A stretch of DNA of 39,640 bases, taken from contig JAMDDD010000029.1 in assembly GCA_023489275.1 (NCBI GenBank), positions 1-39,640 of the forward strand, written 5' to 3'. The position numbers and the translations under genes are program-made. This document shows positions 1-39,640 of the stretch, piece after piece; positions within the stretch are counted from its first letter, which is position 1; each line of letters starts with the position of its first letter. The notes below the pieces were generated by a model. The model worked only from the letters and a program-made list of their open reading frames with translations, had not been told where the DNA came from and ran no database searches. This DNA comes from Actinomycetota bacterium (lineage in GTDB: Bacteria > Actinomycetota > Thermoleophilia > BMS3ABIN01).

Positions 1-1749
1 CAGCCGCTCCACCAGCAGCGGCTCGGCGCGCCGGTAGAGGTCGTTTTCCAGGATGACAACGGTTGAGGCCTCACCCGTCTCGATGGCCTTAACGGCGCGG
101 CTCAGGCCACCGCCGCCGATGAGGGCGGCGCCGAGACTGTTTGCTTCCGGGAGCGTCAGGCACAGGCCGGCCGCCTGCCCCCGGCCCGCCAGCGCCCGGA
201 CAACGTTTGCGGCTGCCTGCATCACGGCTTCACTTCCGAGGCCGGCGCCGGAGATGACGAGCGGCCTCCTGGCCCCGGCCAGTGCGGCCGCACTCCGGGC
301 GGCCAGGGAATCAGCGCCGCCCCCGAGGGTTTCCGGCCCGGGAGCGTTGCGGTCAAGCCGGTTGGCCACGGCGAATCCAAGCCGGGCGATTCCGGCGGGG
401 GTGTCCCGGTAGGCGCCGGTGGCAACCGCGTCCAGCCTGGTCGGGGCCGGCGTCGCCAGATAAAGAGGGCCGCGTTGATCCTGAATCGCAACCCTGACGG
501 CGGCGTCCTGCCAAAGCGGAACCCCTTCCAGTCCCTCCAGCGGCTGCCGGCGCACCGATTGCATGAGCGCCAAAGACAGCCTCGGCGCGAAATTGCTCAA
601 ATCTTCTCCAAGGACGAGGACGGCGTCGGCGGCGGCCGCATCGCTGATGGAGCAGGAGCGGGCCGGACTCTCTGAAAGGATCTGCCGGGCCACGCGGCTT
701 AGAGCCAGGTCTACGTCGCTCTGGCCGGCGATGAACCGGTCAGGACCGGCGAGGCGCCGGAGGGCGTAGTTGGCTTCCAGCGGCGCCCGCGGGGAGCCGA
801 TGCCGGCGACTCCCCCGCCGCCGGAAAAGATATTCTCGACCTCGGCCAGCGCCGCCTCGACGGAAACAGGCTCCGGGACCGCAGTACGGCTCCGGCGCCG
901 TAGCGGCTGGCGGAGGCGGTCAGGGCTGTTGACAAACTGGTAGCCGTAGCGGCCGCGGTCGCACAGGAAATATCCGTTCACCTCGCCGTTGTACCGGTTG
1001 CGGATCCGCCTGAGCGTGCCGTATCGCTCGCCGGGGATGATGTTGCAGCCGAGGCCGCAGTGCACGCACACCGAGGGCGCTGTCATCAGATCCCATTTGC
1101 GGGCGTAATGCTGCTTCAGGCTCTTGTCGGTAAAGACGCCGGTGGGACAGATCTCCACCAGGTTGCCGCTGAACTCGCTTTCCAGAATGCCGCTTTCGTG
1201 GCGGCCGAAATAAACCTGGTTCCGCAGGGAGAAGGATTCCAGATCGCGGCCACCGGCATAGTCGCGGTAGAAGCGGACGCACCGGTAGCACTGGATGCAC
1301 CGGTTCATCTCATGGCTGACGAAAGGGCCCAGGTCCTGGTTGCGAAACGTGCGCTTGCCGCTCCGGTAACGGCGCCGGGTATGACCGGTCATCACGGTCA
1401 TGTCCTGCAGGTGGCATTCGCCGCCTTCGTCGCAGACGGGACAGTCATGGGGATGATTCAGCATCAGCAATTCGATGACGGCGGCGCGGAAAGCGCGCGC
1501 CTCCGGATCCTTGATGGAGATGCGGACGCCGTCGGCAGCTGCGGTCATGCACGACATCACTATCTTGCCGCGGGCGTCATGCTCGTCTTTGAACTGCTTG
1601 ACGGCGCACTGGCGACAGGCACCCACCGAATGCATCGCCGGATGCCAGCAAAAATACGGAATGTCAAAGCCGAGAGACAGGCAGGCGGCCAGCAGATTCT
1701 GCCCGTCCTCGACTTCGTAAGCGTTGTCCTCGACGTAGATCAGCGCCAT
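1..1749 (-). CDS. nuoG: NADH-quinone oxidoreductase subunit G (partial, C-terminus beyond left edge)
   Basis: Not in the ORF track because it runs off the edge. Minus-strand translation from 1749: MALIYVEDNAYEVEDGQNLLAACLSLGFDIPYFCWHPAMHSVGACRQCAVKQ...HDCPVCDEGGECHLQDMTV...EMNRCIQCYRCVRFYRDYAGG...VEICPTGVFTDKSLK...CVHCGLGCN; canonical NuoG Fe-S motifs. Confidence 0.95.
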   Translation of the reverse strand, partial: MALIYVEDNAYEVEDGQNLLAACLSLGFDIPYFCWHPAMHSVGACRQCAVKQFKDEHDARGKIVMSCMTAAADGVRISIKDPEARAFRAAVIELLMLNHPHDCPVCDEGGECHLQDMTVMTGHTRRRYRSGKRTFRNQDLGPFVSHEMNRCIQCYRCVRFYRDYAGGRDLESFSLRNQVYFGRHESGILESEFSGNLVEICPTGVFTDKSLKQHYARKWDLMTAPSVCVHCGLGCNIIPGERYGTLRRIRNRYNGEVNGYFLCDRGRYGYQFVNSPDRLRQPLRRRSRTAVPEPVSVEAALAEVENIFSGGGGVAGIGSPRAPLEANYALRRLAGPDRFIAGQSDVDLALSRVARQILSESPARSCSISDAAAADAVLVLGEDLSNFAPRLSLALMQSVRRQPLEGLEGVPLWQDAAVRVAIQDQRGPLYLATPAPTRLDAVATGAYRDTPAGIARLGFAVANRLDRNAPGPETLGGGADSLAARSAAALAGARRPLVISGAGLGSEAVMQAAANVVRALAGRGQAAGLCLTLPEANSLGAALIGGGGLSRAVKAIETGEASTVVILENDLYRRAEPLLVERL

Positions 1750-3027
1750 TTAACTGCTCCAGGGACAGCGCTGCTCGCGGATGTGGCGCTCGAAATCCTC
1801 CCGGAAGTAACGGAGGGCGCTCCCCAGCGGCTCCGCGGCCCCAGGAGCCAGAGCGCAAAAAGTGTGCCCCGGCGCCAGCATCGCCGCCAGCGAGTCCAGG
1901 GTGTCCAGGTCTTCCATCCGGCCGGCGCCGGCCTCGATGCCGGCCAGCAGCTCCACGGCGTACTGAAGCCCTCCCCAGCAGGGCGTGCACCAGCCGCACG
2001 ACTCTCGCAAGAAAAACTGCTCCAGGTTAAGTGTCATCCCCACCGGACAGGAGCGATCGTCCAGGACGATGATCGTGCCTGTTCCCAGGCGGCTGCCCGC
2101 GGCTTCCACGGAGGCAAAGTCCATCTTTACATCCAGCTGCGCCGGGGTGAGAAACTCCGTCGAGGCGCCACCGGGGATGATCCCCCTCAGCCGGTAGCCT
2201 TCCTGCATGCCGCCGGCATGCTCCTCCACGAGCTCCCGCAGCGGTGTGCCCATCGGCAGTTCCCAGGTCCCGGGCCGGCGGACGCGGCCGCTGGCCCCGT
2301 AGATCTTGGTGCCGCCCTCAGCGGTGAGGCTGAGGCTGCGAAACCAGGCGGCGCCGTTGTTGACGATATGCGGCAGGTTGCAGACGGTCTCCACGTTGTT
2401 GACAACCGTGGGGTTGCCCCACAGGCCGGAAACCTGCGGGTAGGGAGGCTTGGCCCGGGGATTGGCCCGCCGGCCCTCAATGGCGTTCAGCATCCCTGTC
2501 TCCTCCCCGCTCATGTACCGGCCGCCGCTGATGTGAAGATGTATGTCAAGGCTGTAATCGGAGCCGAGGATGCCCTGCCCGAGGCAGCCGCTGTCATACG
2601 CCTCGGCGATCGCCTGCTGAAGCAGCCGGGCCGCCAGATGGTATTCCCGGCGGAGAAAAATGTAGGCAACGTCCGCCTGGATGGCGTAGGACTCCAGCGC
2701 CGTTCCCTCGATCAGCTGGTGCGGATCTCCCTCCATCAGGAGGCGGTCCTTGAAAGCGCCCGGCTCCATCTCATCCGCATTGACGGCCACGTACTTGGGC
2801 CCGGCGGCCTTTTCTCCCATCGGCACAAAACTCCATTTGAGGCCGGCGTCAAAGCCGGCGCCGCCCCGGCCCTTGAGGTTGGCGTCCTTGACGGCCTGCG
2901 TGACTTCCTCCGGCCTCATCTTCAGGACGGCTTCGCGCAGCGCCCGGTAACCGCCGGCCTGCCGGTACGCCTTGATGTCAGGCGGCCGGCGCCCCGGTTG
3001 AATGTTGGCTGTCAGTGGCGTTTCCAT
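1750..3027 (-). CDS. nuoF: NADH-quinone oxidoreductase subunit F
   Basis: 425 aa; LKGRGGAGFDAGLKWSF, NADEMEPGAFKDR, SGEETGMLNAIEG, ESCGWCTPCWGG 4Fe-4S motif. Confidence 0.97.
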   Translation of the reverse strand: METPLTANIQPGRRPPDIKAYRQAGGYRALREAVLKMRPEEVTQAVKDANLKGRGGAGFDAGLKWSFVPMGEKAAGPKYVAVNADEMEPGAFKDRLLMEGDPHQLIEGTALESYAIQADVAYIFLRREYHLAARLLQQAIAEAYDSGCLGQGILGSDYSLDIHLHISGGRYMSGEETGMLNAIEGRRANPRAKPPYPQVSGLWGNPTVVNNVETVCNLPHIVNNGAAWFRSLSLTAEGGTKIYGASGRVRRPGTWELPMGTPLRELVEEHAGGMQEGYRLRGIIPGGASTEFLTPAQLDVKMDFASVEAAGSRLGTGTIIVLDDRSCPVGMTLNLEQFFLRESCGWCTPCWGGLQYAVELLAGIEAGAGRMEDLDTLDSLAAMLAPGHTFCALAPGAAEPLGSALRYFREDFERHIREQRCPWSS

Positions 3028-3095
3028 AACTTTAGTTCAAAGTTCTAAGTTAAAACTTTCCAGCTTATCAAGCAGAAACCAGAAATATGCAACTT

Positions 3096-3560
3096 TCATC
3101 TGTATTTATCCAGTATCGTGTCAAGTTGATCCGGATCGATGTTTGTGTGCAGGTCCTCGTCGACCAGCATTACCGGCGCCCGGTCGCAGGCGCCCAGGCA
3201 AACAACGGGAAGCAGGGTGAAACGGCCGTCGGCGGTTGTCTCGCCCATGCCGGCGCCGAGCATCCGGATCAGCCGCTCGCGAAGCGGCTCGTAACCCATC
3301 AGCCAGCAGCTGACGCTGTCGCATACCTGGATCACATGGCGCCCGACCTGGCGGCGGAAGATCTGGTTGTAAAAGCTGGCGACGCCGTCCAGCTCCGCGG
3401 GCGACATGTCGAGAAAACCGGCCAGGTCGCGGACCGCTTCGTCAGAAACCCAGCCGCGCCGGTCCTGCACAATCCGCATCGCGTCGATGGCGGCGGCCTG
3501 CCGCGTCTCGTAACGGGCCGCCTCGACTTCGATTTCCTGCATTTCCTCTTTACTTAACAT
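3096..3560 (-). CDS. nuoE: NADH-quinone oxidoreductase subunit E (2Fe-2S)
   Basis: 154 aa; GVASFYNQIFRRQVGRHVIQVCDSVSCWLMG...CLGACDRAPVMLVDEDLH. Confidence 0.95.
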   Translation of the reverse strand: MLSKEEMQEIEVEAARYETRQAAAIDAMRIVQDRRGWVSDEAVRDLAGFLDMSPAELDGVASFYNQIFRRQVGRHVIQVCDSVSCWLMGYEPLRERLIRMLGAGMGETTADGRFTLLPVVCLGACDRAPVMLVDEDLHTNIDPDQLDTILDKYR

Positions 3561-3584
3561 TATTCTGATATTTGCCTTATTGTT

Positions 3585-5351
3585 TTAGCGGTCCACGTCG
3601 GCAAGCACGTAGTCCATGCTTCCCAGGACCGCCAGCAGATCGGGGATCATCGATCCGCGGCAGATCAGGGGGATCATTTGCAGATGCGGGAATGATGGAG
3701 TGCGGATCCGCAGCCGGTAGGGACCGCTGCCGCCGTCGCTGATCAGGTAGTAGCTGGTGATTCCTTTGGAGGCCTCGACGCCTGTGCTCACCTCCCCCGG
3801 AGGGATCACCGGTCCCCAGCCAATCTCCAGAAAGTGATCGATCAGCGTCTCGATATCGTGCAGCATCATCTCCCGGGGCGGCGGCGCCGCCAGGGGATGG
3901 TCGGCCTTATAGGGACCGGCCGGCATGTTCCTGAGACACTGCTCGATGATTCGCAGGCTCTGATGAATCTCCGCGACCCGCACCAGGGCGCGGTCATAAC
4001 AGTCGCCCCCGGCCGCGGTCGGAATCTCGAATTCAAACTGGTCGTAGCCGCTGTACGGCCTTTTCTTGCGCAGGTCCCATTCCAGGCCGCAGGCGCGCAG
4101 GCCCGGGCCGGTGACGCCCCACTCAATCGCTTCCTCCAGAGTGTAGGCGCCCACTCCCTGGGTGCGGCCCTTGAAGATGCGGTTCTGCATCACGATCCGG
4201 TCGTATTCCTTCATTCGCGGCGGCAGGTAAGCGATGAACTCGCGCACCAGCCCGTCCCACCCCTGGGGCAGGTCCTGGGCCACGCCGCCGATCCGGAACC
4301 AGTTGGGGTGCATCCGGTCGCCACAAATAGCGGCAATTATGTCAAACACCCGCTCGCGGTCGGTGAACATGTAAAAAACGGGCGACAGCGCGCCCACGTC
4401 CTGGGCAAAGGTGCCGTACCAGACCAGGTGGCTGGCGATGCGAAACAGCTCCGACAGCATCACCCGGATCACCTGGGCCCGCTCCGGAACCTCGATGCCG
4501 GCCAGCTGCTCCACCGCCATCACGTAGGGCAGGTTGTTAAGAACGCCGGCCAGATAATCGATGCGGTCAGTGTAAGGGATGTAAGTATGCCAGGTCTGCC
4601 GTTCGCCCATTTTCTCGGCGCCCCGGTGGTGATAGCCAATGTCGGGAATGGCATCAACAATCACCTCTCCGTCAAGCTCCAGCACGATGCGGAGGAGGCC
4701 GTGAGTCCCTGGGTGTTGCGGGCCTATATTGAGAAAGATGAAATCTGTGTCACCATGCGCGCGCTGGATCCCCCAGTCTTCGGGACGGAACTTAAGCGCC
4801 TCTTCCTCAGCCTCCTCCTTTGATTCCGGCAGCCGGAAGGGCCCCATCTCCGTGGCCCGGGCGGGATGCTCCTTCCGGAGCGGATGCCCTTCCCAGTCAG
4901 GCGGCATCAGGAGCCGCCGCAAATGCGGATGCCCATCGAACGTGATCCCGAACATGTCCCAGGCTTCCCGCTCGTACCAGTTGGCCGCCGGCCAGATGTC
5001 AACGATGCTGGTGACCGACGGCATCTCGCCGGTGAGGGCGCTCTTGATGCAGACATCCTCGTTACGCTCAAGGGAAAACAGGTGGTAGACCAGGGTAAAA
5101 TCGCTTTGGGGCAGGCCGGGGCGATGCTGGCGGAGGCGCTCGTCAACCACCGTCAGGTCATAAAGCATCGGAAAAGGACGCCGCGCATCCTCTTTCAGAC
5201 GGCGCAGCAACCGGGGGAGCAGGCCGGCCGGCGCCCAGACGGTGGGCGGCCCGGCCGTGGGCGGCTCCGGGATGATGTCCTCACCGGCGAACATTTGTCC
5301 AATGCCGGTGACGATGTCAGAGTCATTTTTCTGGTCAACGGGGCTCATCAA
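3585..5351 (-). CDS. nuoCD: Fused NADH-quinone oxidoreductase subunit C/D
   Basis: 588 aa single ORF; NuoC part ([36 protein letters not shown]) followed by NuoD part ([24 protein letters not shown]...). Confidence 0.95.
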
Positions 5352-5360
5352 AGCTTCATG

Positions 5361-6065
5361 CTAAACCTCGGTCGGTGGTCTCAAGATACCGGCCCGCGTC
5401 CGCCGGGCCCGCTTCAGGTCGCGGTGCGATGGCAGCGCCGGCTCGCCCGTAGCCTGCGGCCCGGCGTACCAGCTCAAGGGGCGGCGCTCGCGGCCGATCT
5501 TGTCCCTTAGCATCAGCAGGCCCTCCATGAAAGCGTCCGGGCGGGGAGGGCAGCCGGGCACGTAAACGTCCACCGGCAGGAAGCTGTCGACACCCTGGAC
5601 GACGCTGTAGATGTCGTACATGCCGCCCGAATTGGCGCAGGAGCCCATCGAGATGACCCAGCGCGGCTCCATCATCTGCTCGTAGAGGAGTTTGACGATC
5701 GGGGCGACTTTGATGAAGACCGTGCCGGCAATAACCATCAGGTCGGCCTCCCGCGGCGTCCCCCGGATCACTTCGGCGCCGTAGCGGGCAATATCGTATT
5801 TGCTGGTGATGCTGGTCGCCATCTCCACGAAGCAACAGGAAAGACCGAAGTTAAACGGCCAGATGGAGTTCTTGCGGCCCCAGGCCAGCATGTCCTGCAG
5901 CCGGGACAGCAGCACCACCCGCCCGGCCTCGCTCTCCGGCGGATCCCCGGGAACCGCGAACGGCGCGGCCGCGCCGCCGGCAGAAGTGAATGAAACGCTC
6001 TCCTCGCGGGCAGCCGCTTTCGCGCCGCCGTCATCCGAACCGGCACCACTTTCTTTCCGCCTCAT
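5361..6065 (-). CDS. nuoB: NADH-quinone oxidoreductase subunit B
   Basis: [57 protein letters not shown]; start chosen at MRRKESG where ATGA overlaps the nuoA stop (track start is 6116). Confidence 0.95.
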
Positions 6066-6472
6066 CAAGACTTCTCCTCGCGCGTCCTGGGGGCAGGCCC
6101 CCGCTTTGTCCCCCAATCAAGCGCGCCCTGACGCCAGAGATAGGCCAGCGCCGCGCCCAGAACCGCGATGAAAATGACTATTTCCACGTATCCGGACCAT
6201 CCCGCCTGGCGGATCGCGACCGCCCAGGAAATGACGAACATCGCTTCCAGGTCGAAAATGGCAAAGAAGATGGCATTTTGATAAAACTTGACGTCAAATC
6301 GCACCCGTGCTGTTCCTGTCGATATGATCCCGGATTCATAAGGCTTTCCCGTCTCGGTTTCCCGGTGCCGTTGGCCCAGGAGATATGAGACCGCCAGCAA
6401 CGCCACCGTCAGCAGCACGGTGACGGCAAAAAAGACGCCAAGCGGCCAGAGCTGTACCTGGGCTAGGTCCAT
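6065..6472 (-). CDS. nuoA: NADH-quinone oxidoreductase subunit A
   Basis: 135 aa, 3 [46 protein letters not shown]. Confidence 0.93.
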
Positions 6473-7869
6473 TCCGTGTGGAAGCTGCCCTCCCTGTCGG
6501 TGCGCTCGTACTGGTGGGCGCCAAAGTAATCCCGCTGCGCCTGGAGCAGGTTGGCCGGCAGCCGTCCGGAGCGGTAACTCTCAAAATAGGCCAGTGACGC
6601 CATCAGCGCCGGGACCGGGATGTCGATGCCGGCCGCCGTCACGGCAACGCTCTTGAGCGACTCCAGCCGGTCCGATACCCTGGCGCCAATTCCGGGGTCC
6701 AGCAGGATGTTGGGGAGATCGGGGCGGCTGCGGTAAGCCTGCCGGATGTCTTCCAGCAGCGCCGCCCGCACGATGCAGCCCCCGCGCCAGATGCGGGCGA
6801 TTGCTTCCAGATCCAGGCCGTAGCCATGAGCGGCGGACGCGGACTTCAGCTGTGCCATCCCCTGGGCGTAAACAACGATCGCCGCCGCGAAAAAGGCTTC
6901 CTTGAGCCAGGCCAGCAGCTCTTTGGGATCGCCGCCAAAGGTGGGACCGTCCCTTCCGAGCAGGGCCGCCGCTTCCCGCCGCTCTTCCGCCAGCGCCGAC
7001 AGGTTCCGCATCGCGACCGCGATATCAATTGTGGGAACGGGCACCCCCAGGTCCATCGCGTCCTGAGAAGTCCACATGCCGGTCCCCAACTGCCGCGCCT
7101 CATCCCGGATCATGTCGACCAAAGGGTTTCCGGTGTCATCGTCGGTCCTGGCCAGGATATCGGTGGTAATCTCCACCAGGTAGGAGGCGGAATCCCCCTC
7201 ATTCCAGTCTCCGAAAACAGCGTGCATCTCGGCGGCGCTCATGCCCAGGCCGCGCCGCATGATGTCATATGCCTCGGCGATCAGCTGCATGACGGCGTAC
7301 TCGATGCCGTTGTGGACCATCTTGACGTAATGGCCGGCGGCGCCGGGCCCCAGATACGCGACGCAGGGATCGCCGTTTACGTGCGCCGCGGCCGCTTCCA
7401 GCACGGGCCGCACCCGTTCGTAAGCTTCCGGTTTGCCTCCCGGCATGATGCTGGGGCCATGGCGGGCGCCGCTCTCGCCGCCCGATATCCCGACTCCCAT
7501 AAACAGGATGCCTCTGTCCGTCAGTTCTTTCTCGCGGCGATCCGTATCCTGATAAAAGGAATTGCCGCAGTCGAGAATCAGGTCACCCGGCTGAAGCAGC
7601 GGCGTCAGCTCGCCGATGACGGCGTCCACCACGCGGCCCGCGGGAACCAGCATCATGACCGCCCGCGGCGAGCGCAGCGCCGCCACCAGTTCTTCCGGTT
7701 TTGCCACCGCCAGCACCGGCCGGTTGCCGGCTTCGGTTTGCAAAGCTTCCACCTGGGAGCTGACGTTGTCCATTCCGGCGACGCTAAACCCGTGATCAGC
7801 CATGTTCAGCACCAGGTTGCGCCCCATCACCCCGAGGCCGATCATGCCGATTTCGTATTTGCCGTTCAT
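6463..7869 (-). CDS. gnd: 6-phosphogluconate dehydrogenase, decarboxylating
   Basis: MNGKYEIGMIGLGVMGRNLVLNMADHG...GVGISGGESGARHGPSIMPGG...KMVHNGIEYAVMQLIAEAY; upstream alternative start at 7914; 3' end overlaps nuoA start. Confidence 0.95.
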   Translation of the reverse strand: MNGKYEIGMIGLGVMGRNLVLNMADHGFSVAGMDNVSSQVEALQTEAGNRPVLAVAKPEELVAALRSPRAVMMLVPAGRVVDAVIGELTPLLQPGDLILDCGNSFYQDTDRREKELTDRGILFMGVGISGGESGARHGPSIMPGGKPEAYERVRPVLEAAAAHVNGDPCVAYLGPGAAGHYVKMVHNGIEYAVMQLIAEAYDIMRRGLGMSAAEMHAVFGDWNEGDSASYLVEITTDILARTDDDTGNPLVDMIRDEARQLGTGMWTSQDAMDLGVPVPTIDIAVAMRNLSALAEERREAAALLGRDGPTFGGDPKELLAWLKEAFFAAAIVVYAQGMAQLKSASAAHGYGLDLEAIARIWRGGCIVRAALLEDIRQAYRSRPDLPNILLDPGIGARVSDRLESLKSVAVTAAGIDIPVPALMASLAYFESYRSGRLPANLLQAQRDYFGAHQYERTDREGSFHTEWT

Positions 7870-7942
7870 TTTGCCTCCGGTGTTCGCCGCGTCCATTAAA
7901 ATCGCCCTGTCCATTTAACCCATATGATCGCCCCGCCGGTTT

Positions 7943-9685
7943 CTAAAACTCCGGCGTTGTCTTCTCCAGGATTTCTGCCAGCCGGGCCAGGCCCCGCCCG
8001 ATATCGGCTCCCAGATGCAGGCGCGCCACGCGCCGGCCATGGCGCCGGAGCGCTTCCAGGTCACCAAGGGCCTGCGCCTGTTTAAAGGTGCTAAATCCAT
8101 AACCGGCGCCCGGAATCTGGACGTCACGGGTGTCGTCGCACGTCAGCTGCAGGAACAGTCCGCTATTCGGTCCGCCCTTGTGGAACTGACCGGTGGAGTG
8201 GAGAAACCTGGGTCCGTAACCCAGCGTGGTCGCCAGCCGCAGCCGCTGACCGGCGCGGCTCCGGATCTGCGCCAGCTGCCGGCCGGCGCCCTCCGATTCG
8301 GTCAGGTACGCCATCAGCGCCAGATAGTCGCCCGGCCGGGCCTGGCTGAGAAACCGGTTCAGCGCATCTGTGATGGACCCGGCGGCAGGGATAAAGGCTT
8401 CGTGATAAAGCGAGAGCGGCTCCTCAACGATAAGCGGGCTCTCCGCCGGCAGCTCGCCGCTTCTGTCAACCTGGGCGAGCAGCAGGTTGGTGTTGTCCTT
8501 GCTTTCCTGGACATTAGGCTGGTCAAACGGGTTGATCCCGATGATGGCGCCCGCGGTCGCGGTAGCGATCTCCCAGCGGAAAAATTCCTGCCCGAGATCG
8601 TAGGGATCGTTCAGATCGATCGTGACAACCGGCTGGCCGGCGTCTTTGAGCTTGCCCACGCCCTGGTCCAGAGAATCGCCGGCGCCGAGCCGCAGGTGGA
8701 CGAACAGGCGGTCGCTGCCGTAGACGCCGGGTTCGGCCAGCTCCTCGCCGGCCACCGGCAGCAGACCTTTGCCCTCTTTACCTGTACTCTCCGCCAGCAG
8801 CTGCTCCAGCCACATGGCCAGCGGCGCGATTTTATCTTCTGCCAGAAAAGTGATTTTGTCGCGGCCGTGCCGGCCCAGCTCTCCCAGGACAGCCCCCAGG
8901 ACAAGCCCGGGATTTTCAGGGGCCGCCGCCTCGCCACCGCAGGCACTCTCCATCGCCAGCGCCCTGTCAAGCAGCCTGCCGGTGTCAAAGCCGGCCAGCG
9001 CCGCCGGGACCATGCCAAAAAATGACAGCGCCGAGTACCGGCCGCCAATATCGGGGAAGTTGAGAAAAATATGCCGGAACCCGTCTTCTTTCGCCGATTT
9101 TGCCAGCGGGGTCTCCGGATCGGTGATGGCAATGAAGTTCTCACCGGCCCGGTTGCCCTTTATCCGCGAGAGAGCGTGATAAAAATATTGATGGAAAGCA
9201 TGGGGCTCTGCCGTCGTGCCGGACTTGCTGGCGACGATGAACAAAGTGTTTTCCAGCGGCTCGGCCTGATCGACCTTAAGCACGGTCGCCGGATCAGTAG
9301 TGTCCAGCACCGTCAGGGGCAGGCCGCGCCCGCCAGCCGGCAAGATGAGTCCCATCACCAGCGGCGCCAGGCTGCTGCCACCCATCCCCATATGAACGAC
9401 GCGGACAAAGCCGGTGGCTCGTGCTTCGTGAGCCAGCATCTGCAGCAGATCCAGGTTTGCCGTCATGGCTCCGGCCACATCGAGCCAGCCCAAAGAGTTC
9501 TTGATCTCTTCCTGCCGGGAAGGGGCTTCGGTCCACAGGGAAGGATCCTTTCCCCAGAGCCGGCGGCCGAAACCGGCCTCATTCAGAGCGGCCAGCCTCG
9601 CCTCGACGCCTTCCTGAAAGTTCCCCAGTTCCAGCCGCTGCCGCCCCAGCGATGCCGCCGGCGCCGCTTCATTTTGTTTTGCCAT
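7943..9685 (-). CDS. pgi: Glucose-6-phosphate isomerase of the transaldolase/PGI-fusion type (PGI domain only)
   Basis: 580 aa; VHMGMGGSSLAPLVMG, VLDTTDPATV, FIVASKSGTTAEPHAFHQYF, INPFDQPNVQESK; resembles the PGI half of Tal-Pgi bifunctional proteins. Confidence 0.85.
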   Translation of the reverse strand: MAKQNEAAPAASLGRQRLELGNFQEGVEARLAALNEAGFGRRLWGKDPSLWTEAPSRQEEIKNSLGWLDVAGAMTANLDLLQMLAHEARATGFVRVVHMGMGGSSLAPLVMGLILPAGGRGLPLTVLDTTDPATVLKVDQAEPLENTLFIVASKSGTTAEPHAFHQYFYHALSRIKGNRAGENFIAITDPETPLAKSAKEDGFRHIFLNFPDIGGRYSALSFFGMVPAALAGFDTGRLLDRALAMESACGGEAAAPENPGLVLGAVLGELGRHGRDKITFLAEDKIAPLAMWLEQLLAESTGKEGKGLLPVAGEELAEPGVYGSDRLFVHLRLGAGDSLDQGVGKLKDAGQPVVTIDLNDPYDLGQEFFRWEIATATAGAIIGINPFDQPNVQESKDNTNLLLAQVDRSGELPAESPLIVEEPLSLYHEAFIPAAGSITDALNRFLSQARPGDYLALMAYLTESEGAGRQLAQIRSRAGQRLRLATTLGYGPRFLHSTGQFHKGGPNSGLFLQLTCDDTRDVQIPGAGYGFSTFKQAQALGDLEALRRHGRRVARLHLGADIGRGLARLAEILEKTTPEF

Positions 9686-9877
9686 CGGCTTCTCCCATCA
9701 GATTCCGCCGTTTTCTTCTTTTACCCCTTCCGGCTAATAACTATCGGGGCCGGGGCGCTGATTCCTGCAAGGAGAGACGTCAGTGAAAATGGCAAACTGC
9801 GCCAAACATGTAAAAAGAGGAAATTGACTAATTTAGGCTAAAGAGTTTTCCGGCGGCAGCCGACGCTCAATCCAGAT

Positions 9878-9906
9878 TTGACGGATTACCTGACCACAAT
9901 TATAAT
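9878..9906 (+). promoter_or_regulatory. Sigma70-type promoter TTGACG-17 nt-TATAAT
   Basis: TTGACG at 9878-9883, exactly 17-nt spacer, TATAAT at 9901-9906; upstream of the small peptide ORF. Confidence 0.75.
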
Positions 9907-9971
9907 GTTTAAGGTTGACGATGATGCCATTGCGACTACAAAATGGAAACAGGGGATCAGGGGGAAGTAAA

Positions 9972-10115
9972 ATGGATGATTTTGGCGCGACCTATGCTGA
10001 ACCATGTTTGACAAAGCTTGGCAATATTATTGATATCACAGCCGATTCTGTCGGGTGGGCCTCCAGCTGGTGCGTCAATGACGAGGATGACGACGGCCAA
10101 AGCTGCGACGATTGA
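9972..10115 (+). CDS. Small lasso-leader-like RiPP precursor candidate (47 aa)
   Basis: MDDFGATYAEPCLTKLGNIIDITADSVGWASSWCVNDEDDDGQSCDD; YxxPxLxxLGxxxDIT motif typical of lasso-family leaders; SD 'ggggaag' upstream of ATG; own promoter and terminator. Track start (9915) is probably too early. Confidence 0.6.
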   Translation: MDDFGATYAEPCLTKLGNIIDITADSVGWASSWCVNDEDDDGQSCDD

Positions 10116-10143
10116 CGGCTGCCCTTGTGTCAAGCTTAAGCCC

Positions 10144-10164
10144 GGGCTCCTCTGGAGCCCTTTT
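10144..10164 (+). terminator. Rho-independent terminator
   Basis: GGGCTCC-TCT-GGAGCCC followed by TTTT, 28 nt after the peptide stop. Confidence 0.8.
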
Positions 10165-10308
10165 CATTCCCGGGGCCCGCAAGCGATGCACTCGCGCATC
10201 AGGTTGACCGGGAGCCGGGCTTTCCCTATTATTTGTCTTCCCGGACCGGGGAAATTCGATGAATTCTCCTTTCCCGGGCCCAATCAGGTAAAATGTGCCT
10301 TACGCTCC

Positions 10309-10387
10309 GGGGGCGTAGCTCAGTTTGGTCCAGAGCGCCGGCCTGTCACGCCGGAGGTCGCGGGTTCGAGCCCCGTCGCTCCCGCCA
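10309..10387 (+). tRNA. tRNA-Asp (GTC), CCA encoded
   Basis: GGGGGCGTAGCTCAGTTTGGTCCAGAGCGCCGGCCTGTCACGCCGGAGGTCGCGGGTTCGAGCCCCGTCGCTCCCGCCA; 7-bp acceptor stem, anticodon GTC, TTCGAGC T-loop. Confidence 0.95.
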
Positions 10388-10403
10388 TATATTTTGCCTG
10401 CAA

Positions 10404-10426
10404 AGCCGCCTATTAGGCGGCTTTTG
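10404..10426 (+). terminator. Rho-independent terminator after tRNA-Asp
   Basis: AGCCGCC-TATTA-GGCGGCT then TTT. Confidence 0.75.
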
Positions 10427-10455
10427 GCTTTAGGGATTGTTAGGTGGATCATGAA

Positions 10456-10476
10456 ATTTACCACACTATTTACCAC
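10456..10476 (+). repeat. 9-bp direct repeat pair ATTTACCAC-act-ATTTACCAC
   Basis: Perfect repeat units at 10456-10464 and 10468-10476, just 3' of the tRNA gene. Confidence 0.7.
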
Positions 10477-10546
10477 AAGGAAATCAAGAAGTTTTAGAAT
10501 TGCTGCGGCTACTTTGGTCATGATAATGCTCCTCAGAGAAAAATAG

Positions 10547-10609
10547 ACTAGTCTTACCAGCCGCTGATCGATTTTCTCTCTAGCTTCCTGCTCGGGCGTA
10601 AGTGGCATG
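10547..10609 (-). pseudogene. Possible HsdR (type I restriction subunit) N-terminal scrap
   Basis: Minus strand MPLTPEQEAREKIDQRL resembles the HsdR N-terminus (TPEQxAREKIDxxL) before diverging. Confidence 0.3.
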
Positions 10610-10696
10610 GGGAAACAGCAATCCTCCGGCCAGACAATCGGAATGGTAGCTAATTCTACAGCTTGAAGGGCGGCATTTGATACCGCGGCATTTTAG

Positions 10697-11053
10697 ATAA
10701 TCGTTGAAGGAGCCGAAGCGCTGTTGGAAAGGTTGGGGACGGAGAGCGCCATTGTACCCGAAGTGTGGCCACTAGAGACAACCAATGCGCTGTTGGTTGC
10801 CCAGCGAAGAGGAAGGATTACGGAGAAAGACGTTGCGCGGGCACTTGAGGATCTGGCTGCCCTGCCAATACAGGTTGATCAGGAAACTCACCGGCAAGCG
10901 CTACAGGCTACATTAACTCTGGCAACCAAATACAGGCTTTCGTCATATGACGCCGCTTATCTGGAACTAGCCCGGCGTATACGCGTTCCGCTGGCGACGC
11001 TGGATACAAAGCTGCGCTCCGCGTGCAAGTCTGCCGGGATTGAAGTTCTGTGA
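10697..11053 (+). pseudogene. 5'-truncated PIN-domain (VapC-like) toxin
   Basis: EALLERLGTESAIVPEVWPLETTNALLVAQRRGRI...SSYDAAYLELARRIRVPLATLDTKLRSACKSAGIEVL matches PIN C-terminal two thirds; in-frame TAG at 10694 and no N-terminal DxS/T catalytic segment. Confidence 0.75.
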
Positions 11054-12420
11054 AGAATCCTGACTACCAACGAGATAAGCTGGTCAACCTCGGCCCCGAA
11101 ACCCTGGCCGACACCCTGCTCGACCTCAGCTCGCGCAGTGATGATGCGGCGGCTGTGGTGGAGCGAATGACATCCTCTCCCAAGGAAAACCAGAAGCGCT
11201 TCAAATCAAAACTGGCCGGTCTCAAGCGGCAACGGAAATTCATCGATTGGCGGGGCGCGGCCGATTTTGCCCGCAGGCTGGAAGAGCTGCTGGCCGACCT
11301 GCGCGCCGGCGTTCAGCAGCCTCAGACCGGAGTTGAGCTGGCCGCGGCTTTCTTTGAATGCGACAAGTCTGTTTTTGAGCGATGCGACGACTCCAACGGC
11401 GCCGTCGGTGATGTCTTCCGGTTCGATGCCCGCCAGTCATTTATCCACTATGCCTCTCAGGTTGACGACAAGGAATGGCTTTGTCAGCTTTTGCTAAAGC
11501 TCTACGAGCATGATGATTACGGCGTCAGAGGCGAGCTGCTTGATTCTGCGTCTGAGTTCCTTCCCACCGATTCGCTGCGAAGCCTGGCCGAGGTGATGTG
11601 GGAACAGGCGGAACAGGAACATCAAATCGCGACCGATACCTGGCATTTCAACCGCTGGTTTTATGGGGTCAAGACTTTGGCGCGCCAGCTAAAAGACGCG
11701 CCCCTTTTTGAGAAAGCCGCCCTGACCTCGGCGCCGGAGAAGCCGTTGGCAGTCTGCATTGACATAGCCGAAGTGTACCTTGAAAGCGGCGATGCCGCGA
11801 GGGCGCTTTCAATACTGAAGGATGTGCCCAAAGACAATCCTCATTTCGAGACCGATAGAGACGCGCTACTGCTTGCAGCTTACAAGAAGCTGGGTAACAA
11901 CGAAAAGGCGGCGGAAACCGCCTGGCGCATTTTCCGCCGGCAGCGCGGCGCCGCCAACCTGGATGTTCTTTTGGAGGTGGTGGGTAGCGAAAAGCGCCAG
12001 TGGATTATTGACCAGCAGGCGCAGGAGATTCATTTAGCTGAGCGGCTTGATTATGCGTCGGCACGCTTTCTAATGGAAGTGGACCAGACAGATGAGGCTG
12101 AGACTTATATCCTTCATCGCGCTGGCCAACTTAACGGCGGCCTCTACGAGCTGCTGGTGCCATTAGCAAAAAGAATGGAAGAGTCGCAGCACTTGCTGGG
12201 CGCCACGGCGATTTACCGGGCGCTGCTGGAATCGATACTGGCGCGGGCGCTCTCCAGGTATTATCACCACGGGGTACGATACCTAAGGAAGCTGGACGAC
12301 CTGGCGCCCGAAGTGAGCGATTGGCGGAATCTGGCGCCGCATGCCTCTTACAAAGCCGGCCTCTTGGAAGTTCATGCCCGGAAGAAGAGTTTTTGGGCGA
12401 AGTATGAAACTTCTTCTTGA
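11050..12420 (+). CDS. DUF6880-like protein
   Basis: 456 aa; RQRKFIDWRGAADFARRLEELL, SVFERCDDSNGAVGDVF, YLRKLDDLAPEVSDW; GTG start overlaps the PIN remnant stop. Confidence 0.65.
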   Translation: MKNPDYQRDKLVNLGPETLADTLLDLSSRSDDAAAVVERMTSSPKENQKRFKSKLAGLKRQRKFIDWRGAADFARRLEELLADLRAGVQQPQTGVELAAAFFECDKSVFERCDDSNGAVGDVFRFDARQSFIHYASQVDDKEWLCQLLLKLYEHDDYGVRGELLDSASEFLPTDSLRSLAEVMWEQAEQEHQIATDTWHFNRWFYGVKTLARQLKDAPLFEKAALTSAPEKPLAVCIDIAEVYLESGDAARALSILKDVPKDNPHFETDRDALLLAAYKKLGNNEKAAETAWRIFRRQRGAANLDVLLEVVGSEKRQWIIDQQAQEIHLAERLDYASARFLMEVDQTDEAETYILHRAGQLNGGLYELLVPLAKRMEESQHLLGATAIYRALLESILARALSRYYHHGVRYLRKLDDLAPEVSDWRNLAPHASYKAGLLEVHARKKSFWAKYETSS

Positions 12421-12427
12421 CTTCGAA

Positions 12428-12477
12428 ATCAGGATTCAATGAAATGATACAGTAATATCAATACATTGAATCCTGAT
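12428..12477. repeat. Perfect 14-bp inverted repeat ATCAGGATTCAATG / CATTGAATCCTGAT
   Basis: Arms 12428-12441 and 12464-12477, AT-rich 22-nt centre; right arm abuts the ATG of the HTH-MNT frame. Confidence 0.85.
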
Positions 12478-13025
12478 ATGTTAAAAGAAATTCTTCTCAA
12501 TAGCTCCGCTAATAAGATTCTACAATTCCTTACTATGCATAGGGGAGCTTTTTTTATGACAAGGAAGTCTCCGAGCAAACTGGCCTTAGCCGGGGGATTA
12601 CAAATCGTTTGCTCAACCGGCTTCTGAAAGCCGGAGTGGTTTCCCGGGAGCGAAAGGGGCGGATGTGGTTTTATTCACTGATCGAATCACCGCTGGTCAG
12701 TTCCTACAGGGTTTATGAGAATCTGGTGGTACTCAATGAACTTGTCATTGCCCTAACACCCTTGGCACAAAGGATCATCCTTTTTGGCGGCACGGCGAAG
12801 GGAGGTGATACAGCCGGGAGCGACATAGATCTCATTATTATTAGCGGGCACAAGGACAAGGTGCTCGCTAAAATAAGAGATGACAAAATTGATCGGGAAA
12901 TCAAGCCGGTCGTCCAGACTCCTGTGGAATATGCGGTGGCACGAGTGAAAGACAAAACCTTTTACGAGCAAGTGGAAAATGGGCTGAAGTTGTATGAGGA
13001 GGAAGTGGATGAGCAGAGACTATGA
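12478..13025 (+). pseudogene. HTH + MNT nucleotidyltransferase-domain protein, interrupted by a -1 frameshift at a T7 run
   Basis: Frame 1: MLKEILLNSSANKILQFLTMHRGAFF; frame -1 after TTTTTTT (12549-12555): YDKEVSEQTGLSRGITNRLLNRLLKAGVVSRERKGRMWFYSL...IILFGGTAKGGDTAGSDIDLIII (GxxxGxxxxxSDxDL MNT motif). Confidence 0.75.
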
Positions 13026-13086
13026 CTGGTGTATCAAGAAGAGGAGTGATGCCGGCCAGCCCGGTCCAGTTCTGGCTGCGTCTTAA
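13009..13086 (+). pseudogene. Decapitated HEPN-domain toxin remnant
   Basis: ATG overlapping the MNT 3' end gives MSRDYDWCIKKRSDAGQPGPVLAAS*; the MSRDYxWCxKK start resembles HEPN partners of MNT genes, then homology stops. Confidence 0.45.
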
Positions 13087-13253
13087 TTCGCCTGGGGCCA
13101 TATGACTGCCGCGATCACCCGCAAGCAATGCCGCGTCATTTCCTTGATGAGACGGATTGAGACCGGCATGTCGGCAAGACGTTCGAGTCCCTGGTTCATC
13201 CCCCGAACGTAATTAATCACCTCGCCGACGACGAGCCGTATCTGATCGCTTGT
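13055..13253 (-). pseudogene. Fic-family protein fragment with frameshift
   Basis: Minus frame 1: EVINYVRGMNQGLERLADMPVSIRLIKEM; shifted frame: LLAGDRGSHMAPGELRRSQNWTG; both match the segment preceding the Fic domain (LLxGxRGxxxxPGExRxSQNWIG). Confidence 0.65.
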
Positions 13254-13328
13254 TTATCCACCCTCGTTTGCGGGAAAAAAAGGTTGTTTTGTTCCATAGC
13301 TTTTTTAGGGAGCTTCAGGAGGACCCTC

Positions 13329-13622
13329 ATGAGCATTTCATCGATTAAGGCAGCGAATATTCCACCGGGGAGCGGCGTCGCCGGGCAGATCGGCGACCGG
13401 CCGGTCGCCATTTACAATTCCGTTGAAGGCCTGATAGTGCTTGAGAACATCTGTACTCATATGGGCTGTGAAACTGACTGGAATCCGGCTGAAGAAACCT
13501 GGGATTGCCCCTGCCACGGATCGAGGTACCATCCGGACGGGACGGTGTTGCGCGGCCCGGCGGCGCAGGCGCTGACAAAGCTGGGCTACAGCATCCAGGA
13601 TGGTGAGATCGTCCTTGACTGA
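13329..13622 (+). CDS. Rieske [2Fe-2S] ferredoxin-like protein
   Basis: CTHMGC...CPCHGSRY; SD aggagg upstream of ATG 13329. Confidence 0.92.
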   Translation: MSISSIKAANIPPGSGVAGQIGDRPVAIYNSVEGLIVLENICTHMGCETDWNPAEETWDCPCHGSRYHPDGTVLRGPAAQALTKLGYSIQDGEIVLD

Positions 13623-13633
13623 AAGGGCGAAGC

Positions 13634-14878
13634 ATGGTTCACAACCGTTACGATTACCTCATCATTGGCGGCGGCCTGGCGGCGGCAACTGCCGTCAGGG
13701 AGCTCATCCAGCTGGACCCGGAAGCAAGCAAGGGGATTCTCGCGGCTGAGCCGGAGCCGCCCTACGACCGGCCGCCGCTCTCCAAAGATTACCTGCTCGG
13801 GCGCGACGCGCGCGCGTCGCTGTTTCTGCTCAAGGAAAGCACTTACCGCCGGTACGGAATCGGCCTGCATCTGGAAACACCCGCCCTGTCGGTTGATCCG
13901 AAGGCGCATATTGTTGCTAGCCCCGCCGGCGAGATCGAGTACGGTCGTCTCCTGATCGCGTCGGGCTGTTCGCTGAAAAGCCTGGAAATTCCCGGCGCCG
14001 GCCTGGCCCGTTTTTTTTACCTGAGAGTCCTGAGCGACTCGGAGGCAATCCGGTCAGCGGCCGGGCAAAGCCGCACGGCAGTCATGATCGGCGGCGGCTT
14101 TATCGGGCTGGAGGTAGCCTCCGCCCTGGCCTCATACAATATCAATCCCACCATCGTCCAGCCGGAATCGCGGCTGCTGGCAAGATATGCCAGTGAAGAG
14201 CTGAGCGCCTGCTTCGAGGAGTTGTTTGCCGATCAGGGAGTTCATGTTATTTACGGCGACGTGGCGGCAGAGATAGCGGGAGAAGGCGCCGTCACCGCCG
14301 TGGTCACGAAAAGCGGCCGGACCCTGCCCTGTGACATGGCCTGTGCCGGTATCGGCGTGTATCCCGACACCGCCTATCTGGAGGGCAGCGGCCTGACGCT
14401 AAATGACGGCATTGCCGTCAACGAATATCTGGAGGCGGTTCCCGGCGTCTACGCGGCCGGCGACGTGGCAAATTTTCCCGACCTGATCGCCGGCAGGCGG
14501 CGGCGAATCGAGCACTGGGACAACGCCATCGCCCAGGGGCGGACGGCGGCCCGCAACATGGCGGGCCACCGGGAAGCCTTCAATCACGTTTCTTACTTCT
14601 ACTCAACGATGTTTGACCTCACCTATGAATTCTTCGGGGACATGACCGGCTACGATGAAGCCGTCGTCAGAGGCAGCTTCGAGCGCCGGTCGGCCGCTGT
14701 TCTCTATCTTGGCAAGGGATCGCTCAAAGCGGCTCTTCTTTACAACAGGCCGCCCTGGGAGCGGAGCGCCGTCCAGAGGCTTATCGCCGGCGGCGCCCCG
14801 CTGGATGCGGTTCGCGACCGGCTCGCGGAAGGCAGCTTCCGGCTTGACAGCATTCTCAAAGCAGATACGGGCAGTTAG
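13634..14878 (+). CDS. FAD-dependent pyridine nucleotide-disulfide oxidoreductase (ferredoxin reductase-like)
   Basis: 414 aa; YLIIGGGLAAATAV, YDRPPLSKDYLLG, VMIGGGFIGLEVASAL, VYAAGDVANFP. Confidence 0.9.
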   Translation: MVHNRYDYLIIGGGLAAATAVRELIQLDPEASKGILAAEPEPPYDRPPLSKDYLLGRDARASLFLLKESTYRRYGIGLHLETPALSVDPKAHIVASPAGEIEYGRLLIASGCSLKSLEIPGAGLARFFYLRVLSDSEAIRSAAGQSRTAVMIGGGFIGLEVASALASYNINPTIVQPESRLLARYASEELSACFEELFADQGVHVIYGDVAAEIAGEGAVTAVVTKSGRTLPCDMACAGIGVYPDTAYLEGSGLTLNDGIAVNEYLEAVPGVYAAGDVANFPDLIAGRRRRIEHWDNAIAQGRTAARNMAGHREAFNHVSYFYSTMFDLTYEFFGDMTGYDEAVVRGSFERRSAAVLYLGKGSLKAALLYNRPPWERSAVQRLIAGGAPLDAVRDRLAEGSFRLDSILKADTGS

Positions 14879-15042
14879 ATACGGACTTTGGAAAACCAGG
14901 CTCTGCGCTTAATGGAGATCCTTTGCCTGGGCGCCGGATGATCATGGAACGTGGGAATTTGGATGTCATTTATAAATAAGTGCCAACGTCTAAAGTCCAA
15001 AAAACCGTTTTTTCTCAGCCGCAAAAAAATTGAGGCAGCCCG

Positions 15043-15495
15043 TCAGGTTTGCTCCCGCGGGATGATGGTGACCGGGATCCGGGTGCCATGGATGACATTG
15101 ATGGCGACGCTGCCGATCACCGCCGCCGCCAGCGCCCGGTGTCCATGGGAGCCCATAACGATCTGATCGGCTCCGGAGCTGGCCGCCTCACTTAATATCT
15201 CCTCCCAGGCATTGCCCCGGGCCACCCTGGCGCTGGCATCGATTCCGGCGGCCTCTGCTTTCTGTTTCAGCTTCTCCACGGCAGCGGTCGCCGCCGCCGT
15301 AAGCTGGTTGGTCATTTCGGGAATCTCCGGGTTGAAGCTGATGTCGCTCTCGAAAGCGTAAGCAGGCAAAAAGACGTCAACCACGCTCAAGAAAATAATT
15401 GATGCCTTTACCTGGCCGGCCAGCTCGATCGCGTAGCCGGCGGCCCGCTCGGAAAGCTCCGAGCCGTCCGTTGGAACCAGAATCAGGTTAGTCAT
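15043..15495 (-). CDS. Universal stress protein (UspA family)
   Basis: MTNLILVPTDGSELSERAAGYAIEL...GADQIVMGSHGHRALAAAVIGSVAINVIHGTRIPVTII. Confidence 0.93.
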   Translation of the reverse strand: MTNLILVPTDGSELSERAAGYAIELAGQVKASIIFLSVVDVFLPAYAFESDISFNPEIPEMTNQLTAAATAAVEKLKQKAEAAGIDASARVARGNAWEEILSEAASSGADQIVMGSHGHRALAAAVIGSVAINVIHGTRIPVTIIPREQT

Positions 15496-16598
15496 GGGGT
15501 ACTCCCGTTTGGTTTGCCTTGACCGGTCGCTGCCGGCGCCGTCCGTCCCGGCGCCTGCGTGAAATATTTTTTCAGCACGCCTTCAACCTGATGGCCTTTG
15601 GCTCCCCGGCCGGGTAGCGTCCAACCGTGGTAAAAAACGCCCTGGGTACGCGGAATCACCTGCATTAAAAAAGCGGCCGCCATGCTGGCCTGCTCCTGTT
15701 CACTTAGCAGCGGCCCCTGGCGGACCAGGCCGGTGACATCATGCCTCCAGGCGCCGAAATCTCCGATCATTACGCCCTTGAGGCCGTCCCGCCTGGCCAC
15801 CGCCGCCGCGCGGTCAAGCACGTCTTCGACGTACGCCGAAAATGCTTTCTGGTCAAATTTGGCGCCGCAGGGATAGATATCCAGCATCAGGTAATCATAT
15901 CCATGAAAATCAAGCGCCTCGAAATCGTGGGGGACTCCGGGGGCTGGCGGCTGACCGCTTAAGTCGGGAACCACCTTGGCCACCAGCGGGCCGTGATACT
16001 TTTGCCTGATCAGCGGCAGCACCTGCTTCGACCAGTTATTGGCACCGGCCGTGCCCAGAACCAGGTTGTAATCATCCAGAGGAGCGAACAGCTCTGCCTG
16101 CTCTTTCTCCGCCGTATCGGCCCATTTAACCGCGTCATCGTTCAGCTCGCTCAGGATGGGAGCAGTTGCCTCGAAGCTGGGGCTTAAGCCGGGGCTTTTC
16201 GTCGAAGGGTCCAGAAACACAGCCAGACCGGCGGCGTGCAGCTGCCGGGTAATGTTGGGTACGTTTGCCGCTTCCCCGGTGAGGATCTCCCGGGGCAGGA
16301 GGCCTCCCCGCTGGGCGATCAGGACCGGAGGATCGATGGCAACGGCATTGATTCCATCCCCCAGAAGCTCTCGCTTGTCATTGACCATCCCCTGCCAGGA
16401 TTCCGGCCGCGGCTCGGAGACGCCACGGTAGAAAGCAATCTGCCGGCGGTGATACACGGGCAATGTACTGATGGTAGCGGCCGGAGCCACCGTCGTCGTC
16501 GAGGCGGTTCCGGCCTGCCCGCAGCCGGCGAGCGCCGTTGCCGCCGGCACAGCAACCGCGGCCGCCAGCAACAGCGGCAGCAGCCGCCGGTGACGCAT
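15492..16598 (-). CDS. Secreted lipoprotein of unknown function, possibly TIM-barrel/glycoside-hydrolase-like
   Basis: Lipoprotein signal MRHRRLLPLLLAAAVAVPAATALAGCG; 368 aa; ATGA overlap with the downstream usp gene. Confidence 0.75.
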   Translation of the reverse strand: MRHRRLLPLLLAAAVAVPAATALAGCGQAGTASTTTVAPAATISTLPVYHRRQIAFYRGVSEPRPESWQGMVNDKRELLGDGINAVAIDPPVLIAQRGGLLPREILTGEAANVPNITRQLHAAGLAVFLDPSTKSPGLSPSFEATAPILSELNDDAVKWADTAEKEQAELFAPLDDYNLVLGTAGANNWSKQVLPLIRQKYHGPLVAKVVPDLSGQPPAPGVPHDFEALDFHGYDYLMLDIYPCGAKFDQKAFSAYVEDVLDRAAAVARRDGLKGVMIGDFGAWRHDVTGLVRQGPLLSEQEQASMAAAFLMQVIPRTQGVFYHGWTLPGRGAKGHQVEGVLKKYFTQAPGRTAPAATGQGKPNGSTP

Positions 16599-16847
16599 GA
16601 TTCTTTCAGCGAGTCCGTTAATCGAATCCCTCCGGCATTAATAATGCGTATTTCTGCCACCCATTTTACAGTTTCTCGCAATCCATGTGAGGCGGGCCGG
16701 CCGCAGCGTCGTCCTGGACAGAAACAAGAAATAGTGGAATCCACCGATATTTACATTTTCCCTGTCGTCAATGGCTCGCGGCGGGTACACTTCAGATGAA
16801 TAATTGGACAGGATTGGCTGTGACGGTGCGATCAAGAGGGGGCTAAA

Positions 16848-17144
16848 ATGGAATCGGTTGCATGTCCGTATTGCGAAAAGCAGAACCATACCAGCAACCC
16901 CCGGATTATGGCGGCTTGCGCATATTGCGGCAACCGTTTTGCCGAGGCAAACACCGGTTATCTAGAGCTGGTCATCATCGACCGGGGGCTGGAGAATGCC
17001 GCGGGCGTTGTTGATGATTTGATGGCAAAATGGCGGCAGGCAGGCGAGCTGGACAGGAAAGCGATTGTTGACAGACGGGTAGAATTATCTGATTACGCGG
17101 GACCCGAGCGGAGGCTGTCGCCGGCGCTGGTGACGCCTTTGTGA
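16848..17144 (+). CDS. Small zinc-ribbon protein
   Basis: 98 aa; CPYC-x19-CAYC motif; SD-like gggggc upstream. Confidence 0.6.
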   Translation: MESVACPYCEKQNHTSNPRIMAACAYCGNRFAEANTGYLELVIIDRGLENAAGVVDDLMAKWRQAGELDRKAIVDRRVELSDYAGPERRLSPALVTPL

Positions 17145-17203
17145 AACCAGCCCGGCCGGCCCGTTCTTCAAAGGACTGCGGCCGGCCGGTCCGGCTGCGG
17201 TCC

Positions 17204-17596
17204 CTAGCCGAACCGGTACTGGACTCCATAGCCACCACGCGGATAGCGCATCTCGATATTTCCGTAAGGGCAACCGCCGCTGCGGCAGGTGCCGCACTCC
17301 AGACAGCCTTCAAACGCGATGGAAATGACTTTCTCCTCACTTTCCCAGCGGTAGACCTGGGCCGGGCAGGAATGTGTGCAATATTTCCGCCGGCAGGTAT
17401 GGCGACAGACCTCGCCATTGATAATCCTCAGGTGCGAGTTTGAGTCCGGCTTGAATTTGACCAGCCCTAGCCGGTTTGCCACCGTCGGCGCCGGCTGGGG
17501 CCAGCCGAGCTCCTCCGGGTCGGGCAGGCAGTCCGGGCAGACTTCCGCCGGCTGCTCTTTGCCGGAGCTTCTTTCCTGTTCTGCTTCTATGCTCAT
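17204..17596 (-). CDS. fixX: FixX ferredoxin-like protein
   Basis: GCLECGTCRSGGCPYGNIEMRYPRGGYGVQYRFG; follows fixC with 4-nt overlap. Confidence 0.92.
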   Translation of the reverse strand: MSIEAEQERSSGKEQPAEVCPDCLPDPEELGWPQPAPTVANRLGLVKFKPDSNSHLRIINGEVCRHTCRRKYCTHSCPAQVYRWESEEKVISIAFEGCLECGTCRSGGCPYGNIEMRYPRGGYGVQYRFG

Positions 17597-18942
17597 TTCA
17601 AATCCCTCCAGGCCTGGTAAAAATCCTTGATCAGCGAGCGGACAGGAACCTGTGAGCGAAACAGCCTCGCCAGCAGGCGCTCCTTATCAGCCTTGCTCAT
17701 ATTGTCAACGGTGAGAAACTCGCGGGCCAGCGACGCCAGCAGCTCCGGATAAAGACCAAACAGGTGCTGATGCGAAGAAAGAAAATTCGTGGCGCTGCTG
17801 TACTTTCGCAGGTCCTTGAGGACGAGGCTGTTTTCCAGCATGGTGCGGTAGCGCCCCAGCGCCGCCGCGTCGAAGCGGCCCTCCTCGCGGCAGGAGAGTA
17901 CGGTCTGGGCCGCCATCTGGCCCGACAGCAGCGCCAGGTTGGCGCCCTCGCTGTTGATGGCGTTGACCATGCCGGCGGCGTCGCCGGCCACGAGGACACC
18001 GTCCCCGAAAAGCCTTGGCATGTAACGGTACCCTCCTTCGGGAATCAGATGGGCCGAGTACTCGCGCAGGCCCGCTCCCTGGATCAGCCGGCGGACCTGC
18101 GGCTGCTGCTTGAAGTTGTCCAGCAGGGAATAAGCCTCGCGGGTGCTGCCGACGAGGCTGTCCAGCAGAACCCCGACGCCCACCGAGATCGTGTCGCGGT
18201 TGGTGTAGATGAAGCCGGTGCCGGGCAGCCCGCCGGTGGTCTCGCCGATGATTTCAATAGCGGCGCCGGCGCCCCGGTCCAGGTCGAAACGGTCCTCGAT
18301 CCGGTCGCGGGGAAGGGCCAGCACCTCCTTTACCGCGAGCGCCATCGTCTCTGCCTTGGGCGGACCGGCAGCCAGCCCCGCGGCTTCGGCGAGGAAGTGG
18401 TTGACCCCTTCGGCAATAATGACAACATCGGCCTCCAGGTCGCCGCCGGGACGTCCGGTGCGGACGCCAACAACGCGGCCGTCCTCCCAAAGCAGGCTTT
18501 CCACGAGGGTTTCCGGGATCATCCAGGCGCCCGCCTCGGCGGCGCGCCGGGACAGCCATTTATCGAAGCGTGAGCGATAGACGGTGAATGAATTGTATGG
18601 CTCCGCGCCAAAATCAGTTGACTCAAAGGAAACCTTCATCGCCGAATCGCCGGTCGCCAGCCACATGTCGCGCCGGGTGACATGACGCTCCAGCGGGGCT
18701 TCATGCCAGAAATTTGGAAAGACTTTTGCCGTCGGCTGCGAGAAGATGAGGCCACCCATCATGTTCTTGCTCCCGCACCAGTCACCCCGCTCCAGGCAGG
18801 CGACATCCACGCCCGCGCCGGCGAGCGTGTACGTAGCGGCAAGTCCGGCCGGACCGCCGCCGACGACGATGGCGCCAAAGCGGGAAGGCGCGGGCCGCCG
18901 TTTGCCGTCTCCGCCGGCGGGGTGAACTTGAGATCCGTTCAT
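17593..18942 (-). CDS. fixC: FixC, ETF-quinone oxidoreductase-like flavoprotein
   Basis: AIVVGGGPAGLAATYTLAGAGVDVACLERGDWCGSKNMMGGL...VLVAGDAAGMVNAINSEGANLAL. Confidence 0.93.
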   Translation of the reverse strand: MNGSQVHPAGGDGKRRPAPSRFGAIVVGGGPAGLAATYTLAGAGVDVACLERGDWCGSKNMMGGLIFSQPTAKVFPNFWHEAPLERHVTRRDMWLATGDSAMKVSFESTDFGAEPYNSFTVYRSRFDKWLSRRAAEAGAWMIPETLVESLLWEDGRVVGVRTGRPGGDLEADVVIIAEGVNHFLAEAAGLAAGPPKAETMALAVKEVLALPRDRIEDRFDLDRGAGAAIEIIGETTGGLPGTGFIYTNRDTISVGVGVLLDSLVGSTREAYSLLDNFKQQPQVRRLIQGAGLREYSAHLIPEGGYRYMPRLFGDGVLVAGDAAGMVNAINSEGANLALLSGQMAAQTVLSCREEGRFDAAALGRYRTMLENSLVLKDLRKYSSATNFLSSHQHLFGLYPELLASLAREFLTVDNMSKADKERLLARLFRSQVPVRSLIKDFYQAWRDLK

Positions 18943-20102
18943 TCTGATTCCCCCCCGGTTCCGGCTTCCATCCGCATGGCGCCGCCCTGCTTGAGCAGGG
19001 CCGGGCTCGCTGCAGCGCCGGCAGCCAGCTTTCTCTGTCTCACTTCCCCGATCATCGCCGGCATGACCTCAAAGAGATCGCCGACAATGCCGTAATCGGC
19101 CACTTCGAAGATGGGCGCTTCGGGATCGTTGTTAATCGCCACGATGACGTCAGACTCCTGCATCCCCGCCAGGTGCTGAACAGCCCCGGAAATGCCAACC
19201 GCAAAATAGAGGACAGGCCTCACCGTCTGACCGGTCTGACCGACCTGGCGGTGCTGGGATATCCAGCCGGCATCGACGGCGCCACGCGATGCTCCCACTT
19301 CCCCACCGAGCTCCGCCGCCAGCTCTTCCAGCAGCGCAAAGTTGCGCCCGGCCTTCAGGCCCCTGCCACCGGCGACAATTACCTTTGCTCCCTTGAGCGT
19401 CACCCCGGTGTCCGGATTGGGAACAAACTGAAGCTGCTTTACGGCCGTGGCGGTCGCTTTTATGTGCGGCTTCAGGACTACCGTCTCCCCCGAGACCCCT
19501 TCGACAGGCTGCGGCGCCGTAAATACTCCCGGCCTGACCGTCGCGATTTGGGGGAGATGATGGGGGGTAATTATCGTGGCCATGACGTTGCCGCCAAAGG
19601 CGGGCCGTGTTTGTCGGAGCAACTTTTTTGTGGTATCAATATCAAGCCGCGTGCAATCGGCTGTCAGCCCGGTTTCCAGCTCTGTGGCCGCAGCCGAGGC
19701 GAGATCGCGGCCGCGCGTAGTCGCCCCCAGCAGGATGATCTGGGGGGTGAATTTTTCCGCCAGTTCGACCAGGGCCTGACAGTGCGGGTCAGCGGTGTAA
19801 GGCTCCAGATCCGGATGTTCCACCAGATACGCGACTTCCGCTCCGGATGAGAAAGCAGCACTGGAAAGCTGGCGGCCGGCTGATCCAAGAATGACGGCGG
19901 CGGGCCTGGCTCCCAGCTTCCGGGCCAGCGCCGCCGCCTCTCCCATCAGCTCCCAGGATACCGGTTCAGCGCGCCCGCCTTCCTGTTCGATGACCACCCA
20001 GACCTCCCCCGGCCCAACCGGCATCCCGCTCTTCCGGCTTTGATCTGTTTGCTCGGTTGAAATATTTTTCTTCTCGCTGCCTTTAACCACGACTGCCGCC
20101 AA
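18939..20102 (-). CDS. fixB: FixB, electron transfer flavoprotein alpha subunit
   Basis: AKVIVAGGRGLKAGRNFALLEELAAELGGEVGASRGAVDAGWISQHRQVGQTGQTVRPVLYFAVGISGAVQHLAGM. Confidence 0.95.
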   Translation of the reverse strand: MAAVVVKGSEKKNISTEQTDQSRKSGMPVGPGEVWVVIEQEGGRAEPVSWELMGEAAALARKLGARPAAVILGSAGRQLSSAAFSSGAEVAYLVEHPDLEPYTADPHCQALVELAEKFTPQIILLGATTRGRDLASAAATELETGLTADCTRLDIDTTKKLLRQTRPAFGGNVMATIITPHHLPQIATVRPGVFTAPQPVEGVSGETVVLKPHIKATATAVKQLQFVPNPDTGVTLKGAKVIVAGGRGLKAGRNFALLEELAAELGGEVGASRGAVDAGWISQHRQVGQTGQTVRPVLYFAVGISGAVQHLAGMQESDVIVAINNDPEAPIFEVADYGIVGDLFEVMPAMIGEVRQRKLAAGAAASPALLKQGGAMRMEAGTGGESE

Positions 20103-20934
20103 TCGTCAGACCGCGCTCAGCCAGCTTGTCAAATAAAGCCGCGGCGATTTCATTGGGAGGCCTGTCCGGTCCGCTCAGCGTCTCCCCGCGCTCGCGCGCC
20201 GGCGGCGCAAACACTTTGCTCACCCGGGTCGGCGACCCTTTCAGACCCAGGCGATCCGGCTCCACCTCCAGGTCAGCCGCGCTCCAGACCTCAACCGGCG
20301 CTTTCGCCGCCCGGAGAAGATCCGGCAAGGCTGCATAGCGGATCGGATTGCAGGCTTCGGTGATCGTCACGGCTACCGGCAGCCGCGCCTCCAGGAGCTC
20401 CCGGCCATCCTCGCGCTGGCGCCAGGCGCGCACGGTGCGCGTTTCCGCCGCCACTTCCAGCAGCGAGCAAACGTAAGTAACCTGGCTCAAATCGAGCCGG
20501 CGCGCCAGCCCCGGACCTACCTGGCCTGTATCGCCGTCAATCGACTGCTTGCCGCAAAACACCATGTCAACTCCGGCGCCGCCGGCGGCTATGAGTTCGC
20601 CGGCGATCTTCCTGATCGCGGCGGATAGCGTGTAGGTGGTCGCCAGCGTGTCGGCGCCGGCAAAGGCCCGGTCGGAAAGAAGCACCGCCCGGTCGATGCC
20701 ATAGCCAAGGACTTTTCTCAGCGCCTCGTCCGCCTGGGGCGGGCCCATGGAAAGCGCGGTAATGGTGCCGCCGTGACTGTCCCTTACCTTGAGCGCCGCT
20801 TCCAGGGCATAAAGATCGTACGGATTGATTACAGACGGAATCCCCTGCCGGATGAGACTGCCGGAATCGGGATCGATCCTGACCTGGGTGGTGTCGGGCA
20901 CCTGCTTTATGCAAACAACCGAGTTAATCCGCAA
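20083..20934 (-). CDS. fixA: FixA, electron transfer flavoprotein beta subunit
   Basis: VVCIKQVPDTTQVRIDPDSGSLIRQGIPSVINPYDLYALEAAL...DMVFCGKQSIDGDTGQVGPGLA. Confidence 0.95.
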   Translation of the reverse strand: MRINSVVCIKQVPDTTQVRIDPDSGSLIRQGIPSVINPYDLYALEAALKVRDSHGGTITALSMGPPQADEALRKVLGYGIDRAVLLSDRAFAGADTLATTYTLSAAIRKIAGELIAAGGAGVDMVFCGKQSIDGDTGQVGPGLARRLDLSQVTYVCSLLEVAAETRTVRAWRQREDGRELLEARLPVAVTITEACNPIRYAALPDLLRAAKAPVEVWSAADLEVEPDRLGLKGSPTRVSKVFAPPARERGETLSGPDRPPNEIAAALFDKLAERGLTIGGSRG

Positions 20935-20988
20935 CTGCCGCCTCCTGCTTCTTCATCCTGCTTCTTCGGCTGCCTGCGCCGTTAACAC

Positions 20989-21234
20989 CTACGCGCCCGC
21001 CCGCGACAAGGGACAGCGGTCAGGATCTCCTTTCATGCACACCTCTAACTCGCGGTACGTCAACAGGGAGGCGTGCTTTCCCCGGCAGCAGACAAACCTG
21101 CCGCAATAATTGAGAAGATAATCAGGACCCTTTTTGCCGGGACCTTTGCCGGGACCCCGGCGGGCCCAGAAAAAGGGGCAGCCGCTCGCGGGCCTGGCCG
21201 CGGAAGTTTTCATGCCGCTGGCGCTTGTTTTCAT
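20989..21234 (-). CDS. Small cysteine-rich protein, unknown
   Basis: 81 aa with CPFFW...YLLNYCGRFVCCRG...EVCMKGDPDRCPLS spacing; immediately upstream of fixA on the same strand. Confidence 0.4.
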   Translation of the reverse strand: MKTSASGMKTSAARPASGCPFFWARRGPGKGPGKKGPDYLLNYCGRFVCCRGKHASLLTYRELEVCMKGDPDRCPLSRAGA

Positions 21235-21297
21235 TTAAGCACCCCCAAACGCTCTCCGGGCAGTTGAACCCGGACGGCGAAGAAGTCTCCCGGCATC

Positions 21298-21648
21298 TTA
21301 TGCTTCCGCCAATCCTGCCAGAGCCTCTTCCTTGCTTGGAAAGATGTCAAAAACACTGTTTAGACCCGTGATCTGAAAGATCCAGTTGACATTTTCATCG
21401 ACGCTGACCAAGACAAGCTTGCCGCTCTTTGGTTTGAGTCTTTTCACGCCGCCTATCAGCACGCCTAATGCGGAGCTGTCAATGAAATGAACGCCGGACA
21501 TATCAACCATAATCTTAAGACTTCCGTCATCAAGCGCACCCAGAAGCGCTTCCTTTAGCCGCGGAGCCGTATAGAGGTCAAGTTCTCCGGAAACCTCAAT
21601 AATGGCGACTCCATCAGGATTTCTTTCGCTCTTTAGATCAAATTCCAT
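21298..21648 (-). CDS. STAS-domain anti-sigma factor antagonist
   Basis: VAIIEVSGELDLYTAPRLKEALLGAL...IMVDMSGVHFIDSSALGVLIGGVKRL. Confidence 0.93.
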   Translation of the reverse strand: MEFDLKSERNPDGVAIIEVSGELDLYTAPRLKEALLGALDDGSLKIMVDMSGVHFIDSSALGVLIGGVKRLKPKSGKLVLVSVDENVNWIFQITGLNSVFDIFPSKEEALAGLAEA

Positions 21649-21909
21649 ACGTCTCCTCCAACAGGGTTTGAAATGGTTTTATCGTCGCGCCGGTGCATGG
21701 CCTGTTACCTGCATCAGCAAAACATCTTATCAGCTTGGAACGGCCGATGTTGGATATTACGGATTGTATGTTGTATAAACAGCGGAACCGCCGAATATCG
21801 CCATCGTGGTAGCGCCCCGGCGCTGGTTTTAGGATTTTACCTCCGTGGTAATTAAAGTAAACTTCACGGCGAGATCAGGCGAACCGGAACCAAAGGAAAG
21901 GAGAAAGGA

Positions 21910-22110
21910 ATGCGTGTAAGGATTGAGCCCAGGGACGAGTGTCTTGGCGATGCCATTTGTGCTGACGAATGCCCCGAGGTATTCGTGATAAACGATGAGG
22001 ACGGCCTCGCCATGGTGATAAAGGAGTCCCCTGACGAAAGCCTGAGGGAAGCCGTGCAAAGCGCTGCCGATGAATGCCCGGCAGAGATAATTATCATCGA
22101 AGAGGACTGA
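21910..22110 (+). CDS. Single-cluster ferredoxin with Asp at the second ligand position
   Basis: 66 aa; ECLGDAICADECPEVFVINDEDGLA...DECPAEIIIIEED (C-x2-D-x2-C-x3-CP); SD ggagaaagga. Confidence 0.9.
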   Translation: MRVRIEPRDECLGDAICADECPEVFVINDEDGLAMVIKESPDESLREAVQSAADECPAEIIIIEED

Positions 22111-22164
22111 GTCTGTCTTTTTCGAAACGGGCTTAGCGCCGGCGGCACAATCAAAGGGGAAGGA

Positions 22165-22560
22165 ATGCGCCATACCGGTGACAGGAAAGAAGCTGCCTTG
22201 CTGGCCCTGGTGCTGGCGGCGATGGCGCTGGCTTTATCCGCCTGCGGGACGAGCTACGGCAACGGCGGAAGCTCAAGCACAGGCGGGGCCGCGAAGACCA
22301 CCGGCCATGCGGCCAGCGTATCGATGACGAATTATGCCTTTCATCCCGCCAATCTAACCGTCTCCAGAGGAACCACTGTGACCTGGTCCAACGGCACGAA
22401 CATCGTTCATACCGTGACGGCTGACAGCGGGGCGTTTGATTCGGGCAACGTGAATCCTGGAAAGTCTTTCAGTTACACGTTTGATCAGGCGGGCACATTT
22501 CCGTATCATTGCACCTATCATGTGGCACTGGGTATGCGCGGGACCGTCACGGTCAAATAA
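22165..22560 (+). CDS. Plastocyanin/amicyanin-like blue copper lipoprotein
   Basis: Lipobox LSACG; VSMTNYAFHPANLTVSRGTTVTWSNGTNIVHTV...YHCTYHVALGMRGTV type-1 Cu ligands. Confidence 0.9.
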   Translation: MRHTGDRKEAALLALVLAAMALALSACGTSYGNGGSSSTGGAAKTTGHAASVSMTNYAFHPANLTVSRGTTVTWSNGTNIVHTVTADSGAFDSGNVNPGKSFSYTFDQAGTFPYHCTYHVALGMRGTVTVK

Positions 22561-22578
22561 TCCAGTCTTTGGGGAAAT

Positions 22579-22607
22579 CGTCGGGGCGGCTGAAGGCCGC
22601 CCCGACG
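22579..22607. terminator. Strong 12-bp hairpin CGTCGGGGCGGC-TGAAG-GCCGCCCCGACG
   Basis: Perfect inverted repeat 19 nt after the cupredoxin stop; no clear T-tract on +. Confidence 0.5.
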
Positions 22608-22660
22608 CCAAAATCAGATGCCTCTGACCATGACGCAAATTAAAATGATTATCAACGGGG

Positions 22661-23866
22661 GTGACAGAAAAAACTGTCAAAATATACACCACGCCCGGCT
22701 GACCTTTCTGCCGCCGTCTTAAGGCTCTCTTCCGTGAAAAGGGAATCGACTACGAAGAAATAGACGTGTCCAAGGACCTGATGGCCCTGGAGGAGATGCG
22801 GCGGCTGACGGGCCGGAATGCGGTGCCCCAGGTTTTCATCGGCGATGATTATATCGGTGGTTATGAGGATTTCCTCGTCCTGGACGCCAAAGGCGAGATT
22901 GACGCCAGGCTCGGCCGCAAACGAAAACCGGCGCCGGCGAAGGTGGAAATTCAGGATCTGCTGATTATCGGCGCCGGGCCCGCCGGCATGACCGCCGCTG
23001 TTTACGCCGCCCGCAAGCGATTAAGCACGGTTATTATATCTGATCAATTAGGGGGACAGCCGGCGCTGACAGCCACTATCGAGAATTACATGGGCTATCA
23101 GTTCATCACCGGGCCTGAGCTGATGGCAAAGTTCGAGGAACAAACCCGCCACTATCCTGGCGTGGCGCTGGCCGAGGGCGAAGAAGTCGTCCGCCTCGAG
23201 CTGGCCGGCCGGATGAAAAAAGCAATCACCGAGTCCGGCAAAATCTTCACGGGGCGGGCGGCGATCATCGCCTCCGGCAAACGCTCACGCACGCTCAACG
23301 TGCCCGGGGAGCACGAATACACCGGACGGGGAGTAAGTTACTGCGCCACTTGCGATGCGCCGCTGTACGCGGGCGAGAGCGTCCTCGTCGCCGGCGGCGG
23401 CAATTCCGCATTGGAGGCGGCGCTGGAGCTTGCCGCCCTCTGCCCCGCAGTCCACCTTGTATCGCTCTCAGAACCAACGGGGGATGAAATCCTGCTGGGA
23501 AAGGTCAGGGCAGAGACCCGCATTCTTAAGCATCTTATGTGGCGGTTGTCAGAGATTAAAGGGGACGGCAAGGAAGTGACGGCCGCCGGTATTACATCAG
23601 CTGATGGGGCCGGGCGGGAGGAGATACCGGTAAAAGCGGTCTTCGTTGAGATCGGCCTGCATCCCAATTCCGCTTTTGCCATTGATCTGGTCCGGCTCAA
23701 CCGCGCCGGCGAGATTGAGGTTGACAGTGGCTGCCGCACCGGTGTGCCCGGCATTTTTGCGGCGGGGGACGTTACCCAGGTACGCGACAAGCAGATCATC
23801 GTTGCCGCCGGCGAGGGAGCCAAGGCGGCGTTATCGGCTTATGAGTACCTGCTGTCGCAAAGGTAG
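22661..23866 (+). CDS. Glutaredoxin-thioredoxin reductase fusion; candidate selenoprotein with in-frame TGA at 22700-22702
   Basis: GTG at 22661: MTEKTVKIYTTPG-(TGA)-PFCRRLKALFREKGIDYEEIDVSKDLMALEEMRRLTGRNAVPQVFIGDDYIGGYEDF then TrxR (GAGPAGMTAAVYAARK, CATCDAPLYAG, GIFAAGDVTQV). TGA replaces the first Cys of the Grx CPFC site; the ORF track begins after it. Confidence 0.8.
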
Positions 23867-24042
23867 CACAAGGATTAAGCCGAAATATACCTATCATGCT
23901 TCCGCCATCACGCAAGGTGCGGCCAGCAGGCAGTTATTCAATGAAGGCTGGAATTTCTGCCCGGATGAATGTCACAAAACAAGAACAAACACAAAAGTGG
24001 CGCCTATGGGGCCCCCTCATTTGACTTTATCATGCTTTACCG

Positions 24043-24076
24043 CAGAATAAATCAAACTTTGGTTTGATTTATTCTG
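24043..24076. repeat. Perfect 15-bp inverted repeat hairpin CAGAATAAATCAAAC-TTTG-GTTTGATTTATTCTG
   Basis: Arms 24043-24057 and 24062-24076; 43 nt upstream of adenine deaminase. Confidence 0.85.
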
Positions 24077-24119
24077 GCCGAACGTCGTAGTTGTAAACCG
24101 GAGTCCGTGACTTTAACCC

Positions 24120-25856
24120 ATGACTGAAACCGACATAAACAGCCGGCAGGAGCTCATCAAGGCCGCCCGCGGACTAATGCCGGCGGACCTGGTTTTCAAG
24201 AACGGCCGGCTGGTGGATGTGCTCTCGGGGAAGATCATTGAAACTGACGTTGCCGTTCACCGCGGGCGGATTGCCGGCATCGGCGATTATGACGGGCGCG
24301 AGACAATCAATCTGGAGGGGCGCTACCTGTGCCCCGGTTTCATCGACGGACACATCCACGTCGAGAGCACCATGCTGACCCCGCCGGAATTTGCCCGCGC
24401 CGTCGTCCCCCTGGGAACGACCGCCGTCATCATCGATCCGCATGAGATCGCCAACGTCCTCGGGCGCGCCGGAATTGACTACATGCTTGAGTCCAGCCGC
24501 GGCCTGCCGGTTACTTTTTACGTGATGCTGCCATCATGCGTGCCTACCTCGGCCATGGAAACCTCAGGCGCCGAGCTGGGCAGCGCCGAGCTCGAGCAAA
24601 TGATTGGGCGCGAGCGGGTAATCGGCATCGCCGAGATGATGAACTATCCCGGCGTGCTGGAGGGCGATCCTGAGGTGCTGGCCAGGATTGCCGCCGCTGG
24701 CGGCCGCCGCGTCGACGGCCATGCTCCCGGCTTGACCGGAAAGGATCTGGCCGCATATGCCGGCGCCGGCATCAGCTCCGACCATGAGTGCGTCACCGCC
24801 GGCGAAGCCCTTGAGAAGCTGAAGCTGGGAATGCACATCCTCGTCAGAGAAGGTTCCACCGCCCGAAACCTGAAGGAGCTTATCACCGCCATCACACCGG
24901 AAAACTCGCGCTGCTTCAGCTTTGCCACCGATGACCGCCATCCCGAGGATCTGATCGGGGAAGGCCATATCGATTACCTGGTGCGCCTGGCTGTCGACGC
25001 GGGCCTGCCGCCGGTCACCGCCATCCAGATGGCCAGCATCAATACGGCGGTTCATTACAGCCTGGGTGATGTGGGCGCGCTCGCGCCCGGGTGCGTCGCC
25101 GACATCCTTGTTCTGGAGGATCTCAGCCAGGTGCGGGCAACGAGAGTTTATCAGCGGGGGCGGCTGGCGGCTAAAGACGGCAAGTCTGTCACTTTTCGGC
25201 ACCCGAAGCAACAACGGCCGGCGCAAGGAGCTGTCACCCGGGACACCATCAACATTGGCGCCGGCAGCATCGACTTTGCCGTTCCGGCGGCAGGCGAGCG
25301 GCTGAAGGCGATCGAGATCGTTCCGGATCAAATCATCACAAAAAAAATAATCATCAAAACAGCAGTCGCAAACGGGTTGGCGGTCGCCGATCCGGAGCGC
25401 GACATTTTGAAACTGGCAGTGATCGAGCGGCACCGGGCCAGCGGCAGCACCGGCCTCGGGTTTGTCAAAGGATTCGGCTTGAAGCGCGGCAGCCTCGCCA
25501 GCTCGGTCGCTCACGATTCTCACAATATCATCAGCGTGGGCGCCGACGACGCGGACATGAAGCTGGCGGTGACAGAACTAAAACGGATGGGGGGCGGTTT
25601 CGCGGTCGCTGCCGGCGGGATGGTCCTGGCAGCGCTGCCGCTGCCGGTGGCGGGCCTCATGTCCGATCAGCCTCTCACGGCAATCGCCACCGCCACGAGC
25701 AAGGTCATCGCCGCTGCGGCAGAGCTCGGATGCCCCCTCCACGACCCATTCATCACCCTGTCTTTTTTGGCTCTGCCGGTAGTCCCGGAACTGAAACTCA
25801 CCGACAAAGGGCTGGTGGACGTCAATGAGTTCCGGATTGTTGAGCTGTTCGAGTAA
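24120..25856 (+). CDS. ade: Adenine deaminase
   Basis: 578 aa; CPGFIDGHIHVESTMLTPPEFARAVVPLGTTAVIIDPHEIANVLG...VAHDSHNIISVGADDADM. Confidence 0.95.
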   Translation: MTETDINSRQELIKAARGLMPADLVFKNGRLVDVLSGKIIETDVAVHRGRIAGIGDYDGRETINLEGRYLCPGFIDGHIHVESTMLTPPEFARAVVPLGTTAVIIDPHEIANVLGRAGIDYMLESSRGLPVTFYVMLPSCVPTSAMETSGAELGSAELEQMIGRERVIGIAEMMNYPGVLEGDPEVLARIAAAGGRRVDGHAPGLTGKDLAAYAGAGISSDHECVTAGEALEKLKLGMHILVREGSTARNLKELITAITPENSRCFSFATDDRHPEDLIGEGHIDYLVRLAVDAGLPPVTAIQMASINTAVHYSLGDVGALAPGCVADILVLEDLSQVRATRVYQRGRLAAKDGKSVTFRHPKQQRPAQGAVTRDTINIGAGSIDFAVPAAGERLKAIEIVPDQIITKKIIIKTAVANGLAVADPERDILKLAVIERHRASGSTGLGFVKGFGLKRGSLASSVAHDSHNIISVGADDADMKLAVTELKRMGGGFAVAAGGMVLAALPLPVAGLMSDQPLTAIATATSKVIAAAAELGCPLHDPFITLSFLALPVVPELKLTDKGLVDVNEFRIVELFE

Positions 25857-26080
25857 ATGTTTCTGACAAACGTCAGGAATAGCTGATACTGCTGCGAGCC
25901 GGTTTGTGAAATCTTGCCGGACGGAACGGCTTTGCTTGAGGCAGCAAGGGCTATTTCTGAAGCGTTTCCGCGGCAGGAAATATCCCCTTGCCGCTCAAGG
26001 GAGAAAAAAGCCGTCCGGCTGGGGACGATAAAATCTGTGAGGGTTGGACGAGATCGTGCCGTAGCAGGGCCAAAGCGGGT

Positions 26081-26443
26081 CTATTCCGCCGCCAGCGCCT
26101 TGCGCACCGCCGCCTTCAGTTCTTTCAACTTCACCGGCTTGGTGAAAAAATCAAACACCTCGCCCTTGATTGCCTCGATGGCGACATCCAGGCTGGCAAA
26201 CGCAGTTACCATGATGACCCTGGTCCGGGGGCTGCTTTCCTTGATCTGGTTCAGAACGTCGAAGCCGTCCATTCCCTTCATCTTCAGATCAGTGATGACG
26301 ACGTCAAACGGATGTTCTTTAAGCCTGGCCAGTCCGGCGCCGGCATCCACGAATGCTTCCACCTCGTAGCCCTCTTCCTCGAGAGAAACCTTGGTCATAT
26401 CGGCCGCGATCTTCTCGTCATCAATAATCATGATCCTGCTCAT
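26081..26443 (-). CDS. Receiver-only response regulator
   Basis: MSRIMIIDDEKIAADMTKVSLEEEGYEVE...DVVITDLKMKGMDGFDVLNQIK...VIMVTAFAS...FTKPVKLKELKAAV; longer start at 26485 possible. Confidence 0.9.
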   Translation of the reverse strand: MSRIMIIDDEKIAADMTKVSLEEEGYEVEAFVDAGAGLARLKEHPFDVVITDLKMKGMDGFDVLNQIKESSPRTRVIMVTAFASLDVAIEAIKGEVFDFFTKPVKLKELKAAVRKALAAE

Positions 26444-26549
26444 AAGCCTCCTTGAGAACGGGCATGCGATATCCGCTGGCCTCACAAAAACAGTGACTTC
26501 CGCAAAAGCGGCGGGGTACCGGTGCGCCGCCGCGGGCCGGCAGCAGCTA

Positions 26550-27791
26550 TTATATCGAAGAAACGGGCTCGGGCGCTGCCTCGGCGTAGCTGCCCGGAGC
26601 CGGTTCGCTGAGCTGCCGGCCCAGGTCCGGCTCTTCCTTGCGCGCCGGGTAGTACCAGACGATGCCGTCGGCTGCCATCAAGGCGCCGGCTACCGCCAGC
26701 AGCACGCCCCACAACCCGGCGGCATGCAGTTCGTATACCTTGACCAGGCCGGCGCCGATGCTGAGAAACGTGATGCCCGTGCGGATGAAGCCAAGTCCGG
26801 TGCGGGCCCGGGCGTACATCGTCCGGTAGCAGCCGGCGATTGTCCGCTGCGCCGCCATGATGTTGCGTTCCCGCGCCAGGTGGGTCCGCTCGCGGCTGGC
26901 CGGAGACGGCCTGAGGATAGTGCCGTAGCTGGGCAGCAGGTCGCTCAGCCGGGACAGCATTGTCTTCCCCGTCCGGGCGCGGGGGACGCCGTCCAGGTGA
27001 TACCGGTCCAGAAAAGCCGTGGTCGCGGCGGTAACCTCGGCCAGGGTCTGTGGCTGTGGCATCCGGATCATGTGGCGCCGCATGCGCCCGTATTTCCAGG
27101 TGCCGAAACCCGCGAGCGCCAGTCCGGCGCCGGCTACCAGCCAGATCAGGAACTGAGATAAAACAGACTTCCAGTCAAAAATAATAAAAGCGGCCGCCAG
27201 CGTCACCATCCCCAAACCCCAGCGCATCAGCGCCTGCCAGCTCCGCATGCGCGCCATTTCGGTGCGGTAACACGCCATCCGGGTCCGCCAGGCCGCCATC
27301 GTATTGCGCCAAAAGGCCAGGCCAGTGCGCTCGGTGCCGATAATGCGCCCGGGACGGTCGTTCAGGAAGTCCTGCATGTACCAAAGGATCTCCATTACCA
27401 GACTGACGCGGAGGGTATACGGTCCCTGGACAAACCGGTCGATCTCTTCCCGGACTTCAGGCGAGCCGGGGTCGTTGACAGCGGCGATAATCTTTTCATT
27501 TTCCAGGATGATGGGAAACATCGGCTCGCGCCGGAGCCGGTCTGGCTCGAGCCCTTCGAGTAACCGGGGCGGCACCGGCAGCCGTTCGTCAAACTCGATG
27601 GGCGGAAAACCAAACTCCTTCGCCAGCGCCGACAGCAGCGCCGGCTTCGGCACGCCGTACTCGTCCATGAGCACGGTTTCAATCTCGACGCGGCGCTCAC
27701 CGGCCGACACGAAGGCCTCTTCCAGCTTTTCCTCGCTGAGGTATCCTTCTTTTACCAGCGGGCGATACGTCAGCATCTGCCTAGAGGTCAT
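26550..27791 (-). CDS. Membrane protein: GspE/MshE-N-like head plus two DUF202-like RTxLAxx heptad/TM modules
   Basis: MTSRQMLTYRPLVKEGYLSEEKLEEAF... N-domain; ERTGLAFWRNTMAAWRTRMACYRTEMARM and ERTHLARERNIMAAQRTIAGCYRTMYARARTGLGFIRTGI followed by TM hairpins; start chosen to overlap the upstream stop (track start 27881). Confidence 0.7.
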   Translation of the reverse strand: MTSRQMLTYRPLVKEGYLSEEKLEEAFVSAGERRVEIETVLMDEYGVPKPALLSALAKEFGFPPIEFDERLPVPPRLLEGLEPDRLRREPMFPIILENEKIIAAVNDPGSPEVREEIDRFVQGPYTLRVSLVMEILWYMQDFLNDRPGRIIGTERTGLAFWRNTMAAWRTRMACYRTEMARMRSWQALMRWGLGMVTLAAAFIIFDWKSVLSQFLIWLVAGAGLALAGFGTWKYGRMRRHMIRMPQPQTLAEVTAATTAFLDRYHLDGVPRARTGKTMLSRLSDLLPSYGTILRPSPASRERTHLARERNIMAAQRTIAGCYRTMYARARTGLGFIRTGITFLSIGAGLVKVYELHAAGLWGVLLAVAGALMAADGIVWYYPARKEEPDLGRQLSEPAPGSYAEAAPEPVSSI

Positions 27792-29394
27792 CGTCAAACA
27801 CCACCTTGCCCCACTGCCGGGCCGGTTTACCATAATCGGGAAGATGGATCTCGAACTCGCCCCGGCAATACGAATACTCACGCCTGACCTTCTCCGACGT
27901 CAGGCTCCAGCGCACACCGTCGGCGGCCAACAGGAATCCGGCCGTGATCAGCAATACGGGAACAACCCGCCATCCCGGGCCACCGTGAAGCACTACCACG
28001 AGCAGCGCTCCTCCCACACCAGCGATGCTCATCCCGGTGCGGATGCAAGCCATGCCGGTGCGCGAATATGCCATTACCGTGCGCAGCCGCGACATCAGAT
28101 TGCGCCGTTCGGCCAGGACGGTGCGTTCCAGGGCCAGGCCGGTAGTGCCCCAGATGCCGGGAGCCTGCCGGGCGCTGACCGGAGGAGCTTTCTTCCGGAA
28201 GCGGCTGAGCGGCGGAAACACTTCATCCCAGATGGTGTCTTCCTTAAGCGAGTTGATGAAGATGGCGAGCCCGTTCCTGCCGGCACGGTACCCGGGCAGA
28301 TACCAGTAAAATCCTTCCAGCACCATCAGGGCTCCGGCGGCGATGAGAAAGTAGTAAAAATAATTCCAGCCAGGGCTGGGCAGTTTTTTCAGAAGCCCCA
28401 GCCCCAGACCGCCGAAGGCGACGCCCGTGCGGGCAAAAGCCAGCCCGGTGCGGGCCTGCGCCATGGTTGTCCTGAGGGATGCATTTACGGTCCGTCCTTC
28501 TGCCAGGTCGGTGCGGTCATTGGCAAGGAAACGGCGCCGCATCACCGGCGACAGCCTTCTCCACCCCCGCCGGAGCCTGCCAGCGCCGGCGATGACGCCG
28601 GAGCGGGCAAAGCCGGGCTCTTCTTCCTCATTTAAAGTCGAAAGCGCGGTCATGCCGGCAACATCCCGGGCGGGCTCCTGATAATCCTGATTTTTCAGAG
28701 CCGGACCCCGGGCCGGCACATACCAGATAAGCCCATCGACAACAGCCGCGGCGCCCCCGGCGAGTAACAGCAGCTCCAGGGGCAAGAAAATGCCGCCGCC
28801 AAACAGCTTGATCAGAGCCACTCCGATCGTGACGGAAGAAATTCCGGTGCGCAGGAAAGCCAGCGCCGTCCTGGCCTTCGCCATCGACGTCCGCTGCAGC
28901 GCCAGCGACGAGCGTACTCCCGCCAGGTAGGTTCTGGTTTTGGCCAGTGAAGTCCGGCCGGCTTCAGGGGGAAACCCTGGATTGAGGTCCTGATTGTTCT
29001 CGATGATGCGGATCAGATCATCCGGCAAGGCCACCCGGAAATCCACGGAATCAACACCCAGCGTTTTTTTGACATCATCAATAATTTTTGGTTCATGGGG
29101 CCGGCTGGCGATCACTTCGGCGTGGCCCTCCCTGACGGAGACCGGCAGCCAGAGACGGTCTTTCAGCTTTTCCGGATCGACCCGCTTCATGATGTCTGTT
29201 GACACCATTAAATCTTCGTCATATTCCTCATAGGGACAGTCATAATACTGTGAAAGCGCCGTCAGGATCTCACACTTTGACAGTCCGTTTTCCGCCATCA
29301 GCGCGGTCAGGGGCCGGTTGATGGCATCCGCCACCTGGAGCGGCGCCCGCATCCGCGCCCCGGCCCGCTTCTGTCCGGGGAAATGGTCAGCCAT
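27781..29394 (-). CDS. Membrane protein: GspE-N-like head plus three DUF202-like RTxLAxx heptad/TM modules
   Basis: 537 aa; GRTSLAKTRTYLAGVRSSLALQRTSMAKARTALAFLRTGISS; NDRTDLAEGRTVNASLRTTMAQARTGLAFARTGVAF; ERTVLAERRNLMSRLRTVMAYSRTGMACIRTGMSI; each followed by hydrophobic segments. Confidence 0.75.
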   Translation of the reverse strand: MADHFPGQKRAGARMRAPLQVADAINRPLTALMAENGLSKCEILTALSQYYDCPYEEYDEDLMVSTDIMKRVDPEKLKDRLWLPVSVREGHAEVIASRPHEPKIIDDVKKTLGVDSVDFRVALPDDLIRIIENNQDLNPGFPPEAGRTSLAKTRTYLAGVRSSLALQRTSMAKARTALAFLRTGISSVTIGVALIKLFGGGIFLPLELLLLAGGAAAVVDGLIWYVPARGPALKNQDYQEPARDVAGMTALSTLNEEEEPGFARSGVIAGAGRLRRGWRRLSPVMRRRFLANDRTDLAEGRTVNASLRTTMAQARTGLAFARTGVAFGGLGLGLLKKLPSPGWNYFYYFLIAAGALMVLEGFYWYLPGYRAGRNGLAIFINSLKEDTIWDEVFPPLSRFRKKAPPVSARQAPGIWGTTGLALERTVLAERRNLMSRLRTVMAYSRTGMACIRTGMSIAGVGGALLVVVLHGGPGWRVVPVLLITAGFLLAADGVRWSLTSEKVRREYSYCRGEFEIHLPDYGKPARQWGKVVFDDDL

Positions 29395-29403
29395 GGCGAT
29401 CGC

Positions 29404-29931
29404 CTACGCGCCCGTAACGCCGGCCCAGGCGTCGATTGTCTCGGGATGAGCGCCGCGAGCCATGCTGACTACGGGCCGCGGCGAAGATCTCACCAGACGT
29501 TTGTGGATAATTCTGCTGTCGGTGACGGCCGGGCTCAGCAGCACCAGGTCAATCTTCATCTGCCGCAGGAATCTCACAATCGCCGCCGCGTTTGCCTCCG
29601 GCTCCAGGTGGATGTCGACGTCGATACCGTGACCACAGCATTTTTTCCGAAGCAGATCCTCGGCGGCCACCGTCTCGGCTGAATTGTCTTCCGCCCACGC
29701 CGCCGCCGCGGCCGCCTCCGCATAAACATGGGGAAACGGCGACACGGAAGCAACCGCGGAGGCCGCCGATGCCAGTCTGTTTTTGCCGGAGCCGCCGCCG
29801 AGCAGCAGAATCCTGAGATTCTGTCCCAGAAGTTTCGACAGGTAAATGGCATAGGAAATGCCGTGAACGGGATCTTCTTCCCTGGTGTGCTCATGCTTGT
29901 AGGCTACATACAAAAGTTCTTTCGCAGACAT
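29404..29931 (-). CDS. UspA-like protein
   Basis: MSAKELLYVAYKHEHTREEDPVHGISYAIYLSKLLGQNLRILLLGG...IDLVLLSPAVTDSRIIHKRLVRSSPRPVVSM; SD aggagatc upstream of 29931. Confidence 0.65.
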   Translation of the reverse strand: MSAKELLYVAYKHEHTREEDPVHGISYAIYLSKLLGQNLRILLLGGGSGKNRLASAASAVASVSPFPHVYAEAAAAAAWAEDNSAETVAAEDLLRKKCCGHGIDVDIHLEPEANAAAIVRFLRQMKIDLVLLSPAVTDSRIIHKRLVRSSPRPVVSMARGAHPETIDAWAGVTGA

Positions 29932-29959
29932 GATCTCCTCCTTTTTTATAAAACAAGAG

Positions 29960-29977
29960 GAGCAAGAATCATGCCAA
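29960..29977 (-). promoter_or_regulatory. Sigma54 (-24/-12) promoter
   Basis: Minus strand TTGGCATGATTCTTGCTC; GG...GC spacing identical to consensus TGGCACG-N4-TTGC; 29 nt upstream of the Usp ATG and adjacent to an NtrC-family regulator. Confidence 0.75.
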
Positions 29978-30107
29978 TACGAGAATTTGCCTGCAAAAAG
30001 AGGGAAAATGTCAGCCTTGCCGGCCGGCATGGAGCCAGTCACGAACAGTAAAACGTCTCAAGGCGAAACAAGCATGAAACAGCTGACCGGCAAAGCCGCC
30101 GCGCAGG

Positions 30108-31466
30108 TCAATCCTGTTTTGACAGACTTTCGCCGTCCGTTTTCAGCATCCGCCAGAGGCTGGTGCGGGAAACGCCCAGCACGCGCGATGCCTCGGATTT
30201 GTTGCCCCCCAGCATCTCCAGCACCGAATGGACGTATTCCTTGTTGATCTCGGCCAGTGATTTTACCTTGTCCGGCTCCAGTGAGGTCTCGATCTGAAAC
30301 ATCAGCAGTGATTGAGGCAATGATTCAGCTGTGATAACCGTGCCCTTCTCGAGGATCACGGCCCGCTCGATAATATTTTCCAGCTCGCGCACGTTCCCCG
30401 GATAGCTGTATTTCCGCAGTACTTCCAGCGCATCCTGGGAAAACTTGTTTATTCTCTTGCCATATTCACGCGCATGCTTGCGGAGGAAAAACCGGCTCAG
30501 CGGGATGATATCTCCCCTTCGCCGCCTCAGCGGCGGCACGTTGATTTCCATCACATTGAGACGGTAGTAAAGGTCTCTTCTCAAGGAGCCTTCTTCCACT
30601 GCCCGGTTGATATTTTGGTTGGTAGCGGCAATGAATCTGACATCGACCTTGACCGGCTTCGTGCCGCCGACCCGGAAGAATTCCTTCTCCTCAATTGCTT
30701 TCAATAACTTTGCCTGCAGGCTTGGCGACATCTCGGTGATCTCGTCAAAAAAGAGCGTACCACCGTCCGCAATTTTTATCAGCCCCTGTTTTTGCAAATG
30801 GGCGCCGGTGAATGCCCCTTTTTCATGACCGAAGAGCTCGCTGGCCAGCAGCTCCTCGGTAAAGGTGGCACAGTTCAGCGACAGAAACGGTTTGCCGCTC
30901 CGCGGGCTCGCGTGATGGATGGCTTTCGCCAGCAGATTCTTGCCAACGCCGCTTTCCCCGGTCAGCAGCACGTTGCAATCCGATCCCTGCATGCCCTCAA
31001 TAATATCCATCACTTTTTTCATCGCCCTGCTTTCGGCGATGATGTTGATCTTTTTCTCCATCTGCAATGAGGTACGCAGGGCGATGTTCTCCTGCCGCAG
31101 CTCATTTTGAGTCCGGACCTGCTTGACTTTCAGCAACAGCTCATCGAGGTCAAACGGCTTGGGAAGGTAATCGAAAGCGCCTTTTTTCATTGCCTCCACG
31201 GCGGAATTGATGCTGCCAAAACCAGTGATGACCAGTACCGCCGTCTCCGGAGAAATCTTCTTGACGCGCGACAGCAGCTCCAGACCGTCCATCCCGGGCA
31301 TTTTGATATCGGCGATGAGAATGTCAAAATCATTTGATTTGATTTCCTCCAGCGCGTCAACACCGTTGTTAACGCTGACGACGTCATAATTCTCATCTCG
31401 GAGCACATCCGCAAGATGCTTTCGGGTAATCTCCTCGTCTTCTGCTATCAGGACTCTAAAATTCAT
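30108..31466 (-). CDS. Sigma54-dependent NtrC-family response regulator
   Basis: Receiver (VLIAEDEEITRKHL, ADIKMPGMDG), AAA+ (TGESGVGKNLLAKAIH, GAFTGA, GGTLFFDEI), C-terminal Fis HTH. Confidence 0.97.
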   Translation of the reverse strand: MNFRVLIAEDEEITRKHLADVLRDENYDVVSVNNGVDALEEIKSNDFDILIADIKMPGMDGLELLSRVKKISPETAVLVITGFGSINSAVEAMKKGAFDYLPKPFDLDELLLKVKQVRTQNELRQENIALRTSLQMEKKINIIAESRAMKKVMDIIEGMQGSDCNVLLTGESGVGKNLLAKAIHHASPRSGKPFLSLNCATFTEELLASELFGHEKGAFTGAHLQKQGLIKIADGGTLFFDEITEMSPSLQAKLLKAIEEKEFFRVGGTKPVKVDVRFIAATNQNINRAVEEGSLRRDLYYRLNVMEINVPPLRRRRGDIIPLSRFFLRKHAREYGKRINKFSQDALEVLRKYSYPGNVRELENIIERAVILEKGTVITAESLPQSLLMFQIETSLEPDKVKSLAEINKEYVHSVLEMLGGNKSEASRVLGVSRTSLWRMLKTDGESLSKQD

Positions 31467-33139
31467 TCGCCCTTGCCTGCCCGGGGAAGGATGATTTCAA
31501 AAATGGTGCCGATGCCCTCTTCGCTAATCACTGAAATCTGCCCTCCGTGCTTTTGAATTGTGTTCATGACAATTGCCAAACCGAGTCCGGTGCCCTTGTC
31601 CTTTCTGGTAAAGAAGGGATCAAAAACCTTTTCCCTGTCAGCGGCGGACATCCCCCGCCCGGTGTCAGACACCAGAATCTCCAGATCACCGTTCTTGGGG
31701 GTGATCGTGGCCGTAATCCTGCCCTTGCCCTCAATCGCGGCGATCGCGTTCGCAAACAGATTAACGAAAACCCGCTCCAACTGCGACCGGTCCGCTCTCA
31801 GAAAATTAGCCTGTTCTTGCGCATCGACCTGAAATTCGATTTTATCCGCCGGCGCAGCTTTTGCCGCCAAGCCATAAGCGTCCCTGATCAGGCCGCTCAA
31901 TTCCACCTCGCTCAGCTGTGGCTCTCTCTCCCGGGCAAATTCGAGCAGATTGCTGACGATATCGCGGACGCGCTCGGTCTGGCCGATGATGTCGGCCACG
32001 ATCCGGGCGACGGCCGGTGATTTGGAGTCCCCGATCTTCTTCTTCAACACTTGCGCCGACAGGCTGATGTTGTTGAGGGGGTTATTCAGTTCGTGGGCGA
32101 CCCCGGAAGCCAGGGTGCCGATGGCGGCCAGTTTTTTCGACTGCAGCAGCGCTTCCTGGTTTTTTTCCTGGATCTTTTGCTCCCAGGCGGTCCTGAGCTG
32201 GTTCATCCGCTCAAATTTATCGATCAGGATATCAACTTCGTCCTTGTGCACCCGGGGCTGCAAGGCGGGAGGTTTGGATTGCCGGGGGCCAAACATCCTG
32301 CTGATTTTTTCAACGGATCCGGTCAGGGTCCGCAGCTTCTTGACAACATCGGAGCTGACATAAAGCAAGGTTCCCAGCCCGATCAAGAGAAACAACGGGA
32401 AAATCACCAGGATCTCCAGCTGCGACTGCCGGATCACCGAGTTGGCCCTGCTTCTGGTATTCGTGTCAAGACTGTTGGCGGCGGCGACAATGTTTTCGCC
32501 GGTATCGCGCAGCTGTTTGATCAGGACGTCGAGCTTTCCCAGCGCCACCACTTGCGGATTACTGGCCGGCAGGGAAAAGTTGCCCCGCAGGTAACTTGAT
32601 ACAGTGGAAGGATTGTCGCGTGATTCTACCTGGATCAGGGGGATCAGACCGGCGCTCGCCGGGAAGGCGGCCATCAGGCTATCGTTCCCCCGGGAGATCT
32701 GGGCCAGCAACAACTGGATGTTGCCGAACTCAGAACGGTATGTTGACACCAGGTTGCTCATGTTCGCGGCGGCAGCGGGTTCTTCGGCTCTGATACTGCC
32801 CGTCAGACTATCCATCTGATTCAGAATGCTCGTGGTCGTGGCGGCTTCCTGGGCGGCCTGATCGGGAAACAGGAAAAAGTTTTTCTCGTGCCGCACGATC
32901 TTGAGCGACCTGTCTCTGGCGGAGTCGGCAACTTCGAGGAACCCCACCTGATTCTTTACCTGAACAAAATTAATGTACTCGAAGGTTGCCAGGATGCCAA
33001 TGATAAGAGCGCTGACGAAAAAGCTGACTATTATCTTTTTGCGGAGGGACATCCTGTAATGATTATACATCAGGGAAAAAGCCAGATGGCCCCCCAGGGC
33101 ACCACAGCTGCGGCAGAAAAAAGCCTTTCTCTCCAGCAC
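31463..33139 (-). CDS. Membrane sensor histidine kinase
   Basis: TM segments, HAMP-like, LASGVAHELNNPLNNISLSAQVL H-box, DTGRGMSAADREKVFDPFFTRKDKGTGLGLAIV. Confidence 0.95.
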   Translation of the reverse strand: MLERKAFFCRSCGALGGHLAFSLMYNHYRMSLRKKIIVSFFVSALIIGILATFEYINFVQVKNQVGFLEVADSARDRSLKIVRHEKNFFLFPDQAAQEAATTTSILNQMDSLTGSIRAEEPAAAANMSNLVSTYRSEFGNIQLLLAQISRGNDSLMAAFPASAGLIPLIQVESRDNPSTVSSYLRGNFSLPASNPQVVALGKLDVLIKQLRDTGENIVAAANSLDTNTRSRANSVIRQSQLEILVIFPLFLLIGLGTLLYVSSDVVKKLRTLTGSVEKISRMFGPRQSKPPALQPRVHKDEVDILIDKFERMNQLRTAWEQKIQEKNQEALLQSKKLAAIGTLASGVAHELNNPLNNISLSAQVLKKKIGDSKSPAVARIVADIIGQTERVRDIVSNLLEFAREREPQLSEVELSGLIRDAYGLAAKAAPADKIEFQVDAQEQANFLRADRSQLERVFVNLFANAIAAIEGKGRITATITPKNGDLEILVSDTGRGMSAADREKVFDPFFTRKDKGTGLGLAIVMNTIQKHGGQISVISEEGIGTIFEIILPRAGKGE

Positions 33140-33337
33140 TTTTCTGGCTTAAAAAAGTTGATTTAAAGGATATTATGTAACATTATGAAACCTAAGCTGG
33201 AAAAAATCTTAAGAAAGTGTTTAAAATTAAAACGTTTCTGCGTATACTTATGATAAGGAATGTAATGATAAGTAACACTTATGTTATCTCTTTCCTTTAT
33301 TTATGGATAAAAACACGTTGATAATTTATAAACGGAG

Positions 33338-34870
33338 ATGGTCAAGAAGAAGGAGTTTCGTGTGAGTGACAAATCGAGGAAGTTTCCGCATCCTTACTTT
33401 ACCGGCAAGCCGAACTGGAAATGGTTCATCCTGATTACCGTTCTGATGGGCGCCACCATGTCGGCGCTGGACGTCAGCATCGTCAACGTCGGCATGCCGA
33501 CGATGAAAAACGATTTCAACGTCTCCACCTCCATGATCGCCTGGGTGGCGATGGCGTACATGATCACGCTGACGATTTTCCTGCCCTTCTTCGGCCGGCT
33601 GGCGGACATGCTGGGCCGGACCAGGCTGTATACCTTTGGATTCATTGTATTCACCGTAGGCTCATTATTCTGCGGGCTGGCGCCGAGCGCTTATATCCTG
33701 ATAGGCTCGCGCGTCCTGCAGGCGGTCGGAGCCGGCCTGCTGCAGGCAAATTCAGTGGCGATTATCGTCGCGGCCTTTCCATCGAGCGAGAGGGGGAAGG
33801 CAATCGGCATCCAGGGCGCTGTCCAGGCGATCTCGATGTCCATCGGCCCTCTCGTCGGCGGGGCCCTGATCGCCGCCATCGGCTGGCGGGCCATCTTCTA
33901 CGTGAACCTGCCTATCGGCCTGGTTGGCGTCACGGCGGCGCTCCTGATTCTGCCCAAGAGCGAGAAATCGGACAAGAAAGAAAAGGTGGACTACTTCGGC
34001 ACCCTGGCATTTGTTATCGGTTTGGGCTCTCTGGTGCTGGGGATCAACGGGATGGGAACCGATGGATTTACGCTTACGATCATCGCCTACCTGGCGATCG
34101 CGGTTGTGTTCCTGGCAATCTTTGCTATCACGGAACTCAGGGTCAGATTCCCGCTGATCGATTTCAACATGTTCAAGAACGGGCTGTTTCTGCTGGGGAA
34201 CGTGACCGGTATGCTCTCCTACTACGTCCTGTTCGGGATTCTCTTCCTAATGCCGTTTTACATGGAGAATGTGCTTAAATTCAGCGCTGGGGCGGCCGGC
34301 CTGCTATTGACACCGGTGCCGCTGTCCATGGCAATCGTGGCACCGTTTTCGGGGAACATCTCCGATAAATATGGTTCCCGCATCATGACTACCGGCGGCA
34401 TGGTGGCCGCCTCGGTCGGCTGCGTGGCGATGATCTTCCTTGGCTCGGCCACCGCCATCTGGCTGCTGATCCTCGAGCTGGTCATCATCGGTGCGGGCAT
34501 GGGCATGTTCACGCCGCCCAACAATAGCGCTATCATGGGAGCTGCCCCCAGAGACAAACTCAGCGTCGCGGGCGGAATCCTGAACATGACCCGGTCGCTG
34601 GGTTCCATTTTTGGCATTGCCGTCTCCAGCCTGGTATTGGCTACCCTGGAATGGGGTTATCTGAATGGCAAAGGCTATCCGCGGCTCAAACACGTATTCA
34701 GCGGCAACAATATCCCGGTGGCTGACCGGAACGCCGCTTTCCTGCACGGCCTGGCGATAGCGATCGCGATCATGCTGGGGCTGACCATCATCTCTGCTGT
34801 ACTCTCGATCACCAAGAAGGAAGGCGAAGCGCTCGATTCCGAGGCGGTCAAGGAGTTCGAAGGAATCTAA
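33338..34870 (+). CDS. MFS drug-efflux-type transporter (DHA2/EmrB-like)
   Basis: 510 aa, ~14 TM; MSALDVSIVNVGMPTMKNDF, GRLADMLGRTRLY, GRKAIGI-type loop, GPLVGGALI. Confidence 0.93.
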   Translation: MVKKKEFRVSDKSRKFPHPYFTGKPNWKWFILITVLMGATMSALDVSIVNVGMPTMKNDFNVSTSMIAWVAMAYMITLTIFLPFFGRLADMLGRTRLYTFGFIVFTVGSLFCGLAPSAYILIGSRVLQAVGAGLLQANSVAIIVAAFPSSERGKAIGIQGAVQAISMSIGPLVGGALIAAIGWRAIFYVNLPIGLVGVTAALLILPKSEKSDKKEKVDYFGTLAFVIGLGSLVLGINGMGTDGFTLTIIAYLAIAVVFLAIFAITELRVRFPLIDFNMFKNGLFLLGNVTGMLSYYVLFGILFLMPFYMENVLKFSAGAAGLLLTPVPLSMAIVAPFSGNISDKYGSRIMTTGGMVAASVGCVAMIFLGSATAIWLLILELVIIGAGMGMFTPPNNSAIMGAAPRDKLSVAGGILNMTRSLGSIFGIAVSSLVLATLEWGYLNGKGYPRLKHVFSGNNIPVADRNAAFLHGLAIAIAIMLGLTIISAVLSITKKEGEALDSEAVKEFEGI

Positions 34871-34917
34871 TAGCTGTCCTCCGTGGACAGGAACAAAACG
34901 GGAGGTAGATCAATAAC

Positions 34918-35772
34918 ATGGCTGAGCAATGCCCGCTGGGCGAGCTGGAAAAGATACTGGTGGCAACCGATGGCTCCGAGGCCAGCGGCGGAGCCGTCCG
35001 GGAGGCAGTCAGCCTCGCCGGCCGCTGTTCCAGCAAGTTAACCGCGGTTTCAGTGATTGAAACGTTTCAAAGATTTGCCTATCTGGCTCCCAATGTCATC
35101 GGTGAGATGGCGAAAATCGCCCAGGACCAGGAGAAAGACGCCAGGGCCCACCTGGAAAAGGCGCTCACGGATGCTGCAGCAACCGGGATCAAAACGGAAA
35201 TAGTAGTAAAAACTGGTGATCCGTTCAGCATTATTATCGATGAAGCCAAGCGGACAGGATCCGAGCTGATCATCATCGGCCGCCGTGGCCTCACCCACCT
35301 GGCGCGGATGGCTATGGGCAGCGTTACCGCCAAAGTCATCGGTGACATGCCCAGCGACGTCCTGGTGGTCCCCCGTGACGCAAGCATGGGCTGTCATGTT
35401 ATTCTGGCCGCTACGGACGGCTCCAGCGACGGCAAGGCCGCCGTGGAGGAAGCAATCAAGATGTGCCATAAATGCGACAGCCGCCTGCTGGTGATCTCAA
35501 TCGCAAAGTCAAAAGCGCGTGAGGCGGAAGCCGCCGAAGCGCTGGCACAGGCGCAGGATCTTGCCAAAGAGGCCGGCGTTGAGATCGAAACGCTGGCCGC
35601 AACCGGAAAGCCTTACGTTGAGATTATCAGGGCGGCCAAAGAGAATAACGTCGACCTGATCGTCGTCGGCCGCCACGGCCGGGGCAAACTGGACAAGCTG
35701 CTGATGGGCAGCGTTACCGAAAGAGTCGTAGGCCACGCCGATTGCGCCGTGCTGGTTTCCCGCACTTTTTAG
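34918..35772 (+). CDS. Tandem universal stress protein (two UspA domains)
   Basis: ILVATDGSEAS...LIIIGRRGLTHLARMAMGSVTAKVIGDMPSDVLVVP and ILAATDGSSDG...LIVVGRHGRGKLDKLLMGSVTERVVGHADCAVLV. Confidence 0.95.
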   Translation: MAEQCPLGELEKILVATDGSEASGGAVREAVSLAGRCSSKLTAVSVIETFQRFAYLAPNVIGEMAKIAQDQEKDARAHLEKALTDAAATGIKTEIVVKTGDPFSIIIDEAKRTGSELIIIGRRGLTHLARMAMGSVTAKVIGDMPSDVLVVPRDASMGCHVILAATDGSSDGKAAVEEAIKMCHKCDSRLLVISIAKSKAREAEAAEALAQAQDLAKEAGVEIETLAATGKPYVEIIRAAKENNVDLIVVGRHGRGKLDKLLMGSVTERVVGHADCAVLVSRTF

Positions 35773-36061
35773 CGATACTGCCGCCGCCGGGTTGGCTGCT
35801 TCAATCCAAATCGCTACCAATCAAATGTTATAATCGGCTGATGGTTTCAAGGATTAAAAGATACGATCACCTGTCACAGGCGTTTGATTGAAGCCGGCGG
35901 CAGGCCCAAATCATTGCCGCCTGGGCGCTGATTGGTTGATCTTTCGCAGAAACCATAGTTCCATTTCTTAGTTTAACCCTCATTTCACTGTTCCCGCGGC
36001 TTGAATTATCAATTGTTGTCCTTATTGACGACAAGTGTCGTCGTTACATTTGCAGGATTTT

Positions 36062-37483
36062 ATGCTTGGTTCAATCCTGATATTCATTAGAAGACAGATC
36101 GAGAACCGTCTCAAACTGGCCGCCGCCGAAGAGTCGATCATGATCATCAGCGTCCTCAAGTGGACGGTGCTGGCCACGATCACCGGAGTCATCGTCGGCC
36201 TCTCCTCGGGCGGCTTCCTCAAACTGCTGCAGTGGTCGACCCGGTACAGCAGCAAGTACAATTATTATTTCCTGCTGCTGCCGGCGGGCTTCTTCATCAG
36301 TTCGGTGCTTGTTAAATATCTGGCGCCGGAAGCCAAGGGTCACGGCACCGAGAAGGTTATCGAGGCGGTACACAAGCGTTCCGGCAAGATCGCCCTGCCG
36401 GTAGTGCCTGTGAAACTGGCGGCCACCGTGGCCACCCTGTTCGTGGGCGGCTCCGTCGGTAAGGAGGGCCCCAGCGCCCAGATCGGCGCCGGCCTGGCCT
36501 CGGCCTTCGCCGACCTCTTCCGCTTCGGGCCGGGCGACCGCAAGAAGCTGGTGATCTGCGGCATCAGCGCCGGCTTCGCCTCCGTGTTCGGCACCCCCAT
36601 CGCCGGCTCCATTTTCGGCATCGAGGTGCTGTTTGTCGGCGGCATGATGTACGAGGTTCTGTTGCCTTCCTTCATGGCGGGCCTGATCAGCTACGAAGTC
36701 TCCTCCCGCCTGGGAGTGTCGTATTTCTACCATCCAATCAAGTTCGTGCCCGCTTTTAGCAGCGCCTTCTTTGCCAAGATCGTCCTGGCGGGGATCCTTT
36801 TCGGCATCGTCTCGGTGATCATGATCGAGGGACTGAGAGCAGGAGACAAGCTGGCGGAGAGGCTGCGCTTCTGGACGCCGTTGCGGGGCGTGGTGGGCGG
36901 TTTCCTGCTGATCGGTCTGACCCTGGTCTTCTCCAGGCAGTACCTGGGATTAGGTCTGGACAGTATCGAGGGCACCCTCAACGGCACCCTGCAGGTGGTC
37001 TGGTACGCCTTCCTGATAAAGATTGTATTCACCAGCATCACCCTGGCCATGGAGGGCAGCGGCGGCATCATCACGCCGATCTTCTTTGTGGGGGCCACGG
37101 CCGGCAGTGCTTTCGGGTCTCTGCTGGGGATCGATCCCGCCACCGCCGCCGCCATAGGTATGGTCGCCCTGGTGTCCGGGGCTGCCAACACGCCCATAGC
37201 GGCCAGTATCCTGTCGGTGGAGCTTTTCGGGCCGGCCATCGCCCCCTACGCCGCCATCGCCGCCGTGATCAGCTTCCTCATCTCCGGACACAGGAGCGTC
37301 TACCCTTCACAGGTGCTGGCGATGAGCAAGTCGCCATCTCTCGAGGTGGAGCAGGGCTGCGAGATTGTCGACGCCAAGCCCGTTTTCGCTCCCCGGGAAA
37401 AGAGCCTGATTGCCTTCCTTTATTACAAGGTCTGGCTTTTCGTCTGCCACCTGGGCAGAAGCAGGGCCGAAGATGGGAAGTAA
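36062..37483 (+). CDS. CLC-family chloride channel/transporter
   Basis: GGSVGKEGPSAQIGAGLAS (GKEGP), FGTPIAGSIFGIEVLF, GSGGIITPIFFVGATAGSAFG; start at 36062 preferred over GTG 36035. Confidence 0.92.
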   Translation: MLGSILIFIRRQIENRLKLAAAEESIMIISVLKWTVLATITGVIVGLSSGGFLKLLQWSTRYSSKYNYYFLLLPAGFFISSVLVKYLAPEAKGHGTEKVIEAVHKRSGKIALPVVPVKLAATVATLFVGGSVGKEGPSAQIGAGLASAFADLFRFGPGDRKKLVICGISAGFASVFGTPIAGSIFGIEVLFVGGMMYEVLLPSFMAGLISYEVSSRLGVSYFYHPIKFVPAFSSAFFAKIVLAGILFGIVSVIMIEGLRAGDKLAERLRFWTPLRGVVGGFLLIGLTLVFSRQYLGLGLDSIEGTLNGTLQVVWYAFLIKIVFTSITLAMEGSGGIITPIFFVGATAGSAFGSLLGIDPATAAAIGMVALVSGAANTPIAASILSVELFGPAIAPYAAIAAVISFLISGHRSVYPSQVLAMSKSPSLEVEQGCEIVDAKPVFAPREKSLIAFLYYKVWLFVCHLGRSRAEDGK

Positions 37484-37609
37484 GACCTAAGACCAGCGGT
37501 TTGCAAATCCGGCGCGATTTCGTTAGATACTGTGTGGGCCGGGAGCGACGCTAGCCGCCACCGTCTTAAGGGCCGGATCCGCCGGCCCGCAACGTCACGG
37601 GAGACAGGA

Positions 37610-38641
37610 ATGACGAAATCGAGCATAAACCTTGGGGAACCGGCACTTGAGTGCAAATACGGCGAGAATGGCTATCAGACTCCGGCGGCTCTTTTTAGCA
37701 CCGGCACGGACGATCCGCTGGCCCTGGACCGGTTCAAGGTAATTCAGGGGACCACTCCCAGCTATAACAATCTCTGCGACCTGGACCGGCTGCTGCAGAC
37801 AGCCACCCACATAGCTGCCGGCTATCAAGTCAACAATGGCAGCGTGCCCCTGATTGCCGTCGCCTGCAAGCATGGCAATCCCTGCGGCGCCGCCGTGGGC
37901 GACGACCCGGTAAAAGTGGCGCAGATGGCGCTGGAGGGTGATCTGCGGGCAGTGTTTGGCGGTCTGGTCATGCTTGGCTATCCGGTTGACGAAGCCGTGG
38001 CGGAGACACTGATGACCCACAAAATGGATGGCGGCCGCCGGCTGCTGGACGGCATCATTGCGCCCGGATTTAGCGACGAAGCAGCAGGCATGCTCAAACG
38101 CAAGGGAGACAAATGCCGCCTGATGGCAAACGAAGCATTGGGCAGGCTTGACCGCGGTTCGCTGGACGCCTCCCGGCGATTCAGGTATGTGCGGGGCGGC
38201 TTCCTGGCGCAGCCGAACTATACATTCGTGCCCGAAATGTCCTCGATGGAGCGGATTGGCGAGGTGGACGAGGGTCAGATAACGGACATGATCCTGGCCT
38301 GGGCGATCGGGTCTACATCAAACAGCAACACGGTTACCCTGGTTAGCGGCGGCATGCTAATCGGCAACGGCGTCGGTCAGCAGGACAGGGTCGGCGGCTG
38401 CAAACTGGCGGTGCTCCGGGCCCGGGACGCCGGCCATAACACCGAAGCGGCGGTGGCCTACAGCGACAGTTTCTTTCCTTTTGTTGACGGTCCTGCAGAA
38501 CTGGAAGCCGCCGGCGTCAAGGCGATCCTTGCCACCAGCGGCTCTGTTCGCGACGAGGAAGTCAGGCAATTTTGCCGGGATAATGGGATTGCTCTGGTTT
38601 TCTACCCGGATTCAGCGGGACGGGGATTTTTCGGGCATTAG
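37610..38641 (+). CDS. AICAR transformylase-domain protein (PurH C-terminal-like, no IMP cyclohydrolase domain)
   Basis: 344 aa; KYGENGYQTPAALF, VIQGTTPSYNNLCDLD, CKHGNPCGAAVG, AVAYSDSFFPFVDGPAELEAAGVKAILATSGSVRDEE. Confidence 0.9.
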   Translation: MTKSSINLGEPALECKYGENGYQTPAALFSTGTDDPLALDRFKVIQGTTPSYNNLCDLDRLLQTATHIAAGYQVNNGSVPLIAVACKHGNPCGAAVGDDPVKVAQMALEGDLRAVFGGLVMLGYPVDEAVAETLMTHKMDGGRRLLDGIIAPGFSDEAAGMLKRKGDKCRLMANEALGRLDRGSLDASRRFRYVRGGFLAQPNYTFVPEMSSMERIGEVDEGQITDMILAWAIGSTSNSNTVTLVSGGMLIGNGVGQQDRVGGCKLAVLRARDAGHNTEAAVAYSDSFFPFVDGPAELEAAGVKAILATSGSVRDEEVRQFCRDNGIALVFYPDSAGRGFFGH

Positions 38642-38649
38642 CGCCGATT

Positions 38650-38913
38650 TCAGTCTGATAGCCTTGGCCTCTCGTAAACGACGATAATCCGGCATTTGTG
38701 GTTGGCACCGTCCGTTGTCAGGGTCGAGAGGGCTCCGGATTTCAGTTGGGCAAACCAGCTTGCGGCCCGGTCGATCAGTCCCCCGGTTTTGTCGATTCCC
38801 AGCTTGACGTTGCTGGAAATCGAAATCAGGTTGTAACCTCCCTTTTGCATCGCCCAATGATCGTGCTCAAAATCACTTTCTCTTTCATATATTTTGACTT
38901 TATGCTTGTTCAT
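38650..38913 (-). CDS. Small hypothetical protein (87 aa)
   Basis: MNKHKVKIYERESDFEHDHWAMQKGGYNLISISSNVKLG...CRIIVVYERPRLSD; coherent compact-domain composition. Confidence 0.5.
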   Translation of the reverse strand: MNKHKVKIYERESDFEHDHWAMQKGGYNLISISSNVKLGIDKTGGLIDRAASWFAQLKSGALSTLTTDGANHKCRIIVVYERPRLSD

Positions 38914-39139
38914 GCTATCTAGGCATCCCTTTTCCCGTTTTAAAGAAATGTCGACAAAGCAACCATGTAAGACAAGGAAAGACAAGGATTATTAAGGAAA
39001 CCCAGGCAGAACACGACGTACCCAATTGCAGCCGGGCAGCTGCTGTCGCGACACGCGCCACTCAATGGATCTTCAGCTCCATTGATGCAAGCTATTCATG
39101 CTGGGTTTTTGCTGGGGATTTCACCCTTGCCGATTGCCA

Positions 39140-39292
39140 CTAATCGTCGCACTCATGCGTGCAATACTCGCCACCGCCGCCGTGGTGATTGTCATCGCCA
39201 CCGCTGCCATGATCGCCGAGCGCCACCGCGCTAAAAGCGAGCGTAACCGAACACGCGAGCCACACGCTTGCAATAATAGCTATCTTCCGCAA
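39140..39292 (-). CDS. Small exported His/Gly/Asp/Cys-rich peptide (50 aa), candidate metal binder
   Basis: TTG start 39292 preceded by strong SD AGGAGGTGAAGG: MRKIAIIASVWLACSVTLAFSAVALGDHGSGGDDNHHGGGGEYCTHECDD*; below the ORF-track length cut-off. Confidence 0.6.
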   Translation of the reverse strand: MRKIAIIASVWLACSVTLAFSAVALGDHGSGGDDNHHGGGGEYCTHECDD

Positions 39293-39320
39293 AATCCTTC
39301 ACCTCCTTTTTTTACTGACT

Positions 39321-39356
39321 GCCCGGAATGAATTTTTGCCGCAAGTTCATTCAGGG
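39321..39356 (-). promoter_or_regulatory. Leader hairpin in the 5' UTR of the small exported peptide
   Basis: GCCC-gg-AATGAA-13 nt-TTCATT-ca-GGGC stem with a symmetric internal loop. Confidence 0.45.
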
Positions 39357-39562
39357 CGCTTTGCTATGGATTCACCGTCATGAAGAGATCAGTTTTGCAA
39401 ATAAATATGAAAAAAGGTCTGATTAATTAGGTAGTAAAATTAGACAGTAAATAGAGTAGATAGATAGATTGTGTACTTTTTCACAATCGGCCAGACCTCT
39501 AACCTGAAATTACATTGCCCGACGATTTTACACGAACCGAAACAAGTTTTCAATATCTCGAA

Positions 39563-39630
39563 TTGCCTCACCAGAATTCTACTCCAAACAGGTTCGTTGC
39601 CTCACCAAAAAATCTACTTGAAACGGTCCC
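39563..39630. repeat. Two imperfect ~34-bp tandem repeats starting TTGCCTCACCA
   Basis: ttgcctcaccagaattctactccaaacaggttcg / ttgcctcaccaaaaaatctacttgaaacggtccc, exact 34-nt offset, at the right window edge. Confidence 0.55.
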
Positions 39631-39640
39631 GGTTTTCGGG

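Follow-up and report, generated by a model that had tools for sequence, protein, structure and literature searches.

Lasso-leader-like precursor peptides scattered over the genomes of a Thermoleophilia family: a possible LPP-like system of linear peptides matured in trans

The locus described here raises the question of what a small, self-contained gene with a lasso-type leader might encode when it stands apart from any enzyme that could mature its product. The window, i.e., the whole stretch of DNA that was analysed (39,640 nt), is the entire contig C22 of a genome of 1.58 Mb in 45 contigs that is 92% complete. An earlier note had described a promoter, a Shine-Dalgarno sequence, a 47-aa ORF and a terminator, and all of these are found on the forward strand. 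The sigma-70-type promoter (9878..9906) consists of a -35 box TTGACG (9878-9883), a 17-nt spacer and a -10 box TATAAT (9901-9906), which together agree with the consensus at 11/12 positions; in a 1.2-kb stretch around the gene, sites with at least 9/12 agreement occur five times as compared to 0.6 expected from shuffles. There follow the Shine-Dalgarno-like GGGGGAAG (9960..9967), the gene for the 47-aa precursor peptide (9972..10115, stop included, with its ATG at 9972), whose translation agrees with the one quoted earlier, and an intrinsic terminator stem-loop with a subsequent TTTT (10144..10160). The terminator stem, GGGCTCC-TCT-GGAGCCC, folds with -13.8 kcal/mol (z=-2.2), though 7/200 shuffles fold equally well; taken alone, this fold signal is modest. 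Directly 3′ of the precursor gene lies a tRNA-Asp (gtc) at 10309-10387, and the stretch from 10724 to 11053 carries a PIN-domain (VapC-like) ORF that lacks the start of the domain and is probably a truncated remnant.

Scanned against Pfam and NCBIfam, the window peptide gave no match over cutoff. The reality of the ORF was judged with two profiles, both of which were built with the window sequence left out, which avoids circularity. A profile of the group B peptides (see below) of eight relatives matched the window ORF with E=5.6e-13, the next of the 1044 window frames being at 4.6, and a profile made only of the paralogs in its own genome matched it with E=1.6e-5, with the next match among the same frames at 1.4. 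Since profiles that had not seen the window sequence still recover the ORF, we take it to be a genuine gene and not a chance reading frame.

The gene had been regarded as an orphan, which it is not. Used as a query, the 47-aa peptide gave four weak matches elsewhere in its own genome, all of them small ORFs with the same leader (for example, MNKNRNKQECYKKPELVRLGNLKEITFECSGWQCSVVVPPAP), and a family profile finds seven copies there. The same profile finds 5-12 copies per genome in all 18 other genomes of the GTDB family to which the source organism, itself uncultured, belongs (here termed f1), a family of the Thermoleophilia (Actinomycetota) whose members, judging by their names, come mostly from subsurface samples. 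No matches were obtained in 41 genomes from seven other families of the class, and among 398 Actinomycetota genomes searched with a broader profile, the eight with matches all belong to f1. The precursor genes thus appear as a multi-copy family scattered over the f1 genomes, and the anticipated homologues with variable cores are present in every one of the relatives. As to their surroundings, precursor genes adjoin pyrR/pyrB/pyrC-like genes in three genomes (L066, L074, L075), in two of them as the group C sequence AEECWECQGSF, and in several genomes (L076, L082, L089, L093), the place beside hemC/hemA-like and LOG-like genes is constantly held by a group A precursor that has no secreted partner.

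What the family has in common is best seen when its 82 unique peptides are placed in one register. The leader recognition segment, which is YAEPCLTKLGNIIDIT in the window peptide (9993..10040), extends over 16 residues from Tyr at -16 to Thr at -1, with P-13 in 82/82, N-6 in 80/82 and T-1 in 81/82 of the peptides, and with His at -8 in 44. In the pattern by which the peptides were selected, Tyr/Phe/Asn, Pro, Leu/Val/Ile and Thr/Ser were already prescribed, such that N-6 and the core constitute the independent part of this conservation. The YxxPxLxxLGxxxxxT motif that had been claimed for the window peptide is matched exactly; the model lasso_leader_L3 recognizes one family member over cutoff, with the window peptide itself below it. 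In the core, Trp+6 is found in 67, Cys+8 in 70 and Ser+9 in 75 of the 82 peptides, and Ser at +3 in only three. Three groups can be distinguished: cores of group A have the form FECxxWQCSVxVPP; in group B, which includes the window gene, the tail after WxCS is rich in Asp, His, Gly or Ser; and group C (L074, L075) has AEECWECQGSFGF. The predicted window core, ADSVGWASSWCVNDEDDDGQSCDD (10041..10112, the exact cleavage site being inferred), keeps the family-conserved Trp+6 and Ser+9 as well as the acidic tail of group B, and carries Ser in place of the usual Cys at +8.

With respect to the enzymes that might act on these peptides, the genome holds a single RRE (PqqD/B1) protein, encoded on another contig (C10:31706-32008), which scores 67 bits with PqqD at a Pfam cutoff of 23.4. 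Its best NCBIfam match is lasso_PqqD_Bac, below the cutoff of that model, and its matches in the PDB are TbiB1 (E=1.8e-10), the lasso PqqD-family chaperone 9x90 and the PqqD family protein 9x8z. The gene is flanked by those for an HprK-like kinase and an NTP_transf_5 protein, a family that is otherwise found in only some of the relatives. All 18 relatives have an RRE match, which exceeds the curated cutoff in 17. Sixteen of the 18 have a lasso-type B2 protein (PF13471) over the Pfam cutoff, mostly immediately adjacent to the RRE, in the order hemW, HprK-like, RRE, B2, DUF2079. The B2 proteins have invariant Cys and His; both that were tested pass the NCBIfam lasso_biosyn_B2 cutoff, and their profile gave no match in the PDB. 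The locus of a second HprK-like gene was inspected in four genomes (L010, L080, L086, L090); in each, the gene lies directly after a group A precursor, and in three, a further precursor comes next. C10 also carries a deletion remnant (L007:18106-18322), namely short pieces of a SPASM radical SAM gene whose counterpart in G004, the sister genome, is intact. One MAG (G011; L152, L153) has five PqqD matches and the HprK/RRE/B2 locus twice, at separate places, which could reflect mixed strains (3% contamination) or duplication.

In the assembly of the source genome, neither the Pfam model nor the family profile found a B2 gene, a statement on absence that is limited, like others of its kind, by contig counts and completeness. 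In G004, B2 lies about 20 kb further along the segment that is syntenic with C10. Because C10 ends at a gene (97% identical to that of G004) about 3.6 kb before the place of B2, and because the next G004 genes of this segment likewise have no close matches in 1.21 Mb of our sequence, a missing assembly segment is a likely explanation. The earlier note had proposed to look through the genome for an RRE, a protease and a cyclase; of these, the RRE is present, and most relatives have B2 next to theirs, while neither a B2 of its own nor a cyclase was found.

Lasso B1/B2 pairs are normally taken as a sign of lasso peptides. One reading is that the window gene encodes such a peptide, with its ring closed by a cyclase from elsewhere in the genome. 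The leader, B1 and B2 are all of the lasso type. However, lasso cyclase models remain far below cutoff in the source genome, the B1/B2 loci inspected in relatives contain no cyclase gene, and the two Asn synthases of the genome score best as AsnB/XrtA type and sit in polysaccharide loci together with radical SAM genes. Furthermore, by the T-x rule of lasso peptides, none of the 82 cores has both a usable residue 1 and Asp/Glu at 7-9 (Asp/Glu at 7-9 taken alone occurs in 3/82), and if the cut is placed directly after the Thr, three of the 82 do. The window core has no acceptor at these positions, just as the earlier note had observed. In view of the missing cyclase and ring acceptor, we reject the identity as a lasso peptide, which we regard as very improbable. 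Of the two options that had been left standing, a divergent lasso peptide or another RiPP that shares the leader, it is the latter that is favoured, and the broader proposal of a lasso-leader-like precursor, not necessarily of a lasso peptide, that is matured in trans draws support from the family, the RRE and the B2 proteins of the relatives.

We favour, with a little more than even confidence, a linear core that is processed by the RRE and B2 and is possibly phosphorylated by an HprK-like kinase. The precursor gene would be transcribed on its own, and the YxxPxL...T leader of its product would be bound by the single stand-alone RRE encoded on the other contig. The RRE would present the leader to the lasso-type B2 cysteine protease, presumably encoded beyond the contig end in the source genome, for a cut at the leader Thr or immediately behind it. 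The released core, acidic, of about 23-24 aa and bearing Trp+6 and Ser+9, should remain linear, since neither a lasso cyclase nor a ring acceptor was found. One of the two HprK-like kinases might then phosphorylate it, most likely at the conserved Ser three residues past the Trp, and the core may be tailored further, prior to its export, by the nucleotidyltransferase and by sugar enzymes encoded nearby. One such maturation set would serve all seven scattered precursors. Several observations count against this mechanism: B2 is absent from the assembly, the conserved Ser is at +9 rather than at +3 as in the phosphosite of the system discussed next, the window core lacks the usual Cys+8, and its dN is at least as high as its dS, which could mean relaxed constraint.

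The closest known system is that of the linear polyphosphorylated peptides (LPPs) of Bacillota, in which a leader of the form YxxPxVLxHQxIxFET, with Y-16 and cleavage after T-1, precedes a core whose Ser3 is polyphosphorylated by HprK, with an NTP transferase present and no cyclase (Popov et al. 2026, PMC13381572). The f1 peptides share the YxxPx[VL] leader with Y-16, T-1 and often His-8, and their genomes share the discrete RRE, the HprK-like kinase, the NTP transferase, the lack of a macrolactam cyclase and polysaccharide genes nearby. They differ in that LPPs use a SipW-like signal peptidase, whereas the f1 locus has the lasso B2 cysteine protease instead (for SipW, the comparison covers the locus only), and no MsbA-like exporter was noticed there. 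Ser+3 of LPPs is replaced by a conserved Ser+9 with Trp+6, and LPP precursors lie in one cluster, while those of f1 are scattered over the genome. Because the leader peptidase and the position of the Ser differ despite the close register, we consider the f1 family LPP-like, but not LPP. Literature searches for other systems that use a lasso-type leader but have no cyclase returned nothing beyond LPPs. Paeninodin-type lasso peptides (B1/B2/C with HprK and an NTP transferase) resemble the f1 system in B1, B2, the HprK-like kinase and a lasso-type leader that ends near Thr, but f1 has no C protein that was found and no ring acceptor, carries Tyr where the paeninodin leader usually has Trp, and has many unlinked precursors. 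The prochlorosins of picocyanobacteria (ProcM lanthipeptides; PMC10783134) also combine a solitary modifying system with many precursors of conserved leader and varied core, though their Nif11-type leader and lanthionine chemistry are unrelated to those of f1. Finally, the SynChlorMet cassette (NCBIfam TIGR04248/04249) brings together PqqD-like and HprK-like proteins for the modification of a peptide, and the proteins of the source genome match it weakly, with scores far below the cutoffs; it is, however, built on two radical SAM enzymes and has no B2.

The evolution of the window copy bears on whether it still makes a product of this kind. In G004, the ortholog (LDDFRANYVDPRLTKLGNIVDITAKHVGWTVSWCIDDDDDGGHKGSHGCDD) adjoins gpi (93% identical) and has the same promoter and terminator, and in G005, a divergent version with a promoter TTGACA-17-TATAAT and a terminator counterpart lies between gpi and Rieske/FAD-reductase genes; in other genomes, a group B gene is also found near the Rieske gene (L056, L057, L062, L063, L067 and L069). 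Between the window and G004, the whole gene shows dN 0.26 and dS 0.18, i.e., a dN/dS of about 1.4, on few codons, as for all of these figures (leader dN 0.14, dS 0.15; core dN 0.38, dS 0.23), as compared to dN 0.03 and dS 0.17 for the neighbouring gpi. Other group B pairs are at about 0.1-0.2, and for this reason the family is constrained while the window copy changes fast, be it by core diversification or by drift. An unlikely possibility, to which the high ratio and the Ser in place of Cys+8 would point, is that the family is real but this paralog is drifting, with promoter, leader and frame kept and the core no longer selected. On the other hand, the two orthologs differ in length by 12 nt without loss of the frame, and both end in Cys-Asp-Asp and retain Trp+6 and Ser+9. 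Several genera have held on to a group B precursor next to gpi or Rieske genes, and rapid change is usual for RiPP cores.

Comparably unlikely is a cross-linked product, in which, once the RRE has recognized the peptide, a radical SAM/SPASM enzyme would link Trp+6 or Cys+8 to an adjacent residue, yielding a cyclophane- or thioether-bridged peptide. In favour of this idea are the strong conservation of Trp-x-Cys-Ser, the SPASM radical SAM genes that several relatives have close to their RRE/B2 locus, and the 30 radical SAM genes in the source genome. However, the SPASM gene near its own RRE is the one reduced to fragments while the precursors persist, and the SPASM enzyme sits among glycosyltransferases, with no peptide-maturase model matching at cutoff. 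It is more doubtful still that the gene encodes no RiPP at all, but a small unmodified secreted or metal-binding peptide in which the YxxPxL segment has another purpose. The Asp-, His- and Gly-rich tails of group B are indeed like those of metal-binding peptides, and two group A members gave weak Ogr_Delta zinc-finger matches; yet these are below cutoff, and we attribute them to chance resemblance through the Cys-x-x-x-Trp-x-Cys pattern. The motif register moreover fits the lasso leader model, the beginning of the sequence has no signal-peptide-like character, and the purpose of the RRE and, in 16/18 genomes, of the lasso B2 would otherwise be unexplained.

For the processed linear peptide that we prefer, a clue to its role comes from group A. 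Of the 28 group A loci inspected, 22 have a gene for a secreted-type protein that is followed within about 200 nt by the start of the precursor; the window gene stands without a partner of this kind. The partner proteins share a C-terminal domain of ~105 aa (WASxxDYxxGxLSV...YxVPxGV...YTYP), with which no Pfam model reaches its cutoff. Each f1 genome has 13-39 copies of the domain, and it is almost never found in the four class relatives tested. In the source genome, five of the seven precursors follow a gene with this domain, though only 13 such genes were detected. Loci with the domain include L008, L009 and L010 (on C30, C23 and C45 of the source genome) and L074-L095, often with a RiPP-like precursor next, and at L008:2500-7153, a NosD-like beta-helix protein and a precursor form a tandem near-duplicate with identical C-terminal domains. 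One may speculate, as a tentative idea, that this is a new RiPP type, in which an RRE/B2 pair and HprK-like kinases, without a cyclase, produce a dozen scattered linear Trp-x-Cys-Ser peptides, and that the group A products work with or become attached to the secreted protein encoded upstream, thus forming a surface system of one mostly subsurface lineage.

The retention of B1/B2 throughout the family, with no cyclase detected and with multi-gene non-lasso precursors, suggests that leader removal is separable from lasso formation. It would also extend LPP-like linear RiPPs beyond Bacillota, in a trans-acting layout of the precursors that would be overlooked by cluster-based genome mining. From the pairing of group A peptides with secreted proteins one obtains a testable hint of the role that such peptides may have, a question that likewise concerns LPPs and paeninodins.

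Follow-up and report, generated by a model that had tools for sequence, protein, structure and literature searches.

The gene at 22661-23866 of the window (i.e., the whole stretch of 39,640 nucleotides of actinomycetotal DNA analysed here) is, as far as its sequence can tell, a real selenoprotein gene. It very probably encodes a glutaredoxin (Grx) with selenocysteine (Sec) at residue 14, in a UPFC motif, fused to a low-Mr flavoprotein of the AhpF/thioredoxin reductase (TrxR) type, its UGA at 22700 being decoded as Sec via a downstream hairpin and its product most likely acting as a self-contained NAD(P)H-dependent reductase. A Grx-TrxR selenoprotein had already been proposed in an earlier, sequence-only reading of this DNA, and that proposal now finds support in the TGA of the relatives, in a conserved RNA structure and in the selenium machinery of the genome. 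The features discussed below are collected in Table 1.

Table 1. Features of the fusion gene and its surroundings, in coordinates of the window.
Feature	Position	Strand	Remarks
Cupredoxin-like lipoprotein gene	22165..22560	+	directly upstream of the fusion; conserved neighbour in family f1
Grx-TrxR fusion selenoprotein gene	22661..23866	+	401 aa including Sec14, then TAG stop
Glutaredoxin domain, residues 6-65	22676..22855	+	Pfam PF00462; predicted Grx fold
In-frame TGA, read as Sec14 of the UPFC motif (Grx nucleophile position)	22700..22702	+	shared by 15 genomes; Cys homologues have TGC/TGT
Resolving Cys17 of UPFC	22709..22711	+	TGC, invariant
SECIS hairpin	22726..22744	+	alignment columns 27-33 with 39-45; loop CGUGA 22733-22737; G22734 and U22735 invariant
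TrxR/AhpF-type FAD-NAD(P)H domain, residues 99-386	22955..23818	+	Pfam PF07992; PDB AhpF and TrxR matches
CATC redox-active disulfide of the TrxR domain, Cys228 and Cys231	23342..23353	+	sequence

From the GTG at 22661 to the TAG at 23866 there is one open frame, whose sole in-frame stop is the TGA. As the sequence-only reading had stated, this stop falls at the catalytic Cys of the Grx motif, and the frame continues into a TrxR with an intact CATC site. The protein start quoted in that reading had the correct frame, from GTG 22661, but had dropped five residues (VTEKT): read through the TGA, the N-terminus is VTEKTVKIYTTPG-U-PFCRRLKALFREKGIDYEEIDVSKD..., beginning VTEKTVKIYTTPG-U-PFCRRLK..., and the start codon is ATG in a 94% identical sister gene versus GTG in the window. 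The Pfam Glutaredoxin match, which includes the UPxC motif, spans the TGA with 77.1 bits (gathering cut-off 22.9), and the flavoprotein part is matched by Pyr_redox_2. No NCBIfam model above its own cut-off covers the fusion. The thioredoxin reductase equivalog TIGR01292 scores 273.6 (curated cut-off 343.45), with the Pyr_redox_2 domain and the CATC site present, while the AhpF equivalog TIGR03140 reaches 313.8 (cut-off 502.9) and the Uxx-star Grx-like selenoprotein model NF041212 reaches 58.6 (cut-off 66). In an AlphaFold model based on 14 alignment rows (pTM 0.48), the Grx fold is clear and the domain arrangement is not usable.

Within family f1, to which the window belongs, the fusion carries TGA at the identical codon in 15 of 19 genomes (the window's and 14 others, the latter with 58-94% protein identity to it). 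Since the TGA is shared so widely, a misread TGC or TGT, which the sequence-only reading had named as a possible undoing, can be discarded. The fusion is absent from three f1 genomes (G008, G009 and G012), and in G011 it is visible from residue 22 on. One further copy, L023, very probably from the same assembly as G011/L105, keeps the TGA and the SECIS loop, but one extra nucleotide shortly behind the UGA (around 2985-3010) shifts its frame; in this low-coverage MAG the insertion may be either a sequencing error or a real lesion. Homologues starting only downstream of the Sec codon had also been named as a danger to the proposal; instead, the N-terminal strand is retained in them, as is the UPxC/CPxC motif. 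At the codon itself, the 15 f1 genomes have Sec and the other fusions of the class, from families f3 and f5 (46-49% identity), have Cys, encoded by TGC or TGT, even though nearly all f3 and f5 genomes carry selB. Grx and TrxR are encoded separately, by neighbouring genes, in Chloroflexota, Syntrophobacterales and three more families of Actinomycetota; the chloroflexotal matches were at first read as fusions, and inspection revealed separate genes. The split Grx has TGA (UPxC), with TrxR directly after, in L026, L028, L041, L043, L046, L050, L063 and L169-L171, and TGC in the others. Such split pairs, be they Sec or Cys, speak for a partnership of the two proteins. In a tree of the fused forms, a single change divides the Sec rows from the Cys rows; support for this split is weak (64/100) and two long rows are unreliable, so that the polarity is not readable from it. 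Given the split pairs with Sec or Cys, the fused Cys forms of f3 and f5 and the fused Sec forms of f1, Grx and TrxR are, to judge from these gene layouts, a conserved pair that has been fused within the window's class and whose choice between Sec and Cys differs by lineage.

This conservation also bears on two less favourable readings of the TGA. According to the first, translation would stop there, the Grx half would be vestigial and a plain TrxR would be made from GTG 22766 or from a start further on, which agrees with the abundance of split grx-trxR genes elsewhere and with the ORF listing of the window. There, only a 366-aa ORF from 22766, that is, the TrxR fragment, is given, just as the sequence-only reading had expected of automated gene calling. 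Nevertheless, stopping at the UGA would leave a 13-aa peptide and, because GTG 22766 lies inside the Grx domain, half a Grx fold; moreover, Grx residues are conserved on both sides of the UGA and the true split forms have their stop after a whole Grx, all of which makes this reading very unlikely. The second, a former Cys gene now broken by a nonsense mutation, a pseudogene or a sequencing error, could appeal to the SECIS copy of the window, the weakest of the set. It is extremely unlikely, being refuted by the conservation of the identical TGA across the family, in 15 genomes, and opposed by the integrity of every other active-site residue and by purifying selection on both domains: dN/dS against the 94% sister is about 0.2 (0.12-0.20 for Grx after the UGA and 0.20-0.23 for TrxR), a constraint that a broken or truncated Grx is not expected to keep.

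The hairpin at 22726-22744 is, from its pattern of conservation, the putative SECIS directing Sec insertion at UGA 22700. It occupies the stretch from 24 to 42 nt after the UGA, with a 7-bp stem and a 5-nt loop (CGUGA) that starts 30 nt after the UGA. In the ungapped alignment of 14 Sec rows, 93.9% of the cells are paired, three pairs show two-sided (compensatory) changes and every slid register is worse; RNAalifold recovers the same helix unprompted, and it is the strongest consensus hairpin of the 1064 25-nt windows along the gene alignment. None of 2000 synonymous-codon shuffles reaches the observed pairing or RNAalifold energy, and the same test gives no hairpin signal at this position in the Cys homologues. 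The aligned rows are related, hence not independent, and the shuffle tests therefore overstate significance, a concern eased in part by the Cys control and by the rank of the hairpin within the gene. In addition, the Arg codon of the loop is CGT in 14/14 Sec rows, whereas elsewhere in these genes CGT makes up 19 of 313 Arg codons. The sequence-only reading was thus right in placing a SECIS downstream of the TGA. The pairing it proposed, CCUUUC with GAAAAGG around GCC-GGC, was not upheld: it is conserved only in part (74% of cells pair, against 94%), and the element that has been kept is a different, more 3' hairpin.

The geometry of the family hairpin fits the published bSECIS model, with a loop of 3-9 nt, a G in the first two loop positions, a stem of 4-16 bp and 16-37 nt from UGA to loop, to which an energy criterion of MFE <= -7.5 kcal/mol is added (PMC13188914). 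In the window copy, the loop-closing pair 22732-22738 is a C.A mismatch. There, an alternative 4-bp register, UUCC/GGAA (22730-22733 with 22742-22745, around the 8-nt loop GUGAAAAG, GU first), agrees with the bSECIS geometry at a spacing of 31 nt and finds no support in covariation. The local hairpin energy of this copy is -2.8 to -4.2 kcal/mol, versus -5.2 to -13.7 in its sisters; over a stretch of 54 nt its MFE is -9.0, and over 63 nt it is -10, with only -4.2 for the local hairpin. Folding the window copy alone, a check that the sequence-only reading had put forward, gives no signal, the 63-nt fold being no better than shuffles (z = +1.1), and consequently the case for a SECIS rests on the relatives. 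The window copy is weaker than those of its sisters, which is the main soft spot for this copy in particular. Separate hairpins, about as far behind the UGA, are present in Sec-Grx genes of Chloroflexota, for example GUCAAGC-AGUU-GCUUGAC, and the split pairs L169-L171 likewise have hairpins after theirs.

Had selB or a tRNASec been missing, the proposal would have been in difficulty by its own account; both are present, and the genome (1.58 Mb in 45 contigs, 92% complete) holds the full set of selA, selB, selC and selD. On contig C21, selA (584 bits, cut-off 268), selB (376 bits, cut-off 242) and tRNASec (anticodon TCA) stand in a row, with tRNASec directly behind selB, and selD, on C24, carries its own in-frame TGA followed by the hairpin CUAAGUCC-GUC-GGACUUGG. 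A second match to the tRNASec model, on C16, turned out to be a tRNA-Ser TGA. Formate dehydrogenase is the usual Sec anchor, and no TGA was seen in that of the window's genome. A genome-wide reassignment of TGA to another amino acid, such as Trp, Gly or Cys, is a practically negligible possibility, for which no supporting point was found: TGA is an ordinary stop in the window, where it ends 7 of the 22 listed ORFs, the Sec system is complete, the aligned residue is Cys, and both selD and a TlpA-like CxxC motif contain an in-frame TGA as well, as Sec predicts.

As for the mechanism, SelB and tRNASec would decode UGA 22700 as Sec under the direction of the hairpin, and electrons would pass from NAD(P)H to the FAD of the TrxR domain, from there to the CATC disulfide (Cys228/231) and then to the Sec14-Cys17 selenenylsulfide, after which Sec14 would attack a target disulfide. 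Since the flavoprotein would reduce Sec14-Cys17 in the same chain, it would take the role that glutathione has in an ordinary Grx, and the fusion would be an AhpF-like self-reducing selenoglutaredoxin acting as a disulfide (or peroxide/selenide) reductase. We infer this route (NAD(P)H -> FAD -> CATC -> Sec14/Cys17 -> target) from the parts, the conserved gene neighbourhood and the fusion itself, which make it the most likely one. A standalone TrxR is encoded at C21:3096-4016, so the fusion is not the only TrxR of the cell, and neither a peroxiredoxin (Prx) nor any other obvious substrate gene adjoins the fusion. Might the selenoprotein be an AhpF proper, dedicated to a Prx instead of being a general disulfide reductase? 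By its C-terminal part the protein comes nearest to AhpF, both in the TIGR03140 score (314 bits) and among crystal structures; however, that score is below the curated AhpF cut-off (502.9), the double-Trx-fold N-terminus is missing, there is no adjacent Prx gene and the best AhpC-TSA-domain match in the genome is a TlpA-like lipoprotein, so that this dedicated role seems less likely than not.

The neighbourhood offers further material. Nearly every f1 member examined has the cupredoxin-like lipoprotein gene directly before the fusion. This hints at a connection with the envelope or with copper, even if the compartments of the two products would differ. Between both genes lies a perfect 11-bp inverted repeat, GTCGGGGCGGC-TGAAG-GCCGCCCCGAC (22580-22606), without a T run, a candidate terminator or regulatory hairpin. 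Elsewhere in the genome, a TlpA-like lipoprotein gene adjoins a small, 74-aa Grx-like gene (G000:C3:7390-8135), and the locus L140 (G000:C43:60816-62444) joins a TlpA/ResA-like domain with an in-frame TGA (GQUQGC) to a flavoprotein resembling type-III SQR. L140 is a candidate second fusion selenoprotein: 15 loci in 14 f1 genomes share its TGA, and its SECIS is strong (GGCGGGA-GGC-UCCCGCC), with a compensated pair in L152. It differs from the catalogued SQR_III selenoprotein, in which Sec lies elsewhere, in HxxU. Tentatively, and with more doubt than confidence, f1 might be seen as a family in which thioredoxin-fold domains bearing Sec have repeatedly been joined to an NAD(P)H/FAD reductase of their own (Grx-TrxR, TlpA/ResA-type with type-III SQR-like). 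The resulting selenoreductases would be self-sufficient and coupled to redox chemistry of respiration or of copper/sulfur, with the cupredoxin as one conceivable link, and not to glutathione/thioredoxin.

Several known systems share part of this architecture. In AhpF, the N-terminal redox domain is reduced by the TrxR-like domain of the same chain; the window protein, whose best PDB match is AhpF, likewise has a redox-active N-terminal thioredoxin-fold part and a TrxR-like FAD domain in one chain, but with one Grx domain in place of the double Trx fold, with Sec, and with a score below the AhpF model cut-off. Animal thioredoxin glutathione reductase (TGR) is also a selenoprotein in which Grx is fused to a TrxR, the latter of the high-Mr type and with Sec at the C-terminus, whereas the window protein has a low-Mr, CATC-type TrxR and Sec at residue 14 of the chain, in the Grx domain, and so falls outside the animal type; the fusion has an origin independent of animal TGR. 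In Clostridium pasteurianum, the Grx Cp9 is reduced by the TrxR-like flavoprotein Cp34, a comparable service rendered between separate, Cys-based proteins instead of within a fused, Sec-based one. Sec-Grx, as the sequence-only reading had stated, is an established family (UxxC, PF00462, e.g., WP_010943784.1), catalogued as the Grx domain alone (PMC13188914); it shares with the window protein the Sec at the Grx nucleophile in UPxC and the bacterial SECIS downstream, and lacks the fusion to its own flavin reductase. The AhpF N-terminal-domain homolog selenoprotein (TIGR02187, ABB15282.1) is catalogued as a Grx-like domain protein (PMC1794560, PMC13188914) and, with its Grx-like domain akin to a part of AhpF, also has Sec in UxxC; the Grx domain of the window protein fits single-domain Grx models, and the flavoprotein is fused to it. 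The 2026 catalogue of 119 prokaryotic selenoprotein families/subfamilies lists Grx, the AhpF-N-terminal homologue and a CoA-disulfide-reductase-like flavoprotein, and the Grx-TrxR fusion is absent from it (PMC13188914); a search of an open-access library returned no report of such a selenoprotein either, although subscription papers or unpublished annotation may hold one. Sec-Grx being already known, what is new is its fusion to TrxR, which adds to the bacterial selenoproteome a fused and, as inferred, self-reducing architecture that automated annotation truncates. Together with its relatives, it forms a natural series, with every combination of split or fused genes and Sec or Cys, in bacteria that may lack glutathione, in which the contributions of Sec and of fusion to Grx chemistry could be tested against each other.
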